Both the position numbers and the translations under genes were made by a program. The notes beneath the pieces are model-generated. The model did not search any database. It saw only the letters and a list, made by a program, of their open reading frames with translations, and was not told the origin of the DNA. From Pseudacidovorax intermedius (GTDB lineage: Bacteria; Pseudomonadota; Gammaproteobacteria; Burkholderiales; Burkholderiaceae_C), in contig NZ_LDSL01000061.1 of the NCBI RefSeq assembly GCF_001476815.1, positions 1 through 64,000 on the forward strand: a stretch of DNA of 64,000 bases. The letters run 5' to 3'. Below, piece after piece: positions 1 through 64,000 of this stretch (positions within the stretch are counted from its first letter, which is position 1; every line of letters starts with the position of its first letter).

Positions 1-137
1 CTGCGCATGACCTACCAGTGCGCGCGGGCGGTGGCGCCGGCCAGCAGGTATTCGACCGCGTCCTCGGCGCTGGCAATGCCGCCGCAGCCGATGACCGGGA
101 TGCGCACCGCCCGCGCGCACTGGTAGGTCATGCGCAG
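1..137. repeat. 30-bp inverted repeat (fold-back) at the window edge
   Basis: Bases 1-30 are the exact reverse complement of bases 108-137, with 77 bp between them. Within the PyrD reading frame the protein follows the family until LLAGATA and then switches to RAHW and stop exactly where the repeat begins. This is what a contig end that folds back on itself (chimeric read or assembly) looks like. A natural hairpin is less likely, because the arm 108-137 is ordinary conserved pyrD coding sequence. The true downstream sequence is therefore missing here. Confidence 0.85.
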
Positions 138-800
138 CGTGACCGGCTTGAGCGCCGGCCCCGACAGCCCGCCCATGCCGTTGCCCAGCCGCGGCCGGCG
201 GGTGTGCACGTCGATGGCCATGCCCAGCGCGGTGTTGCCCATCACCACCGCGTCGGCGCCGGCCGCTTCGGCGGCGCGGGCGATGGCGGCCACGTCGCCC
301 GCGTTGGGCGTCAGCTTGGCCCACAGCGGCAGGTGGGTGGCGCGGCGCATGGCCGCGATGGCGTCGTGCGTGCTGCGCGCACTCATGGCGAAGGCCAGGC
401 CATCGGCCTCCAGGTTGGGGCAGGAGATGTTGGCCTCGATGGCGGCCACGCCGGGGCGCGAGAGCACCCGCACGGCCGCCGCGAATTCGGCCACCGTGTC
501 GGCCGACAACGAGACGACCACCGGCGTGCCGAAGCCCTGGTAGGCCGGCAGCACGTCGCGCACGAAGACGTCCAGGCCCTTGCTGGGAATGCCGATCGAA
601 TTGAGCAGGCCGCCGTGCACCTCGGCCACGCGCGGCGTCGGGTTGCCGACGCGCGTCCTGGGCGTGACGCTCTTGATCACCAGGGCGCCCAGGCCGCCCA
701 GGTCCAGCGCTTCCTGGTACTCGACGGCGAAGCAGCCGGAGGCCGGCATCACCGGGTTGCGCAGCGCCAGGCTGCCGATGCGCACCGAGAGCTCAGCCAT
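12..800 (-). CDS. pyrD: Dihydroorotate dehydrogenase, class 1B-like catalytic subunit (3' end lost)
   Basis: FMN-dependent dihydroorotate/orotate oxidoreductase, predicted cytosolic, paired with the PyrK-type subunit encoded just upstream. The N-terminus has the family substrate loop (LNSIGIPSKG). NISCPN at residues 124-129 carries the catalytic-loop cysteine C127, KLTPN follows, and GLSGPALKP and IGCGGI form the FMN phosphate site. Only about 256 authentic residues are present of the usual ~305. The last residues and the stop come from the fold-back repeat at bases 1-30, so the C-terminus shown is not real. The start ATG at 800 overlaps the pyrK-like stop by 8 bp, indicating translational coupling. 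Class 1B is preferred over quinone-linked class 2 because of the PyrK partner and the GLSGPALKP motif. Given its neighbours it may work in the orotate-reducing direction rather than in biosynthesis. Confidence 0.88.
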   Translation of the reverse strand: MAELSVRIGSLALRNPVMPASGCFAVEYQEALDLGGLGALVIKSVTPRTRVGNPTPRVAEVHGGLLNSIGIPSKGLDVFVRDVLPAYQGFGTPVVVSLSADTVAEFAAAVRVLSRPGVAAIEANISCPNLEADGLAFAMSARSTHDAIAAMRRATHLPLWAKLTPNAGDVAAIARAAEAAGADAVVMGNTALGMAIDVHTRRPRLGNGMGGLSGPALKPVTLRMTYQCARAVRIPVIGCGGIASAEDAVEYLLAGATARAHW

Positions 801-1794
801 GCCAGCCTCCCACCATCTCGCGCAGCGGGAATACGGGGCCTTCGCGGCAGACGCGCTGCAGGGCGACGTGGCCGTCCTGCTCGAAGGGCCGCACGCACGA
901 CAGGCACACGCCCATGCCGCAGGCCATGCGCTGTTCCAGCGCCACCTCGGCATGGATGTGCGGATGCGGCTGCAGCAGGCGGCGCAGCAGCAGCGCCAGC
1001 CGTTCGGAGCCGCAGGTGTAGACGGCATCGCAGCCACCGGCCAGCAGGGCGGCGAGCCGGGGCTCGACGCGCGCCACGGCCGAACTGCCGTCGCTGTCGA
1101 AGACGGCATGCACCGTGGCCTGCGCGCCGCGCAGCAGTTCGTGGGGCATCGCATCGGCCGGGCTGCGGGCTGAGAGCAGCACGTCGATGGCCAGGCCCGC
1201 CTGCGCCGCCTGGCCCACCAGCGGTGCCATGGTGGCCAGGCCCACGCCGCGCGCCACCAGCAGCACGCGCCGGGCGCGCGCATCGAGGGTGAAGCCCCGT
1301 CCCAGCGGGCCGACGATGTCCATCGGCTGTCCTTCGGCCAGCGTGGCCAGCGCCTGCGTGCCGGCACCGGCCACGGCATAGAGGAACTCGACCGTGCCTG
1401 CGGCCGGCCCGGTGCCATAGACGCTCATGGGCCGCAGCAGGAAGGGCTGCAGCGTGCTCGTCTGCGGGCAGCGCAACTGGTAGAACTGGCCGGGCGGCGT
1501 GGCGCTGGCCAGGTCCGCCTCGGCCTGCAGCCGCAGGTAGCGGTAGCGGGCATTGACGGCATGGTGGGCGGCCACGCGGCAGCGGTGGCTGGCCACCTGC
1601 CTGCCGGGTGCGTCGCCTCGGGTCGCACACGCAGGCGGCGTGGCACCCTCTCCCCTCGCGGGAGAGGGCTGGGGAGAGGGGGCAACAGCGGTTGCAAGGC
1701 GCAAGGTTGTTTCGGGGCGCGCACCCCCTCTCCCCAACCCCTCTCCCGCCAGGGGAGAGGGGCTCGCGTCGGTGGCTGGGGCAAGGCTTTTCAT
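793..1794 (-). CDS. pyrK: PyrK-like dihydroorotate dehydrogenase electron-transfer subunit with a repeat-derived N-terminus
   Basis: FAD/2Fe-2S subunit that passes electrons between NAD(H) and PyrD. Seen: an FAD-binding segment RPMS (residues 121-124), an NAD-binding region around LLVARGVGLATMAPL (~178-192), and iron-sulphur ligands C292, C297, C300 and C316. The protein is 333 aa against the usual ~250-270. The excess is the first ~65 residues. Residues ~11-51 (SPLAGEGLGRGG ... SPARGEG) are the in-frame translation of a paired palindromic repeat at 1646-1762. The start at 1794 is supported by a 4-bp ATGA overlap with the M20 gene stop, so translation appears to run through the repeat. An internal start after the repeat would give a normal-length protein and cannot be excluded. 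Confidence 0.85.
   Translation of the reverse strand: MKSLAPATDASPSPLAGEGLGRGGARPETTLRLATAVAPSPQPSPARGEGATPPACATRGDAPGRQVASHRCRVAAHHAVNARYRYLRLQAEADLASATPPGQFYQLRCPQTSTLQPFLLRPMSVYGTGPAAGTVEFLYAVAGAGTQALATLAEGQPMDIVGPLGRGFTLDARARRVLLVARGVGLATMAPLVGQAAQAGLAIDVLLSARSPADAMPHELLRGAQATVHAVFDSDGSSAVARVEPRLAALLAGGCDAVYTCGSERLALLLRRLLQPHPHIHAEVALEQRMACGMGVCLSCVRPFEQDGHVALQRVCREGPVFPLREMVGGWHG
1646..1762. repeat. Paired palindromic repeat (REP-doublet type), copy 1, inside pyrK-like gene
   Basis: Two GC-rich palindromic arms in inverted orientation, CCCTCTCCCCTCGCGGGAGA and its near complement, each followed by a GGGGAGAGGG tail, separated by ~45 bp of unrelated sequence. The same arrangement recurs at 49453-49568 with a different spacer. 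The element has no length-disrupting stop in the pyrK frame. Confidence 0.9.
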
Positions 1795-3158
1795 TTCGAT
1801 GCCTTGGCGGTGCAAGGAACGATGATGGGGTGGATGTGCGCGCGCAGCGAGGCGACCGCCTCCTGCAGCACCGCGATGCCCGCGGCCAGGTCGGCCTCGG
1901 CGAGGGCCTCGCGCGGGTTGTGCGAGCCGTGGTCGTTGCGCACGAAGAGCATGGCCGCCGGAATGCCGGCGGCGGCGAACATGGCCGCGTCGTGGCCGGC
2001 GCCGCTGGGCAGGCGCTCCAGCGGCTGGCCCAGGGCGGCGCCCGCGGCCTCGAAGCGGCGGATCCAGGCCTCGTCCATCAGGGCGGGCGCGCTGGCCACG
2101 GCCTCGTCGAACTCGAAGCGCACGCCGCGCTCGGCGGCCACGGTCTCGCATTCCTGCTGCAGCAGGGCGTGGAAGCGGCGCAGCGTCTCCGCGTCCTGGC
2201 TGCGCACCTCGAAGCTGAACTGCACCTCGCCCGGAATCACCGACACCGCATGCGAGGCGGCGGGCGTGGTGCAGATGCCGGCGGTCATCACCAGGTCCAT
2301 GCCCATCTGCAGCAGCACGCGCCAGTGCTCGTCCATGCGGGCCAGCAGCTGGGCCACGGCCAGCACGGCGTCATGGCGCAGCCAGCGCGGCACGGCGCCG
2401 GAATGGCCGGCCTCGCCCAGGCAGCGCACGCGGTTGTGCCGCAGGTTGCCGCGGATGCCGGTGACGGCCGCCACCGGCCAGCCGCGCGCGACCATCACCG
2501 GGCCCTGCTCGATGTGCAGTTCCAGGTAAGCGGCGATGGGCATCGGCAGCAGTGGCTCGCCGCGGGCGATGGCCGAAACGTCGGCGCCGCAGCGGGCCAG
2601 GGCCTCGCCCAGGGTGCCGCCGCCGCTGCGGTGCTTCAGTGCCAGGGCGGCGGCGGGCAGGCGGCCGAGCAGCGCCATCGAGCCGACGTAGGCGCGGCCG
2701 TACCAGGCGCTTTCCTCGCCGCGCAGGGCCAGCACGCGCAGCGGTGGCAGGGCCTGCCAGTCGTCGGCCAGGCCGTCCAGCACCGCCAGCCCGGCCACCA
2801 CGCCGGCCAGGCCGTCGTAGTTGCCGCCCCGGGGGACGGAGTCGACGTGGGAGCCGATCACCACCGCCGGCTCGGCACGGGTGTCGGCGGCGAGCCGCAG
2901 CCAGAGGTTGCCGGCGCGGTCGCTGTCGGCGACGAGGCCGGCGCGCTCCGCATGGCAGCCGAGCAGGCGCAGGGCGGTGTCTTCGCCGGGGCCGTAGCTT
3001 TCGCGGGTGATGCCGTCGCCCGCGCCGTCGCGCGTGGCCAGGCCGATGGCGTCGAGCAGGGCGCTGGGATTGAACGCGGGGCTGGTGCGTTTGGCGTGCA
3101 CCCGGGCCGGGCCCGTGGCCGCCATGCCGGCTTCGGAGAGGGGACGATGCGCGTTCAT
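1791..3158 (-). CDS. M20-family zinc amidohydrolase (N-carbamoyl-amino-acid / allantoate hydrolase type)
   Basis: Predicted cytosolic binuclear metal amidohydrolase that releases CO2 and ammonia from an N-carbamoyl amino acid or ureido compound. Of 455 aa, the metal and catalytic residues visible are H104 and D115 in GSHVDSVPRGGNYDG, E148/E149 in RGEES, H215 in LHIEQGP, and the C-terminal GAGHDAAM histidine. GQ-type substrate motifs resemble AllC and L-N-carbamoylases. The start ATG at 3158 overlaps the pyrE stop (ATGA), and its own stop overlaps the pyrK-like start (ATGA). Between pyrE and pyrDK the best substrate guess is N-carbamoyl-L-aspartate (a ureidosuccinase role). Allantoate or another N-carbamoyl amino acid remain alternatives. 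Confidence 0.85.
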   Translation of the reverse strand: MNAHRPLSEAGMAATGPARVHAKRTSPAFNPSALLDAIGLATRDGAGDGITRESYGPGEDTALRLLGCHAERAGLVADSDRAGNLWLRLAADTRAEPAVVIGSHVDSVPRGGNYDGLAGVVAGLAVLDGLADDWQALPPLRVLALRGEESAWYGRAYVGSMALLGRLPAAALALKHRSGGGTLGEALARCGADVSAIARGEPLLPMPIAAYLELHIEQGPVMVARGWPVAAVTGIRGNLRHNRVRCLGEAGHSGAVPRWLRHDAVLAVAQLLARMDEHWRVLLQMGMDLVMTAGICTTPAASHAVSVIPGEVQFSFEVRSQDAETLRRFHALLQQECETVAAERGVRFEFDEAVASAPALMDEAWIRRFEAAGAALGQPLERLPSGAGHDAAMFAAAGIPAAMLFVRNDHGSHNPREALAEADLAAGIAVLQEAVASLRAHIHPIIVPCTAKASK

Positions 3159-3826
3159 GCCACTGCGCCCGTGCCGCCATGGGCCACCGACCATTCGATG
3201 GGCGAGGCGCTGAAGTCGGCCAGGCGCCGCAGCGCGGCGGCATCGAGCCGGCCGGCGTCCCGCAAGGCCGCATGCAGGTGGCGCCAGGCGGCCAGCGCGT
3301 GCAGCGCGACCGGGGGCGCCAGCGGCGGCACCTGCGGATAGATGGCGTAGTCGAAGAGCACCAGCACGTCGTCCACCTGCGTGCCGGTCTGGCGCAGCGC
3401 CGCGGCGGCGGCGTTCTTGGAGCGGCCGTCGGTGCTCACGTCGTCCACCAGCAGGGCGCGGCAGCCGGCGGGCAGGCGGCCCTGCAGCTGGGCCTGCATG
3501 CCCCAGCCCATCGGCCGCTTGCGCAGCGTGAGCATCGGCAGCGACAGCCGCTCGGCCAGCCAGGCGGCCAGGGCGATGCCCGAGCTTTCGGTGCCCACCA
3601 CGGCGCCGATGCCCTGGGCCCGCACGCGCGGCGCGACGGCCTCGGCCATGCGGTCGAGCAGGGCGCGGCGCGCCGCCGCATCGCCCAGCAGCGCATGCAC
3701 GTCCACGTAGACCGGGCTGGCCCAGCCGGAGGTGTAGAAGAAAGGCGTGGCGTCGGCCAGCCGCACGGCGTCGGCATCGACCAGTGCGCGGGCGACCCGG
3801 GCGGCTTCGTCGTCGGAAAAGATCAT
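3155..3826 (-). CDS. pyrE: Orotate phosphoribosyltransferase
   Basis: Converts orotate and PRPP to orotidine 5'-phosphate and pyrophosphate in the cytosol. The 223-aa protein has the type I phosphoribosyltransferase PRPP motif ALLVDDVSTDGRSK with D128 and D129, the PRPP-loop segment TLRKRPMGWG (~100-109), and a family N-terminus (TPFFYTSGWASPVYVD). First gene of the minus-strand operon, overlapping the amidohydrolase start by 4 bp. It would allow salvage of orotate into UMP alongside whatever the rest of the operon does. A second housekeeping pyrE may exist elsewhere, because this copy is not with other de novo genes. Confidence 0.9.
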   Translation of the reverse strand: MIFSDDEAARVARALVDADAVRLADATPFFYTSGWASPVYVDVHALLGDAAARRALLDRMAEAVAPRVRAQGIGAVVGTESSGIALAAWLAERLSLPMLTLRKRPMGWGMQAQLQGRLPAGCRALLVDDVSTDGRSKNAAAAALRQTGTQVDDVLVLFDYAIYPQVPPLAPPVALHALAAWRHLHAALRDAGRLDAAALRRLADFSASPIEWSVAHGGTGAVA

Positions 3827-4144
3827 GGGCTTGCTTTCGATGGCAAGCGGCGCATGCTAGGCACGCGGCTTGCAGCAGCGAAGTGCAAAAATCTCCGCGA
3901 GCCGTTCCATTGCGCGATGGCTCGCGGGTCTTTCCGTTCTCCATCCGTTCATCCAGCACCGTTCACGCCGAGCACATACCACTCGGGCTGAGCGACTACC
4001 GCTCGAACTGAGCCACTGCCGTTCGGACCGAGCCACCACCGTTCGGGCTGAGCTTGTCGAAGCCCTGGCCCTCCCGTGTCCCAGGCCCTTCGGCAAGCGC
4101 ATTGCGAACGGTCTCCATCGCGGCCTCGTGCCGCCGCCACCGCC
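3827..4144. promoter_or_regulatory. Divergent pyrE / LysR intergenic region
   Basis: This 318-bp gap between two divergently read genes must hold both promoters. It contains the tandem 20-bp repeats at 3961-4060 and, continuing from them, a TGAGCTTGTCGAAGCCC segment of the widespread intergenic 'GAGCTTGTCGAA' repeat type. I see no clear -35/-10 pair. A LysR operator is expected here but no unambiguous T-N11-A dyad stands out. Confidence 0.5.
3961..4060. repeat. Five imperfect 20-bp tandem repeats
   Basis: Five consecutive 20-bp units begin at 3961, 3981, 4001, 4021 and 4041, with approximate consensus gttcgggctgagccactacc. The core (g/a)(c/t)tc-n4-c(t/c)gag is kept in every unit. The last unit runs into the common GAGCTTGTCGAA intergenic repeat, which suggests local amplification of that element. 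They lie between the LysR gene and the operon it faces. Confidence 0.8.
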
Positions 4145-5071
4145 ATGTCCCATGCCCCGTCTCCCCGCAGCTTCGTCCGCCATCTCGACGTGGGAACCCT
4201 CGACCTGTTCGTGCTGGTGTGCGAGACGGGCAGCATCGCCCGCGCCGCCGAGCGGGCGCAGATCGTCGCCTCCGCCGCCAGCAAGCGCATTGCCGAACTG
4301 GAGTCCCTGGCGCAGGCGCCGCTGCTGCTGCGGCATGCGCGGGGTGTGCGGCCCACGCCGCTCGGCGACATGCTGCTCGGCCACGCCCAGGCCATCCTGC
4401 TGGCGGTGGAACAGCTGCGCGAAGACCTGGCCGAGGCGGCGCAGGGCGTGCGCGGCCGCGTGCGGGTCTGCGCCAGCGCCTCGGCGGTGGAGCAGTTCCT
4501 GCCCGGCGACCTGGCCGGCTTCATGCGCCGGCATCCGGACATCCGCATCGACCTGCGCCAGGCCGCGAGCCGGGCCGTGGCCCAGGCGGTGCGCGAGGGC
4601 AGCGCCGACGTGGGCGTGTGCGGGCCGAGCGACGACGTGCTGGGGCTGGAGAGCCGGCCGTACCGGCAGGAGCAGCTGGTGCTGGTCGTGCCGAAGGGCC
4701 ATCCGCTCGCGCGGCGCCGGCGCGTGGCCTATGCCGACACGCTGGAGTGGCCGCAGGTGGGCCTGCGCGACAGCAGCACCGTGCAGCAGGCGCTGGCGCG
4801 GGAGGCCAGCAGCACCCGCCGCGTGCTGCGCCGCCACATCGAGGTCGACAGCCTCAGCGCCCTGTGCCGCATGGTCGAGGCCGGGCTGGGCGTCGGCGTC
4901 ATGCCCGAAGGCGCCTTCCGCGCCCTGGCCGAAGGCTCGCCGCTGCGGGCCGTGGCGCTGGCCGACGCCTGGGCGCGCCGCGAGCTGCGGCTGTACGCCC
5001 ATCGCTTCGACGGCCTGCCTGCGGCGGCGCAGCGCCTGGCCGACAGCATCGCGCCGGCCAAGGACGCTTGA
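4145..5071 (+). CDS. LysR-family transcriptional regulator
   Basis: DNA-binding regulator, 308 aa, normal for the family. An N-terminal winged helix-turn-helix (residues ~20-80; LFVLVCETGSIARAAERA then SAASKRIAELE) is followed by a periplasmic-binding-protein-like effector domain (~105-300). ATG 4145 was chosen over an in-frame ATG at 4076 because it gives the standard N-terminus and leaves the intergenic repeats untranslated. It is divergent from pyrE, so it probably controls the pyrE-M20-pyrK-pyrD operon. Its co-inducer is unknown and could be orotate or dihydroorotate. Confidence 0.9.
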   Translation: MSHAPSPRSFVRHLDVGTLDLFVLVCETGSIARAAERAQIVASAASKRIAELESLAQAPLLLRHARGVRPTPLGDMLLGHAQAILLAVEQLREDLAEAAQGVRGRVRVCASASAVEQFLPGDLAGFMRRHPDIRIDLRQAASRAVAQAVREGSADVGVCGPSDDVLGLESRPYRQEQLVLVVPKGHPLARRRRVAYADTLEWPQVGLRDSSTVQQALAREASSTRRVLRRHIEVDSLSALCRMVEAGLGVGVMPEGAFRALAEGSPLRAVALADAWARRELRLYAHRFDGLPAAAQRLADSIAPAKDA

Positions 5072-5171
5072 GCGCCCGAGCGGCCTTCGCTCAGGCCTGC
5101 TTTTCGGCTCCGGCGGGCCGGCGGGTCGGGGCGCCGACGCCTGCCTGTTGTTTCGGCGTACCCGCCCCTTG

Positions 5172-5220
5172 GTCAAACGTCAGAAACGTGTTTGACATTG
5201 TCAATAACGAGGCAAAATGT
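5172..5220 (+). promoter_or_regulatory. Palindromic operator-like site with TTGACA box upstream of the GGDEF gene
   Basis: GTCAAAC (5172-5178) and GTTTGAC (5190-5196) form a 7-bp dyad. Overlapping it, TTGACATTGTCAA (5192-5204) is a perfect 6-1-6 palindrome whose left half is a consensus -35 box. With 17-bp spacing the -10 would be AAATGT (5215-5220), which is weak. It lies about 120 bp before the diguanylate cyclase start. A repressor or activator binding over the -35 is a reasonable inference. Confidence 0.4.
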
Positions 5221-5340
5221 ATTCAGGATGGCGCACGACATGCCGATAACAAGAGAACAATCCGCATACGCACCGTCCGCCTGGGCCGCCGACGGTTTCT
5301 TGCTTCTTAGATCAACGACCGCCAGTGTCATGTTCCGCCA

Positions 5341-7122
5341 ATGGATCTCGACGACCCGCTGAAGCCGGTGCTGCTGCCTGAGCTCGCCGGGCCGATCCGC
5401 GTCATGGCCGAGGCGCTGGACGGGTTGTCCGTGGGCGTGTGCGTCTTCGACGACGAAGACCGTTGCCTGCTCTGGAACCGCACCTTCCTTCAGTTCTTCC
5501 CCGAACATGAGGGCGAGGTCTTCGTGGGCGAACCCTACAGCGAGAACCTGCGGCGCTTCTACGGCGCGCGCCTGAAGGAGCACGAGCGCGACCAGCTCGA
5601 GCGCTTCGTGCTCGAAGGCATCCAGCGCCACCGCGGCCAGATGCGCCCCTTCGTCTTCGAGCACCGGGGCCGCTGCCTGTGGGTGTCCTCGCTGCCCATG
5701 CCCGGCGTGGGCCGGGTGCGCCTGTGGCGCGAAGAGGGTAGCCTGCAGCCGGCGACCCCCGGGGCGGGTGCCGGCATCGCCGGGCTGGACAGCCAGGCGC
5801 TGCTCGACCACATGCCCGACGGCGTGATGATCACCGCGCCCGACCAGCGAATCGTCTGGGTCAATGAGCCCTTCCTGGCCATGTACGGCCTGCGCGACCG
5901 CCAGGTCGCCATCGGCAGCACCTTCGAGGATGTCTACCGCAGCGCCTGGTCCGCCGCCGCGCGCGAGGGCGAGCGGGCCATGTTCGACGAGGGCGTGGCC
6001 ATCCTCGGCGAAAACCTGAACTTCACCGGCGCGCCCTTCGAACTGCCGCTGCCCGACGCCCGCTGGAGCCGCGTCATCGGCGAGCGCAGCGCCGGCGGCA
6101 CCTGCTTCTTCGCCCACGTGGACATCACGCTGCTCAAGCGCCAGCAGCAGCAGTTGCTGATGGCCAACTGGCGCACCTGGGAAAGCGACACGCTGCTGCG
6201 CCAGAAGTCCACCATGCTCGAAGCCGCGCTGGAGCGCATGGAGCAGGGCATCATCATGGTCAACGCCCAGGGCGTGGTCGAGGTCTGCAACAAGCGCGTC
6301 GTCGAACTGCTGGACCTGCCGGCCGAGCTCATGGCCTCGCGGCCGTCCTTCCGCGAGGTGCAGGCCATCCAGCTCGCGCAGCGCGTGGCGCGCGGCATGC
6401 CGCCGGGCCTGGCGGCGCAGCCCCAGGCGATTCCCTTCGACCAGCCCTACCGCTACGAGCGCCAGCAGCCCGACGGCCGCGTCATCGAGGTCTACAGCGT
6501 GCCCATGGACGGCGGCGGCGCCGTGCTGACCTACACCGACATCACCGACCGCCGCCGCAGCGAGGAGCGCATCCGCTACCTGGCGCGGCACGACGGCCTG
6601 ACCTCGCTGGTCAACCGCGAGGTGTTCCTGGAGCACATGGCCGGCGCCGCGCTGGCGGCCAGCCACGGGGCCGAAGGCTTCGCGGTGCACTACATCGACA
6701 TCGACAACTTCAAGCCCATCAACGACCGCTTCGGCCATGCCACCGGCGACATGGTGCTGGTGGCCGCCGCGCGCCGCATGCGCGAGGTGGTGGGCCCGGG
6801 CGACGTGCTGGCCCGCATCGGCGGCGACGAATTCGCGCTGCTGCAGCATGGTGCGTCCGAGTCGGGCGCGGCGCGCGAGCTGGCGCAGCGCATGCTGCAT
6901 GCGCTGAACCTGCCGCTGGAGGTCGAGAGCCACACGCTGGCGGTCCATGCCTCGGTGGGCATCGCGCTGTCCACCGGCGTGGGCGACGACCCGGACGAGC
7001 TGATCCGCCGCGCCGACAGCGCCATGTACCTGGCCAAGGCGCGCGGCGCCGGTGGCGTGTGCGTGTACGGCGACCCGGCCATCGGCTGGGCGCCGGCGGA
7101 TTCCGGTTCGTCGCCAATGTGA
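5341..7122 (+). CDS. PAS-PAS-PAS-GGDEF diguanylate cyclase
   Basis: Predicted cytosolic enzyme making cyclic di-GMP from two GTP, 593 aa. Three PAS-like segments are seen: ~20-70 (VGVCVFDDEDRCLLWNRTF), ~155-210 (PDGVMITAPDQRIVWVN) and ~295-345 (MEQGIIMVNAQGVVEVCN). A short linker precedes the GGDEF domain (~410-585). The active-site motif GGDEF is intact at 494-498. The position of the RxxD inhibitory site, five residues before GGDEF, reads GPGD, so product inhibition by the usual I-site is probably lost. No EAL domain and no membrane segments, so the sensed signal is likely cytosolic. Transcribed alone, with a dyad-rich leader. Confidence 0.92.
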   Translation: MDLDDPLKPVLLPELAGPIRVMAEALDGLSVGVCVFDDEDRCLLWNRTFLQFFPEHEGEVFVGEPYSENLRRFYGARLKEHERDQLERFVLEGIQRHRGQMRPFVFEHRGRCLWVSSLPMPGVGRVRLWREEGSLQPATPGAGAGIAGLDSQALLDHMPDGVMITAPDQRIVWVNEPFLAMYGLRDRQVAIGSTFEDVYRSAWSAAAREGERAMFDEGVAILGENLNFTGAPFELPLPDARWSRVIGERSAGGTCFFAHVDITLLKRQQQQLLMANWRTWESDTLLRQKSTMLEAALERMEQGIIMVNAQGVVEVCNKRVVELLDLPAELMASRPSFREVQAIQLAQRVARGMPPGLAAQPQAIPFDQPYRYERQQPDGRVIEVYSVPMDGGGAVLTYTDITDRRRSEERIRYLARHDGLTSLVNREVFLEHMAGAALAASHGAEGFAVHYIDIDNFKPINDRFGHATGDMVLVAAARRMREVVGPGDVLARIGGDEFALLQHGASESGAARELAQRMLHALNLPLEVESHTLAVHASVGIALSTGVGDDPDELIRRADSAMYLAKARGAGGVCVYGDPAIGWAPADSGSSPM

Positions 7123-7208
7123 CGCCGGCGGGGCTTTCCCCGTTGGAGGCGCCGGGGCGCGGGGCGTAGGCTGCGGCTTTTGTCGCGACCCGACTGTCCA
7201 ACAGCCCA

Positions 7209-8912
7209 ATGCCCGCCGATCGCCCGCACTACCGCTTCTGGCCCAAGCGCCTGCCGCACGCCATCACGCCGCCCGCCACCTCGCTGTGGCACAACCTCGC
7301 CACCAGCGCCCAGCGCTATCCCGACAAGCCGGCGCTGGTCTACTTCGACCGCGTGACCACCTACCGCGAGCTGGCCGGCCAGGTGGAGGCGCTGGCCGGC
7401 GCACTGCACGGCCTGGGCGTGCGCCGCGGCGACCGCGTGGTGCTGGACATGCAGAACACGCCGCAGCTGGTGGTGGCGCATTTCGCCATCCTGCGCGCCA
7501 ATGCCGTGGTGGTGCCGGTCAACCCGATGAACCGGGCGGAGGAGCTCAAGCACTACATCCGCGATCCCGACGCGAAGGTCGCGATCACCACGGGCGACCT
7601 GGCGGGCGAGCTCGCCAAGGCCAGCAATGCGCTGCCCGCCGGCGAGCGGCTGGCCCATCTGGTGGTCACGCAGTTCACCGATGCCTTAGACCCCGCGGCG
7701 GCGCAGGGTCCGTCGATGGCGCCGGCTTGGCGCGACTGGCTGCTCGCCCGCCACGAGTTGCCCGCCCTCGACGGCGGCGAGGTGCATGCCTGGACCGATC
7801 TGCTGGCCCGCAGCGCCCCGGCGCCCGCGCACGAGGTGGGCGCCGACGACATGGCCCTGCTGCCCTACACGAGCGGCACCACCGGCCTGCCCAAGGGCTG
7901 CATCCACCTGCACCGCAGCCTGATGCACAACGCCGTCTCCGGCCAGATGTGGGGCTGCGCCCATCCCGACACCGTGGTGCTGGCGGTGGTGCCCATGTTC
8001 CACATCACCGGCATCGTCAGCATGATGCACACCGCCATCCTGGCGGCGGCCGCGCTGGTCATCATGCCGCGCTGGGACCGCGACGTCGCCGGCCACCTCA
8101 TCTCCACCTGGAAGGTGACGAGCTGGACCAACATCCCGACGATGGTGATCGACCTGTTGGCCAGCCCGCACTTCAAGAACTACGACCTGTCCAGCCTCGT
8201 CTACATCGGCGGTGGCGGCGCGGCCATGCCGCAGGCGGTGGCGCAACGGCTGCTGGACGGTTTCGGCCTGGCCTACCAGGAAGGCTACGGCCTCACCGAG
8301 ACCGCCGCGCCCTCGCACAGCAACCCGCCGGACCATCCCAAGCAGCAATGCCTGGGCATGCCCTTCATGGGCGTGGATGCGCGGGTGGTGGATCCGGACA
8401 CGCTGCAGGAGCTGCCGCCTGGGGAATCCGGCGAGATCATCATCCACGGCCCGCAGGTGTTCGAGGGCTACTGGAAGCGGCCCGACGCCACGGCCTCGGC
8501 CTTCATCGAGTTCGAGGGCAAGCGCTTCTTCCGCTCCGGCGACATGGGCCGCATGGACGAGGAGGGCTACTTCTTCATCACCGACCGCCTCAAGCGCATG
8601 ATCAACGCCAGCGGCTTCAAGGTCTGGCCGGCCGAGGTCGAATTGCTGATGTTCAGGCACCCGGCCATCCAGGAAGCCTGCGTGATCGCCACCCGCGATG
8701 CCTACCGCGGCGAATCGGTCAAGGCGGTGGTGGTGCTGCGGCCCAGCCACAAGGACACGACGGCCGAGGAGATCGTCGCCTGGTGCCGCGAGAACATGGC
8801 GGCCTACAAGGTGCCGCGCCAGGTGCAGTTCGTGGACGTGCTGCCCAAGAGCGGCAGCGGCAAGGTCATGTGGCGGCTGCTGCAGGAAGCGGAGGACGGC
8901 GCGAAGCAGTGA
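7209..8912 (+). CDS. AMP-forming acyl-CoA synthetase
   Basis: ANL-superfamily ligase activating a carboxylic acid as acyl-AMP and then acyl-CoA, 567 aa, cytosolic. Seen: P-loop-like YTSGTTGLPKG (~219-229), EGYGLTETAAP (~358), RSGDMGRMDEEGYFFITDR (~441-460), the hinge region KRMINASGFKVWPAE, and the catalytic lysine near the end in SGSGKVMWR. Overall it resembles long-chain fatty-acid-CoA ligases, but chain length cannot be told from sequence alone. It stands alone between the GGDEF gene and a terminator. Confidence 0.88.
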   Translation: MPADRPHYRFWPKRLPHAITPPATSLWHNLATSAQRYPDKPALVYFDRVTTYRELAGQVEALAGALHGLGVRRGDRVVLDMQNTPQLVVAHFAILRANAVVVPVNPMNRAEELKHYIRDPDAKVAITTGDLAGELAKASNALPAGERLAHLVVTQFTDALDPAAAQGPSMAPAWRDWLLARHELPALDGGEVHAWTDLLARSAPAPAHEVGADDMALLPYTSGTTGLPKGCIHLHRSLMHNAVSGQMWGCAHPDTVVLAVVPMFHITGIVSMMHTAILAAAALVIMPRWDRDVAGHLISTWKVTSWTNIPTMVIDLLASPHFKNYDLSSLVYIGGGGAAMPQAVAQRLLDGFGLAYQEGYGLTETAAPSHSNPPDHPKQQCLGMPFMGVDARVVDPDTLQELPPGESGEIIIHGPQVFEGYWKRPDATASAFIEFEGKRFFRSGDMGRMDEEGYFFITDRLKRMINASGFKVWPAEVELLMFRHPAIQEACVIATRDAYRGESVKAVVVLRPSHKDTTAEEIVAWCRENMAAYKVPRQVQFVDVLPKSGSGKVMWRLLQEAEDGAKQ

Positions 8913-8989
8913 GCCGGGCCGGGCGCGCGCATCGGCCCGCCGGGCGGCGCGCAGCGTCGCCGGCGCGACCGGCTGGCAGGACCCGCCAA

Positions 8990-9025
8990 AATGAAAACGG
9001 CCCGCGAAAGCGGGCCGTTTTCATT
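8990..9025. terminator. Bidirectional rho-independent terminator
   Basis: Perfect 16-bp stem (8990-9005 with 9010-9025) with a GAAA tetraloop. AAAA and TTTT runs inside the outer stem give a U-tract on both strands. It lies between the convergent acyl-CoA ligase (+) and RRM protein (-) genes and can serve both. Confidence 0.95.
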
Positions 9026-9080
9026 CGGGCCGATCGGCGCTGCGCAACGGGCGTGATGCCCGCGGCGCAACGCCAAGCGA

Positions 9081-9395
9081 TCAGTAGCCGCCGCGGTAGC
9101 CGCCGCCGCTGCCGCGGCGATCGCCACCACCACCGCCGGTGCGCGGGGCCATCGGTCGGGCCACGTTCACGGTCACGGCACGGCCGTCGATGGACTGGCC
9201 GTTCAGGCCGTTGATGGCGGCCTGGGCTTCTTCGGCCGAGCCCATTTCCACGAAGCCGAAGCCCTTGGAGCGGTCGCTGTCGCGGTCGATCATGACCTTG
9301 GCCGAGTTGACGTGGCCGAACTCGGAGAAGTGACGCTGAAGGCTTTCGTCACGGGTGCTGTAGGCCAGATTGCCAACGTAGAGTCTGTTTTCCAT
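9081..9395 (-). CDS. RRM-domain glycine-rich RNA-binding protein
   Basis: Small single-RRM protein (104 aa) of the cold-inducible bacterial type. RNP2 is LYVGNL (residues 5-10) and RNP1 is KGFGFVEM (~44-51). The tail from ~83 is rich in Gly and Arg. It probably binds single-stranded RNA. ATG 9395 was chosen because it gives the family start MENRLYVGN; the open frame further upstream reads unrelated residues. It follows the infA-like gene on the same strand after 66 bp, and both concern translation. Possibly cold-regulated, inferred from family only. Confidence 0.9.
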   Translation of the reverse strand: MENRLYVGNLAYSTRDESLQRHFSEFGHVNSAKVMIDRDSDRSKGFGFVEMGSAEEAQAAINGLNGQSIDGRAVTVNVARPMAPRTGGGGGDRRGSGGGYRGGY

Positions 9396-9461
9396 GGTGT
9401 TCTTTCGTTTTGCCGCACATCGGATGCAGTGCGGCAAGGGTGGGTTGACGGAGAGGGGTGA

Positions 9462-9734
9462 TCAGCGCTGCGGCGGCCGCTTGCGCGGTGCGGCAGAGGC
9501 GCCACCCGAGCGTTGCTCGAGGTGGCGGAAGGTAAGGCGACCTTTGTTGAGGTCGTAGGGCGACATCTCGATGGAGACCTTGTCGCCAGCCAACACGCGG
9601 ATGCGGTGCTTGCGCATCTTGCCGCCGGTGTAGCAGATGAGGGTGTGCCCGTTATCGAGCATGACGCGAAAGCGGGAGTCCGGCAGGACTTCTTCCACCT
9701 TGCCTTGCATTTCGATCAGTTCTTCCTTGGCCAC
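9462..9734 (-). CDS. infA: Translation initiation factor IF-1, paralogue with a basic C-terminal tail
   Basis: S1/OB-fold factor binding the 30S A site. It begins [23 protein letters not shown] after the initiator. The start is GTG at 9734, with AAGGAG four bases upstream; an in-frame TTG at 9749 lacks this support. Length is 90 aa rather than 72, because after the usual end (KGRLTFRH) a ~20-residue tail rich in Arg, Ala and Pro follows. Betaproteobacteria often have a second infA besides the ribosomal-operon copy, and this appears to be that one. It lies 34 bp after a 71-aa conserved gene and before the RRM gene. Confidence 0.93.
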
Positions 9735-9768
9735 GAGGCTCCTTGTCAAAGATCGCGAGACGGCCCGT

Positions 9769-9984
9769 TCAGGCCAGTTGGTTGTTCAGCACGAAGTGCT
9801 GGCCCTGCGCGAGGGCGTATCGCGCGGCGTTCGCAGCGCTGTCGAAGCGCGGGATGAACCGGAAGATCCGGTCGTGCATGCCGCGGCGGATGGAGACCGA
9901 CGCGGCGTACTGGCCGGTGTCGGTCAGCCGCGTCAGCGGTGTAATGAGATAGCGGCCCAACGGTTGGGCGGGGTTGTTCTGCAT
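9769..9984 (-). CDS. Small conserved hypothetical protein (71 aa)
   Basis: Not recognised. The 71-aa protein [20 protein letters not shown]... has a compact alpha/beta look and ends [13 protein letters not shown]. There is no signal or membrane segment. The start at 9984 was chosen because the upstream extension to 10197 has no protein-like composition. It reads into infA after 34 bp and is probably the first gene of a 71-aa protein-infA-RRM transcript. Content such as [12 protein letters not shown] and [10 protein letters not shown] looks like real coding sequence. Confidence 0.6.
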
Positions 9985-10330
9985 GAAGTCGATGTCCGGA
10001 GCCCGCGGCTTGCGCGGATCTGCGCCAGATGGATGCCACGGGCAGCCATGCGCAAAAAATGAACCCTGAGGGGAAGTTCCAGCCCGCGGAGGAGGGTGAC
10101 GCGGACGGGCGATGAACTCGCCGAAGAAGATGGGCGTCCGGTGTACCGTTCGGGTATCGCCGAAGCCTGGGCAGCTCATGAGGCTGCGCGGTGCCAATCA
10201 AGGGTCGAGGCAACGAGCACTCCCCGACCAATCGGTGGAGTATAGCGCAATGTGAATGCGCGTGTGCAAATCTCTGCACCACGGTCATCGGTGGGTGGTA
10301 CGCTGCACCATCGACGCCTGGAGGGCACGA
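9985..10330. promoter_or_regulatory. Divergent intergenic region with a probable minus-strand promoter
   Basis: This 346-bp gap between two divergent small genes has no convincing gene. On the minus strand a -10 box TATACT (complement of 10239-10244) has a TTGCAC -35 (complement of 10264-10269) 19 bp away. That -35 is embedded in a small dyad, GTGCA-N6-TGCAC. It would drive the 71-aa protein/infA/RRM genes with a ~250-nt leader. No obvious plus-strand promoter was found. Confidence 0.4.
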
Positions 10331-10549
10331 ATGAACACTGCCTCGCTTTCTAAACCCCGGCAGGATGCGCTGCGCATCGAATTGCCGCGGGTGGCCAGTC
10401 TTCTGCAACGTCGGCGGGCAGCCGAAATCGAAGAAGCCACGATCGACGACCTGGTGGCGCTGTCGTGGCTCGAATGGATGGGCGGTTCGCTGCAGTTGAC
10501 CACCACCGGCACGAACATCTGCCGCCAGCAGAAGCTGCGAGAGGACTGA
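10331..10549 (+). CDS. Small hypothetical protein (72 aa)
   Basis: Not recognised. It starts at ATG 10331 behind GAGG eight bases upstream. The product MNTASLSKPRQDALRIELPRV... is predicted mostly helical in its first half (LLQRRRAAEIEEATIDDLVAL), followed by a beta-like end (SLQLTTTGTNICRQQK). The layout resembles a small winged-helix-like module, but this is only an impression. It is monocistronic, ahead of a tiny membrane-protein gene. Confidence 0.6.
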   Translation: MNTASLSKPRQDALRIELPRVASLLQRRRAAEIEEATIDDLVALSWLEWMGGSLQLTTTGTNICRQQKLRED

Positions 10550-10648
10550 CAGGGCGCTCGTGCCGCGCCCCATCGGCGCGGCTTCGTCCTGCAAGGGCGC
10601 GCGGCGATGCGCTGCGCATGCGGCGTGCGTTGGTGTCAACGTGGTGGC

Positions 10649-10771
10649 ATGGAAAACGGACATCCGACCACCTCCAAGAAGGCCACCCGCGTGGGCTTCG
10701 CCCTTTGGGCCTGGATTGCTGCCGCGCTGGCGGTGATTTTTCTGGTGTGGTGGTTCATCGGCGCGCGCTGA
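10649..10771 (+). CDS. Very small single-span membrane protein (40 aa)
   Basis: Open frame of 40 residues starting MENGHPTTSKKATRVGF. A polar basic head is followed by one hydrophobic helix (FALWAWIAAALAVIFLVWWF, ~17-36) and a short GAR tail, the normal pattern of a bacterial small inner-membrane protein with its N-terminus in the cytoplasm. No known family recognised. The upstream GTGGTGG is a poor ribosome site, which lowers confidence. Confidence 0.5.
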   Translation: MENGHPTTSKKATRVGFALWAWIAAALAVIFLVWWFIGAR

Positions 10772-10943
10772 TGCGCTGGCGCCGGCAGGGTCTGGCAGCC
10801 TCGCCCTGCCTTGAGCCTGTCATGCAAATGGCTTACCGCACTGTCCAGTGTTTCTGTGGAAAACGTTGGGGATAAGCCGTTGGCACCCTCGCCAAGCCCC
10901 ATTGTTTCGAGGCGTTTCGCTGGATTGCCGCTTGCTTGAGCAA

Positions 10944-12281
10944 TCAGCTGTCCTGGCGAGGCGGGTCCAGCTCGGGCACCACGCGCGCATTGCGTCGGAA
11001 GGTCCAGTACGCACTGGCCCAGTCCATCAGCACGATCAACCGGTTGCGGAAGCCGATCAGGAAATAGACGTGCACGAAGAGCCAGAAGAGCCAGGCGAAA
11101 TAGCCTGAGAAGCGCAGCGGCCCGAACGGCGTCGGCACGTCTGCCACCGCCGCGTGGCGGCCGATGGTGGCAAGATTGCCCCAGTCCTTGTAGCGGAAGG
11201 GCTCGGTGGCGCGGCCGGCCAGCCGCGCGAGGAGGTTGCGGGCTGCAGTGCGACCCATCTGCTTGGCCGCCGGCGAAACGCCGGGTACTGGCCGGGGCGG
11301 CTTTCCCGGCTCGTGGCTCATGGCTGCGGCCAAGTCGCCGACGACGCTGATTTCGGGGTGGCCCTCGACGCTCAGGTCCGGCTGTACCTTGACGCGGCCG
11401 GCACGGTCGCATTCGGCGCCGAGCGCCTGTGCCAGCAAACGGCCCAGCGGCGAGGCGGCCACTCCCGCGGCCCAGATGACGCAGCGGCTGTCGATGCGGT
11501 GCACCGGCCCGTCAGGACCGCCTTCCTGCACATCCAGGCCACCGGCGTCGATGCGTGTCACCAGGGCGCCCAGCCGCACCCGCACGCCCAGCTTCTCGAG
11601 TTGCTGGCGCGCCCGTTCGCTCAGGCCTTCGGGCATGGCCTGCAGCACGCGGCCGCTGCCTTCCACCAGCAGCACTTCGGCGTCTTCGGGGGCGATGCGG
11701 CGGAACTCGCCGGCCAGGGTGTGGCGGGCGATCTCGGCCAGGGTGCCGGCCATCTCGACGCCGGTGGGCCCGCCGCCGATCACCACGAAGGTGAGGAGTG
11801 CGCGGCGGCGGGCGGCGTCCGGTTCGAGTTCGGCGCGCTCGAAAGCGGTGAGCACCCGGCGGCGGATGTCGAAGGCATCGGCCAGCGTCTTCAGGCCTGG
11901 CGCATCGGCCGCCCATTCGTCGTGGCCGAAATAGCTGTGGGTGGCGCCCGCGGCCACGATGAGGTGGTCGTAGGGCAGCACATGGCCGTCGGCCAGGCGG
12001 ACGGTACGCGCCTGGGCGTCGATGGCGCACACCTCGCCCAGCAGCGTGGTCACGTTGGGCTGGTGCCGAAAGAGCAGCCGCGCCGGCGCGGCGATGGACG
12101 GAGCGGCCAGGCCTGCGGTGGCCACCTGGTAGAGCAGGGGCTGGAAGAGGTGGTGGTTGGTCTTTTCGACGACCACCACGTCCAGGGGCGCGCCGCGCAG
12201 GGTACGGGCGGCTTCCAGGCCGCCGAAGCCGCAGCCGACGATGACGACACGGGGCAGGGGAGCGGCAGCAGCATCGGTCAT
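10944..12281 (-). CDS. ndh: Type II NADH dehydrogenase (NDH-2)
   Basis: Single-subunit, non-proton-pumping NADH:quinone oxidoreductase on the inner face of the membrane. Of 445 aa, an FAD GxGxxG motif lies near the start (VVIVGCGFGGLEAAR) and a second NAD(H) GxGxxG at ~163-176 (VVIGGGPTGVEMAG). An FAD-proximal VVGDLAA segment is present, and near the end a hydrophobic amphipathic region (SGYFAWLFWLFVHVYFLIGF) that anchors it. ATG 12281 gives the family N-terminus; the open frame continues upstream without resemblance. Divergent from egtB across 148 bp. Confidence 0.9.
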   Translation of the reverse strand: MTDAAAAPLPRVVIVGCGFGGLEAARTLRGAPLDVVVVEKTNHHLFQPLLYQVATAGLAAPSIAAPARLLFRHQPNVTTLLGEVCAIDAQARTVRLADGHVLPYDHLIVAAGATHSYFGHDEWAADAPGLKTLADAFDIRRRVLTAFERAELEPDAARRRALLTFVVIGGGPTGVEMAGTLAEIARHTLAGEFRRIAPEDAEVLLVEGSGRVLQAMPEGLSERARQQLEKLGVRVRLGALVTRIDAGGLDVQEGGPDGPVHRIDSRCVIWAAGVAASPLGRLLAQALGAECDRAGRVKVQPDLSVEGHPEISVVGDLAAAMSHEPGKPPRPVPGVSPAAKQMGRTAARNLLARLAGRATEPFRYKDWGNLATIGRHAAVADVPTPFGPLRFSGYFAWLFWLFVHVYFLIGFRNRLIVLMDWASAYWTFRRNARVVPELDPPRQDS

Positions 12282-12429
12282 GCGGCCATTATGAAAGCCT
12301 GTTCGCACGAGACGAGCAGTGCGCAGGCCGCTGCGCGCTCGTCCTACGCGGCGGCGCCGGCATGGCGGATACAAACCTGCGTTGTCGCGCTGACGGCCTT
12401 TTGGCGAGCCGAAGACTCCCTGGAGACGC

Positions 12430-13689
12430 ATGACCTTCCAAGACCCCCGACCCGCCCAGGCGAGCCACCGACTCCTCGATGCCTACCGGCAAATACGGGC
12501 TCACAGCCTGTCGCTGGCGGCGCCGCTGTCTGCCGAGGACCAGTGCATCCAGTCGATGCCCGATGCCAGCCCCACCAAGTGGCATCTGGCGCACACCACC
12601 TGGTTCTTCGAGGCCGTGCTGCTGGACCACCATGTGCCTGCCTACGAGGCCTTCGACCGGCGCCTGCACTACCTGTTCAACTCCTATTACGAAGCGCTCG
12701 GCCCGCGCCATCCACGCCCGCACCGTGGTCTGCTCACCCGGCCTTCGCTCGACGAGGTGCTGGCCTTCCGCCGCCACGTGGATGCGGCCGTGGAAGCGCT
12801 GTTGGCCACGGCCGATGAACAGGCTCTGGCACGCATCGCCCCGGTGCTGACGCTGGGCTTGAACCATGAACAGCAGCACCAGGAACTGCTGCTGACCGAC
12901 ATCCTGCATGCCTTCTCCTGCAACCCGATGCTGCCGGCCTACCGCACGCCGGCCGCACCGGCGCTGCGTCTGGCAGCCGCGGTGCCCGAGATGCGCTGGC
13001 TGGCGCATGGCGGCGGCATCGCGGCCATCGGGCACGAGGGCGACGCCTTCGCCTTCGACAACGAAGGCCCGCGCCATGCGGTGTTGCTGCAGCCCTTCGC
13101 CATCGCCGACCGGCTCGTCACCTGCGGCGAGTTCGCGCAGTTCATCGCCGACGGCGGCTACACGCAGGCGCGATGGTGGCTGTCCGACGGCTGGGCGGCG
13201 GTGCAGTCGCAGGGCTGGCACCACCCCGCCTACTGGCTGGCGCAGGACGATCCACGCTTGGCCCTGTCGGGCCACCACGGCACGGCCGGCTGGCATGTGT
13301 TCGGGCTTGATGGCGTGCGGCCGATGCAGCCCGATGCGCCCGTGGCGCAGCTGAGTTTCTACGAGGCGGCGGCCTATGCCGAATGGGCCGGCGCCCGGCT
13401 TCCGACCGAGGCCGAATGGGAAGTTGCCGCCACGACGCTCGAGGGTTTCCGCCAGGCCGATGGGCATGTCTGGCAGTGGACCCGTTCCTCCTACGACCCC
13501 TATCCCGGCTTCCGTCCGCTGCCGGGCGTGGCCGCCGAATACAACGGCAAGTTCATGGTCGGCCAACTGGTGCTGCGCGGCGGCAGCGTGGCCACGCCGC
13601 CCGGCCATGGCCGACCGACCTACCGCAATTTCTTTCCGCCGGCCGCGCGCTGGCAATTCAGCGGGCTGCGGCTCGCGAAGGATGTGTGA
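12430..13689 (+). CDS. egtB: Ergothioneine biosynthesis sulfoxide synthase EgtB
   Basis: Non-haem iron enzyme joining hercynine to a thiol (gamma-Glu-Cys or Cys) with O2. Of 419 aa, an N-terminal DinB-like domain carries likely iron ligands H52, H146 and H150 (KWHLAHTTWFFE; NHEQQHQEL). A C-terminal formylglycine-enzyme-like fold ends in LVLRGGSVATPPGH and RFSGLR-type strands. GGAG lies six bases before ATG 12430. The stop overlaps the egtD start (TGATG), so they form one unit. With no egtA/egtC here, the sulphur donor cannot be decided. Confidence 0.92.
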   Translation: MTFQDPRPAQASHRLLDAYRQIRAHSLSLAAPLSAEDQCIQSMPDASPTKWHLAHTTWFFEAVLLDHHVPAYEAFDRRLHYLFNSYYEALGPRHPRPHRGLLTRPSLDEVLAFRRHVDAAVEALLATADEQALARIAPVLTLGLNHEQQHQELLLTDILHAFSCNPMLPAYRTPAAPALRLAAAVPEMRWLAHGGGIAAIGHEGDAFAFDNEGPRHAVLLQPFAIADRLVTCGEFAQFIADGGYTQARWWLSDGWAAVQSQGWHHPAYWLAQDDPRLALSGHHGTAGWHVFGLDGVRPMQPDAPVAQLSFYEAAAYAEWAGARLPTEAEWEVAATTLEGFRQADGHVWQWTRSSYDPYPGFRPLPGVAAEYNGKFMVGQLVLRGGSVATPPGHGRPTYRNFFPPAARWQFSGLRLAKDV

Positions 13690-14663
13690 TGACCCCACCT
13701 GTTTCCCTCGCCCTGCAAGCCCGCATCGCCGACGACGCCAACCGGCCGTTTGCCGAAGAACTGCAGGCGGCGCTGGCCGAGCGTCCGCGCCGCATTTCGC
13801 CCAAGTGGTTCTACGACGCCAAGGGCTCGCAGTTCTTCGACCGCATCTGTGAGTTGCCCGAGTACTACCCGACGCGCACGGAACTGTCGATCCTGCGCAG
13901 CCGCGCGGCCGAGATCGCCCACCAGATCGGGCCTGATGCGGAGATCGTGGAATTCGGTGCTGGCTCGCTCGTCAAGATCCGCCTGCTGCTCGATGCCCTG
14001 CAGTCGCCGCGCCGCTTTCTGCCCATCGACATCTCGGGCGAGCACCTGCGTGGCGCCGCAGACCTGCTGCGCAACGACTATCCGGGGCTGGAAGTGACGC
14101 CGGTGGTGGCCGACTACACCCGGCCTTTCGACCTGCCGGCGCGACTGCCCGGTGCGGGCCGCCGCGTGGGTTTCTTCCCCGGCTCCACGCTGGGCAATTT
14201 CGCTCCCGACGAGGCGCTGGCGTTCCTGCGCCAGGCGGCGCGCCTGCTGCGCGGCGGCGGCCTGTTGCTGGGCGTGGACCTGGTCAAGGACCCGCAACTG
14301 CTGCACGCGGCCTACAACGACGCCCAGGGCGTGACGGCCGCCTTCAACCTCAACCTGCTGGCCCGCGCAAACGAGGAACTGGGCACCGACTTCGACCTGC
14401 AGGCCTTTTCCCATGCGGCCTTCTACAACGCGCCGCACCGCCGCATCGAAATGCACCTGGTGAGCCGCCGCGAGCAGGTGGTGACGCTGGACGGGCGCCA
14501 CCACGTGTTCGAGGAAGGCGAGACGCTGCACACCGAGTACTCGCACAAGTTCACCGTCGATGGCCTTCGCGCCATGGCGGCGCGCGCCGGCTTCGGCATC
14601 GGCCCCGTGTGGACCGACCCGCAGCGCCTCTTCAGCGTGCACTGGCTGCCTGCTGCGCAATAG
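13689..14663 (+). CDS. egtD: L-histidine N-alpha-methyltransferase EgtD
   Basis: SAM-dependent enzyme trimethylating histidine to hercynine, the first step of ergothioneine synthesis. 324 aa, the family length. SAM site EFGAGSLVKIRLLL lies at ~88-101, the histidine-binding tyrosine region PEYYPTRTE at ~57-65, and GSTLGNF and the C-terminal EYSHKFT segments are present. It starts inside the egtB stop codon. Encoded here together, EgtB and EgtD suffice up to the sulfoxide; the C-S lyase must be elsewhere. Confidence 0.94.
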   Translation: MTPPVSLALQARIADDANRPFAEELQAALAERPRRISPKWFYDAKGSQFFDRICELPEYYPTRTELSILRSRAAEIAHQIGPDAEIVEFGAGSLVKIRLLLDALQSPRRFLPIDISGEHLRGAADLLRNDYPGLEVTPVVADYTRPFDLPARLPGAGRRVGFFPGSTLGNFAPDEALAFLRQAARLLRGGGLLLGVDLVKDPQLLHAAYNDAQGVTAAFNLNLLARANEELGTDFDLQAFSHAAFYNAPHRRIEMHLVSRREQVVTLDGRHHVFEEGETLHTEYSHKFTVDGLRAMAARAGFGIGPVWTDPQRLFSVHWLPAAQ

Positions 14664-14723
14664 CGCGCCGGCAGCGACAATCGCAGCCCGCGCCAGGCGA
14701 CGGCGCGACGACCTCTTGCCGAC

Positions 14724-15005
14724 ATGAAAGCTACCTGGAACGGCGTGACCATCGCCGAAAGCGACGACACCGTGCTCGTCGAGGGCAACCATTACTTCCC
14801 CGCCGACTCGCTCAAGCGCGAGTACGTCAGCTTCAGCAACCACCACACCGTGTGCCCGTGGAAGGGCACGGCGAGCTACTACTCGCTGCTGGTCAATGGC
14901 GAGCTGAACCCCGAGGCGGTGTGGTACTACCCCGACCCCAAGCCGGAGGCCGAGATGGTCAAGGACCGCGTCGCCTTCTGGAAGGGCGTGAAGGTCGAGC
15001 CTTGA
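14724..15005 (+). CDS. DUF427 family protein
   Basis: Small beta-rich protein (93 aa) of the DUF427 family, recognised by TVLVEGNHYFPADSL, the HTVCPWKGTASYYSL segment and the C-terminal FWKGVKVEP end. Its function is not established; the Cys-Pro-Trp-Lys-Gly stretch is the family signature. It lies 60 bp after egtD and its stop overlaps the following dioxygenase start (TTGA), so the two are probably translated together. Confidence 0.88.
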   Translation: MKATWNGVTIAESDDTVLVEGNHYFPADSLKREYVSFSNHHTVCPWKGTASYYSLLVNGELNPEAVWYYPDPKPEAEMVKDRVAFWKGVKVEP

Positions 15006-15742
15006 ACAGCGCCTTCTCCCCGCCCTTCACCCCGCCCGACGAATTGGCCGCCACGCTGCGGCAGGAGGGCTATGCCGTGCTCAACCCGCGTGGCGTGGCC
15101 GAATGGCTGGGCCTGCCGCTCGCCGAGCTGGAAGCGCTGCAGGCCGACTGGGAACAGTTGCCGCCGGACGAGTACCTCAAGGACGGCGGGCGCTACCGGC
15201 GCCGCCGCCATGCCTGCTTCACCACCGAAGGCGGCGCGCTCGTGCAGGCGCCGCACCGCGCCCACTGGCAACCGGTGGAATACAACGCGCTGCATGGCGG
15301 CATGCAGCGCTGGTTCGCGCCCATGGCGCCCGAGACCGTGGCCATGCCCGCCTGGCGCCGTCTGCTGCTCAAGACGGCCGAGGCCGCCGCCGCGTTGCGC
15401 GGCGACCAGCGCTGGTACATCGAGGCGCACCAGTTCCGAATCGACACCGAAGGCGGCATCGGCCGCCCGACGCCCGAGGGTGCACACCGCGACGGCGTGG
15501 ACCTGGTGGCGGTGGCGCTGATCGGGCGCCATGGCATCAAGGGCGGCGAGACGCGCGTGTTCGAGGCCGAAGGCCGGCGCGGCGAGCGCTTTACGCTCAC
15601 CGAGCCATGGACGCTGATGCTGCTGGACGATCAGCGCGTCATCCACGAGTCGACGCCGATCCAGCCGCTGGCGCCCGGCGCGCCCGGCTGGCGCGACACG
15701 CTGGTGCTGACCTGCCGCGCGGGCGGCTTCCAGGGCGACTGA
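15002..15742 (+). CDS. 2-oxoglutarate/Fe(II)-dependent dioxygenase (PF10014-like)
   Basis: 246-aa protein resembling the 2OG-Fe dioxygenase family that includes amino-acid hydroxylases. The likely iron triad is H and D in AHRDGVD (~163-167) and a distal H in IHESTPI. YIEAHQFRID and the GGETRVFE strand fit the double-stranded beta-helix. The start is TTG at 15002, chosen for the TTGA overlap with the DUF427 stop, with GAAGG about ten bases before; no ATG is suitably placed. Substrate unknown. Proximity to egtBD allows, but does not show, a role with histidine-derived metabolites. Confidence 0.8.
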   Translation: MNSAFSPPFTPPDELAATLRQEGYAVLNPRGVAEWLGLPLAELEALQADWEQLPPDEYLKDGGRYRRRRHACFTTEGGALVQAPHRAHWQPVEYNALHGGMQRWFAPMAPETVAMPAWRRLLLKTAEAAAALRGDQRWYIEAHQFRIDTEGGIGRPTPEGAHRDGVDLVAVALIGRHGIKGGETRVFEAEGRRGERFTLTEPWTLMLLDDQRVIHESTPIQPLAPGAPGWRDTLVLTCRAGGFQGD

Positions 15743-15907
15743 GCGCCTCTGTCGGGGCCTCGGCCGCGGTCAGCCCCCATGCAGGTGGCCGCCCCCGGCG
15801 TCCTACACGTCGCGGTCGCGACCGCGGGTTACAGTGCGGCACGGCGCCGGGCGGCGGCGATGCCATGCCGCCCGGCAGGACCCCAACCACAGCGAGAGGA
15901 CACCTTC

Positions 15908-16354
15908 ATGTTCAACCACATCCTGGTTCCCATCGACGGCTCCGAGACGTCGATGCTGGCGGTGAGCAAGGCCAGCGGCCTGGCCCTGGCCTTCGGCAGC
16001 CGCATCACGCTGATCCACGTCATCGACAACTATCCCTTCATCGGCGTGGGCGCGGACTATGCCCTGGGCCAGAACGAATACCTGGCCGCCGCCACAGCCA
16101 GTGCCAACACCGCCCTGGCCCGCGGCGTGGCCGCCCTGGCTGCGGAAGGGCTGCACAGCGACCAGCGCGTGATCGACGGCCACGTGGTGCACGAGGGCAT
16201 CGTGGACACCGCCAAGGCCCTGGGCTGCGATTTGATCGTGATGGGCTCCCACGGCCGAACCGGCATCGAGAAGCTGCTGTTGGGCAGCGTGACCCAGCGT
16301 GTGCTGCAGGAGGCGCCGATGCCGGTGCTGGTGGTCAAGGAGCTGGAGGTCTGA
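15908..16354 (+). CDS. Universal stress protein (ATP-binding UspA type)
   Basis: 148-aa single-domain USP. ATP-binding signature G-x2-G-x9-GS is visible from G113 (GSHGRTGIEKLLLGS) with the hydrophobic start HILVPIDGSE. A good ribosome site (GAGAGGA) precedes ATG 15908. The last 20 bp overlap the convergent rluA gene. Such proteins bind ATP and act in general stress survival; nothing here indicates a specific signal. Confidence 0.92.
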   Translation: MFNHILVPIDGSETSMLAVSKASGLALAFGSRITLIHVIDNYPFIGVGADYALGQNEYLAAATASANTALARGVAALAAEGLHSDQRVIDGHVVHEGIVDTAKALGCDLIVMGSHGRTGIEKLLLGSVTQRVLQEAPMPVLVVKELEV

Positions 16355-17045
16355 GGCCTTCGGCGGCGCCGGGTGCTGTGCCGGCGTCCTGCGCTGGCGC
16401 GAAGGGCGCCGGGCTTTCGACGCGCAGCGCCTCGCCGGTGATCGGGTGACGCAGCTGCAACACCGTCGCATGGAGCAAGAGCCGCGGCGCGGCACCGGCC
16501 ACACGGGCATCGCCGTAGAGCGCATCGCCCAGGATGGGATGCCCGAGGGCGGCCATGTGCACCCTCAGCTGGTGCGAGCGGCCGGTCTCTGGCGCCAGCA
16601 GCACGTGGGTCGCGTGGCGATCGGGCAGTGGCTGCAGCGTGCGCCAGCGCGTCATGCTGGGCTTGCCGGCGGGGTCCACCTTCTGCAGCGGCCGGTTCGG
16701 CCAGTCGGCGATCAGGGGCAGGTCGATGGTCTGCCAGTGCTCGGCGTCGAGGGGTCCTTCGACGATGGCTTCGTAGCGCTTCCACACCTGCCGGGTGGCG
16801 AAAGCCTCACTCAGCGCACGTTGCACGTCCAGGCTGCGAGCCATCAGGATCAAGCCGCTGGTGGCCATGTCCAGCCGATGCACGACCAGCGCATCGGGCC
16901 AGCGGGCCTGAGCGCGGGCTGAAAGGCAGTCCTGCTTGTCCGCCCCGCGGCCCGGCACGCTCAGCAGGCCGGCGGGCTTGTCCAGCACCAGCAGGTGCGC
17001 GTCTTCATGGAGGGCGCGCACGGCGCCGGCATCGTCTTGGCTCAC
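16335..17045 (-). CDS. rluA: RluA-family pseudouridine synthase
   Basis: Isomerises uridine to pseudouridine in RNA. Of 236 aa, the family motif HRLDMATSGL carries catalytic D59; TGRSHQLRVH and HPILGDALYG follow. No S4 domain, and its short length fits RluA (23S rRNA U746 and tRNA U32) better than RluC/RluD. Its 3' end runs 20 bp into the universal stress protein gene, read the other way. The last ~20 residues are Ala/Pro-rich and probably disordered. Confidence 0.88.
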   Translation of the reverse strand: MSQDDAGAVRALHEDAHLLVLDKPAGLLSVPGRGADKQDCLSARAQARWPDALVVHRLDMATSGLILMARSLDVQRALSEAFATRQVWKRYEAIVEGPLDAEHWQTIDLPLIADWPNRPLQKVDPAGKPSMTRWRTLQPLPDRHATHVLLAPETGRSHQLRVHMAALGHPILGDALYGDARVAGAAPRLLLHATVLQLRHPITGEALRVESPAPFAPAQDAGTAPGAAEGLRPPAP

Positions 17046-17201
17046 CGTGCGAGTCTAGGAGCCTGGCCGGTGCGGACACTCGGCCGCACTGCCGCACCGG
17101 CGCGTGCAGTGCACCGGCGAGGCCGCGCGACCTGTCGCGCGGGTCGGGCACTGCGGGCGGCGGTCAGCGGGGCGCGGCGCCGCTGGGCTATCCTCGACGC
17201 G

Positions 17202-18470
17202 ATGCCTGTCGCTCCCGCCGCCGATCTGCCAGCCACCCCGGCGGCGACCACCTTCGCCGACCTCACGCGGGTGCGGCCCTTCATGCAGCTGTGGCTGGCG
17301 CGATTGATGGGCACGGCGGCGCAGCAGATGTTGATGGTGGCCATCGGCTGGCACATGTACGACCTGACGGGCAGCGCCTGGGACCTGGGCCTCGTGGGCC
17401 TGTACCAGTTCGCGCCTGCGCTACTGCTGGCGCTGTACGCCGGCCATGTGGTGGACCGGCTGCACCGCGGCCGCATCCTGGCGGCCTGCCTGGGCGTGCA
17501 GGCGCTGGTGGCGCTGTCGCTGCTCGTCACGCACCTGGGCGGGGGCGATTCGCGCGCATTGCTGCTGGGCCTGTCGCTGGTGCTGGGGTCGGTGCGGGCC
17601 TTCCAGATGCCCGCGCAGCAGGCGCTGACGCCGCTGCTGGTGCCGCCGCTGATGCTGCCGCGGGCGATGGCCTTCAGCTCGGCCGGCCAGCAGTCGGCCA
17701 TCATCGGCGGACCGGCGCTGGGCGGTCTGCTGTTCGTGGCCGGCATGGGCGCCGTGTACGCCACCGCCATTGGCTTCCTGATCGCGGCGGGACTCCTGGC
17801 GGCCACGCTGCGCTACGCCCACAACGCGAAGCCGCGCGAACCGGTCACCGCCGAAGTGCTGCTGGCCGGCGTGCGTTTCATCTGGCAGCGCAAGCCGGTA
17901 CTGGGCGCCGTCTCGCTCGACCTGTTCGCAGTGCTGCTCGGCGGCGCCGTGGCGCTGCTGCCGATCTTTGCCAAGGACATCCTGCACGTGGGTGCATGGG
18001 GCCTGGGCCTGCTGCGCGGCGCGCCGGCCGTGGGCGCCCTGGCGGCGTCGATCTGGCTCACCCGCCGGCCGGTGGAGCGGCACGTGGGCCGCACGCTCTT
18101 GATGGCGGTGGGTGTGTTCGGCCTGTGCATGGTGGCCTTCGGCCTGTCGCGCAGCTTCTGGCTGTCGCTGGTGGTGCTGGCCATCTCCGGGGCGGCGGAC
18201 ATGGTCAACGTGGTGATCCGCCAGACCCTGGTGCAGCTGGAGACACCGGACGCCATGCGTGGCCGCGTCAGCGCCGTCAATTCCATCTTCATCGGCGCCA
18301 GCAACCAGCTGGGCGAATTCGAATCGGGCGCCACGGCGGCGCTGCTGGGGCCCGTGGGCTCGGTGGTGGCCGGCGGCGTGGGCACGCTGCTGGTGACGCT
18401 GGCATGGTTCCGCCTGTTCCCCTCGCTGGCGCAGCGCGACCGCATGGGCACGGGGGCCGCGCGAGAATGA
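17202..18470 (+). CDS. MFS exporter (EntS / MFS_3 type)
   Basis: Inner-membrane transporter of 422 aa with about 12 hydrophobic segments. The first half shows the MFS loop signature AGHVVDRLHRGRILA, and the centre has AGVRFIWQRKPVLGAVSLDLFAVLLGGAVALLPIFA, typical of the EntS-like branch. Substrate unknown; some relatives export siderophores. Encoded divergently from rluA and followed by trmJ. The start at 17202 gives MPVAPAADLP before the first helix. Confidence 0.85.
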   Translation: MPVAPAADLPATPAATTFADLTRVRPFMQLWLARLMGTAAQQMLMVAIGWHMYDLTGSAWDLGLVGLYQFAPALLLALYAGHVVDRLHRGRILAACLGVQALVALSLLVTHLGGGDSRALLLGLSLVLGSVRAFQMPAQQALTPLLVPPLMLPRAMAFSSAGQQSAIIGGPALGGLLFVAGMGAVYATAIGFLIAAGLLAATLRYAHNAKPREPVTAEVLLAGVRFIWQRKPVLGAVSLDLFAVLLGGAVALLPIFAKDILHVGAWGLGLLRGAPAVGALAASIWLTRRPVERHVGRTLLMAVGVFGLCMVAFGLSRSFWLSLVVLAISGAADMVNVVIRQTLVQLETPDAMRGRVSAVNSIFIGASNQLGEFESGATAALLGPVGSVVAGGVGTLLVTLAWFRLFPSLAQRDRMGTGAARE

Positions 18471-18583
18471 CGGCCGGCGGGTGACCCGTCACCGGCCGAT
18501 CCTCGTCACCTTGCCTGTCGCACTGCGCTGGTCGGCGCTGCGTCTCGCCCGTCTTCTGCTGTCCGCCCCTGTCTGCCCTTCCG

Positions 18584-19312
18584 ATGCGTACCCGCTTCAT
18601 CCTGATCCACACCAGCCACGCCGGCAACGTCGGCGCCACGGCCCGCGCGATGCGCACCATGGGCTTCGACGATCTGGTGCTGGTCGCGCCGCGGTGGGAC
18701 AACGTGCTGCGGCGCGAGGAGACCATCCAGCGTGCCAGTGGCGCCCTCGACGTGCTGGAGAAGGCCCGCATCGTCGAGACCCTGGACGAGGCGCTGGATG
18801 GCATCACCCACCTGTGCGCCACCGCCATGGTCTCGCGCGACTTCGGCCCGCCCACCCGCGCACCGCGCGAGCACTTCAGCGAACTCGTCCAGGGCGGCGA
18901 GCAGCACGTGGGGCTGCTCTTCGGCTCCGAGCGCTTCGGCATGCGCAACGAGGACGTTTATCGCTGCCATGTGGCGCTTTCGATTCCCACCGCGCCGGAT
19001 TTCGGCTCGCTCAACCTGGCGGCCGCAGTGCAGCTGCTGGCCTATGAATGGCGACAGGCGCTGGGCGGCTTCGCCGTGCGGTCGGCGGCGCCGGTCGCCC
19101 CGCCGGCGGACGCCCAGGCGGTGGCCGGCATGCTGGCGCATTGGGAAAGCGCGCTGGTCGACATCGGCTTCCTCGACCCCGCCGCACCGAAGAAGCTGAT
19201 GCCGCGGCTGGCGCAGCTCTTCAACCGGGCGCAGCCGACGGTGGAGGAGATCCACATCTTGCGTGGGATTGCGAAGGCGATGGGGGAGAAGCAGCTGCTT
19301 CGGCGTTCGTGA
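18584..19312 (+). CDS. trmJ: tRNA (cytidine/uridine-2'-O-)-methyltransferase TrmJ-like
   Basis: SPOUT-class SAM methyltransferase of 242 aa that modifies the ribose at tRNA position 32. Family motifs: N-terminal HTSHAGNVGATARAM, VGLLFGSERFGMRNED (~110-125) and SLNLAAAVQLLAYE (~140-153), the last two forming the knotted SAM site. The C-terminal ~80 residues form a helical extension. It is the last ordinary chromosomal gene before the low-GC accessory island. Confidence 0.9.
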   Translation: MRTRFILIHTSHAGNVGATARAMRTMGFDDLVLVAPRWDNVLRREETIQRASGALDVLEKARIVETLDEALDGITHLCATAMVSRDFGPPTRAPREHFSELVQGGEQHVGLLFGSERFGMRNEDVYRCHVALSIPTAPDFGSLNLAAAVQLLAYEWRQALGGFAVRSAAPVAPPADAQAVAGMLAHWESALVDIGFLDPAAPKKLMPRLAQLFNRAQPTVEEIHILRGIAKAMGEKQLLRRS

Positions 19313-19602
19313 GGATGCCTTGCTTCGCGCCGAGGGCGGCTGACTGACGCAGGTACCAGGGGCCTTGGCCTCGACGGTAGCGGGGCGTATGAGCGCCCTT
19401 GACTCTTTCAACTGGCTTGGTGGTTTGCAAAGTGGCATAACCGTGCCGCGAATTCTGCCCCATTTTTCACGGCTAGCATTGCTGTTGAGGGCGGCGGTTT
19501 TCTGATGCGATTGAGCAGTCCTGCCTGTGCATGCATTTCCACAAGCTCGTGTCCCAACATTGCTGGACCCCGGACATATCTCGGACAGAGAAAATTGTGG
19601 CC
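19313..19602. other. Island boundary, no gene seen
   Basis: 290 bp between trmJ and the first minus-strand island gene. Base composition falls towards AT from about 19400 onward. No convincing gene, tRNA or direct-repeat attachment site was found. No clean terminator stem for trmJ is visible. Confidence 0.5.
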
Positions 19603-19893
19603 TCATCCCCATAGTTGTGTCGTAGCGAGAAAAATTACCGGAAATGCCCATAAAGCCACCGCAACAATGGACCATGTTTCTGATTCCTTGCGTATCAATG
19701 CGACGAACGATAATAGGGCACTCGCGCATATTATAGCTGCCATGCCATAGATAATGAGAGCTCCTGCAGCGGGAACCAAATAAATCCTCGGTACTGACGC
19801 CAGTTTGCTAGCGAATAGTGCTACAGCGATAGATCCAAAAATCAGCGTCAATATTGAAGCCAGAGAGAAGCCGAATTTTTTCTTTGAGATCAT
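19603..19893 (-). CDS. Small AT-rich membrane protein at the end of the T6SS island
   Basis: 96 aa with three hydrophobic segments (~8-30, ~38-63, ~70-92), starting MISKKKFGFSLASILTL. Not recognised. It lies 41 bp after the frameshifted beta-helix gene on the same strand and shares its low GC. It may be part of the second effector/immunity cassette, for example a membrane-located immunity or accessory protein, but there is no direct evidence. The first cassette has no equivalent gene. Confidence 0.6.
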   Translation of the reverse strand: MISKKKFGFSLASILTLIFGSIAVALFASKLASVPRIYLVPAAGALIIYGMAAIICASALLSFVALIRKESETWSIVAVALWAFPVIFLATTQLWG

Positions 19894-19934
19894 TTCTGAT
19901 GTGAGGGAGCGCTGATATGCTCAAACCTGGCGAG

Positions 19935-21186
19935 TCAGTTGAGACGAATATTGGAGCCATCGAGTTTGGCTTGTCCTTTGGCCAGCGGTTGAATCGTGCT
20001 TTCCTTCACCTGAGTGTTTTCGAGGTTTACGCCGAGACTGACGCGGTTGTTTACGACTTCCAGTTTTTCGATGCGGCTGTTGGAAATGTCGAGACTCTCG
20101 ATGGTGTTGCTTTCGAGTCGAAGATGGCGTGACTCCAGCCAAGAGGCATCAACCGTCGGAAGCACGCAATTGCGGATCAGAGAATACCGGTTATTCGGCG
20201 CCTTGCTCCATTCCTCAGGGCTCAGGGGCCTGCCGGCACCCAGACCCACAGCAAGATTCAGGTCGCTGCCGAAATTGCACTGATCAAGCAGGACCTCATC
20301 CGCACTGTCCATGCCGATCTCAAATGAGAAATTTCTCCTTTTCCCGAAAATTTGGCATTGGGACATTGTTAGCTTGCCCATGCTCTTTGCGCTTGCATTC
20401 AGGTAGCCGCCCCTGACACGCTCGACAAGAACATTTCCTGCTATTTCAGCGTCTCTCATATCTAAAAAATCGATATTGGTATCTTGGATAACGACGCTTT
20501 GCAGCTTGCAACCAGCCATGTCGAATTTGCTTCTCAGGTTGGAGGACTGGATTATTATCTCTGCCCGATCAAAGTTCTCGCCACTAGCCGCCTTGCTATC
20601 CGTCCATACCTCTGTATTTTCTGTTTCGCAATCTGCTAGACTAATTTTTTTATAACCTGCGATTGAGAAACATTTTATGTTGCATTTAAAAAAACTCGCA
20701 TCTCCGCGGCTGCCGATCCCACCCCAATTGTTTTTGTCTTCGTCATGTCCCTGAAACTGGCAGTCTTCAAACCGCACGTTTTTACTGCCACTGTAATCGA
20801 GAACAATAGTTCTGCCTTGTGCTTTGCAACGTACATAGCGAAGGGAGTCCGCCTTTCCCCAGCTTATTACTCCCGAAAAAAAAGCAGTCTTCAAACGTTG
20901 TGTTTTTTAGATCCTTCAGTTTTATTTCATAGATTCCTAGAAAATCACAATTGACAAAATGAATATTTTTCCAACTTAATTCAATGAAATTGACTCCAGA
21001 AATTTCCGCATTCTTAATAACCAGCAGATCATCCCCATTTTCGCGCAATCTTAATTCTGGGTCACTTAAGTAACTAAATATTTTCTCAAAATATTTAATA
21101 TTTTGTTTTGGTCTCATTGCGTGATCTTTCTCATGTGTTAAGCCGAAAAAAATGACTGCCCAATTAAAAAACGAGCGGCGTTTCAT
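19935..21186 (-). pseudogene. Second beta-helix (candidate immunity) gene, frameshifted at a T8 run
   Basis: Paralogue of the intact gene at 22620-23864. An N-terminal frame runs from ATG 21186 (MKRRSFFNWAVIFF) to a conserved EDC; the C-terminal frame resumes as FFSGVISWGKADS and continues to 19935 (KLDGSNIRLN). The break falls in a run of eight A on the plus strand (20876-20883). Seven would restore a ~415-aa protein aligned end to end with the paralogue. It starts 2 bp inside the preceding orphan effector stop. This could be decay, phase variation, programmed slippage or a sequencing error. The product would be a right-handed beta-helix-like repeat protein with a short basic-hydrophobic N-terminus. 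Confidence 0.8.
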
Positions 21187-21187
21187 T

Positions 21188-22573
21188 TTATTTTTCAATA
21201 TTCCGATGAATTATTTCTTTTGTTCTATAATAACCTTTTGTTTCATAATTTTTAAACAAAAAATTCCAATCAGTAACCTCCCCACGCTCTCCTTGGCATC
21301 GCTGGAAAGCCCAAGTCCGAAGGCCCCAGTCGGATTTTCCTGCCCAGACATCCAAAGGAAAGAGCCAAGGATCCGTGAAGTCCATGTCTGCGCTCCAGTC
21401 TTCCTTGTTCACCGTGGGTTTTTTGAGCGTCACTTCAAGGAATGCTTGTTCGACGGAGCGCGCTCGATTCCCTCGGTTTTCGTCATCAGGCCCCGCGTGC
21501 GCATCCAGCGAACTGTTCAATAGATCGAGATGCCCTTTGTCGAGCGTCATGGTCAGCAGCTTTCCGTCAATGTCCAGTTGGGGCGATAGAAGGTGCCACG
21601 TCTTCAGTGCTTTGCTGCCCCGTCCTTCACCTCCCTCAAACACCCAAATCCGAACGCCTTCGATGCAATCCAGCCGTGCCACCGTGGGACTGAGCTTGAT
21701 GGGCACACGCCCGCCGCTATCGGGCAACTGGACCGGCTCGAAGGTCAGCGGCGGCACGATCTTCTTTGTTGGGTCGGTGCTCATCACCGCCAGATAGTCC
21801 AGGGCCACGCACAGGCGCGGCCTTTCGTTGAGCGGACGGCCGGCGCTGCGGCTGCTACGCAGCGTCTTGATCTGGTGGATCAGCCGCTCGGCCGGGTTCA
21901 GCAAGGTGCCCGAGGGTGGGCGAAGGGTCCAGCTGTCGAGCTCGTGGTCGAGGTTCTGCTTGCCGATGGGGCCGCCACAGCTGGAGACGATGAAGCGCGT
22001 GTGCTCGCGCGCACCGCCGGGCTGCGGGCCCTGAATGCCCGGATCGCGGGCGCTTTGCACTTCGATGCCGCGCACGGGCGTGCGGGCGTTCTGGCCGGCG
22101 ATGGTCTGCATCTGGCGCCAGGCGACCTCGTAGACGCCGCTGCGGTGGCTGTGGCCGCTGAAATGCCAGTCCACGCAGACGTCGGCGGGCACGTGTGTGC
22201 TGTAGGGGCCATCGGTGGCGCCGGCAGCGCGCACGGCGGTCTCGAAGTAGCGCGCCTGGTTGATTTCGCAGGTGCCGGTGTTGACCTGGTTGAAGCCGGC
22301 CCAGGCGACGGGATTGCCCGGCCCGCGGGGCGGCACGAAGCGCATGTCCTGCGGCGGGGCGGAATAGGCGATGGGCTCGTCGTAATTGATGAGGGTGAAG
22401 TGGCTGGCGACGGCGAGGCTGGCGCCGGGGCTGCGACGCTTGTGGTCCTGGGCCTGGGCCAGCAGGGCCAGTTGGGCTTCGCTGAAGGACTGTTGGGCGC
22501 GTGGCAGGATGGCGGTGCCTTGCCTCGACCTAGAAACGCTTCTATGTGAGCAAGTCATATTCGCTGAGGACAT
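21188..22573 (-). CDS. Orphan C-terminal fragment of the T6SS metallophosphoesterase
   Basis: 461-aa frame whose residues from ~18 match the full-length protein (23864-27022) from its residue ~610 to the end. It keeps the late metal motifs (ASH; GHSH) but lacks the DxH, GD and GNHE motifs, so it cannot be an active phosphoesterase alone. Up to about IWVFEGGE the match is almost exact. The last ~150 residues differ clearly (HLLSPQLDIDGKLLTM against HLLSPDFFSSQKESTM) apart from a conserved WSADMDFTDPW ... WAFQRCQGERGE block. The first ~17 residues are junction sequence and no ribosome site precedes 22573. It is followed by its own beta-helix partner. Best read as a displaced C-terminal cassette. 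Confidence 0.75.
   Translation of the reverse strand: MSSANMTCSHRSVSRSRQGTAILPRAQQSFSEAQLALLAQAQDHKRRSPGASLAVASHFTLINYDEPIAYSAPPQDMRFVPPRGPGNPVAWAGFNQVNTGTCEINQARYFETAVRAAGATDGPYSTHVPADVCVDWHFSGHSHRSGVYEVAWRQMQTIAGQNARTPVRGIEVQSARDPGIQGPQPGGAREHTRFIVSSCGGPIGKQNLDHELDSWTLRPPSGTLLNPAERLIHQIKTLRSSRSAGRPLNERPRLCVALDYLAVMSTDPTKKIVPPLTFEPVQLPDSGGRVPIKLSPTVARLDCIEGVRIWVFEGGEGRGSKALKTWHLLSPQLDIDGKLLTMTLDKGHLDLLNSSLDAHAGPDDENRGNRARSVEQAFLEVTLKKPTVNKEDWSADMDFTDPWLFPLDVWAGKSDWGLRTWAFQRCQGERGEVTDWNFLFKNYETKGYYRTKEIIHRNIEK
21640..22522. repeat. Long direct repeat, copy A (effector C-terminal region)
   Basis: About 880 bp repeated at 24313-25195 (offset 2673, no gap seen between 21698 and 22522). I counted roughly 16 differences over ~825 bp by eye, about 98% identity. 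The match ends abruptly at ...GTGCCTTG (22522 / 25195) and fades at the low-coordinate end, where both copies turn AT-rich. Confidence 0.85.
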
Positions 22574-22619
22574 CGATTTGGCTGAAGAGGTTTTTATCGA
22601 CGTCGGATGCCCAGGTCAT

Positions 22620-23864
22620 TCATTCCAGGCGGATGTTGGCGCCATCGAGTTTGGCTTGCCCTTTCGCCAGCGGTTGAATTCTGCTTTTCTCAACTTGAGT
22701 GTTTTTTAAATTAACCTCCAAGCTGATTCGGTTGTCTACGACTTCAAGCTTTCCGATGCGGCTGTTGGAAATATCAAGACTTTCGATGGTGTTGTTTTCG
22801 ATTCGAAGATGGCGTGACTCAAGCCAAGAAGCATCTAAGATGGGGAATGTGCTATTGCGAATAACAGTAGATCTGTTCTTGGCGATGTTCTGCCATTCAT
22901 CATTTTCCAAGGGGCCACCTGCGCCAAGGCCAACGGATAAATTCAGATCACTGCCGAAATTGCACTGATCTATTAGCACCTCGTCAGCTGCCGCTAATCC
23001 GAGCTCAAAAGAGAATTTCCTCCTTCTGCCGAAAATTTGACATTGGGACATGGCCAGCTTGCCCAAGCTTTTGGCGCTTGCATTGACATAGCCTCCTTGC
23101 ACGCGTTCAAGATATACATCGCCCTTGATGCTTGATCCGCTTAGATCGAAATTGTTTATATTTGTATCGCTAATCGACAATGACTGAAGGTTTGCTGATC
23201 GTATTTGAAAACTCCCGCGAAGAATGCTGTTTTTGACAGAAATTTGTGCGTTCAAGAAGTTGACGCCGCTATTGGCCTCGCTATCAGTGTGAATGGAAAC
23301 GTTTTCGCACTCGCAATCTTCGATATCGAGCTTTGCATCCCCGGCCCATTTGAACCATTTTGCGTAGCATCTGAGGTACTTTATTTCTCCTTCTGATCCA
23401 ATAGTTCCCTGCTGATTTTTGTCTGGACTCGGCCCAACAAATCTACATGCTTCGAACACGGTGTCTGTGCTCCCCCTTTCCGCAAACATCACTGATGCTC
23501 CGGACCAAGAGCATCGTATGAATCTAACGCTTTTTGTAACTCCAAAACTTAAAATTCCGGAGAATCTGCAATCTTCATATTTAACATTAATTGAATTCTT
23601 CGGTGCTATCTCATACATTCCAAAAAAATCGCAATTTTTAAAAATAATGTTTGACCAAATTACGCCTTTGAAGGGCTCTCCGGAAAAAATTGCATTCTCA
23701 ACAATAATTAATGACTGCCCAAATTTTTTTTCTCTGAGCCCATCATCTTTTAGAGATTCAAAAATTTCTCCAAATTGATTTATATTTTTTTTGTTCATGA
23801 GGGCCTCTGTTTTAAGTGCCGGAATGCTAAAAATGGAACCTAGAATTAAAATGCGTCTGCGCAT
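22620..23864 (-). CDS. Beta-helix repeat protein, candidate immunity to the T6SS metallophosphoesterase
   Basis: 414 aa, not assigned to a named family. It starts MRRRILILGSIFSIPALKTEA, a short basic-hydrophobic leader that might be an export signal; an internal ATG (residue 23) would give a cytosolic form. The body is a long series of short beta-strand turns (FKNCDFFGMYEI, YEDCRFSGILSF, LESRHLRIENNTIESLDISNS), as in pentapeptide-like right-handed beta-helices, but without a strict five-residue code. Its ATG shares one base with the effector stop (TAATG), so the two are translated together. This is the usual arrangement for a T6SS effector and its immunity protein. Clearly lower GC than the effector. 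Confidence 0.7.
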   Translation of the reverse strand: MRRRILILGSIFSIPALKTEALMNKKNINQFGEIFESLKDDGLREKKFGQSLIIVENAIFSGEPFKGVIWSNIIFKNCDFFGMYEIAPKNSINVKYEDCRFSGILSFGVTKSVRFIRCSWSGASVMFAERGSTDTVFEACRFVGPSPDKNQQGTIGSEGEIKYLRCYAKWFKWAGDAKLDIEDCECENVSIHTDSEANSGVNFLNAQISVKNSILRGSFQIRSANLQSLSISDTNINNFDLSGSSIKGDVYLERVQGGYVNASAKSLGKLAMSQCQIFGRRRKFSFELGLAAADEVLIDQCNFGSDLNLSVGLGAGGPLENDEWQNIAKNRSTVIRNSTFPILDASWLESRHLRIENNTIESLDISNSRIGKLEVVDNRISLEVNLKNTQVEKSRIQPLAKGQAKLDGANIRLE

Positions 23865-26800
23865 TATTTTGAAGCCAATTTAATTATTCTATCTTTTTCT
23901 GAATAGTTTTTTTCTTTGTAATTGTCAAATAAAAAATCCCAATCAGGCACCTCCCCGCGCTCCCCTTGACAGCGTTGGAACGCCCAAGTCCGAAGGCCCC
24001 AGTCGGATTTCCCTGCCCAGATATCCAAAGGAAAGACCCAAGGATCCGTGAAGTCCATGTCTGCGCTCCAGTCTTCTTTTTTGACACTGGGTTTTTTGAG
24101 GATCACTTCAAAGAATGCTTGTTCAATGCCACGACCGCGATTGTCTTGATCGCCCCCGTCAGCGTCCGAATAAGCATCAATCGCTCTGTTTAATATTTCA
24201 ACATGGCCCTCCTTTAGCTGCATCGTTGATTCCTTTTGGCTTGAAAAGAAATCAGGTGACAAAAGATGCCAGGTCTTTTTGGCTGCAGGGCCTCGCCTTT
24301 CACCCCCCTCGAACACCCAAATCCGAACGCCCTCGATGCAGTCCAGCCGTGCCAGCGTGGGACTGAGCTTGATGGGCACACGCCCGCCGCTATCGGGCAA
24401 CTGGACCGGCTCGAAGGTCAGCGGCGGCACGATCTTCTTTTTTGGGTCGGTGCTCATCACCGCCAGATAGTCCAGGGCCACGCACAGGCGCGGCCTTTCG
24501 TTGAGCGGACGGCCAGCGCTGCGGCTGCTGCGCAGGGTCTTGATCTGGTGGATCAGCCGCTCGGCCGGGTTCAGCAAGGTGCCCGAGGGCGGGCGAAGGG
24601 TCCAGCTGTCGAGCTCATGGTCGAGGTTCTGCTTGCCGATGGGGCCGCCGCAGCTGGAGACGATGAAGCGCGTGTGCTCGCGTGCGCCGCCGGGCTGCGG
24701 GCCCTGGATGCCCGGATCGCGGGCGCTTTGCACTTCGATGCCGCGCACGGGCGTGCGGGCGTTCTGGCCGGCGATGGTCTGCATCTGGCGCCAGGCGACC
24801 TCGTAGACGCCGCTGCGGTGGCTGTGGCCGCTGAAATGCCAGTCCACGCAGACGTCGGCGGGCACGTGTGTGCTGTAGGGGCCATCGGTGGCGCCGGCAG
24901 CGCGCACGGCGGTCTCGAAGTAGCGCGCCTGGTTGATTTCGCAGGTGCCGGTGTTGACCTGGTTGAAGCCGGCCCAGGCGACGGGGTTGCCCGGCCCGCG
25001 GGGCGGCACGAAGCGCATGTGCTGCGGTGGGGCGGAATAGGCGATGGGCTCGTCGTAGTTGATGAGGGTGAAGTGGCTGGCGACGGCGAGGCTGGCGCCA
25101 GGGCTGCGACGCTTGTGGTCCTGGGCCTGGGCCAGCAGGGCCAGTTGGGCTTCGCTGAAGGACTGTTGGGCGCGTGGCAGGATGCCGGTGCCTTGTCGGT
25201 CCACGCCGCCGAGCAGGCCACTCGTCAGGTTTTTGAAGTTTTCCCCTTGTCCCCAGCCCAGCAGGGCCAGGACCTGGGTGGCCGGCGGGCCGCGGTCGGG
25301 CTCCGCGCCGAAGGCGATGACAGCATCCTCCAACGGCGTGAACAGCGTGTAGAACCAGTCGTAGTTGTCGACGCGGTAGTTGTTGCCTGTCAGGGCCTGG
25401 GCATAGGCGGGCCCATAGGCGAGGGCCGCCTCGTAGATGGTCATGTTGTGGTCGGCGGCGATGCCTTCGTTGGCCCTGTTCGGGCTCCAGGCGCTGGCCT
25501 TGTCGAAGTCCTTGTAGGTCGCGGCCAAGTCGTCGATCTCAAGGTTCTTGCTCCAGTTGACGGCCTTCTTTCCAGCCCAGGCGACCGGCCCGATGCGGCT
25601 CAGGCTCTGCTTCTGGCCTCGCACCACAACGGTTTGGGTCTCGCTCATCTGCCGCTCGCGGCCCCATCGCCCTTGTTCCAGCGCATCGGTGGTGTCTTCC
25701 AGCACGCCCATGGCCGCGCCCCACTCGTTGATGCGGGGGCTGATGCCGTACGGGACGCTGTAGGCCTCGTGGTTGCCGCTGGTCATGAACACGGGCAGCT
25801 TCAGGCGCGTGTAGGCATGCCGCACCAGGCTGAAGGCCAGCAGGTCGTCTTGCCCTCGCGGGTACAGGCCGGGCGTGTCCAACTGGTTCATGACGTTGAA
25901 TCGCTTCCACTGCTCGGCAATGGTGTCGCCGACCTGGCCCGGGTTGATGTTGCGGTTGAAGTCGATCAGGTCGCCGGTGAGCAGCAGGGCGGTGTCCGGC
26001 TTGCCGGCGGCGCCGAACTGGTCGAACAGTTGCTTGAGGGCGTTGAAGCTGTTGCACACGCGCTGGCCCACGGGCGGCTGGGTGAACTTGGCGTCCTCGA
26101 TCACCTTGGCGGGCGACTTCGCCAGGGCGCAATGGCGCACGTTGATGTGCACGTCGCTCAGGTGTCCCAGCTTCAGCGGCTGGTTGCTGTCTAGGCGGAT
26201 GACCGGATGCCAGGCGGCCAGGCGCTGCTGGCCCTCGACCAGGGCGCGGGCGTTGGCGGCTGTGGCGTCGACGTCGTACTCCAGCAGGCCGGCTTCGAGG
26301 CCGCGAGGCGCCACGCTGCCATTGGCAGACAGATGGCGGTGTCGAGGGTCGCGGGTCTGCGCGCCGAGGAAGGCCTCGACGAACAGGTCCTGCGCGTGCA
26401 CGGTTTCGGCGGCGCACAGGGTGGGATAGTCCTTCTTCTGCTGCGCGGTGGGGCGCACCATCCAGGCGAAGCTCTTGAAGCTGCCGGATTCGGGGGCATT
26501 GGCCAATTCGGCCAAGTCGAGTTCGATCTCGTAGACCTGGCCGCCGCCGAAGCCGGCCGCCGCATAAGCGCCGACCGCCTGGGGGCTGAGGGTGGCGAAG
26601 GCCTCGCCGCGCTGGTTGTAGATCAGGGTGCCCGCAGCGAACTTGCCCACGCGCCAGACCTTGATGGCGCGCCGGGCTTTGGTGCAGTCGGGGCCGTCGC
26701 CGGTCAGGCCGCCCACACTGATATCGGCGGCCGGCTTGATACCGTCCATGCCGACCAGGCGCAGGTGGCGCGCGACGATGGCGCAGGCGGCGCCCGGGCC

Positions 26801-27022
26801 TTCACCGCCCATGGGCGTGACGATGGCCTGGCGGTCGAGCGTGTAGCGGCCCCGGTCGGTGTCCGGCACACCCAGGGCGGGCGCGGCGATGAAAAGGCTG
26901 CATTTCTGTTGCGCGGGCGTCAGCAGGAGCGGCGTTCCCAGGCTGGGATAGAGGATCAGGGCTGCCAGTTGCGGCGGCTCGCTGCAGTCGCACAGGGCGC
27001 CGGGGGTGTCGGATGTGCTCAT
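23864..27022 (-). CDS. T6SS-associated calcineurin-like metallophosphoesterase (candidate effector)
   Basis: 1052 aa. Residues 1-280 form an N-terminal region I do not recognise. The metallophosphoesterase core runs from ~285 with metal motifs D290-V-H292, G350-D351, G416-N417-H418-E419, H650 (ASH) and G732-H733-S734-H735, with long inserts between them. A variable C-terminal region spans ~900-1052. No signal peptide. It is encoded 22 bp after a DUF4123 adaptor, itself 4 bp after vgrG, and is coupled to a beta-helix gene. This order points to a T6SS cargo effector that would hydrolyse a phosphoester such as nucleotide, nucleic acid or phospholipid in a rival cell; the substrate is unknown. 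A housekeeping phosphoesterase is unlikely in this context. Confidence 0.82.
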   Translation of the reverse strand: MSTSDTPGALCDCSEPPQLAALILYPSLGTPLLLTPAQQKCSLFIAAPALGVPDTDRGRYTLDRQAIVTPMGGEGPGAACAIVARHLRLVGMDGIKPAADISVGGLTGDGPDCTKARRAIKVWRVGKFAAGTLIYNQRGEAFATLSPQAVGAYAAAGFGGGQVYEIELDLAELANAPESGSFKSFAWMVRPTAQQKKDYPTLCAAETVHAQDLFVEAFLGAQTRDPRHRHLSANGSVAPRGLEAGLLEYDVDATAANARALVEGQQRLAAWHPVIRLDSNQPLKLGHLSDVHINVRHCALAKSPAKVIEDAKFTQPPVGQRVCNSFNALKQLFDQFGAAGKPDTALLLTGDLIDFNRNINPGQVGDTIAEQWKRFNVMNQLDTPGLYPRGQDDLLAFSLVRHAYTRLKLPVFMTSGNHEAYSVPYGISPRINEWGAAMGVLEDTTDALEQGRWGRERQMSETQTVVVRGQKQSLSRIGPVAWAGKKAVNWSKNLEIDDLAATYKDFDKASAWSPNRANEGIAADHNMTIYEAALAYGPAYAQALTGNNYRVDNYDWFYTLFTPLEDAVIAFGAEPDRGPPATQVLALLGWGQGENFKNLTSGLLGGVDRQGTGILPRAQQSFSEAQLALLAQAQDHKRRSPGASLAVASHFTLINYDEPIAYSAPPQHMRFVPPRGPGNPVAWAGFNQVNTGTCEINQARYFETAVRAAGATDGPYSTHVPADVCVDWHFSGHSHRSGVYEVAWRQMQTIAGQNARTPVRGIEVQSARDPGIQGPQPGGAREHTRFIVSSCGGPIGKQNLDHELDSWTLRPPSGTLLNPAERLIHQIKTLRSSRSAGRPLNERPRLCVALDYLAVMSTDPKKKIVPPLTFEPVQLPDSGGRVPIKLSPTLARLDCIEGVRIWVFEGGERRGPAAKKTWHLLSPDFFSSQKESTMQLKEGHVEILNRAIDAYSDADGGDQDNRGRGIEQAFFEVILKKPSVKKEDWSADMDFTDPWVFPLDIWAGKSDWGLRTWAFQRCQGERGEVPDWDFLFDNYKEKNYSEKDRIIKLASK
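24313..25195. repeat. Long direct repeat, copy B (within the full-length effector gene)
   Basis: Partner of 21640-22522. It covers residues ~610-905 of the full-length effector. Near-identity between copies next to strongly diverged 3' ends implies a recent duplication or continuing gene conversion, and supplies a substrate for recombination that would swap C-terminal/immunity cassettes. Confidence 0.85.
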
Positions 27023-27044
27023 TGGAGGAACTGGGGGCAGCCCG

Positions 27045-28151
27045 TCAGGCCGTGGTCGATTTGGAGAGGGCGTGCGTCATCGCCGCCGTTCGGGCTTCAT
27101 AGCTGCGGATCAGCGCGGCGTCCCGGTCCTGAAGCCAGCCGTGTCTGACGGAGGCAGGGAGGGTGGTCAGCAGGGCGTCGAGCGTGGGCGGCGCACTTTC
27201 TGCCGAGTCGGACTGCGAGGGCGGGGCGGCAAGAGCCTTTGCCAGCGCAGGGTGGGTGTGAAACGCCGCATGCGTCAGCAGTGCCTGCCGGCAGGCGGTC
27301 AAATGTTCGTTCCAGGTGACGAGGCCGGCGCCGGTGGCAAAGTCCATCGCTTCGCGGGCGATGCCTCGCTGCAGCAGCGGATGCATCCGGGCCATCCAGT
27401 GGGCGTCCGGGTGCCGGGTTTCCTCGAGTTCCTCGGCCAGAAGAGCAGCGGCCAGTTGCGGTGCGCCGATGGTGGCGAGCGCATCGCTCCATGCGCGGGA
27501 CAGGCGCATGGGTTGGGTGTGACGCATGGGCGCCGTTCGCCCAGGGCCGGACAGGCGCCGCGCTTGGCCCTGGGCATCCCACCCTGCCCACCAGGTCATG
27601 GGTTGCAGGAAGGCGCGACGCGCTTCCGCGGGCCAGTGTTCGACGGCATCGAAACCGATGCGCGGGTCGAAGTAGCGCAAGAGCACCGGCACGTCTTCAT
27701 CGCCGCCTTCCAGGCGGGCATGCAGGAAGCTGCGCAGGTGGGCGGCCAGCGGGGCCAGCTTGATGGGGCTGGCCAGCAGGGTCAGTGCGTCATCGCAGGC
27801 CTGGGCACTCAAGGCGCTCAGCAGCGAGGCGTCGCGGGCGGGCGGCAAGGCGATCAGCCAGGGACCGGCATCGGCCATGTCCGCTTCCGGCGTCTGCAGG
27901 AACAGCTGCTCATGGTCCAGCCCATGCGCTTCGAGCAAGGAGGCGGGATCCACTGCATGGCATTGGCCGGCGATGACAAGGGCGTAGTGGCGCCGCGTGG
28001 GCAGGCCGGGGGCCGGAGCCCCGGCACTGGCGGGGGCCAGCCATTGGCCGATCTGTCTTTGCCGCGCCTGATGCAGCGCTGTCGTGAACGCGAGGTGGGC
28101 TGCCTGCACGGCTTCACGGCTGCCGGGTGAGTGAGGGGAGTGCACGGCCAT
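27045..28151 (-). CDS. DUF4123 adaptor/chaperone of T6SS cargo
   Basis: 368 aa. The N-terminal half matches DUF4123 in pattern: RHYALVIAGQCHAVDP, LFLQTPEADMADAGPWLIAL and LRSFLHARLEGGDEDVPVLLRYFDPR. Proteins of this family load a cognate effector onto the VgrG spike encoded beside them. Start ATG 28151 lies 4 bp after the vgrG stop, with GAAGG just before it. The C-terminal ~170 residues are helical and probably effector-specific. Confidence 0.85.
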   Translation of the reverse strand: MAVHSPHSPGSREAVQAAHLAFTTALHQARQRQIGQWLAPASAGAPAPGLPTRRHYALVIAGQCHAVDPASLLEAHGLDHEQLFLQTPEADMADAGPWLIALPPARDASLLSALSAQACDDALTLLASPIKLAPLAAHLRSFLHARLEGGDEDVPVLLRYFDPRIGFDAVEHWPAEARRAFLQPMTWWAGWDAQGQARRLSGPGRTAPMRHTQPMRLSRAWSDALATIGAPQLAAALLAEELEETRHPDAHWMARMHPLLQRGIAREAMDFATGAGLVTWNEHLTACRQALLTHAAFHTHPALAKALAAPPSQSDSAESAPPTLDALLTTLPASVRHGWLQDRDAALIRSYEARTAAMTHALSKSTTA

Positions 28152-28155
28152 ACCT

Positions 28156-30726
28156 TCAGGTCTGGGGGACGGCGGCCGATCCGCGACGCAGGGCGCGCTG
28201 CATGCATTCCCAACACACCTTGGCAGGCTGGGGCACGGCACGCGAGTCGTCCAGCGGGGTGGCATGGCTGGCCGCATGCTCGATCCAGACGCCGGCCGTG
28301 CCGTGCAGGATGCCGCTGGCGCGCCATTCGCTGAAACTGGTGCCGCCGTTGATCTCCACGGACTTGCTGGCTTCGATGTAGACCGTGTCTTCGGTGCTGT
28401 GGATGGCCACGTCCTGCAGGGCGGTGAGCTTCATCGCGTCGCTCTGCGCCTCGATTCGGATGTCGCCCTCGCTGGCGATGGCACGCAGGCCATGTTCCAG
28501 CGTGAAGAAGCGCAGGCCCTCGGCCGCTGCGGCGAGCAGCCGGCGCCCGATGCTCCAGGCCGTGTGGGTGCCGCTGGTGACCTGGAACTGCGTGCCGCTG
28601 TGGCTCTGGAGATCCTGGTTGGTCGTGATGGCCAGGCCAGCGGGCGTATCAAGCACCAGGTGCGCATCCGCCAGTTCAGGAAAGCGTCCGGCGGCGGCAT
28701 CGGCCGCACCCTGACCCTGGATCGCACGGTTCTGCCGCCGGACGTCCTGGGCGACATGGGCTTGGTCGTCGTCCTGCTGCTGCGCCTTGGCCGTGACGGC
28801 CGCCTGATGCAGACCCTCGATCTGGTCCCGCCCGCCGGTGAGCCGGGCCACGGCATTGCGCAGAACCTTGACGTGCTCGGCCGCATGGGGCCGCCCCTCG
28901 GTGGAGATCAGCATGCCGTCCTGCGCCCGCAGCACGCCGTGCCCGTCGGTGCGCAACTCGAAGCCTTCGCCTCGCGCCTCCTTGCGCCCCTCGTTGTCCT
29001 CGATGCGCGTGATGCTGCCCAGGCTCAGGCTCGAATGCTGGTGGTCGCTCTTGAGCTGCGCCTGGATGCGCCCGGCCGTGTCGTCCATCACCAGGTGGTT
29101 GCTGCGCCCCGCCGCGCTGTTGCCGCCGCCTTCCGCGAGCTCGCGGCTTCGGAAGCCGCTGAGCGCCGACTGCTGCGGCAACGCCCACGGCGGCAGGTTC
29201 AGCTGGTTGTGCAGCCGCCCCGTGCAGATCGGCAGGTCCGGATCGCCGGCGATGAAATCGACCACGACCTCCTGCCCGATGCGCGGGATGTGCACGCCGC
29301 CCAGCTGGTTGCCCGCCCACGGGCTGGAGACACGCACCCAGCAACTGCTGTGCTGGTTCTCCCGGCCCTGCCGGTCCCAGGGGAACTGCACCTTGATGCG
29401 GCCCAGTTCGTCCGTCCACAGGTTCTGCCCCTCGGGGCCCACCACCAGCGCCGTCTGGGGGCCATGGGTGTGCGGCTTGATCCGGGTGATGTCTGGGCGC
29501 AGCGGCTCGGTGATCGGGTGGGCCGTCAGGTCGACTTTCACGCGCCAGTGCTGCTGGCGGTCAGGGGCGGCATCCCGGACCTGGCTGTCCGGCCCGGTGT
29601 CCTCCACCAGCAGGTCGGTCTCCAGGATCAGGTAGTCGGCATTGGCCGCATTCCTGGGGTGGTTCTGCAGGGTGAAGGTGAAACCCGGCACCATGGCGCG
29701 CAGGTTGCCGCTGGCGCGGGCACGGGCGCCCGCGGTGCGCAGCGCCTGCATGCGCAGCCGGGCGATCAGATCGCCTTCGGCGCGCGGGTCGTTCGGGGAC
29801 GCTGTCCCGGCGTTCGGCTGGGCGTAGTGGCTGCCACCCAGGTCGGCATGCCAAGCGTAGACCTCGGCATCGGCGAAGCCGGTGGGCCGGGCATCGGTGC
29901 GGCTCGCGCGCAGGTCGGCGCGGGGGCGGGTGTAGTCGTAGTCGCGGCTGCTGTAGCGCCCCGGGGTGAGGCGGCTGTCGGGCACGAAGGCGTGGAGGTA
30001 CTCGGCATCGAGCTTCCAGCCGGGCGGGTGGTAGTCCACCTGCCGGTAGGCCTGGCTGGGGTTGGGCAGGTAGGCGCCCAGGTGGTCCGAGAGCACGAGG
30101 CGGTGGGCGCTGTCGTCGTGCTCGAAGTGGTAGCTGATGCCCCATTCCTGGCACAGGCGCTCGAAGAAGGCGAAGTCGCTCTCGTTGAACTGGGTCTGGT
30201 AGTCGCGGATGGGGTAGCGCTCGAGCAGGCGCTTGTCGACGGGGAAGGGATAGTCGGCGAGGACGGCATCCAGGATGTCCACGACGGTGGCGTTCTGGAA
30301 GATGCGGCAGTCGGCGTTGAGGGTGGCCAGGTGCAGCCAGGGGCGCAGCACGAGGCGGTACTGCAGGTGGCGGCCTTCCTCGCCGACCAAGGCAGCCTCG
30401 GTGATGAGGGCGTTGATCTGGCGCAGACCGGCGCCGACGGCATCCACGGCCTCACCAACCGCACCGGGGAGAAAGTAACCCGAGCCATCGAGTTCGATCT
30501 CGCAGCAGATCTCCCGGCCGATGAGGGCGTCGAGGTCGAGGTTGGCGCAGGCCTCGGCCAGGGCGCCGGGGTTCAGGGAATCCGGGGTCTGCAGCATCAG
30601 CTCGTAGCAGAAGAGGGTGTTGACACCCTCGTGGCCCGCAAGACGCACCGGGTGCAGCAGCGGCTCGCCGGCAAAGAGGGGCAGCGCGGGTGAGCTCACC
30701 CGCAGCGTGTGTGACAGCGTGGACAT
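28156..30726 (-). CDS. vgrG: T6SS spike protein VgrG with C-terminal DUF2345
   Basis: 856 aa. A gp27-like base (~1-370) is followed by a gp5 OB-fold segment (~425-520; DELGRIKVQFPWDRQG, SSPWAGNQLGGVHIPRIGQEV, GDPDLPICTGRLHN). A DUF2345-like beta-needle extension follows (~640-800; repeated short beta turns, IGRRLLAAAAEGL, SKSVEINGG), ending in a ~40-residue tail. It forms the puncturing tip of the secretion needle. No core T6SS structural genes are in the window, so this is an orphan vgrG island. A ribosome site GGGAGAG is four bases before the ATG but lies inside a hairpin (30731-30773). Confidence 0.95.
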   Translation of the reverse strand: MSTLSHTLRVSSPALPLFAGEPLLHPVRLAGHEGVNTLFCYELMLQTPDSLNPGALAEACANLDLDALIGREICCEIELDGSGYFLPGAVGEAVDAVGAGLRQINALITEAALVGEEGRHLQYRLVLRPWLHLATLNADCRIFQNATVVDILDAVLADYPFPVDKRLLERYPIRDYQTQFNESDFAFFERLCQEWGISYHFEHDDSAHRLVLSDHLGAYLPNPSQAYRQVDYHPPGWKLDAEYLHAFVPDSRLTPGRYSSRDYDYTRPRADLRASRTDARPTGFADAEVYAWHADLGGSHYAQPNAGTASPNDPRAEGDLIARLRMQALRTAGARARASGNLRAMVPGFTFTLQNHPRNAANADYLILETDLLVEDTGPDSQVRDAAPDRQQHWRVKVDLTAHPITEPLRPDITRIKPHTHGPQTALVVGPEGQNLWTDELGRIKVQFPWDRQGRENQHSSCWVRVSSPWAGNQLGGVHIPRIGQEVVVDFIAGDPDLPICTGRLHNQLNLPPWALPQQSALSGFRSRELAEGGGNSAAGRSNHLVMDDTAGRIQAQLKSDHQHSSLSLGSITRIEDNEGRKEARGEGFELRTDGHGVLRAQDGMLISTEGRPHAAEHVKVLRNAVARLTGGRDQIEGLHQAAVTAKAQQQDDDQAHVAQDVRRQNRAIQGQGAADAAAGRFPELADAHLVLDTPAGLAITTNQDLQSHSGTQFQVTSGTHTAWSIGRRLLAAAAEGLRFFTLEHGLRAIASEGDIRIEAQSDAMKLTALQDVAIHSTEDTVYIEASKSVEINGGTSFSEWRASGILHGTAGVWIEHAASHATPLDDSRAVPQPAKVCWECMQRALRRGSAAVPQT

Positions 30727-30730
30727 GGTT

Positions 30731-30773
30731 CTCTCCCTGACAGCGCGCCTTCGTGCGAGGCGATCAGGGAGAG
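30731..30773 (-). promoter_or_regulatory. Hairpin covering the vgrG ribosome-binding site
   Basis: Perfect 10-bp inverted repeat: CTCTCCCTGA at 30731-30740 and TCAGGGAGAG at 30764-30773. In the mRNA the 3' arm, TCAGGGAGAG, is the Shine-Dalgarno sequence four bases before the vgrG ATG, and the 5' arm pairs with all of it. A shorter inner CGCCT/AGGCG stem extends the fold. This would hold vgrG translation off unless opened by a protein, sRNA or temperature. The arm also contains AGGGA, matching the ANGGA core bound by CsrA/RsmA. Confidence 0.65.
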
Positions 30774-30952
30774 TAAGTCCGGCCGGCAGGCCGAGCTGTC
30801 AAATCTCGGCAGTCTTCAGAAAAGTTAAGGGGATGTCGTGGCGCGATGCCTAGTTCGTCACGCTCTCCGGTGGGCGCGCCCACACGCGCGACGCAGCAGA
30901 AGCAGAACTTTCTGCGCCATCAAGTGCGGGTCGAGAATCCCGGCCTTTCCGT
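30774..30952. promoter_or_regulatory. vgrG upstream region
   Basis: Gap between mscS and vgrG, both minus strand. A minus-strand TTGACA (complement of 30797-30802) sits in the loop of a GCCGAG/CTCGGC dyad (30792-30812). With about 17-bp spacing the -10 (GACTTA) is poor. It could be the vgrG promoter with an operator, but evidence is thin. No clear mscS terminator other than this dyad. Confidence 0.3.
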
Positions 30953-32092
30953 TCACACCGGCCCGCGCGCGGGCGGCATAGGCGATGACCCTGCATGCGC
31001 AAGATCACCAAGCGCATGGGGCTCGCCCTGCGCCCGCGCCGCGGCGTCCAGGCCTTCCCCTTCAAGCCTCACTCGCGGCAGGAACTGCGGGTACTCCCGC
31101 TGCATGAAGTCGATGACGCCTTCCCGCACGCGGCAGCGCAGGTCCCAGGCCAGGCCGGAGCTGGCAGCGGTGCACAGGATGCGCAGCTGCATCGTGCGTT
31201 CGGTGGCGTCGGTCACCACCAGGTTGAAGAAGCGGCCGTCCCATTCCGGCGCGGCCTTGACCACGCGCTCGACCTCGGCGCGCAGCGGCGCCAGCGGCAT
31301 GCCGTAGTCGACGAACAGGAACACCGAGCCGAGCAGCTGCGAGCTGTTGCGGGTCCAGTTCTGGAAGGGCTTCTCCATGAAGTAGTTCAGCGGAATGATC
31401 AGCCGCCGATCGTCCCAGATGCGCAGCACCACGTAAGTGCCGGTGATCTCCTCCACGCGGCCCCATTCGCCTTCCACGATCAGCACGTCGTCGATGCGGA
31501 TCGGCTGCGTCAGCGCGATCTGGATGCCGGCGATCAGGTTGCTGAACACCGGCTTGGCAGCCAGGCCGCCGACGATGCCCACCACGCCGGCCGAGGCCAG
31601 CAGGCTGGCGCCCACCTGGCGCGCGCCGGGAAAGGTCATCAGCGCCATGGCCGCGCCGATGACGGCGGCGACCACCATGGCGGTGCGCGACAGCACGCGC
31701 GCCTGGGTCAGGATGCGCCGCGCCGCCATGTTGTCGGCCACGTCCACCGGGTGGCGCGCGATGATGCCGTCGGCCACGCCGCCGATCAGGCGCACCGCCA
31801 GCCAGGTGAAGGCCATGATGAGCAGCAGCCCGTTCAGGTGGCGCACGTTGCTGATGAAGGCCAGGGCGTCGGGCGCGGCCTGCCACACGGTCTGCAACGC
31901 CATCAGCGGCAGCACCAGGGCGGCCGGGCTGCGGGCCGCCTGCACCACGGCATGCACGACCGGCAGTGGCCGCGTCACGCGCAGCAGCACGGCGCGGCCC
32001 ACGCGGTAGATGGCGGTGGCGACCAGCACGGCCACCAGGGCGGCCAGCAGGGTGCGGGTCCAGGGCAGGGCGAGGAGGGTGTCGAAGCTCAT
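30953..32092 (-). CDS. MscS-family mechanosensitive channel
   Basis: Inner-membrane small-conductance channel opening under membrane tension, 379 aa from ATG 32092 (GGAAG 11 bases upstream; an ATG at 32110 is also in frame). Four to five membrane helices lie in the first ~180 residues. The pore helix is Gly/Ala-rich (VGASLLASAGVVGIVGGLAAKPVFSNLIAG) and runs into the conserved beta domain (PIRIDDVLIVEGEWGRVEEI, WDDRRLIIPLNYF, FQNWTR). It follows the FUSC gene by 60 bp on the same strand. Confidence 0.88.
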   Translation of the reverse strand: MSFDTLLALPWTRTLLAALVAVLVATAIYRVGRAVLLRVTRPLPVVHAVVQAARSPAALVLPLMALQTVWQAAPDALAFISNVRHLNGLLLIMAFTWLAVRLIGGVADGIIARHPVDVADNMAARRILTQARVLSRTAMVVAAVIGAAMALMTFPGARQVGASLLASAGVVGIVGGLAAKPVFSNLIAGIQIALTQPIRIDDVLIVEGEWGRVEEITGTYVVLRIWDDRRLIIPLNYFMEKPFQNWTRNSSQLLGSVFLFVDYGMPLAPLRAEVERVVKAAPEWDGRFFNLVVTDATERTMQLRILCTAASSGLAWDLRCRVREGVIDFMQREYPQFLPRVRLEGEGLDAAARAQGEPHALGDLAHAGSSPMPPARGPV

Positions 32093-32152
32093 CGGATCAG
32101 GGTCTTCCATGCGGCAGCGCTCGCGGGAGCCGGCCCGAAGGCCGGCACCCCG

Positions 32153-34387
32153 TCAGGCGCTGCGGGGTTGCTGGGACGGGCTCGCCGCCAGATCGTCGGC
32201 GTCGCGCAGGATCTGCGCCACATCCGCCTTGATCTGCATGGCGATGCCCGCGGCAAGGTCGAGCCGGCGCAGCAGCCAGGGGCTGATGTCCTGTTCGAAC
32301 GGGTCGGGCAGTTGAACCACACCGGCCGCCAGCGAGGCCGCGGCGGCGGCATCGCCGCTGTCGGCCAGGGACGCCGCTGCCGGGCCCCCTGCCGGCTGGG
32401 GGCCGAGTGCCTCGTCGATGCGGTGCCCGGCTCGGGCCAGCGGACCTTCCACCTGTGCGGGGGTCAGCCGGTCGCGGCGCAGCACCAGCATCGACTTGAC
32501 GGCCGACAGCTGGGCCAGCAGCTGGTAGCTGTGAGCCTGCAGGCGCTGCAGCGGTTCGAGCGGCGGCTGCACGGCCCGCGGCTCGGACAGCGAGCGCTGC
32601 GTCGCCTGCACCAGGGCCGAGAGCGCGTCGAAGGCCTCCCGCCGCGCCAGCCGCCATTCGAGCTCCGGCGCCATCTCCACCTCTCGCAGCTGACCGAGGG
32701 ACAGCGACAGCCGCGCATGGCGGGCCTGCGCGGCCAGGGTGCGCCGCACCAGGGCGGGGATCTGCGTTCGTTCCCAGGATGGCAGCACGTAGCAGAAGGC
32801 CCACGCCAGCACAGCGCCGATCAGCGTGTCGGCGATACGCTCCCCGAGCGCGAAAGTGGGCGCGGCGCCGGCATAGAGCTGGTGGGCCTGCACCAGGCCC
32901 AGCACCGTGGCGGCCACGGCGGTGAGGGTGTATTTGCGCACCGCGAAGCCGTGGGCGAACGCCTGGGCGGCGGTCATGGCCAGCAGCAGTTCGAGCGGGC
33001 CCGGGTGCGTGGCCAGCAGTGCCACCGCGATCAGGCTGCCCACCAGTGTGCCGGCCACGCGCTGGTTGCGCCGCTCCAGGGTCTGGGCCAGGCTGCCGCG
33101 CAGCACCACCACGATGGTCAGCAGGATCCAGTAGTCGTGCGAGCCCCAGGGCATGAGCACGGCGACGGCATAGCCGGCGGCCAGCGCCAGGGCGGCGCGG
33201 ATGGCATGCCGCAGCGGCGGCGCGTCCCAGCGCCAGAGCGCCAGAAAGGGCCGGATCGACCATTCCGTGGGGCTGACGAAGACCTGCCAGTGGGCGCGCA
33301 CCACGGCCAGGTCGGGGGCCTCGTCGCTGCGTGCCAGCCGGGCCAGGCGCACGGTCTCGTCGTTGAGGTGGCCCAGGCGGTTGGCCATGCCGCGGGCGAG
33401 CTGGCCGGCCGAGGGGCCGCCCATCGCGGCCGACTCGTCGCCTTCCGCCGGCACGGCGGCCAGTTCACGGCGGCGGTCGGCGATGGCGGCGGGGCGGCGC
33501 ATCTGCAGCAGGGCGTCGGCCAGGCCCTCGACATCGTCGGCCATGGCCTCCAGCACGCGGCGCATGGCCGCCAGGCCGGGGCCATGCCGCGGATCGCCGC
33601 GCAGCGTCTCCAGGTCGAGTTCGCTGGCCAGCAGGTGGTCGCGCATCTCCAGCACCGTCAGCAGCAGGGCGGCCAGGCGCTGGCGCGCCGGCGTGCGGGG
33701 CGATTCGAAGACCAGGTCGCGCGTGGACTGCAGCTGGTCCGCCAGCGCGGCCTGCGCGCGCAGCATCGCGCCCAGCATGGGCGCGGCCACCTCGCGCACG
33801 TCGCTGGATTCGTCGCGGGCGGTGAACTGCCGCGCCTGAGCGCGCATGAGCGCCGCCACGGACAGCAGCAGGTCGGCCATGTACTGCGTGCGGTAGCGGG
33901 CATTGAGCGCCAGGTTCATCAGCGTGGCATAGACCACGTAGAGCCCGGCCCCCAGCGCCATGTGGCCAGTGCGGGCCAGCGCTTCCGCCACGCCGCTGGG
34001 CGGGCGCGTCGCCATGGAGAACACCATGGCCAGCATCAGCGCGATGGCGATCGGGATGCCCCGCTTGCCCCAGGCCATGGCCAGAAAGGCGAGGAAGGAG
34101 GCCGGCACCAGCAGCAGCCCGAGCCGGCCCGGCATGGTGTGCAGCATCTGCACCGCGAAGAAGAGCGGCAGGCTGCCCAGCGCCGCCGGCAGCAGCTGGC
34201 GCAGCTTGCCGCGGCGCGGTGCGGCCCGGTCGGGCGGGCTGGCGACGATGACGCCGGTGGCGGCAGACGCGGCTGCGGCCGTGCCCAGCCAGAAGTGGAT
34301 GCCGCCGGAAATCAGCAGCAGGCCGAGCGCCACCGACAGCCCGTTGGCCACGTCGTGGCTCAGGGCGGTGCGCAGCATGCCGCGCAT
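32153..34387 (-). CDS. FUSC / YccS-type membrane transporter
   Basis: 744 aa. Two blocks of about six hydrophobic helices (~10-160 and ~400-520) are each followed by a long cytosolic helical region, the layout of aromatic-acid or fusaric-acid type efflux proteins. The second block carries the family GSHDYWILLTIVVVLRGSLAQTLERRNQRVAGTLVG segment. Start ATG 34387 (MRGMLRTALS) lies 23 bp after suhB; ATG 34378 is an alternative. Substrate unknown. Probably co-transcribed with suhB and mscS. Confidence 0.85.
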   Translation of the reverse strand: MRGMLRTALSHDVANGLSVALGLLLISGGIHFWLGTAAAASAATGVIVASPPDRAAPRRGKLRQLLPAALGSLPLFFAVQMLHTMPGRLGLLLVPASFLAFLAMAWGKRGIPIAIALMLAMVFSMATRPPSGVAEALARTGHMALGAGLYVVYATLMNLALNARYRTQYMADLLLSVAALMRAQARQFTARDESSDVREVAAPMLGAMLRAQAALADQLQSTRDLVFESPRTPARQRLAALLLTVLEMRDHLLASELDLETLRGDPRHGPGLAAMRRVLEAMADDVEGLADALLQMRRPAAIADRRRELAAVPAEGDESAAMGGPSAGQLARGMANRLGHLNDETVRLARLARSDEAPDLAVVRAHWQVFVSPTEWSIRPFLALWRWDAPPLRHAIRAALALAAGYAVAVLMPWGSHDYWILLTIVVVLRGSLAQTLERRNQRVAGTLVGSLIAVALLATHPGPLELLLAMTAAQAFAHGFAVRKYTLTAVAATVLGLVQAHQLYAGAAPTFALGERIADTLIGAVLAWAFCYVLPSWERTQIPALVRRTLAAQARHARLSLSLGQLREVEMAPELEWRLARREAFDALSALVQATQRSLSEPRAVQPPLEPLQRLQAHSYQLLAQLSAVKSMLVLRRDRLTPAQVEGPLARAGHRIDEALGPQPAGGPAAASLADSGDAAAAASLAAGVVQLPDPFEQDISPWLLRRLDLAAGIAMQIKADVAQILRDADDLAASPSQQPRSA

Positions 34388-34410
34388 CGGCAGGCGAGCG
34401 GCCGTGCCCG

Positions 34411-35457
34411 TCACGCCTCGGGCGTGCCTTCGGAGCCTTCGGCTGCGCGCTTGACGCGGGTGAGCTTGCGCGGGGCGGCCGGCGCGGGGGCCGGGGCCTC
34501 GCCGGCGGCGGGTGCGTCGCCCTCGGCGCCTTCGGCCGTCAGGCCCACGGTGGAGCGGGCGTAGATGTCGGCCGAGTCGTCCGCCCCCGCGCGGCGGCTG
34601 GGGTCGACGGCGCGCATGCGGGCGGTGGCGGCCAGCTTGTCGTCCACGCCGGCGAACTTGGAGTACTTGCTCAGGATCGGCACCAGCTGGCCGTAGATGC
34701 GCGGCGTGCCGGCCAGCAGCTCGCGCTGCTCCAGGTACTCGCCCTCGCCGGTGAAGTTGCTGATCAGGCCGCCCGCCTCGGTCACCAGCAGCGAGCCGGC
34801 GGCGGCGTCCCAGATGCTGAGGCCGGTCTCGAAGAAGGCCTCGGTGTAGCCGGCGGCCACGTAGGCCAGGTCCAGCGCGGCGGCGCCGGGGCGGCGCAGG
34901 CCGGCGGCGCGCGGCATCAGGTCGGCCATGATGGCCAGGTACTGCTTGAAGTTGTCGCCGGTGCGGAAGGGAAAGCCGGTGGACACCAGGCTTTCGTTCA
35001 GCCGCGTGCGCTTGGAGACGCGGATGCGCCGCTCGTTGAGAAAGGCGCCGCGGCCGCGCGAGGCGGTGAACAGGTCGTTGCGCGTCGGGTCGTACACCAC
35101 CGCCTGCTCGATCTTGCCGCGCACCGACAGGCCGATGGACACGCAGTACACCGGGAAGCCGTGGATGAAATTGGTCGTGCCGTCCAGCGGATCGATGATC
35201 CACACGTACTCGGAATCGCGGGCGCCATGCTCGCTGCCCGATTCCTCGGCCAGGATGCCGTGGCCGGGGTAGGCGGTGAGCAGCGTCTCGATGATCGCGG
35301 CCTCGCTGGCATGGTCCACCTCGGTCACGAAGTCGTTCACCTGCTTCTGCGACACGCGCACCGCTTCGACGTCGAGCGCGGCGCGGTTGATGATGGCGCC
35401 GGCGGCGCGGGCGGCCTTGATGGCCACGTTGAGCATGGGATGCAGGTTGGACGACAT
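34411..35457 (-). CDS. suhB: Inositol-1-monophosphatase family protein SuhB
   Basis: Mg-dependent phosphatase that, as SuhB, also assists rRNA transcription antitermination. 348 aa. Metal site E71/E72 in ILAEESG, D89-x-L-D92-G-T-T in DPLDGTTNF, and WDAAAGSLL with a late Asp (~222). The standard protein is ~267 aa. Here an extra ~70-residue tail rich in Ala, Pro, Glu and Arg (from about 278) has no recognisable domain and is probably disordered. Start ATG 35457 gives [10 protein letters not shown], the family N-terminus. Confidence 0.9.
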
Positions 35458-35833
35458 GGGTTGTGCGAGGAACGGGCGCGGGCCCGGCCCGCCGAAGACG
35501 CGTCCGGCGATGCGGACGGAAAAGGAAGGCGCGCATTTTAGCGGCCGGCCCGCGGATCGCTCTACAATGAGAATAATTCTCAAAAAGTGTAGCTTCGCAA
35601 GCCAGGACGCCGGGCAGCGCACCATGCGCCGCGGGCGGTCATCCGTCCGATGACCGCATCCCCTCCGGTCCAGCCAGCGATGGTGCGGCAGCCCTTGCGG
35701 CATGCCGGCGCCGATCCCATCCTGGAGTGACCATGTCCCCGTTCTGCCGGGCCGCCGACCGTGCGGCCCTTCCAGCCTGGCCGTTCGCGCCTCCTTTCGA
35801 TCGCCAATCCGGACCTGGCGCCGGCCTGCCGGC
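35458..35833. promoter_or_regulatory. suhB / iron-operon intergenic region with Fur box
   Basis: The 376-bp divergent region holds the Fur box at 35566-35584 and a possible leader ORF at 35733-35837. A TACAAT (35563-35568) abutting the Fur box could be a plus-strand -10, but no good -35 is visible. On the minus strand a suhB promoter must also be here and was not identified. Confidence 0.5.
35566..35584. promoter_or_regulatory. Fur box
   Basis: Core TGAGAATAATTCTCA (35568-35582) is a perfect 7-1-7 palindrome, extended on the left by AA as in the proteobacterial Fur consensus AATGAGAATNATTCTCATT. It implies iron repression of the downstream DUF3649-PepSY-DUF3325 operon. Confidence 0.88.
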
Positions 35834-35837
35834 ATGA
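35733..35837 (+). CDS. Possible 34-aa leader peptide of the iron operon
   Basis: An ATG with a strong ribosome site (TGGAGTGACC before it) opens a 34-residue frame starting [13 protein letters not shown]. Its stop overlaps the DUF3649 ATG (ATGA at 35834-35837). DUF3649 itself has no visible ribosome site, so reinitiation from this frame would explain its translation. The peptide resembles nothing known; its translation may matter more than its product. Confidence 0.45.
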
Positions 35838-36208
35838 ACGCGCGTCCGACCGCCGCGCCGCGCGGGCACGACGTGCACGCTGGCGCCCCCGGAGGCGCGT
35901 CTTCCGCGCTTCGTCGCGCGGCTGCCACCGTCTGGCGGCATGGCCCGCTGGTGTCGCGCATCGTCGCGGCCATCGGCGGCGGCTATGCGCTGGGGGCGCT
36001 GGCCAGCGTGGCCGCGCTCGCCTTGCCGGCCAGCCGGCCGCAGGCCGTCATCGGCGGCATGCTGGGCAGCTTTGCGGTGTACGCGGCGGCGGTGATCTGG
36101 GTCTTCGCCGCGCGCAGCGCCACGCGGGCCTGGGCGGGCCTGGCGCTGGCGGCGCTGCCGCTGCTGCTGGCCTGCGCCACGGTCTGGGGCGCGGGAGCCG
36201 CCTCGTGA
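35834..36208 (+). CDS. DUF3649 iron-uptake-associated membrane protein
   Basis: 124 aa with a ~35-residue polar head and three hydrophobic helices ([61 protein letters not shown]). Recognised from the conserved YALGA and [15 protein letters not shown] segments. Found in iron- and siderophore-uptake operons of betaproteobacteria with PepSY and DUF3325 proteins, as here. Molecular role not known. Its stop overlaps the PepSY start (GTGA). Confidence 0.85.
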
Positions 36209-37863
36209 GCCGCCTGCGTCCCCCGACGCCCCCGGCGCGCGGCCTGCGCCAGCGCATGTCGGACCTGCACATCTGGGCCGGGCTGCTGGTCGGCTGGGTG
36301 CTCTACGCCATGTTCCTCACCGGCACGGTGAGCTACTTCAAGGAAGAGATCTCGCAGTGGATGCGGCCGGAGGTGCCGCACCGCATCGCCTTGCCCGATG
36401 CCGCCACCGTGGCCGAGCGCGTGACGGCCGAGCTGACGACGCGTGCGGCCGGCAGTCCGCAATGGAGCTTCTCGCTGCCCGACGCGCGCAAGCCCGAGGT
36501 CGATGCCTTCTGGCGCAAGCCGGGCGTGACCGGCGGCCGGCGAAGCTTCGAGAGCGCCACCTTCGACCCCGACACGGGCCACGCGGTCGCCGCGCGCGCG
36601 ACGGGCGGCGGCGAGTTCTTCTACCGCTTCCACTTCCAGTTCCACTACATGCCCGTGCTGTGGGGCCGCTGGCTGGCGGGGGTGTGCGCCATGTTCATGC
36701 TCGTGGCCATCGTCAGCGGCGTGATCACGCACAAGAAGATCTTCACGGACTTCTTCACCTTCCGCTGGGGCAAGGGCCAGCGCTCCTGGCTGGACGCGCA
36801 CAACGTGCTGTCGGTGCTGGGGCTGCCCTTCCACCTGATGATCACGTACACCGGGCTGGTCACGCTGGCGGCGCTGTACATGCCTTTCGCCGAGCAGACG
36901 GCGTTCAAGACGCCGGCCGAGCGGCGCGCGCTCACCGAGCAGACCAGCGCCTTCCTGCAGCCGCGCACGCCCAGCGGGCAGTCGGCGCCGCTGGCCTCCG
37001 TCGGCGACATGGTGCGGCAGGCCCAGGCGCGCTGGGGCGCCGAAGGGCCGAGCCGCGTCACCATCGCCAATGCGGGCGACCAGGTGGCGCGCGTGGCCGT
37101 GACGCGCGGCGACGACGGCCGGGTGTCCATCAGCCCGCAGTACATGCTCTTCGAGGGCAGCACCGGCCGGCTGCTGGAGGTCCGGGACCGCGTCGGGCCC
37201 GCCGCCGAGACGCGCGGCGTGATGTACGCGCTGCACATCGGCCGCTTCAGCGACGGGGCGACGCGCTGGCTCTACTTCATCGTCAGCCTGGCCGGCACCG
37301 CCATGGTGGGCACGGGCCTGGTGATGTGGACCGTCAAGCGCCGCGCCAGGCTGCCCGATCCGCAGCGGCCGCACCTCGGCTTCCGGCTGGTGGAGCGGCT
37401 CAACATCGCGGCCATCGCCGGCCTGTCCATCGCCATGGCCGGCATGCTGTGGGCCAACCGGCTGCTGCCCACCGAGCTCGCGCAACGGGCCGCGTGGGAG
37501 ATCCACGTGTTCTTCATCGTCTGGGCGGCGACGCTCGCCTGGGCGCTGCTGCGGCCCGCCCGCCGCGCGTGGATCGAGCTGTTGTGGGCCGCCACCGCGG
37601 TGTTGGCGCTGCTGCCGCTGCTGAGTTGGGTGACCACCGGCCGCCACCTGCTGGCGAGCCTGCAAGCCGGCGATGGTGTGTTCGCCGGCATGGACCTGAT
37701 GCTGTGGGCGCTGGCCGCCCTGCATGCCGTGCTGGCGCTGCGCACCATGCGCCATCAGGCCCGCCTGCCGCGCGCGCGGCCCGCGGCGCATGCGGCGGCC
37801 GAGGCGGCGGCGCGCCCAGCCACGCCCGCCGGCGAGGCCCTGGCCACCGAGGGCGGCCGCTGA
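36205..37863 (+). CDS. PepSY-associated transmembrane protein (siderophore-iron reductase type)
   Basis: Inner-membrane protein of 552 aa with an N-terminal helix carrying conserved His (DLHIWAGLLVGWVLYAMFLTGTVSYFKEEI). A periplasmic PepSY-like region is followed by helices with His residues (GVITHKKIFTDFF, LDAHNVLSVLGLPFHLMITYTG, MYALHIGRFSD) and then four more helices. The pattern fits PepSY-TM proteins, some of which reduce ferric siderophores. Start GTG 36205 is supported by GTGA overlap; ATG 36256 is an alternative just before the first helix. Regulated with its operon by the Fur box upstream. Confidence 0.88.
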   Translation: MSRLRPPTPPARGLRQRMSDLHIWAGLLVGWVLYAMFLTGTVSYFKEEISQWMRPEVPHRIALPDAATVAERVTAELTTRAAGSPQWSFSLPDARKPEVDAFWRKPGVTGGRRSFESATFDPDTGHAVAARATGGGEFFYRFHFQFHYMPVLWGRWLAGVCAMFMLVAIVSGVITHKKIFTDFFTFRWGKGQRSWLDAHNVLSVLGLPFHLMITYTGLVTLAALYMPFAEQTAFKTPAERRALTEQTSAFLQPRTPSGQSAPLASVGDMVRQAQARWGAEGPSRVTIANAGDQVARVAVTRGDDGRVSISPQYMLFEGSTGRLLEVRDRVGPAAETRGVMYALHIGRFSDGATRWLYFIVSLAGTAMVGTGLVMWTVKRRARLPDPQRPHLGFRLVERLNIAAIAGLSIAMAGMLWANRLLPTELAQRAAWEIHVFFIVWAATLAWALLRPARRAWIELLWAATAVLALLPLLSWVTTGRHLLASLQAGDGVFAGMDLMLWALAALHAVLALRTMRHQARLPRARPAAHAAAEAAARPATPAGEALATEGGR

Positions 37864-38141
37864 TGCACGCGCTCGTCACGCTCTGCAACCTGGCCGGCTT
37901 CGCGCTGCTGGCCGCGTCCACCGCCCGGCAGCAGGACGACCTGTTCGGCCAGGCGCTGGCGCCACGCGCCACGGCGCTGCTGCGTACCGGCGGCGCGGCC
38001 GGCCTGCTGGCGGGCCTGGGGGCCGCCGTGCATGCGTGGGGCTGGGGGCTCGGCCTGGTGGTGTGGTGCGGCCACCTGAGCGTGGCCGCCGGCGCCGTCG
38101 TGCTGGCGCTGGTGGCCTGGGACCGGCGCCGGCGCCGCTGA
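37863..38141 (+). CDS. DUF3325 small membrane protein
   Basis: 92 aa with three hydrophobic helices. Starts in the PepSY stop codon (TGATG at 37861-37865). The pattern LCNLAGFALLAASTARQQDDLFG is the DUF3325 signature. Last gene of the iron operon. Function unknown; the family is found with PepSY and DUF3649 in iron acquisition loci. No TonB-dependent receptor follows, unlike many such loci. Confidence 0.82.
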   Translation: MHALVTLCNLAGFALLAASTARQQDDLFGQALAPRATALLRTGGAAGLLAGLGAAVHAWGWGLGLVVWCGHLSVAAGAVVLALVAWDRRRRR

Positions 38142-38204
38142 CGCGGGGCCTTCGCTGCGAGACGCCGCCGCCCGGCGCCTGACGCACCAGGCGGCGCGCC
38201 GCGC

Positions 38205-40739
38205 TCACTCCGCGATGCGCGTGCTGCTGTACTGCGCGTCGGCCTGGATCTCGGCCTCGGTGAATGGCACCCGCAGCCACTGCTTGGCGCTGTAGCGGCG
38301 CGTGTAGTCGGCGTTGTGCGGCGAGGCCGGGTCGTCCGACTGCGAGAAGGTCAGGAAGGTATGGGCCTGCACGCCGGCGTCGTCGAAGCGCACCACCTGC
38401 ATGTAGCTGTTGCCGTTGGGGTCGCCGTCCATGCTGTAGCCGCCCTGTTCGATGCGCTGCTCGGAGCAGGCGATGGTGAAGTAGCCCACGTTGCCGCAGC
38501 CGCCGTACAGCGGGATGCGCGTGCCGCCGCGGGTCGCGAACAGCGTCTCGCCGCGCGGTGCGTTCAGCGCGAAGCCGCTGGCCTGGATGGCCAGCGTGGC
38601 GGCGCCCATGGCCTGCCGCAGCGCGCCGGCGGCCGAAGGCTGCAGGTCGCGCGGCGTGGTCAGCGGATGGGCCGCGTCGAAGGGCACCGCCCACAGCGCG
38701 GACGCGCCCAGCCGCTCGGCACGGCGCCAGAACTCGTCCCACACATGCGCGCCGCGGGCATCGGGGTTGCCGGTGGAGTCCCAGTTGCGCAGTTGGTCGC
38801 AGGCGGCGGCGATGTCCACCGTGCGCGCCGGCGAATAGCTCTGACCCGTGGCCGCGTCGGCCGTTACGCTTACCGTGGTGGGCGAGGTGCAGGCCAGGGC
38901 CAGCGCCTGGTCCTTCACCAGCTCGGCGCTCAGCACGCGGCTGTTGAGCACCATGCGCTGCACGATGTCGGGCGTGGCGCGGTTGCCGCTGTAACCGTCG
39001 GTGCCTGCCAGGCGTGCCCGGGCCATCAGGTGGCCGAGCCGGGTGCGCAGCGTCTGCGCCTCGGTGCCGGCCGGGCCGATGATGGCCGGGAAGCCGGTGA
39101 GCGGCGCATCGGGATTGGCCAGCCAGTAGCTGTCGTTCATGTTGGCCACGTAGTCGTCGCGCAGCAGGCCGGGCATGCTGGCGGCGGGCAGGGCGCCGGG
39201 CTGGGCGGCGGCGGCATCCACCGTCCAGTTGCAGGCCGCGCGCGAGCCGTCGAGCACCGGCACCCGGGGCAGGGCGCCGGCCAGGGCGGCACTCACTGGC
39301 GTGGCGCAGGCCGAGAGCTGTGCCGGCGGCACGTTGGGCATGGCGCCGATGTCGCCGTACCAGGCCTGCGTGCGGCCGCGGCCCACGGCCACGGTGTTGA
39401 CCCAGGGGATGGACTGCTCCTCCTTCTGGATGGCGATCAGCTCGTCGAGCGATTTGGCCGTGTTCCAGCGCATCCAGGTGCGGAACAGCCGGTAGTTGTC
39501 GGCGTTGATGTCGCGGATCGCGAAGGCGGTGGTGGTCGACCAGCCCAGTGCCGGGTTGAGCGAGCCCAGGTTCACCAGCGGCCCATACTCGCTGCGGTAG
39601 AGCGTGCGGGTGACGGGCGCGCCGTCCTTCACCGCCACGGTGATGCGCTGCGGCGTCATCTTGATCTTCTGGCCATCGCGCATGTAGGCGGTGGGGTCGT
39701 CCGAAGCCAGCGTCAGCTGGAAGAAGCCGAAGCGCCGCGCGGTGGAGACGGTGTGGCTCCACGCCACGCCGCTGTTGAAGCCGATCAGGATCACCGGGAT
39801 GCCCAGGAAGGAGCTGCCGCTCACGTCCAGCTCGCCCGGGATGGTCAGCTGCGCCTGGTAGAAGCGGTCGGGCCCGCGCCAGTACCAGTGCGGATTGCCG
39901 AACAGCAGCGGCCCGCCGCCGGTGGCTCCGCCGCCGAAGCCGTACATGTTGCTGCCCACGCCGGCCTCGCCGCCCACCTCCAGCGCGGGCGCCTGCAGCT
40001 GTTGCGGTCTGATCGCGGCGAACTGCCGGGTCGCCTCTCGCCGCGCGCGGCTGGTGACCACGGCCGAGGCCGGCGGCTGCGCATTGGCGATGGCGGCGAG
40101 GAAATTGCTGTAGCCGGCCGCGAAGTTGGCCTGGTACATGCGCCGCCACAGGTCGGCGGTGGTCACGGTCGTCACCCAGGCCTGGTCGCGGCAGGCGACG
40201 TGGCGGCCCGCGCTGCCACCGGCCTTCACTTCGCGCACGTAGCGGTTGTAGCCGGCGGTGAAGCCTTCGACCATCTGCAGCAGCTTGGCCGGCTGGGCCG
40301 CCATGATGGCCTGGATGCGGGCGTCGTCCATCACCTGGCGGTGGAAGAAGTCGGAGTCGATGTTCTTCGGCCGGCCGATGGTGCCGCTGGTGGCCACCAG
40401 CGTGTCCGCGCCCAGCCAGCGCGAGCGCTCGCCCCGGTAGGTGAGGAAGGCGTCGGCCATGGTGCACAGCGCGTCCTGCGCCTGGGCATAGCCGTAGCCG
40501 TAGCCCACGCCGCCCCAATCCGCGGCCTTGATGTGGGGCACGCCCATGGCGGTGCGGCGGATCTCCGCCTGGTACTGCTGCGCGGCCGGTGCCGGCGCGG
40601 GCGACGGTGCGGGTGCCGGCGCAGGGGCCGGGGCGGGCGTGAATTGCACGTTGCCGCCGCCGCTGCCGCCGCAGGCGGCGAGCGAGGCGAGCGCGAGCAG
40701 GGTCAGAGGCCGCAGATGGCGGCCGAGGGATGAGCGCAT
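38205..40739 (-). CDS. Penicillin/AHL acylase-type Ntn hydrolase, lipoprotein
   Basis: 844 aa. The lipoprotein signal ends LALASLAAC, followed by a Pro-Ala linker (~33-52). The alpha region is followed by the self-cleavage point before S263 in GVGSNMYGFGG, where the new N-terminal serine would be the nucleophile. Family motifs HWYWRGPDRFYQAQLTIPG, IGFNSGVAWSHT and NYRLFRTW are clear. It would hydrolyse an amide such as a penicillin, N-acyl homoserine lactone or acylated peptide, at the outer membrane or periplasm. Convergent with the iron operon and not under its Fur box. Substrate cannot be told. Confidence 0.87.
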   Translation of the reverse strand: MRSSLGRHLRPLTLLALASLAACGGSGGGNVQFTPAPAPAPAPAPSPAPAPAAQQYQAEIRRTAMGVPHIKAADWGGVGYGYGYAQAQDALCTMADAFLTYRGERSRWLGADTLVATSGTIGRPKNIDSDFFHRQVMDDARIQAIMAAQPAKLLQMVEGFTAGYNRYVREVKAGGSAGRHVACRDQAWVTTVTTADLWRRMYQANFAAGYSNFLAAIANAQPPASAVVTSRARREATRQFAAIRPQQLQAPALEVGGEAGVGSNMYGFGGGATGGGPLLFGNPHWYWRGPDRFYQAQLTIPGELDVSGSSFLGIPVILIGFNSGVAWSHTVSTARRFGFFQLTLASDDPTAYMRDGQKIKMTPQRITVAVKDGAPVTRTLYRSEYGPLVNLGSLNPALGWSTTTAFAIRDINADNYRLFRTWMRWNTAKSLDELIAIQKEEQSIPWVNTVAVGRGRTQAWYGDIGAMPNVPPAQLSACATPVSAALAGALPRVPVLDGSRAACNWTVDAAAAQPGALPAASMPGLLRDDYVANMNDSYWLANPDAPLTGFPAIIGPAGTEAQTLRTRLGHLMARARLAGTDGYSGNRATPDIVQRMVLNSRVLSAELVKDQALALACTSPTTVSVTADAATGQSYSPARTVDIAAACDQLRNWDSTGNPDARGAHVWDEFWRRAERLGASALWAVPFDAAHPLTTPRDLQPSAAGALRQAMGAATLAIQASGFALNAPRGETLFATRGGTRIPLYGGCGNVGYFTIACSEQRIEQGGYSMDGDPNGNSYMQVVRFDDAGVQAHTFLTFSQSDDPASPHNADYTRRYSAKQWLRVPFTEAEIQADAQYSSTRIAE

Positions 40740-40850
40740 GTTGGTCTCCTTGGTTCTTGCTGTCGGCGTCTTGAGGCGCCGCCGGGCAGGGTACGGCCTC
40801 AGCCTGCGGCCCGCTTGTACGTAGCCGCTATCGGTGCACCGCCGCTGCGC

Positions 40851-41663
40851 TCAGGCGGGCCAGGTGCGCGTGGCGGCCTCGTCCACCGCCAACTGCACGC
40901 GCCGCGGATCGGCCAGGAAGGAGGGCGCCAGGCCGAAGCAGGACTGGAAGGTGCGGCTCATGTGCGCCGAGTCGGAAAAACCGCCCGCCAGCGCCACCTG
41001 CGTCAGCGGCGCGCCCTCGCGCATCTGCTGGATGGCGCGGCGGATCTTGGCCCACAGCGCATAGCGGGTGACCGACAAGCCTGCCTGTTCGCGGAAGAGG
41101 TGGGTCAGGCGGTCGGCGGACAGGCCCGCCAGGGCCGCCAGCGCCGGCAGCGGCGCCGCCTGCGGGTCGCGTCGGATAGCCGCGGCCACGCGGCTGATGC
41201 GCGGGTCGAGTGGCCGCTCCGGGCTCGACGTGACGGCCTCGAGCGGTGCACCGACGGCCAGGCGCACCGCGTCGTTGCACAGGGCCTGCAACGCGTCCGC
41301 ATCGAGTTGGCCGTGCAGCGCGCCCTCGCACGCGGGCCCCAGCCGGACGAGGTCCTCGACTGGCAGCGGATGGATGCGGCGCTCGCCCAGCCGCGCCGCC
41401 AGCAGCCGGTGGTGGTGGGCGGCCGGATCGAGGTTGAGCGACAGCAGGCCCCAGCGGCTCGCGTCCAGCCGTCGCGCCACCAGCGGCGGCACCCACGCGG
41501 CTGCAGCCTGCAGGCGCTCGCCGCTGCCGGTGACGAGCGTGAAGCTGCGCCCCGGCGGCGCGAGCAGCACCGCGCCGCTCGCCCGGGCCGTGAGGCCGGA
41601 GGCAATGGCATGCGTGGCATACAGGAAGCGGTCTTCCCAGAGGTGCAGATGGGCGTCGGACAC
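40851..41663 (-). CDS. AraC-family transcriptional regulator
   Basis: 270 aa from GTG 41663; a TTG at 41714 would add 17 Pro/Arg-rich residues. The N-terminal half is a sensor-like domain with several His (DAHLHLWEDRFLY). The C-terminal ~100 residues carry the two helix-turn-helix motifs (LPALAALAGLSADRLTHLFREQAGLS; PLTQVALAGGFSDSAHMSRTFQSCFG). It probably controls neighbours such as the acylase (111 bp downstream on the same strand) or the ferredoxin; the signal is unknown. Confidence 0.85.
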   Translation of the reverse strand: MSDAHLHLWEDRFLYATHAIASGLTARASGAVLLAPPGRSFTLVTGSGERLQAAAAWVPPLVARRLDASRWGLLSLNLDPAAHHHRLLAARLGERRIHPLPVEDLVRLGPACEGALHGQLDADALQALCNDAVRLAVGAPLEAVTSSPERPLDPRISRVAAAIRRDPQAAPLPALAALAGLSADRLTHLFREQAGLSVTRYALWAKIRRAIQQMREGAPLTQVALAGGFSDSAHMSRTFQSCFGLAPSFLADPRRVQLAVDEAATRTWPA

Positions 41664-41768
41664 GGGGGGACAGCGCGGGCGGAGCCGGCGAGAGTGTGCG
41701 GGCGGCGGCGGCAATGCGGCGTTGGCACAAACCCCCAGCGGGCTGCTGCACTGGCGGCGGCGTTTTCC

Positions 41769-42059
41769 TCAGCCGTCGAAAGACGCCGCCAGCGGCACGT
41801 CCAGCACCGCGTCGCTGCGGGCCTCGGCCACGCAGGGCAGGATCCAGCCCTCGGCCTTTTCCTCGCGCGAGACGCCCGGCCATTCGATGGTGTGCGCCAC
41901 CTCGCCCTGCACCACGCGGCACAGGCAGGTGCGGCAGGTGCCGTTGCGGCAGGAGCTGGGCATGACCACGCCGGCGTCTTCGCCGGCGCGCAGCAGGCTG
42001 CGGCCAGGGGTGGCCGCGAAGCGCAGGCCCGAGGGCTGGAGGACGACGGTGTAGGACAT
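41769..42059 (-). CDS. 2Fe-2S ferredoxin
   Basis: 96-aa plant-type ferredoxin for one-electron transfer in the cytosol. Ligands C37, C42, C45 and C76 (SSCRNGTCRTCLCRV ... LPCVAEA) show the C-x4-C-x2-C ... C pattern, with the usual beta-grasp start MSYTVVLQPS. Its redox partner is not encoded next to it. It reads towards araC and diverges from the GNAT gene. Confidence 0.92.
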   Translation of the reverse strand: MSYTVVLQPSGLRFAATPGRSLLRAGEDAGVVMPSSCRNGTCRTCLCRVVQGEVAHTIEWPGVSREEKAEGWILPCVAEARSDAVLDVPLAASFDG

Positions 42060-42149
42060 GGCAGCGACTGGCGGAGGTGCGCAGTGTAGGCAGCGGCACC
42101 GCCTGGGCCGGGCAGCGACAATGGTTGCCCGATTTTTCCGAAGTGTTGA

Positions 42150-42677
42150 ATGTCTCCGTACGAAGTCTGCCCCGCCGAAACCCGTGACGCCCGGGCCATC
42201 GCCGAGATCCATGCCGCCGCCGCACGTGCCGCCTACCAGGGGCTGGTGCCCGACGACCAGCTCGAAGCGCTGGTCGCGCCCGGCACCCGCGAAGCCAAGT
42301 GGCGCCAAGCCATCGAGTTCGCCGAACCCCAGGTCCACGTCGCCGTGCAGGGCGACCAGGTGATCGGCTTCGTCGGCTTCGATCGCTCGCGCGACCCCAA
42401 GACGCCGCCCACCACGGGCGAGATCTGGGCGCTCTACGTGCACCCCGACCACTGGGGCAAGGGCGTGGCGCTACAGCTGTGGGACGCTGCCGCCGAGGGC
42501 CTGGAGGACGAAGGCTGCACCAACGTCACCGCCTGGGTGCCGCTGCGCAACGAGCGGGCGCTGGCCTTCTTCGAGCACCAGGCGGCCTTCAAGCGCGACA
42601 TGAAGACCGCCAAGACCACCGCCATCACCACCGCCGTGCGCATCGAGGAAGTCCGCCTCAAGCGCGCGCTGGGGTGA
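42150..42677 (+). CDS. GNAT-family N-acetyltransferase
   Basis: 175 aa. Acetyl-CoA binding motif A is visible as IWALYVHPDHWGKGVALQLWDAA (~91-113), with the preceding VIGFVGFDR strand. It probably acetylates an amine on a small molecule or protein; the substrate is not predictable. Starts 90 bp from the divergent ferredoxin. Confidence 0.85.
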   Translation: MSPYEVCPAETRDARAIAEIHAAAARAAYQGLVPDDQLEALVAPGTREAKWRQAIEFAEPQVHVAVQGDQVIGFVGFDRSRDPKTPPTTGEIWALYVHPDHWGKGVALQLWDAAAEGLEDEGCTNVTAWVPLRNERALAFFEHQAAFKRDMKTAKTTAITTAVRIEEVRLKRALG

Positions 42678-42776
42678 GGGCAGGGCGACGCCCACGCCGC
42701 GCGGCCCCCGCCGCGCATTCCCCCGGCGCCTGCATGCAGCGCGCTTTCGCCGTCCCTTCCACCGAGAACCTGCCCC

Positions 42777-43682
<906 letters not shown>

Positions 43683-43764
43683 CGGTGACGGCGCAGCGGC
43701 CGGTGGCAACGCGGATGCACGCCTTCTGCCGCGCAGCCACGGCAGCGCGGCGGCCGTGGGCCGC

Positions 43765-43968
43765 TCAGCGGCGGCGGCGCCAGAGCGCGACGCCCATCAG
43801 CGCCACGCCCAGCACCAGCGCGAACCAGCCGACGGTCTGGGCGCCGCCGACCATCTCGCGCCATCCGGGCGAGCGCAGCCAGAGCGGCGCCAGCAGCACC
43901 GCCACGCCGATGACGGCGCACATGGCGCCGCGCATCAGCATCTGGTCTTCGGGTTTTTTCCTGTTCAT
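43765..43968 (-). CDS. Small two-helix membrane protein (67 aa)
   Basis: Starts MNRKKPEDQMLMRGAMC. Two hydrophobic helices (~13-30 and ~40-62) are joined by a short polar loop, with an Arg-rich end (WRRRR). Resembles small PGPGW/YrhK-like inner-membrane proteins only in layout. Not recognised. A start at 43992 is also possible. Confidence 0.6.
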   Translation of the reverse strand: MNRKKPEDQMLMRGAMCAVIGVAVLLAPLWLRSPGWREMVGGAQTVGWFALVLGVALMGVALWRRRR

Positions 43969-44047
43969 GCGAAGGCTGGGCAAAGCCGCCATGGGCGAAA
44001 AAAAGCGCGGACCTGCCGCGCCTTCCTTCGCCGCCGTGGCGAGCCGT

Positions 44048-44206
44048 TCAACCCTGGTGGGCGCGCTTGCCCGGGTTCTTCTTGCTGCGCGTGGCGGTGC
44101 CGCGCTCCAGGCTGCGCTTCTGGCCGCCGCCGCTGCGCATGACGGTGGCGCCCGGCAGGGGCTTGGTGGCCTTGCGGTCGGCTTCGGTGACGATCTTGTT
44201 GCCCAT
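44048..44206 (-). CDS. Small basic protein (52 aa)
   Basis: Starts MGNKIVTEADRKATKPL, with a very basic Lys/Arg/Gly-rich body (KRSLERGTATRSKKNPGKRAHQG). A strong ribosome site AAGGAG lies nine bases before the ATG. Too basic and short for an enzyme; nucleic-acid or ribosome association is conceivable. No family recognised. Confidence 0.6.
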   Translation of the reverse strand: MGNKIVTEADRKATKPLPGATVMRSGGGQKRSLERGTATRSKKNPGKRAHQG

Positions 44207-44332
44207 GGTGAGTACTCCTTGCTGGACGAGGTGAGAAAAATGCGAAACCCCGTATTGTGGCGCCTTCGGCCCGCCGCGCGTTTTTGCGCTCCAATCCATG
44301 GCCCGGACGCCTGCGCATCCGGCCGTCCGACC

Positions 44333-44758
44333 ATGACCTGCATTCCCCTCCTGCCCGCGCGCTTCACGACGCGCCCGCTGTCCCCACTGCTCGCGGCCTG
44401 CGCGCTGGGCGCCGCCGCCACGGCCGCCATGGCCCAGGCCGATGTCCGCGACTTTCCCGGCGCGGCCCTGCGGCTGCTGCAGGCCGAGCAGGCCGCCATC
44501 GACCGCGCGGTGGCCGACCGCGACCGCGACCAGTTCGAGGTGTCGATGGCCCGCACCCTGGCCTTCACCGAGGCCTGGGACTTCAAGAGCCACGCCAATC
44601 CCGCGCTCGCGCCCTATGCCGCCTGCACCGAGGCCATCGCCGACCTGCACGTGACCGGCCTGTGCCGCATGCTGCCGGCCGCCGAAGGCTGCCAGCCTTC
44701 GCCCGCGCTGCGCCTGGCCGAAAACATCCAACGCTGCCGCCAACTGGCCACACCATGA
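44333..44758 (+). CDS. Exported protein of unknown function (141 aa)
   Basis: Signal peptide ~1-35 (LLAACALGAAATAAMAQA, cleavage after Ala-Gln-Ala). The mature part is helical and has four Cys (AACTEA, GLCRM, EGCQP, QRCRQ), perhaps two disulfides. Its stop overlaps the next gene's start (ATGA). Not recognised. Periplasmic location inferred. Confidence 0.7.
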   Translation: MTCIPLLPARFTTRPLSPLLAACALGAAATAAMAQADVRDFPGAALRLLQAEQAAIDRAVADRDRDQFEVSMARTLAFTEAWDFKSHANPALAPYAACTEAIADLHVTGLCRMLPAAEGCQPSPALRLAENIQRCRQLATP

Positions 44759-45429
44759 CCACTGCCAACGAACGACCCCCCATCGAGATCGAGACCGGCC
44801 CGAACCCCCGCGCCACCGTGCTGCTGATGCACGGCCTGGGCGCCGACGGCAGCGACTTCGTGCCCATCGTGCAGGAGATGAAGCCCGCACTCGCCGCCAT
44901 CGGCCCGGTGCGCTTCGTCTTCCCCAATGCGCCGGTGCAGCCGGTCACCATCAATGGCGGCTACGTCATGCCTGCCTGGTACGACATCCTCGGCCCTGGC
45001 CGGCCCGAGGACGCAGCCGGCCTGCGCCGCTCGCAGGCCACGCTGGAAGGCCTGCTGGTGCGCGAGCGCGAGCGCGGCATCGCCAGCGAGCGCACCGTGA
45101 TCGCCGGCTTCTCGCAGGGCTGCGCGATGGCGCTGCTGACCGGGCTGCGCCATGCCCATCCGCTGGCCGGCATCGTGGGCCTGTCGGGCTACCTGCCGCT
45201 GGCCGAGCTGACCGAGGCCGAGCGGCATCCGGCCAACCTGCGCACGCCCATCTTCCTGGCCCACGGCAGCCGCGACAACGTGGTGGTGCCGGCCCGCGCC
45301 GAGCATGGCCGCGACACGCTGCAGCGCCTGGGCCATCCGGTCGAGTGGCACAGCTACCCGATGGACCACAGCGTCTGCATGGAAGAGATCGGAGACATCG
45401 CCGCCTTCCTGCAGCGCGTGCTCGGCTGA
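44755..45429 (+). CDS. Carboxylesterase/phospholipase, alpha/beta hydrolase
   Basis: 224-aa serine hydrolase of the PF02230 group. Nucleophile S120 in GFSQGCAMAL, acid Asp in HGSRDNVV (~186) and His in PMDHSVC (~204); oxyanion region LLMHGLGADGSDF. It hydrolyses short-chain esters or acyl thioesters, and homologues include acyl-protein thioesterases. Translationally coupled to the exported protein upstream. Confidence 0.9.
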   Translation: MTTANERPPIEIETGPNPRATVLLMHGLGADGSDFVPIVQEMKPALAAIGPVRFVFPNAPVQPVTINGGYVMPAWYDILGPGRPEDAAGLRRSQATLEGLLVRERERGIASERTVIAGFSQGCAMALLTGLRHAHPLAGIVGLSGYLPLAELTEAERHPANLRTPIFLAHGSRDNVVVPARAEHGRDTLQRLGHPVEWHSYPMDHSVCMEEIGDIAAFLQRVLG

Positions 45430-45546
45430 CCGGCCGATTGCTGCCGCTGCCGCGGGGGAGGGGCCCGTTCCGGGCGAGAGGACCCTCGGCGGCAGGATGC
45501 GGCGGGCGGTGGTACCGTCCGCCCGAAATCCAGAACTCCAACGACG

Positions 45547-47118
45547 ATGCACATGAACAGACTTCAACATCGGCTGGGTGGCCTCGCGCCCGCCCGGCTC
45601 CAGGGCATCCGTCGCGGCATCGAGAAGGAAAGCCTGCGCGCGCGGCCGGACGGCAAGCTCGCGCTCACGCCCCATCCGGCGGCGCTGGGCAGTGCGCTCA
45701 CGCATCCGCACATCACCACCGACTTCAGCGAATCGCAGCTGGAGCTCATCACCGGCGTGCATGCCGACGTCGACGCCTGCCTGGCCGAGCTGACCGAGGT
45801 GCACCAGTTCACCTACCGCGTGCTGCGCGAGGCCGGCGGCGACGAGATGATGTGGGTTTCCAGCATGCCCTGCGGCCTGCCGTCGGACGAGACCATTCCG
45901 CTGGGCCTGTACGGCACCTCGAACGTGGGCCGCGCCAAGAGCGTCTACCGCATGGGCCTGGGCCACCGCTACGGCCGTCGCATGCAGACCATCTCGGGCA
46001 TCCACTACAACTGGTCGATGCCCGAGGTGTCGAGCGAGGACTACTTCGCGCTGATCCGCAACTTCCGCCGCCAGGCCTTCCTGCTGCTGGTGCTGTTCGG
46101 TGCCTCGCCCGCCGTGTGCGCGAGCTTCGTCGAAGGCCGGCCGCATGCGCTTGAGCCGATCGGCGCGTACACCATGCACAAGCCCCATGCGACCTCCCTG
46201 CGCATGGGCCGCCTGGGCTACCAGAGCGAGGCGCAGGCCTCCCTCTTCGTCAGCTACAACGGGCTGGACGGCTACGGCGCCTCCCTGGCCGATGCGCTGA
46301 CGCGGCCCTATCCGGCCTACGAGGCCATCGGCGTGCGCAACCTGGGCGGCGAATACAACCAGCTCGCCACCACGCTGCTGCAGATCGAGAACGAGTTCTA
46401 CGGCACCATCCGGCCCAAGCGCACCATCTTCCCCGGCGAGCGCCCGCTGCATGCGTTGCGCGAGCGCGGCGTCGAATACGTCGAGGTCCGGCTGATGGAC
46501 CTCGACCCCTTCGAGCCGGTGGGCATCGGCGCGCAGACCATGCGCTTCCTCGACGTGTTCCTGCTGCAGTGCCTGCTGCACGAAAGCCCGCCCGACAGCC
46601 GTGACGAGATCGTCGAGATGCAGCACAACCAGCACCTGGTGGCCGAATGCGGCCGCCAACCCGGGCTGATGCTGCGCCGCGGCGGCCAGGCCGTGGCGCT
46701 GGCGGACTGGGGCCGCGAGATCCTGGCCGAGTGCCGGCCCATCGCCGAGGCCATGGACGCGGCCCTGGGCAGCGGCGACGCCCATGCCCGCGCCGTGGAC
46801 GCCGCGCTGCAGTCGCTGGCCCAGCCCGACACGCTGCCCTCGGCCCGCGTGCTGCAGGCCATGTCGGCGTCGCATGCGGATTCCTTCACCAGCTTCGTCA
46901 CCGCCCGCTCGCACGAGGCGCAGCGCGACCTGCTGGCGCGGCCCTGGACGCCCGGGCAGCAGGCCCGCTACGAGGCGATGAGCGCCGAATCGGTCCGTGC
47001 CCAGCAGCAGATCGAGGCCAGCGACACGCTGCCCTTCGAGGAATACCGCCAGCAGTACACCTCGCCCGGCCGCCTCGGCCTGCGGCCGGTGCAGGGCGAG
47101 GTGCTGCTGGCCATCTGA
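45547..47118 (+). CDS. gshA: Glutamate-cysteine ligase
   Basis: ATP-dependent first step of glutathione synthesis, giving gamma-glutamylcysteine. 523 aa, the proteobacterial GshA type. Clear motifs: GIEKESLR at ~24, TDFSESQLELITG, WVSSMPCGLP, YGRRMQTISGIHYNWS and YVEVRLMDLDPFEP. No gshB follows. Its product can also serve as sulphur donor for ergothioneine in some bacteria, which may link it to egtB 32 kb away. ATG 45553 is an alternative start. Confidence 0.95.
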   Translation: MHMNRLQHRLGGLAPARLQGIRRGIEKESLRARPDGKLALTPHPAALGSALTHPHITTDFSESQLELITGVHADVDACLAELTEVHQFTYRVLREAGGDEMMWVSSMPCGLPSDETIPLGLYGTSNVGRAKSVYRMGLGHRYGRRMQTISGIHYNWSMPEVSSEDYFALIRNFRRQAFLLLVLFGASPAVCASFVEGRPHALEPIGAYTMHKPHATSLRMGRLGYQSEAQASLFVSYNGLDGYGASLADALTRPYPAYEAIGVRNLGGEYNQLATTLLQIENEFYGTIRPKRTIFPGERPLHALRERGVEYVEVRLMDLDPFEPVGIGAQTMRFLDVFLLQCLLHESPPDSRDEIVEMQHNQHLVAECGRQPGLMLRRGGQAVALADWGREILAECRPIAEAMDAALGSGDAHARAVDAALQSLAQPDTLPSARVLQAMSASHADSFTSFVTARSHEAQRDLLARPWTPGQQARYEAMSAESVRAQQQIEASDTLPFEEYRQQYTSPGRLGLRPVQGEVLLAI

Positions 47119-47251
47119 TCCGGTGCTCACCGGCCCGCACGGGCCTTGGGCGCCGGGCGCGCAGCCGCGGCGCTGTCACATCCCCGTCATGTCCCGAAGC
47201 GCCAATCGGCGCGGCCTGCGCGCGGTGCGCAGGCCTGACCGACGGACAACG

Positions 47252-49405
47252 ATGAACACGACAGCACGACGAGCAATGAGGGGATGGGCAGTGGCGGCAG
47301 GCGCGGGCCTGCTGCTGAGCGCCTGCGGCGGTGGCAGCCATGGCGTGTGGACGCCCCTGGCCGGCACCACCACCGGCAGCGGCACCACCGGCAGCACGAC
47401 GCCGGCAGCGAGCAGCGGCAATGCCGGCGGCAGCACGGCACCGGCCGCAACCACCGGCGTGTTCCTCGACGCGGCCGTCGAAGGCCTGGACTACCAGGCC
47501 GGCAGCGCCGCCGTCGCGCAGACCGATGCGCAGGGCCGCTTCCAGTGCATGCCGGGCGACACGGTGCGCTTCCGCGCCGGCGCGCTGGAGCTGGGTTCCG
47601 CACCCTGCGGCAGCATCGTCACGCCGCTGACCCTGGCGGGCCAGGCGGCCACGTCGGCGGGCGTGCAGGCCGATGCCGTGGTCAACCGGCTGCTGGCGCT
47701 GCAGGCGCTGGACGACGACGGCGATCCGTCCAACGGCATCCGCCTGAGCGCCGAGCTCAAGGCCCGCCTGAAGGCCGGTGCGCTGGACTTCGCCGCGCCC
47801 GCCGCCAGCTTCAACACCGCGCTGCAGGCCGTGCTGACCGCGCTGCCCGCGCCCTGGGCCGCGCGCACGGTGGACGACGGCCGCCGCCAGCTGGCCCGCG
47901 AGCATTTCGAAAGCACCCTGGCCTCCGCCGCCGGCATGCCGGTGCCGGCGACCTTCACCCAGACCAATGCCCTGGGCGCCGTCGGCATCAGCGTCACGCG
48001 CTACCAGCTGCAGGCGGACGCCAAGTACTACGTGCCCTACGAAGGCGCGCAGGCCGCGGTGAAGGCCGACTTCCCGTTGGGCTTCCTGCCCGCCTACGGC
48101 TCCGGCCTCGCCTTCAAGGGCCGTGCCGACGACGGCACGCTGGAGTTCTATGCCGTGACCGACCGCGGCCCCAACGGCGACGGCCCCACGGTGCCGGTGC
48201 CCGGCGACACCAGCGGCGCCACCAGCGTCAGCAAGGTGTTCCCCGCGCCTTCGTTCGCGCCCAGCTTCGGCCTGCTGCGCGTCGGCAGGAACGGCGCCGT
48301 GCTCGCGTCGAGCACGGCCCTGCGCGTGGATGCGCAGACCAAGGTCACGGGCCTGCCGCCCAAGGCCGGCAGCGTGGGCTCGACCGGCGAGATACCGCTG
48401 ACCGACACCTACGTCTTCGACGCCGCCAAGTCGGGCTTCGACGCCAACGGCCTGGACCCCGAATCCATGGTCTACGACAAGGCGCGCAACGTGCTGTGGA
48501 CCAGCGACGAATACGGCCCCTTCGTGGCCCGCGTCAACATCGCCACCGGCGTGATCGAGAAGAAGTACGCCCCGGGCAACGGCCTGCCCGCCGTGTTCGC
48601 CAAGCGCCGCCTCAACCGCGGCATGGAAGGGCTGACGCTGGATGCGGCCACCGGGCGCCTGCACGGCTTCCTGCAGAGCCCCATCGACCCCAAGGACGGC
48701 AGCGGCAAATCGCTCAAGGCCAAGCCGCCGGGCGGCAGCAACACCGACGTGCGCCACATCGCCAAGTTCGCGCGCTGGGTGGAGTTCGATCCGGCCACGG
48801 AGACGTCCAGGTCCTATGCCTATCCCATCGACGGCTCGGCCTACGACAAGGACCGCACCGGCAACGCCAAGCTGGGCGACGTGGTGAGCCTGGGCAACGG
48901 CCGCTTCGTCGTCATCGAGCAGGGCGCGCGCAAGAGCGACGGCAAGGTGATGAACAAGCTGATGCTGGTCGAGCTGCCCGCCGCCGCGACCGACATCGCG
49001 GCCATGGACGAGAACCTGGAGATCAGCAGCATCACCCAGGCGGCCTCGGGCGGCGTGAGCTACGCCAACGTGGTGACGATGAAGAAGACCGAGCTGCTGG
49101 ACCTGAACGCGCTCGGCTGGCTGGCCGAGAAGGCCGAGGGCCTGGCTCTGGTGGACGACAACACCCTGGCCCTGGTCAACGACAACGACTTCGGTCTGGG
49201 CACCGTGCTGCTGGACGCCAACGGCAACAAGGTGGACGGCAGCATCGAGGACTGCACGGTCGATGCCAAGGGCGCCATCGTCAGCGGCTGCCCCGCCGGC
49301 GTGGTCAAGGCCCGCATCACGCGCGGCAGCGATTCGGAGCGGCCCACGCGCGTGTGGCTGATCAAGCTGGACCGCGCGCTGTCCGGCCTGCGCCTGCCGG
49401 GCTGA
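47252..49405 (+). CDS. Phytase-like esterase-domain lipoprotein
   Basis: 717 aa. Lipoprotein signal with lipobox LLSACGG, then a Gly/Ser/Thr/Ala linker (~40-70). A domain of ~130 residues follows (FLDAAVEGLDYQAGSA ... a DUF-like beta sandwich seen in surface lipoproteins), then a C-terminal PF13449-like 'esterase-like activity of phytase' domain (~270-715; YAVTDRGPNGD, NGLDPESMVYDKARNVLWTSDEYGPFVARVN, NRGMEGLTLDAATGRLHGFLQSP). Predicted beta-propeller, outer-membrane or periplasmic, possibly acting on phosphoesters. Convergent with hemH, with a repeat element between. Confidence 0.87.
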   Translation: MNTTARRAMRGWAVAAGAGLLLSACGGGSHGVWTPLAGTTTGSGTTGSTTPAASSGNAGGSTAPAATTGVFLDAAVEGLDYQAGSAAVAQTDAQGRFQCMPGDTVRFRAGALELGSAPCGSIVTPLTLAGQAATSAGVQADAVVNRLLALQALDDDGDPSNGIRLSAELKARLKAGALDFAAPAASFNTALQAVLTALPAPWAARTVDDGRRQLAREHFESTLASAAGMPVPATFTQTNALGAVGISVTRYQLQADAKYYVPYEGAQAAVKADFPLGFLPAYGSGLAFKGRADDGTLEFYAVTDRGPNGDGPTVPVPGDTSGATSVSKVFPAPSFAPSFGLLRVGRNGAVLASSTALRVDAQTKVTGLPPKAGSVGSTGEIPLTDTYVFDAAKSGFDANGLDPESMVYDKARNVLWTSDEYGPFVARVNIATGVIEKKYAPGNGLPAVFAKRRLNRGMEGLTLDAATGRLHGFLQSPIDPKDGSGKSLKAKPPGGSNTDVRHIAKFARWVEFDPATETSRSYAYPIDGSAYDKDRTGNAKLGDVVSLGNGRFVVIEQGARKSDGKVMNKLMLVELPAAATDIAAMDENLEISSITQAASGGVSYANVVTMKKTELLDLNALGWLAEKAEGLALVDDNTLALVNDNDFGLGTVLLDANGNKVDGSIEDCTVDAKGAIVSGCPAGVVKARITRGSDSERPTRVWLIKLDRALSGLRLPG

Positions 49406-49452
49406 GCCGGCGCTGGCTCGGCCTGGCCTGGCCGGCACCCGGCGATCTTCCT

Positions 49453-49568
49453 CCCTCTCCCCTCGCGGGAGAGGGCCGGGGAGAGGGGAATGTTCCGTCC
49501 GCCCGGCGCAGCGTCGTCGGACGCGACCGCCCCCTCTCCCCAACCCCTCTCCCGCGAGGGGAGAGGGG
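49453..49568. repeat. Paired palindromic repeat (REP-doublet type), copy 2
   Basis: Same paired inverted arms as at 1646-1762 (CCCTCTCCCCTCGCGGGAGA and complement, with GGGGAGAGGG tails), here with a different ~45-bp spacer. It lies between the convergent phytase-like and hemH genes, where the stems could also act as terminators. Confidence 0.92.
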
Positions 49569-49603
49569 CGCGAGCCCCGCCTTCCGCACCGTTCCCAGGC
49601 CCT

Positions 49604-50614
49604 TCAGCCTTCGCGCGTCGGCCAGCCCTGCAGATGCCGCTCGGCCAATCGCGTGAGCGCCGCCATCCAGTGCGCGTCCTCGTTGAGGCAGGGGATGTAG
49701 TGGAAGGCCTCGCCGCCCGATTCCAGGAAGGCTTCGCGCGCTTCCATGGCGATTTCTTCCAGCGTCTCCAGGCAGTCGGCCGGAAAGCCGGGGCACATCA
49801 CGTCCACCCGCTTGAGGCCCTCCTTCGCCAGCTGCCGCAGCGTCGGCTCGGTGTACGGTTGCAGCCATTCGGCGGCGCCGAAGCGCGACTGGAAGGTGGC
49901 GCGCCAGGCCTCGGGCGGCAGGCCCAGGCGTTCGGCCAGCAGCTCGGCGGTGCGCATGCACTGCACCTGGTAGGGATCGCCCAGCCGGATGTTGCGCGCG
50001 GGAATGCCGTGGAAGCTCATCACCAGCATCTGGCCGCGGCCGTGGGCCTGCCAGTGCTGCTCCACGCTGCGGGCCAGCGCGTCGATGGTAGCGGCGTCGT
50101 CGTGGTAGTCGGCCACGAAGCGCAGCTCGGGCACGCGGCGCGCCCTGGCGCACCAGTCGTTGACGGCGTCGACCATGCTGGCCGTGGTGGTGCCCGAGTA
50201 CTGCGGATAGGCCTGCAGCACCAGCACGCGGTGGATGCCGGCATCGGCCAGCTGCTGCAGGCGCGTGGCGACCGAGGGCTCGCCGTAGCGCATGGCATGC
50301 AGCACCTGCACGCGGTGGCCGGCCTGCGCCAGGCCTTCGCCCAGCAGCCGGGCCTGCGCCTCGGTGTGCACCGCCAGGGGCGAGCCCTGCGGCGTCCACA
50401 CGCTGGCGTACTTGGCCGCCGACTTGGCCGGCCGGGTGCGCAGAATGATGCCGTGCAGGATCGGCAGCCAGGCGGCGCGCGGAATCTCCACCACGCGCGG
50501 ATCGCCCAGGAACTGGGCCAGGTAGGGCCGCACCGCGGCGGCCGTGGGGGCGGCCGGCGAGCCGAGGTTGCACCAGAGGACGGCGGCGCCGGAGGAGGGG
50601 GACGGGGAAGGCAT
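49604..50614 (-). CDS. hemH: Ferrochelatase
   Basis: Inserts Fe(II) into protoporphyrin IX as the last step of haem synthesis. 336 aa. Family motifs: NLGSPAAPT near the start, LQAYPQYSGTT (~133-143), catalytic H202 in MSFHGIP, and CPGFPADCLETLEEI (~275-289). The start at 50614 leaves only 15 bp to the divergent HAD gene, so its promoter must overlap that gene. Confidence 0.94.
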   Translation of the reverse strand: MPSPSPSSGAAVLWCNLGSPAAPTAAAVRPYLAQFLGDPRVVEIPRAAWLPILHGIILRTRPAKSAAKYASVWTPQGSPLAVHTEAQARLLGEGLAQAGHRVQVLHAMRYGEPSVATRLQQLADAGIHRVLVLQAYPQYSGTTTASMVDAVNDWCARARRVPELRFVADYHDDAATIDALARSVEQHWQAHGRGQMLVMSFHGIPARNIRLGDPYQVQCMRTAELLAERLGLPPEAWRATFQSRFGAAEWLQPYTEPTLRQLAKEGLKRVDVMCPGFPADCLETLEEIAMEAREAFLESGGEAFHYIPCLNEDAHWMAALTRLAERHLQGWPTREG

Positions 50615-50629
50615 GCGCTATTCTGGGCC

Positions 50630-51361
50630 ATGCCCGAGACCCTTCACGCCGGACTGGACCGGCAGCGCATCGCCGCCATCACCCTCGACCTGGACGACAC
50701 CCTGTGGCCCGTGTGGCCCGCCATCGAACGCGCCGAAGGCGTGCTGCACCAGTGGCTGCAACGGCACGCACCGCGCACGGCCGAGCTGGTCGCCTCGCCG
50801 GCCGAATTGCGGGCGCTGCGCGTCGCGACCGAGAAGGAGCGCTCCGACCTGGCCCACGATCTGGCGGCGCTGCGGCGCGAGTCCATCCGCCTGGCGCTGC
50901 GCCGCTCCGGCGAGGACCCCGCCCTGGCCGAACCCGCCTTCGAGGCCTTCTATGCCGAGCGCCAGCGCGTGGAGCTGTACGAGGACGCGGCACCGGCCCT
51001 GGACTGGCTGGCCGCGCGCTATCCGCTGGTGGCCGTCTCAAATGGCAATGCCGACCTGGGCCTCACCGGCGTGGCCCGCTGGTTCCGCGGCGGCTTCAGC
51101 GCCTACCTGTTCGGCAAGGCCAAGCCCGATGCGGCCATCTTCCATGCCGCGGCGGCCTCGGTCGGCGTGGCGGCCGATCAGGTGCTGCACGTGGGCGACG
51201 ATGCCGCGCTGGATGTGGCGGGCGCGCTGGGCGCCGGCATGCAGGCGGCCTGGCTGGTGCGCGACGAGCGACCCTGGGCCGACGGCGCGCGGCCGCAGCT
51301 GATCGTGCCGGACCTGCGGGCCCTGTGCGTGGCGCTGGGCGCCGCGCCCGATCTCGGCTGA
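50630..51361 (+). CDS. HAD-superfamily phosphatase
   Basis: 243 aa. Motif I LDLDDTLW with nucleophile D20 and D22; motif II VSNGNAD; motif III lysine in GKAKPDAAIF; motif IV HVGDDAALDV. A helical C1-type cap lies between. It resembles HAD-IA phosphatases acting on small phosphorylated metabolites (YjjG/5'-nucleotidase-like), but the substrate is open. Divergent from hemH. Confidence 0.88.
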   Translation: MPETLHAGLDRQRIAAITLDLDDTLWPVWPAIERAEGVLHQWLQRHAPRTAELVASPAELRALRVATEKERSDLAHDLAALRRESIRLALRRSGEDPALAEPAFEAFYAERQRVELYEDAAPALDWLAARYPLVAVSNGNADLGLTGVARWFRGGFSAYLFGKAKPDAAIFHAAAASVGVAADQVLHVGDDAALDVAGALGAGMQAAWLVRDERPWADGARPQLIVPDLRALCVALGAAPDLG

Positions 51362-51389
51362 GCGCCGCGAGGCGCCGGCTGCGCGCAGA

Positions 51390-51465
51390 TCCCCGGCTTT
51401 TCCGGGGAACCTTTGCGCCGGCGCCTTGCACCCACCTGACGGCCGCGCCTCGTGAGGGCGCGGCC
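51390..51465 (+). terminator. Two hairpins after the HAD gene
   Basis: TCCCCGG (51390-51396) pairs with CCGGGGA (51402-51408). GGCCGCGCC (51441-51449) pairs with GGCGCGGCC (51457-51465) and is followed by GCTTCCTTTCC. Only the second has a downstream T-rich stretch, so it is the likelier terminator. Confidence 0.5.
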
Positions 51466-51518
51466 GCTTCCTTTCCGCCATCCCTCTTCCACTTCTTCTT
51501 CGACAAGGACCGTTTCCG

Positions 51519-51986
51519 ATGATGTTCGCCCGTTCCCTTCGCCTCTCGACGCCGCGCCTCGTGCTCATGCTGCTGCTGATGCTGGCCACCGTGTCGACCG
51601 CCTGGGCCCGTGAGATGGTCAGCGCGGCGCGCGACGGCACCACGCTGCGCGCCGGCCCGGGCACGAAGCACGAGGCACGCTGGCAGGTGGACAAGGGCTA
51701 TCCGCTGGAGGTGCTGCGCCGCCAGGGCGGCTGGCTGCAGGTGCGCGACTTCGAGGGCGACCGCAGCTGGGTGGCCCGCTCCGTGACCAACCGCACGCCG
51801 CACGTGGTGTCGACCGCCGGACGGCTCAACATCCGCGCCAGCGCCGCGCCGCGGGCGCGCATCCTGGCCGTGGCCGAATACGGCGAGGTGCTGCGGGTGT
51901 TGGGCAGCCAGGGCGACTGGCTGAAGGTGCGCAGCAGCCACGGCCGCGTGGGCTGGGTGTCCAAGCGCCTGACCTGGGGCCGTTGA
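51519..51986 (+). CDS. Exported SH3-domain protein
   Basis: 155 aa with a signal peptide (~1-30, ending STAWA). Two bacterial SH3 repeats follow (~34-88: LRAGPGTKHEARWQVDKGYPLEV; ~95-150: LNIRASAAPRARILAVAEYGEVL ... GWVSKR). Such proteins bind peptidoglycan or periplasmic partners. No catalytic domain. ATG 51522 is an equally possible start. Convergent with hpnE. Confidence 0.88.
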   Translation: MMFARSLRLSTPRLVLMLLLMLATVSTAWAREMVSAARDGTTLRAGPGTKHEARWQVDKGYPLEVLRRQGGWLQVRDFEGDRSWVARSVTNRTPHVVSTAGRLNIRASAAPRARILAVAEYGEVLRVLGSQGDWLKVRSSHGRVGWVSKRLTWGR

Positions 51987-52065
51987 GAAGGACGCCCTCT
52001 GAGGCGACGGCATCCCGGGCGCGCCCGCTGCCCATCGGGGATCCATGCGCGCAGCCCGGCCGGAT

Positions 52066-53325
52066 TCAGGCCAGCGCTGCGGCCGCCGCTGCCGCCAGCC
52101 CGCTGCGCACCGCGCCTTCGAGCGTGGCGGGATAGGGCCCCGCCACATGGTCGCCGCAGGCCAGCAGGCCGGGCGCGACCTGCATCGGCGGCCGCTGGAG
52201 ACCGGGGCGGCAGGCGAAGGTGGCGCGCTTTTCCATGATCGTGCGCAGCGGCGCCAGGCCGCGCCAGCCGAGCTGCGCTTCGGCCTGCGCCAGCACGTTC
52301 CGGGTCAGCGCCTCCACGCCCGGCGGGCAGGCGCTGATGACGAAGGCCGCCAGGCCCGGCTGTCCGCGCAGCCGTCCAAGGTCGAAGACGAACTGCGCCG
52401 GATGGGTGGCATCGGCCCGCAGGGCCCGCAGGGGCGGGCCGTCGGCCAGGCCCGGGGCGTTCATGGCGTACACGGTGGCGATGGGCAGGTGGTCCAGCGC
52501 CGCGGCCACCGCCGACCAGGCGGGCGCGGCGGTGGCCGTGAGACGGGCGCTTTCCCAGGCGGGCGTGGCCAGCACCACGCGGTCGAAGGGCTCGCCGTCC
52601 ACTTGCCAGCCGCGGCCCTCGGCGCCGATCGCCTGTACGCGCCGGCCGGGCCGCAGTTCGGCGCCGCGTGCCGCCAGCCAGGCGGCGGCGGCATCGGGCA
52701 GCAGGGCACCCAGGTCGGTGCGGGGCAGCAGCAGGTCGGCACCGCCCGGCTCGCCGAAGAGCGCGTCGCGCAGCACGCGCAGGAAGACGGCGCCGCTGGC
52801 CTCGTGCATGGGCGTGTTGAGGGCGGAGACGCACAGCGGCTCGATCAGCATGCGCTGCACCGCGGGCGTCACGCCCTGGCAGAGTTGTGCCACGGTCTGC
52901 GCCGGGCCGCAGGCGAAGCCGGCGCGCCGCCAGCGCAGTGCCGTGTGCAGCAGCGATGCCTTGTCGCGCCAGGTCCAGCCGCGTGCCAGGGCGATGCCGG
53001 CCGCCAGGTCCAGCGGCGCGGGCAGGCGGGCCGGCACGCGCAGGCCGGTGCCGTCGGCATAGGGCAGCGCGAGAGGCAGCCGCTCGAGCGCCGCCTCGGG
53101 CGACACGCCGAGCTGGCGCATGAGGCCCAGGGTGGCGGTGTAGGCGCCGATCAGGATGTGCTGGCCGTTGTCGAGCACGGGGCCCTGCGGCTGGGCCTCC
53201 AGCCGCCGCGCCCGGCCGCCCAGCTGGCGGGCGCCGTCGAACACGGTCACCGCAGCGCCGGCCTGCACGGCGGCCACCGCGCAGGCCAGGCCGGCCCAGC
53301 CGGCGCCGACGATGGCGAGCTTCAC
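52066..53325 (-). CDS. hpnE: Hydroxysqualene dehydroxylase HpnE
   Basis: FAD-dependent enzyme converting hydroxysqualene to squalene, the last step of the HpnCDE route. 419 aa. FAD-binding VKLAIVGAGWAGLACAVAA at the start, GGRARRLE, DNGQHILIGAY, and C-terminal GLLACGDHVAGPYPATLEGAVRSG. The start is GTG 53325, because the frame extending upstream has no protein-like sequence. Third gene of hpnC-hpnD-hpnE. Confidence 0.9.
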   Translation of the reverse strand: MKLAIVGAGWAGLACAVAAVQAGAAVTVFDGARQLGGRARRLEAQPQGPVLDNGQHILIGAYTATLGLMRQLGVSPEAALERLPLALPYADGTGLRVPARLPAPLDLAAGIALARGWTWRDKASLLHTALRWRRAGFACGPAQTVAQLCQGVTPAVQRMLIEPLCVSALNTPMHEASGAVFLRVLRDALFGEPGGADLLLPRTDLGALLPDAAAAWLAARGAELRPGRRVQAIGAEGRGWQVDGEPFDRVVLATPAWESARLTATAAPAWSAVAAALDHLPIATVYAMNAPGLADGPPLRALRADATHPAQFVFDLGRLRGQPGLAAFVISACPPGVEALTRNVLAQAEAQLGWRGLAPLRTIMEKRATFACRPGLQRPPMQVAPGLLACGDHVAGPYPATLEGAVRSGLAAAAAAALA

Positions 53326-53386
53326 CGGCGGCGTTCCGGCCGCCGGCGCGTGGCGGCGGACATGGGCGCGAGCGGCGCGGTGCCGC

Positions 53387-54229
53387 TCACAGCCGCCCCA
53401 GCGCCTGCACCTTCCACGCCAGCCACAGCTTGCGCAGCGGCGTGAGGCTGACACGCTGGTCCAGCACCTGGAAGTCGTCGGCCTCGATCTCGCGCAGCAG
53501 CGTGCGGTAGATGCTGGCCATCATCAGACCCGGCTTCTGGCTGCGGCGGTCGGCGGCGGGCAGCAGGGCCAGCGCCTCGTCGTAGGCGGCATGGGCACGC
53601 CGGGCCTGGAAGCGCATCAGCGCGACGAAGCGCTCGGAATGCACGCGGTTCAGCACCTCGTGCGCCTTGACGTCGTAGTCCTGCAGCTCGTTCACCGGCA
53701 GGTAGATGCGGCCGCGTCGGGCGTCCTCGCCCACGTCGCGGATGATGTTGGTCAGCTGCAGCGCCAGGCCCAGCTTGTGGGCATAGGCGGTGGTGGCCGG
53801 GTCGGTCTGGCCGAAGATGCGGGCCGCCACGTCGCCGACCACGCCGGCCACCAGGTGGCAGTAGCGGGCCAGGCCGGGGAAGTCCAGGTAGCGGGTCTGT
53901 TGCAGGTCCATCTCGCAGCCCTCGACCACTTGAAGCAGCTGCTCGCCGCCGAAGCCGTAGGTGGCCGCATGCGGCACCAGCGCCTTCATGGCCGGGTGGC
54001 GCGGCTGGCCGGCGAAGGCCTGGGCCACCTCGGTGCGCCACCAGGCGAGCTTGGTGGCGGCGACGCCGGGGTCGCTCACTTCGTCCACCACGTCGTCCAC
54101 CTCGCGGCAGAAGGCATAGAAGGCGGTGATGGCCGCGCGCCGCTCCGGCGGCAGGAAGAGGAAGGCGTAGTAGAAGCTGCTGCCCGAGGCGGCGGCCTTG
54201 TCCTGGACGTATTGCTCGGGGGTGCTCAT
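53387..54229 (-). CDS. hpnD: Presqualene diphosphate synthase HpnD
   Basis: Condenses two farnesyl diphosphates to presqualene diphosphate. 280 aa. Class I prenyl synthase Asp motifs FCREVDDVVDE (~41-51) and LQLTNIIRDVGEDARRGRIYLP (~156-177), with the SSFYYAFLFLPPERR start. Lies between hpnC and hpnE on one strand, 61 bp before hpnE. Confidence 0.93.
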   Translation of the reverse strand: MSTPEQYVQDKAAASGSSFYYAFLFLPPERRAAITAFYAFCREVDDVVDEVSDPGVAATKLAWWRTEVAQAFAGQPRHPAMKALVPHAATYGFGGEQLLQVVEGCEMDLQQTRYLDFPGLARYCHLVAGVVGDVAARIFGQTDPATTAYAHKLGLALQLTNIIRDVGEDARRGRIYLPVNELQDYDVKAHEVLNRVHSERFVALMRFQARRAHAAYDEALALLPAADRRSQKPGLMMASIYRTLLREIEADDFQVLDQRVSLTPLRKLWLAWKVQALGRL

Positions 54230-54301
54230 CGGGCAGGGGCGGCTCTGGGGGCGCGGATCATGGGCCGGCGATTGTCGTGGATCGGGCCGGCGCGCCGCGG
54301 C

Positions 54302-55189
54302 TCACATGCGCAGGGCGCGCCAGAGCAGCCGCGGCGCATCGGCCTTGCCCACGGTGGGCCGGCGGCGGAAGCTGTCGAAGCCCTGGGCCTCGATCTTGTC
54401 CAGGATGGCCAGGCCGCCCTGGACCACCAGCCGCAGTTCCCAGCCGATGCGCCCGGGCAGCCGGTGCACCAGGGCCGCGCCCTGGGCCATGCGTTCGCGC
54501 GCCCATTGGACCTGCCCGGCCACCAGCGCCAGCGCCGCCGGGGGAGGCGGCGCATCGCCAAGCGGTGCGAAGCGGTCGAAGTCCTCCGGGGCCAGGCCAT
54601 GGGCGGCGCAGTCGGCCAGGGGCAGGTAGCGCCGGCCGCGCGGCAGGTCGACGCTCAGGTCCTGCCAGAAGTTGATGAGCTGCAGCGCGCTGCAGATGGC
54701 GTCGCTCTGGCGCAGGGCCTGCGCGTCCTGCACGCCGTACAGGTGCAGCAGCAGCCGGCCGATGGGGTCGGCGGAGCGGCGGCAGTAGTCCAGCAGTTCG
54801 GCCCGGTCGGCATAGCTGCGGCCGTGGCGGGTGAAGGCGACGTCCTGGGCGAAGGCATCCAGCAGGTCGGCCAGTGGCGCGTGGGGCAGGGCGAAGGCGT
54901 GGGCCTGCGCGGCGAGCGGGCCGAAGACCTGCGGCCACCGGGGCGAGGGCGCGGCGCCGGCGAAGACGGCGTCCAGGTCGGCGCGGTAGTCCACCAGGTC
55001 GGCCAGGCGGGCTTCGGGCAGCGCGTTGCCCTCGTCGGCCATGTCGTCCGCGGTGCGGGCGAAGTGGTAGATGGCCGCGATGGGCGGGCGCAGCCGCGGC
55101 GGGCACAGCCAGGAGGCGACGGGGAAGTTCTCGTAGTGGCCGGGCGCCGGCGCCTGGCTGGGCAGCGGCGGTGAAGGGGCGAAAGGCAT
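54302..55189 (-). CDS. hpnC: Hydroxysqualene synthase HpnC
   Basis: Converts presqualene diphosphate to hydroxysqualene. 295 aa, same fold as HpnD. Asp motif ARTADDMADEG (~44-54), second motif LINFWQDLSVDLPRGRRYLP (~174-193) and N-terminal ENFPVASWLCPPRLR. First gene of the hpnCDE unit; ATG 55189 gives a family-like start. Squalene made here would feed hopanoid synthesis, but no squalene-hopene cyclase is in the window. Confidence 0.92.
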   Translation of the reverse strand: MPFAPSPPLPSQAPAPGHYENFPVASWLCPPRLRPPIAAIYHFARTADDMADEGNALPEARLADLVDYRADLDAVFAGAAPSPRWPQVFGPLAAQAHAFALPHAPLADLLDAFAQDVAFTRHGRSYADRAELLDYCRRSADPIGRLLLHLYGVQDAQALRQSDAICSALQLINFWQDLSVDLPRGRRYLPLADCAAHGLAPEDFDRFAPLGDAPPPPAALALVAGQVQWARERMAQGAALVHRLPGRIGWELRLVVQGGLAILDKIEAQGFDSFRRRPTVGKADAPRLLWRALRM

Positions 55190-55309
55190 CGGCCCATTGT
55201 CGGCGGCGCCCGCGGCCTGCCGCCGGCCTGACCACGGGCCGACTTCCCACGCGGGCGCGCCACCGGCCGGCGCTATGCTGCGCGCCAGCGCGACTCCCCG
55301 ACACGCCCC

Positions 55310-57247
55310 ATGGCCTCCGCCCCTGCTGCTTCCGTGCCCTCCGGCGCCCCTTCCGCTCCCGCGTCGGGCCATCCGGCGGGCCCGGCCCTCATGGTGGCGG
55401 CGCTCGGGGTGGTCTTCGGCGACATCGGCACCTCGCCGCTGTATGCCTTCAAGGAGACGCTGAATCCGGAGCATGGCGTCGCCTTCTCGGCGGCGGCGGT
55501 GCTGGGGCTGCTGTCGCTGATCTTCTGGGGCCTGATGGTGGTGGTGACGCTGAAGTACGTGGTGTTCGTGCTGCGCGCGGACCACGACGGCGAAGGCGGC
55601 ATCCTGGCGCTGCAGGCGCTGGCCCGCCATGCGGCCGACACGCCCGACGGCCGCGGCCGCCGCCACCCGGCGCTGGTGCTGGCGACCATCGGCCTGGGCC
55701 TGCTCGGGGCGGCGATGTTCTATGGCGACAGCCTGATCACGCCGGCCATTTCCGTGCTCTCGGCCGTCGAGGGCCTGGAGGTGCAGGCGCCGCAGCTGCA
55801 GCGCTGGGTGATTCCGCTGACCCTGGTGATCCTGGTGGCGCTGTTCATGGTGCAGCGGCGCGGCACCGGTGCCGTCGGCAAGGTCTTCGGGCCGGTCATG
55901 CTGCTGTGGTTCGGCGCGCTGGGCGTGAGCGGCGCGCTGCAGGTGGTGGAGCAGCCCCAGGTGCTGGAGGCGCTGGACCCGCGGCATGCGCTGCGCTTCC
56001 TGCTCGACCACCGGCCGCAGGCGCTGGCCGTGCTGGGCGCGGTGTTCCTGGCCTTCACCGGCGGCGAGGCGCTGTATGCCGACATGGGCCATTTCGGCGC
56101 CCGGCCGATCCGCCTGGCGTGGCTGTTCATCGCGCTGCCGGCCCTGGTGCTCAACTACTTCGGCCAGGGCGCGCTGGTGCTGGCCGACCCGGCGGCGGCG
56201 GACAACCCCTTCTTCCGCCTCTTCCCGTCCTGGGCACTGCTGCCCATGGTGGGGCTGGCGGCCATGGCGACGGTGATCGCATCGCAGGCCGTGATCTCGG
56301 GCGCCTTTTCGCTCACGGCGCAGGCCATGCGCCTGGGCTACCTGCCGCGCATGCGCATCGTGCAGACCTCGGGCGATTCCATCGGCCAGGTCTACGTGCC
56401 GGTCATCAACTGGCTGCTGATGGTGGGCGTGCTGCTGCTGGTGGTGGGCTTCCGCAGTTCCAGCGCGCTGTCGGCGGCCTACGGCATCGCGGTGTCGATC
56501 ACCATGGTCACGACCACGCTGCTCGCGGGCCTGGTGGCCTGGCGGCTGTGGCGCTGGAACGGGCTGGCCGTGCTGCTGGGCGTGGTCGTCTTCGTCGGCG
56601 TGGACCTGGCCTTCGTGGTGGCCAACACGCTCAAGGTGGCCGAGGGCGGCTGGCTGACCCTGGCCGTGGCGGTGGCGACGATGGTGCTGTTCAGCACCTG
56701 GGCCAAGGGCGTGCGGCTGACGCGGGCGGAACTGGTGGCCGAGCTGATTCCGCTGCCCGACTTCGTCGCCTCGCTGGCGATGGACATGCCGCACCGCGCC
56801 CGCGGCACGGCCGTCTTCCTCACCGCCGACGCGCTGTGCGTGCCCCATGCCCTGCTGCACAACCTGCACCACAACCAGGTGCTGCACGAGCAGGTCTTCG
56901 TCATGCAGATGCTGGCCTGCGAGACGCCCCGCGTGCCGGCGCGGGAGCGCATCGAGGCGCAGAGCCTGGGCCACGGCATCTGGTCGGTGAAGGTGCGTTA
57001 CGGTTTCATGGAAGCGCCCAATGTGCCGGAATACCTGCGCATGCTGGCCTACCAGAAGGGGCTGGCGGTGGAGGCCATGTCCACCTCGTACTTCATCTCC
57101 CGCGCCTCGCTGGGGCGGCGGCGGCTGCCGGCCTTCAGCGGCATGCGGCAGGCGCTGTTCAGCTGGCTGCAGCGCAATGCCGGCCGCGCCTCCGACTACT
57201 TCCACCTGCCCGAGAACCGGCTGGTGGAAATGGGCCAGCGGCTCTGA
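55310..57247 (+). CDS. kup: KUP-family potassium uptake protein
   Basis: Inner-membrane K+/H+ symporter of 645 aa with about 12 helices. Signature GVVFGDIGTSPLYAFKE (~33-49), AMFYGDSLITPAISVLSAVEG, FTGGEALYADMGHFG and a C-terminal cytosolic domain (~465-645). The start at 55310 adds a ~25-residue Ala/Pro/Ser head. Divergent from hpnC. Confidence 0.94.
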   Translation: MASAPAASVPSGAPSAPASGHPAGPALMVAALGVVFGDIGTSPLYAFKETLNPEHGVAFSAAAVLGLLSLIFWGLMVVVTLKYVVFVLRADHDGEGGILALQALARHAADTPDGRGRRHPALVLATIGLGLLGAAMFYGDSLITPAISVLSAVEGLEVQAPQLQRWVIPLTLVILVALFMVQRRGTGAVGKVFGPVMLLWFGALGVSGALQVVEQPQVLEALDPRHALRFLLDHRPQALAVLGAVFLAFTGGEALYADMGHFGARPIRLAWLFIALPALVLNYFGQGALVLADPAAADNPFFRLFPSWALLPMVGLAAMATVIASQAVISGAFSLTAQAMRLGYLPRMRIVQTSGDSIGQVYVPVINWLLMVGVLLLVVGFRSSSALSAAYGIAVSITMVTTTLLAGLVAWRLWRWNGLAVLLGVVVFVGVDLAFVVANTLKVAEGGWLTLAVAVATMVLFSTWAKGVRLTRAELVAELIPLPDFVASLAMDMPHRARGTAVFLTADALCVPHALLHNLHHNQVLHEQVFVMQMLACETPRVPARERIEAQSLGHGIWSVKVRYGFMEAPNVPEYLRMLAYQKGLAVEAMSTSYFISRASLGRRRLPAFSGMRQALFSWLQRNAGRASDYFHLPENRLVEMGQRL

Positions 57248-57345
57248 GCGGCTGATCGGCTTTCGGGCACGGCGGGCGGAAAAGCGCCCGGCCGCCGCGG
57301 CCTGCCATGGCACCGACGGCGGCCGTCGGAAACAGGCTGACCAAA

Positions 57346-57400
57346 GTTGACAGTAGGCAAGCCCTTCCACGAAGATTGCTGACTCGTCGGTCATTAATTG
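57346..57400 (+). promoter_or_regulatory. Possible promoter/operator of the efflux pair
   Basis: TTGACA at 57347-57352 is a consensus -35, but the best-placed -10 is poor. Downstream, TGAC-TCGTCG-GTCA (57381-57394) is a small dyad that could bind a TetR-like repressor. No regulator gene is adjacent. Weak evidence. Confidence 0.3.
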
Positions 57401-57453
57401 TGGCCGGTTGATCCACGCTCCTCGTGCGGCCCTCGCCGGGCCTGCGCCACGCC

Positions 57454-58616
<1,163 letters not shown>

Positions 58617-58617
<1 letters not shown>

Positions 58618-61600
58618 TGGCCGCCGCGCCGTCGCCGAAGCCGGGCGGCTTCAACCTCTCCGCCTGGGCGCTCGACCATGCGCCGCTCACGCGCTACCTG
58701 ATGGTGGTGCTGATGGTGCTGGGCTTCGCCGCCTATTTCCAGCTGGGCCAGGACGAGGACCCGCCCTTCACCTTCCGAGCCATGGTCGTGCGCACCTACT
58801 GGCCCGGCGCCACCGCCCAGCAGGTGGCCGAGCAGGTCACCGACAAGATCGAGCGCACGCTGCAGGAAGTGCCCTATGCCGACAAGATCCGCAGCTACTC
58901 CAAGCCCGGCGAGTCGCAGGTCGTCTTCGAACTCAAGGACGCCGCGCGGCCGTCCGAGGTGCCGCAGGTCTGGTACACGGTGCGCAAGAAGATCGGCGAC
59001 ATGCGCTACACCCTGCCCGGCAACGTGCAGGGCCCCTTCTTCAACGACGACTTCGGCGACGTCTACGGCGTGATCTACGCCCTGCGCGGCGACGGCTTCA
59101 GCCCGGCCGAACTCAAGACCGTGGCCGACGACCTGCGCCTGCGCCTGTTGCGCGTGAAGGACGTGGCCAAGGTCGAGCAGTTCGGCGTGCAGGACGAGAA
59201 GGTCTGGGTCGAGGTCTTGCAGAAGCGCCTGGCGCAGATGGGGCTGGACCTCAACGCCGTGTTGCAGCAGCTCGGCGCCCAGAACGCGGTGGAAAGCGCC
59301 GGCACCATCCGCTCGCCGCAGGACGTGCTGCAGGTGCGCGTCGGCGGCCAGTTCACCGACCTCGACCAGCTGCGCGCCATGCCCATCCGCGGCAGCTCGG
59401 GCAACCAGCTGCGGCTGGGCGACATCGCCCGGGTCGAGCGCGGCTACGTCGATCCGCCCAGCGTCAAGGTGCACTTCCAGGGCGAGCCGGTGATCGGCCT
59501 GGGCATCTCCATGATGAAGGGCGGCGACATCATCGCCCTGGGCAAGGCGCTGCGCGAGACGGTGGCCCAGGCCAACACGCAACTGCCCGCCGGCATGCGG
59601 CTCGACCAGGTGCAGGACCAGCCGGCCACCGTGGCCACCTCGGTCAACGAATTCGTCAAGGTGCTGATCGAGGCCGTGGTCATCGTGCTGGGCGTGAGCT
59701 TCATCGCCCTGGGCCTGCACAAGGGCGGGCGCTTCGGCTGGCACGTCGACTGGCGGCCGGGCCTAGTGGTGGGCATCACCATTCCGCTGGTGCTGTCGGT
59801 CACCTTCCTGGCGATGAACTACTTCGGCATCGGGCTGCACAAGATCTCGCTGGGCTCGCTGATCATCGCGCTGGGCCTGCTGGTGGACGACGCCATCATC
59901 GCGGTCGAGATGATGGTGCGGAAGATGGAGGAGGGCTACGACAAGCGCCGCGCCGCCACCTTCGCCTACGACGTCACGGCCATGCCCATGCTCACCGGCA
60001 CGCTCATCACCGCCGCCGGCTTCCTGCCCATCGGCCTGGCCAAGTCCACCACCGGCGAATACACCTTCGCCATCTTCGCCGTGACGGTGATCGCGCTGCT
60101 GCTGTCCTGGATCGTGTCGGTGTACTTCGTGCCCTACCTGGGCACGCTGCTGCTGAAGGTGAAGCCGCACGACCCGGACGCGCCCCCGCACGAGCTGTTC
60201 GACACGCCCTTCTACAACCGCTTCCGCGCGGCCGTGGACTGGTGCGTGACCCACCGCTGGCTCACCATCGGCGCCACGCTGGCCGTGCTGGCGCTGGGCA
60301 TCTTCGGCATGACGCGGGTGCAGCAGCAGTTCTTCCCGGACTCGAACCGGCCCGAGATCATGGTCGACGCCTGGTTCCCCGAGGGCACCAGCTTCGAGGC
60401 GAACGAGGCCGTTGCCAGGCGGCTGGAGCGGCGCCTGATGGAACAGGACGGCGTGCAGAGCGTCGCCACCTGGATCGGCTCCGGTGCGCCGCGCTTCTAC
60501 CTGCCGCTGGACCAGACCTTTCCGCAGAGCAACGTCTCGCAGTTCATCGTGCTGGCGCAGGACCTGAAGGCCCGCGACGCCGTGCGGCGCCAGCTGCCGG
60601 CGCTGCTGGCGCAGGAATTCCCGGAGGTGCGCGGCCGGGTCAAGCTGCTGGCCAGCGGGCCGCCGGTGCCCTACCCGGTGCAGTTCCGCGTGGTGGGCGA
60701 CGACCCGGCCACGCTGCGGCGCCTGGCCGACGAGGTCAAGGCCGAGGTGCGGGCCAATCCGAGCATGCGGGTGGTCAACGACAACTGGAACGAGTCGGTC
60801 AAGTCCATCCGCATGGACATCGACCAGGCCAAGGCCCGTGCGCTGGGCGTGACCAGCCAGTCCATCGCGCAGGCCTCGCGTGGCATCTACACGGGCAACC
60901 CCATCGGCCAGTTCCGCGAACAGGACAAGCTGATCGACATCGTGCTGCGCCAGGCGCGCGAGGAGCGCGACGCCATCTCCGACCTGACCGATGCCTACGT
61001 GACGACCGCGTCGGGCCGTTCCATCCCGCTGCTGCAGATCGCCGAGCCGCATTTCGCCTGGGAACCGGGCGTGATCTGGCGCTGGAACCGTGCCTATGCC
61101 GTCACCGTGCAGGGCGACGTGGTGGATGGCATGCAGGGCGCCACCGTGACCCAGCAGCTGCTGCCGGCGCTGCGCGCGCTGGAGGCGAAGTGGCAGGCCC
61201 GCGGCGAGCCGCCGGTGCGCGTCGAGGTGGCCGGCGCGGTGGAGGAAAGCAGCAAGGGCTCGGCCTCGATCATGGCCGGCATCCCGATCATGCTGTTCGC
61301 CGTCTTCACGCTGCTCATGCTGCAGCTGCACAGCTTCAGCCGGGCGCTGCTGGTGTTCCTGACCGGGCCGATGGGCATCGCCGGCGTGGCGGCGGCCCTG
61401 CTGCTGCTGGACCGGCCCTTCGGCTTCGTCGCCATGCTGGGCGTGATCGCGCTCATGGGCATGATCCAGCGCAACTCGGTGATCCTGATCGACCAGATCG
61501 AGCTGGACCGCGCCGCCGGCGTGCCGGCGCGGCGGGCCATCGTCGAGTCGGCCGTGCGGCGGCTGCGGCCCATCGTGCTGACGGCGGCGGCCGCCGTGCT

Positions 61601-61784
61601 GGCCATGATCCCGCTGTCGCGCAGCGTGTTCTGGGGGCCGATGGCGGTGGCCATCATGGGCGGGCTGATCGTGGCCACGGCGCTCACACTGCTGGCACTG
61701 CCGGCCATGTACGCCGCCTGGTTCCGCATCGGCAAGGACGAGGACGCCGCACCGCCCGCGGCCGCGCCGCAGCCTGCGCACTAG
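58617..61784 (+). CDS. RND-family efflux transporter permease
   Basis: 1055 aa, proton-driven inner-membrane pump with 12 helices and two large periplasmic loops. N-terminal segment LDHAPLTRYLMVVLMVLGFAAYFQLGQDEDPPF. TM4 proton-relay region LIIALGLLVDDAIIAVEMMVRKMEEG with paired Asp. The second half starts near VTHRWLTIGATLAVLALGIFGM. Closest in type to AcrB/MexF-like and YegN-like single-pump units with a short adaptor. Substrates unknown. No outer-membrane channel gene follows. Confidence 0.93.
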
Positions 61785-61990
61785 GGGTTGGCGAGCGCCA
61801 GGAGGCCCCCGCGAACCCGATTAGAATGCGCGATTGACCAATTTCAGGCAGGCGGCCGGCGGACGTTCCGCACAGGCGCCGGCGGCACCCCGGCGGTGCC
61901 CCATGCCTCTAGTTTGTTGTCGGGGCGGCCCCGCCTTCGTGGCGCGGCCGCCTTGTTCATCATCCACCATCGGCTGAAAAGCCCGGAGCT

Positions 61991-62077
61991 GCGCGGGTGG
62001 CGAAATTGGTAGACGCACCAGGTTTAGGTCCTGACGCCAGCAATGGTGTGGGGGTTCGAGTCCCCCCCCGCGCACCA
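61991..62077 (+). tRNA. tRNA-Leu (UAG anticodon)
   Basis: Full cloverleaf of 87 nt including encoded CCA. Acceptor GCGCGGG (61991-61997) pairs with CCCGCGC (62067-62073). The D arm contains GAAATTGGTAGAC. Anticodon TAG at 62025-62027 sits in loop TTTAGGT. The long class II variable arm and the TTCGAGTCC T loop are present. The closing pair of the anticodon stem is a C-A mismatch (62018/62034). It reads CUN leucine codons. Lies 26 bp before tig. Confidence 0.97.
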
Positions 62078-62103
62078 GCATCCTTGTTTAGGAAGAGTCT
62101 CAC

Positions 62104-63417
62104 ATGACCGTGAACGTTGAAACCCTCGAGAAGCTCGAGCGCAAGATCACCCTGACGCTGCCCGTGGAGACGATCCAGGCCGAGGTCGATTCCCGCCTCA
62201 AGCGTCTGGCCCGCACCGTCAAGATGGACGGCTTCCGTCCCGGCAAGGTGCCGATGAGCGTCGTGGCCCAGCGTTACGGCTACTCGGTGCAGTACGAGGT
62301 CATGAATGACAAGGTCGGCCAGGCCTTCTCGCAGGCCGCCAACGAGGCCAAGCTGCGCGTCGCCGGCCAGCCCACCATCACCGAGAAGGAAGGCGCGCCC
62401 GAGGGCCAGGTGGCCTTCGACGCCGTGTTCGAGGTGTACCCTGAAGTCAAGATCGGCGACCTGTCCGAGGCCGAAATCGAGCGCGTGGCCACCGAGGTGA
62501 CCGACGAAGCCATCGACCGCACCATCGACATCCTGCGCAAGCAGCGCCGCAGCTTCGGCCAGCGTTCGCAGGACAGCGCCGCCGCCGACGGCGACCGCGT
62601 GACGGTCGACTTCGAAGGCAAGATCGACGGCGAGCCCTTCCAGGGCGGCAAGGCCGAGGACTTCCAGTTCATCGTCGGCGAAGGCCAGATGCTGAAGGAA
62701 TTCGAAGACGCCGTGCGCGGCATGAAGGTCGGCGACAGCCGCACCTTCCCGCTCGCCTTCCCGGCCGACTACCACGGCGCGGACGTGGCCGGCAAGCAGG
62801 CCGACTTCATGGTCACCGTCAAGAGGATCGAGGCCGCCAACCTGCCCGAGATCGACGAGGCCTTCACCAAGTCGCTGGGCATCGGCGAAGGCACCGTGGA
62901 CGCGCTGCGCGCCGACATCCGCAAGAACCTGGAGCGCGAGGTCAAGTTCCGCCTGCTGGCGCGCAACAAGACGGCCGTGATGGACGCCCTGCTGGCCAAG
63001 TCCGAGCTGGACCTGCCCAAGTCGGTGGTCCAGTCCGAAATCGACCGCATGGTCGAGGGCGCCCGCGCCGAGCTCAAGCAGCGCGGCATCAAGGACGCCG
63101 ACAAGGCCCCGATCCCCGCCGACGTGTTCCGGCCGCAGGCCGAGCGCCGCGTGCGCCTGGGCCTGGTGGTCGCCGAGCTGGTGCGCGCCAACAACCTCGA
63201 GGCCAAGCCCGAGCAGATCAAGGCCCACATCGAAGAGCTGGCCTCCAGCTACGAGAAGCCGGCCGACGTCGTGCGCTGGTACTACGGCGACAACCGCCGC
63301 CTGGCCGAGGTCGAGGCCGTGGTCATCGAGAACAACGTGACCGACTTCGTCCTGGGCAAGGCCAAGGTCAGCGAAAAGTCCGTCGGTTTCGACGAGCTGA
63401 TGCAGCAGCAGGCTTGA
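62104..63417 (+). CDS. tig: Trigger factor
   Basis: Ribosome-associated chaperone and prolyl isomerase, 437 aa. Ribosome-binding loop GFRPGKVPMSVV (~41-52), FKBP domain with DFEGKIDGEPFQGGKAEDF (~170-188), and a long helical C-terminal chaperone domain. Directly upstream of clpP, as in most proteobacteria. Confidence 0.97.
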   Translation: MTVNVETLEKLERKITLTLPVETIQAEVDSRLKRLARTVKMDGFRPGKVPMSVVAQRYGYSVQYEVMNDKVGQAFSQAANEAKLRVAGQPTITEKEGAPEGQVAFDAVFEVYPEVKIGDLSEAEIERVATEVTDEAIDRTIDILRKQRRSFGQRSQDSAAADGDRVTVDFEGKIDGEPFQGGKAEDFQFIVGEGQMLKEFEDAVRGMKVGDSRTFPLAFPADYHGADVAGKQADFMVTVKRIEAANLPEIDEAFTKSLGIGEGTVDALRADIRKNLEREVKFRLLARNKTAVMDALLAKSELDLPKSVVQSEIDRMVEGARAELKQRGIKDADKAPIPADVFRPQAERRVRLGLVVAELVRANNLEAKPEQIKAHIEELASSYEKPADVVRWYYGDNRRLAEVEAVVIENNVTDFVLGKAKVSEKSVGFDELMQQQA

Positions 63418-63438
63418 TCGCCGCCTGATCGTTATTCG

Positions 63439-63468
63439 TGGGGCTTGTGCCGTGCGGCGCAGGCCCCA
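63439..63468 (+). terminator. Stem-loop between tig and clpP
   Basis: TGGGGCTTGTGCCG pairs with CGGCGCAGGCCCCA (two G-U pairs), followed by TTTGC. It is an imperfect terminator or attenuator after tig. A second weaker stem (GGCTTC/GGAAGCC) follows before clpP. Confidence 0.5.
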
Positions 63469-63564
63469 TTTGCTTTCCAGCACCGGCTTCGTGGGCGGCA
63501 TGTCTGCCGCCGGAAGCCCGGCATGCGGCGCAGTACAGTTGCGCCATCTTTTGCGGAGAAACCA

Positions 63565-64000
63565 ATGAGTGCACAGGAAACCAAGGCCCTCGGCCTGATC
63601 CCGATGGTCATCGAGCAGTCGGGCCGCGGCGAGCGGTCCTTCGACATCTACTCGCGCCTGCTCAAGGAGCGCGTGATCTTCCTGGTCGGCGAGGTGAATG
63701 ACCAGACCGCCAACCTCGTCGTGGCGCAGATGCTCTTCCTGGAAAGCGAGAACCCCGACAAGGACATCTCGCTGTACATCAACTCGCCGGGCGGCAGCGT
63801 GACGGCCGGCATGTCGATCTACGACACCATGCAGTTCATCAAGCCGGACGTGTCGACCATGTGCCTGGGCTTCGCGGCCAGCATGGGCGCCTTCCTGCTC
63901 GCGGCCGGCGCACCGGGCAAGCGCTACTCGCTGCCCAATTCCAAGGTCATGATCCACCAGGTGCTCGGCGGCGCCCGCGGCCAGGCCACGGACATCGAGA
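63565..64000 (+). CDS. clpP: ATP-dependent Clp protease proteolytic subunit (5' part)
   Basis: Serine protease subunit working with ClpX/ClpA. The first 145 residues are in the window; the rest is cut by the window end. Catalytic serine in [11 protein letters not shown] (~100) and catalytic His in NSKVMIHQ (~125) are present, with [22 protein letters not shown] lies 8 bases before ATG 63565. clpX is expected next. Confidence 0.97.

Follow-up and report, generated by a model that had tools for sequence, protein, structure and literature searches.

The window, i.e. the whole stretch of 64,000 nucleotides analysed here, carries on its minus strand a cassette that starts with vgrG and continues with the genes of a DUF4123 adaptor, a large putative effector, and a partner protein. 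The original prediction gave the order and spacing as vgrG, 4 bp, DUF4123, 22 bp, effector, 1-bp overlap, partner, and the minus-strand coordinates and the listing of start codons agree with this in full. The DUF4123 frame is open from position 28277, and its ATG at 28151 leaves a gap of 4 bp after the vgrG stop; the effector follows after 22 bp, and its TAA and the ATG of the partner have one base in common. The effector is thus directly preceded by vgrG and DUF4123, as in DUF4123-dependent cargo cassettes. The VgrG gene is 82% identical to one on contig C36, which also harbours one of the three TssC (VipB) genes of this genome. Against the NCBIfam model of Tla1, the adaptor of Tle1, the DUF4123 protein scores 69.2 bits (cut-off 200). 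The features of the cassette are as follows.

28156..30726, minus strand: vgrG, T6SS spike of 856 aa, start of the cassette (TIGR03361, E 2e-126; Phage_GPD, T6SS_Vgr and DUF2345)
27045..28151, minus strand: DUF4123 adaptor (PF13503, E 1e-19)
23864..27022, minus strand: putative effector, metallophosphoesterase of 1052 aa (PF00149, E 2.3e-8 over residues 284-470; alignments A2, A4 and A5)
26147..26155, minus strand: metal motif I, D290-x-H292 (invariant in A2 and A5)
25970..25975, minus strand: metal motif II, G350-D351 (invariant in A2 and A5)
25769..25777, minus strand: metal motif III, G416-N417-H418 (invariant in A2 and A5)
25073..25075, minus strand: metal motif IV, H650 (invariant in A2 and A5)
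24818..24829, minus strand: metal motif V, G732-H733-S734-H735 (invariant in A2 and A5)
22620..23864, minus strand: partner (414 aa), a pentapeptide-repeat protein of degenerate type and putative immunity protein of the periplasm (all 13 loci have a homologue immediately after the effector)
23796..23864, minus strand: partner residues 1-23, N-terminus with twin arginines (RR; passes the Tat-like rule described below)

Judged by its DxH, GD, GNH, H, and GHxH motifs, the effector is a calcineurin-like metallophosphoesterase with predicted enzymatic activity. The motifs are invariant in two alignments of nine sequences each, one including the window protein (A2) and one including two very distant relatives (A5). 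Together with the PF00149 match, this confirms that the 1052-aa cargo is a calcineurin-like phosphoesterase with a full set of metal motifs, as described earlier. The protein shares the five metal-binding motifs, in the same order, with the PF00149 superfamily, but it is much longer, with ~280 conserved residues at the N-terminus and a C-terminal region that varies. Metallophos was its sole match in Pfam, no NCBIfam model was hit at E<=1, and in neither collection did it match a lipase model, the hallmark of the Tle1 phospholipase family. It has no solved relative at E<0.3: searches of PDB sequences with effector profiles or the effector of the distant genome G729 as query gave no significant match (E 0.36 for the one hit of the effector profiles). 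A search of a plasmid collection with the effector returned zero matches. No 19-residue segment of the protein exceeds 1.6 on the Kyte-Doolittle scale, so that it has no candidate hydrophobic signal.

The partner was originally described as a beta-helix protein with no classic pentapeptide code. This stands insofar as the protein stays below the curated cut-offs, but the profile matches identify it as a degenerate, pentapeptide-like member of the pentapeptide-repeat kind. The window partner matches Pentapeptide_3 with an E-value of 4.5e-5 (24.0 bits, cut-off 27), and the family profile reaches a pentapeptide protein of solved structure at E 4.2e-5. The nearest solved relatives by sequence are likewise pentapeptide proteins, e.g., McbG-like, MfpA, and Qnr. 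The partners in G316 and G464 are also sub-threshold for pentapeptide models (32.7 and 33.4 of 38 bits, respectively); among the partners scanned, only the very distant one in G729 passes a curated cut-off (PF00805, PF13599, PF13576), with 55.6 of 38 bits. Pentapeptide proteins such as Qnr, MfpA, McbG-like, HalA, and TvpB (the last likened by name only) resemble the partner in the degenerate repeat and in a weak, recurrent similarity. They differ from it in that the partner has a twin-arginine N-terminus, a length of mostly 400-430 aa, and a linkage to a toxin-like gene.

With start codons picked by us, twin arginines are found at 20 of 21 partner starts and a lipobox at nine of 21. The window partner has the twin arginines and lacks the lipobox, and the G729 partner lacks both. 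A simple home-written Tat-like rule, which is not SignalP and asks for RR followed by an uncharged hydrophobic stretch, is passed by 18 of 20 partners including that of the window; those of G303 and locus L031 fail, and the G729 partner, having no RR, is outside the 20. Only 6 of 142 comparison ORFs from a simple ORF caller pass the same rule, and five of these six are themselves partners. The twin arginines and lipoboxes suggest that the partner is exported as an immunity protein and that the toxin acts in the periplasm.

Relatives of the effector/partner pair are rare. Among 399 genomes of the order, effector (E<=1e-3) and partner (E<=1e-10) co-occur in the identical three genomes. Among 15 genomes of the genus they co-occur in the identical six, two of which (G071 and G302) represent, judging by their record names, one strain, E41; a seventh, G300, has a single weak partner match of 71 residues. 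A near-complete effector is present at 13 distinct loci, window included; at all of them a partner homologue is the next gene downstream, and at eight vgrG-DUF4123 lies upstream of the effector. The other five (L025, L031, L032, L033, and locus 1 of G464) show no vgrG or DUF4123 match within the upstream flank of ~8-10 kb. A 79-aa ORF upstream of the L025 effector, taken by eye for a vgrG N-terminus, went unscored by tblastn and Pfam and was not counted. TssC is present in all four genomes behind L025 and L029-L033, including those of the vgrG-less L025, L031, L032, and L033. A PAAR gene lies downstream in G316, and the trmJ flank has other contents in sister genomes, namely vgrG and Rhs in G306 and no vgrG in G308. 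Two distant genomes, each with a contamination estimate of 6-7%, contain more remote phosphoesterases: in G986 the gene has a 4-bp overlap with an ORF resembling the end of vgrG (DUF2345, E 6.8e-7, 29.7 of 30.7 bits), and in G729, where the sequence upstream of the gene is absent from the data, its end is overlapped by a pentapeptide protein. Partners also occur in tandem (three in L030, two in G316, and three in G464) and as orphan copies. The partner is open and the effector broken or deleted in G303 and at loci 1 and 2 of G464. The reverse of this expected decay, an open effector with a broken partner, is seen in L031, and both genes are broken in a second copy in the window and on contig C45 of G071.

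We favour, with a probability of roughly three in four, the interpretation that this is an auxiliary T6SS cassette consisting of a VgrG spike, a DUF4123 loader, a periplasm-acting phosphoesterase effector, and an exported immunity protein of the pentapeptide type. VgrG would form the spike, to which the DUF4123 protein would attach the effector, the role that such adaptors have with other cargo. Once carried into a neighbouring Gram-negative cell, the effector would most likely be active in the periplasm, where it would use two metals to cleave a phosphate ester of the envelope (a phospholipid head group, a lipid-linked precursor, or similar). The partner would be exported in its folded state via the twin-arginine signal and would block incoming effector in the periplasm of its owner. 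The original prediction, a cargo cassette of the T6SS whose effector and partner form a new family, is thus supported by the gene order, the co-occurrence, TssC, the PAAR gene of G316, the partner arrays, and the contents of the trmJ flank. It had also named homologues lying mostly outside T6SS loci as evidence to the contrary; this is not what was found, although five of the 13 loci have no vgrG nearby.

The closest analogue may be Tle1-Tla1-Tli1 (VgrG4a) of Pseudomonas aeruginosa, which likewise combines a spike, a DUF4123 adaptor, an enzyme acting in the periplasm (putatively so here), and an exported immunity protein; PMC13133936 places Tle1 action in the periplasm and describes the immunity protein as an outer-membrane lipoprotein. 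However, that system pairs a phospholipase with Tli1a, and the cassette studied here a calcineurin-like phosphoesterase with a Tat-type pentapeptide protein. Searches of one literature collection found no paper on this effector/partner pair. Known T6SS toxins include lipases, nucleases, amidases, ADP-ribosylases, NADases, and pore formers. If the proposed function is correct, calcineurin-like phosphoesterases would be added to them as an enzyme class, possibly with a target in the envelope. The pentapeptide beta-helix, a fold known mostly from DNA mimicry and gyrase protection, would gain a new job as an exported immunity protein.

In a different reading, the effector is a cytoplasmic nuclease or nucleotide phosphodiesterase (with an Mre11/SbcD-like logic) and the partner protects by DNA mimicry in the manner of Qnr and MfpA. 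Calcineurin-like folds include nucleases, and McbG-like, MfpA, and Qnr proteins are the partner's nearest solved relatives. That similarity is weak and general to the repeat, however, and the partners carry a signal-like N-terminus with twin arginines. Because the 20 partners examined are close to neutral (net charge -7 to +7) instead of strongly acidic, DNA mimicry is rated low, and we regard this reading as improbable. It is also unlikely that the partner is an accessory or loading protein of the T6SS instead of an immunity protein. A precedent would be the pentapeptide-containing TvpB of Serratia, which belongs to accessory complexes for spike assembly according to PMC13373197. In the core T6SS of G000 (the genome of the window), G307, and G303, moreover, a homologue of the partner head, 217 aa long and without a signal, is encoded between tssK and tssL, and a partner-like protein may thus also serve the T6SS machine itself. 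However, this homologue is 74-76% identical between G000 and G307/G303, against 38-40% for the partner heads of these pairs, which indicates that the two evolve differently. Nearly all partners examined have an export-type N-terminus, the partner gene is placed after the cargo gene, its tandem copies have diverged, and partner frames are open at loci whose effector is broken or missing, all of which argues against an accessory role.

A partner that is dedicated, duplicated, quick to diverge, and equipped with an export signal fits the needs of an antibacterial effector. This makes it quite improbable that the effector targets eukaryotic neighbours (amoebae, fungi, or plants) and that the partner is its regulator, even though some of the hosts (e.g., Collimonas and Variovorax) live alongside fungi and plants and phosphoesterases are able to act on eukaryotic lipids. 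One might also regard the pair as a phosphate-scavenging enzyme and its helper that became neighbours of vgrG by chance, in line with the five loci that have no vgrG match nearby. This is very improbable given the adjacency to vgrG-DUF4123 in eight of 13 loci, the vgrG-like end beside the distant G986 gene, and an effector without any hydrophobic segment usable as a signal. A role in defence was dropped because PADLOC gave no match for four proteins.

The proposed antibacterial cassette is followed in the window by a degenerate unit consisting of the effector's last ~445 residues (~608-1052) and a diverged, frame-broken partner. This unit lies inside 19603..30726 and is not mentioned in the text of the original prediction. 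Its parts, and the diversified segments of the first copy, are listed below.

21188..22573, minus strand: second copy, C-terminal effector fragment, ORF of 461 aa without metal motifs I-III (effector residues 608-1047, 88% identity)
20782..21198, minus strand: second partner copy, N-terminal piece in its own frame (partner profile positions 1-112)
19935..20894, minus strand: second partner copy, C-terminal piece in another frame (partner profile positions 103-410)
24128..24325, minus strand: effector residues ~900-965, a diversified stretch past the catalytic core (DNA compared with copy 2; family distances)
23130..23864, minus strand: residues 1-245 of the partner, its diversified head (DNA compared between both copies in the window)

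The second unit is probably a toxin tail with an immunity remnant left by recombination between cassettes. Effector copies 1 and 2 are 93-100% identical in DNA for residues 608-905, and only 53-58% in the intervals covering residues 906-965. Across 11 effectors, the mean distance is 0.63 for residues 895-965 vs. 0.47 for residues 550-880 and 0.50 for residues 966-1052. The DNA identity of the two partner copies is 38-56% over residues 1-245, apart from one interval with 72%, and 55-92% over residues 249-414.

A more specific and tentative proposal is one that we hold to be possible but rather doubtful. It envisages a new class of periplasmic metallophosphoesterase T6SS toxins that would attack a phosphate ester of the envelope and would be neutralized by Tat-exported, often lipidated pentapeptide immunity proteins. 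Specificity would reside in ~60-150 swappable effector residues past the core and in the N-terminal half of the immunity protein, shuffled through recombination within near-identical flanks. In a distance test with 11 pairs, the effector tail tracks the partner beyond what the core explains (partial r 0.60 for the head and 0.53 for the tail of the partner), which supports co-inheritance and does not single out the head. Family-wide, conservation of the partner does not favour its tail (mean distance 0.60, vs. 0.55 for the head). The window partners and the three L030 partners combine a diverged head with a homogenised tail; the G316 array lacks this pattern, and in the G464 array it is confined to the final ~80 residues. 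In 50-residue intervals, residues 901-950 come out lowest in four of the eight pairs of full-length effectors compared. These results on the distances, the tail, the two arrays, and the intervals make the module idea weaker and lowered the probability that we give to the proposal. The displaced C-terminal toxin fragment with its own immunity copy and the tandem immunity genes are reminiscent of polymorphic toxin arrays (Rhs, CDI, and the Ralstonia aux clusters, for which PMC11481896 reports immunity arrays and orphans). Here, however, the catalytic domain is not C-terminal, and the diversified part in the window follows the enzyme core and runs into the N-terminal half of the partner.

The spacings claimed in the original prediction for vgrG, a DUF4123 adaptor gene, the gene of a 1052-aa calcineurin-like phosphoesterase (the effector) and the gene of a 414-aa partner, the proposed immunity protein, were borne out in the window:

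30726-22620, minus strand: vgrG, DUF4123 gene, effector gene and partner gene, in this order

The metal motifs ascribed to the effector are likewise all present. Their five blocks (D290xH292, GD351, GNH418, H650, and GH733xH735) are unchanged in the aligned relatives, being invariant in two alignments of nine sequences each, the window's included. Judged by its sequence, the partner is a degenerate pentapeptide-repeat protein. Directly downstream of the cassette lies a degenerate second unit, which consists of a 461-aa ORF corresponding to effector residues ~608-1052 and of a second partner copy whose reading needs two frames.

Among the genomes compared (G numbers), effector (E<=1e-3) and partner (E<=1e-10) matched in the identical 3 of 399 genomes of the order (G000, the window's own, G316, and G464) and in the identical six of 15 genomes of the genus, a count in which G071 and G302 both represent strain E41. 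The genus genome G300 yielded a single weak partner match of 71 residues. Effector matches as such numbered 6/15 genomes in the genus, 3/299 in the family, 3/399 in the order, 3/369 in the class, and 3/398 in the phylum (E<=1e-8); these draws overlap, the window's own genome is counted in every one, and the matches include fragments (G255). Screening of named genomes yielded 12 effector loci, from Variovorax, Collimonas, Pseudacidovorax, and Xenophilus. After merging of records for the same extracted locus (L026 with L019; L034, L020, L011, and L004 with L033), 13 distinct loci carry a near-complete effector: the window, G307, G303, L025, the seven loci L027-L033, G316, and locus 1 of G464, with the effectors of G303 and G464 locus 1 broken. 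In all 13, the effector is directly followed by a partner homologue (broken in L031). vgrG and DUF4123 directly precede the effector in eight (window, G307, G303, L027, L028, L029, L030, and G316), and neither was found in the ~8-10 kb searched at the other five (L025, L031, L032, L033, and G464 locus 1). A T6SS core is present in all four genomes checked for these vgrG-less loci, namely those of L025, L031, L032, and L033, with G464 left out. A PAAR gene lies near the G316 cassette, and L027 has an ORF that by eye is very similar to it.

Two much more distant phosphoesterases retain part of the cassette context. In G986, the phosphoesterase gene has a 4-bp overlap with an ORF whose DUF2345 match is near threshold, resembling the end of a vgrG; in G729, on the downstream side covered, a pentapeptide protein gene overlaps the end of the phosphoesterase. 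Downstream of the G729 pair, an 889-aa ankyrin-repeat protein is encoded (L065:4560-7229), perhaps a second immunity-type gene.

The gene bordering the cassette, here named trmJ (Pfam match: SpoU methylase), was found in 15/15 genus genomes. Its flank holds the phosphoesterase cassette in G000, G307, and G303, and a vgrG of 69% identity plus an Rhs protein in G306. No vgrG match was found within 7 kb in G308, where the next same-strand gene is imuA-like, or in the 12-16 kb searched in G299, G300, G301, G305, G309, and G071; G255 has a weak vgrG match 13 kb from trmJ. The comparison reached the contig end in G177 and ~6 kb in G304, and G302 was left out. The differing trmJ flanks, with cassette, vgrG plus Rhs, or no vgrG match, thus support variable contents at a single orphan vgrG site. 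The alternative cargo of G306 (L081:2258-10674) comprises vgrG and a 1856-aa DUF6531/RHS-repeat protein.

Identity between the two copies in the window changes in steps. At the DNA level, the effector copies are 93-100% identical over residues 608-905, 53-58% over 906-965, and 85-95% over 966-1025, and the partner copies 38-56% over residues ~11-248 (one window 72%) and 55-92% over the remainder. The three partners in a row in L030 are 27-57% identical up to alignment column ~240 and 90-100% from there on. We infer from these sequences that the mosaics of the window and L030 arose as cassettes were exchanged through recombination within conserved flanking sequence. The two partners in a row in G316 have no such step between head (the N-terminal ~245 residues) and tail, and in the three G464 partners just the final part is set apart by its identity. 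Effector residues 895-965 show the largest mean distance, 0.63 vs 0.47 and 0.50 in two neighbouring segments (n=11). On sequence grounds, this post-catalytic segment and the partner head likely form a recognition pair. A distance test supported co-inheritance of effector and partner without singling out the partner head, and the tail varies as much as the head across the family.

In windows over residues 1-400, the effectors of L027 and L048 (G316) share 76-98% identity, which drops to 44-78% further on, a pattern that would fit replacement of the C-terminal 600 residues. The heads of the two partners are 48% identical. The L031 and L032 effectors carry an insert of nearly 200 residues (~450-640) between metal blocks III and IV, found only in these two among the nine effectors of alignment A2; their first ~450 residues are 64-65% identical to the window's effector and the rest 41%.

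In G303 and in both G464 loci, where the effector is disrupted or lost, the partner reading frame is still open; the second G464 locus has the order vgrG-DUF4123-effector tail-partner. The reverse case, an open effector with a broken partner, was found at one locus, L031. Neither gene is intact in the window's second copy or on contig C45 of G071. In G255 and on the latter contig, the effector occurs as fragments only, some in frame with partner pieces. The C45 locus (L021:5140-9023 with L035 and L036), where fragments of effector and partner, some sharing a frame, lie in both orientations next to a truncated vgrG, is a scrambled remnant of the cassette. On G255 contig C79 (L022:2194-4170), a single 658-aa open frame covers matches to the N-terminus of a VgrG, to a piece of the effector, and to most of a partner.

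Twin arginines occur in 20 of 21 partner starts (exception: G729), many in Tat-like settings such as SRRSFL, SRRIFL, and NRRQFL, and nine of the 21 N-termini close in a lipobox; the starts were picked by hand, and some come from close relatives of one another. A simple Tat-like rule of our own (not SignalP) passed 18/20 partners (G303 and L031 failed; G729 was left out) and 6 of 142 ORFs taken from ten loci with a simple caller, five of them partner genes. The effector lacks hydrophobic segments. A predicted exported partner beside a signal-less effector is, by analogy, the pattern of periplasm-acting T6SS toxins such as Tle/Tli: Tle1 acts in the periplasm, and the Tli immunity proteins are encoded with lipoprotein or Sec signals (PMC13133936). 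Most likely, the effector would be delivered on the VgrG spike, via the DUF4123 adaptor, to the periplasm of a rival, where it would hydrolyse an envelope phosphate ester by a two-metal mechanism; the exported partner would protect kin. The one match in a PDB profile search with the effector, UDP-2,3-diacylglucosamine hydrolase (E 0.36), is not evidence for a substrate. A literature search, mostly without subscription papers and without bioRxiv, found neither a T6SS calcineurin-like effector nor a pentapeptide immunity protein among the matches listed.

The window's 5.5 Mb genome has three TssC genes. Because the window VgrG (contig C254) shares 82% identity with one encoded on contig C36, which also bears one TssC gene, the C36 system is a likely launcher. 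In one core T6SS of G000, G307, and G303, the genomes that also have the cassette at trmJ, the gene after tssK encodes a 217-aa homologue of the partner head that lacks a signal, and a tssL-like gene comes next:

L049:14013-14666 (contig C36 50012-50665): homologue in G000
L118:1739-2392: homologue in G307
L119:1645-2298: homologue in G303

This homologue may serve the T6SS machine as an accessory, or act as a guard in the cytoplasm. In G177, a vgrG takes its place after the corresponding tssK. The G000 homologue is 74-76% identical to those of G307 and G303 (74-96% across all three copies), and the partner heads of G000 vs G307 and G303 share 38-40% identity.
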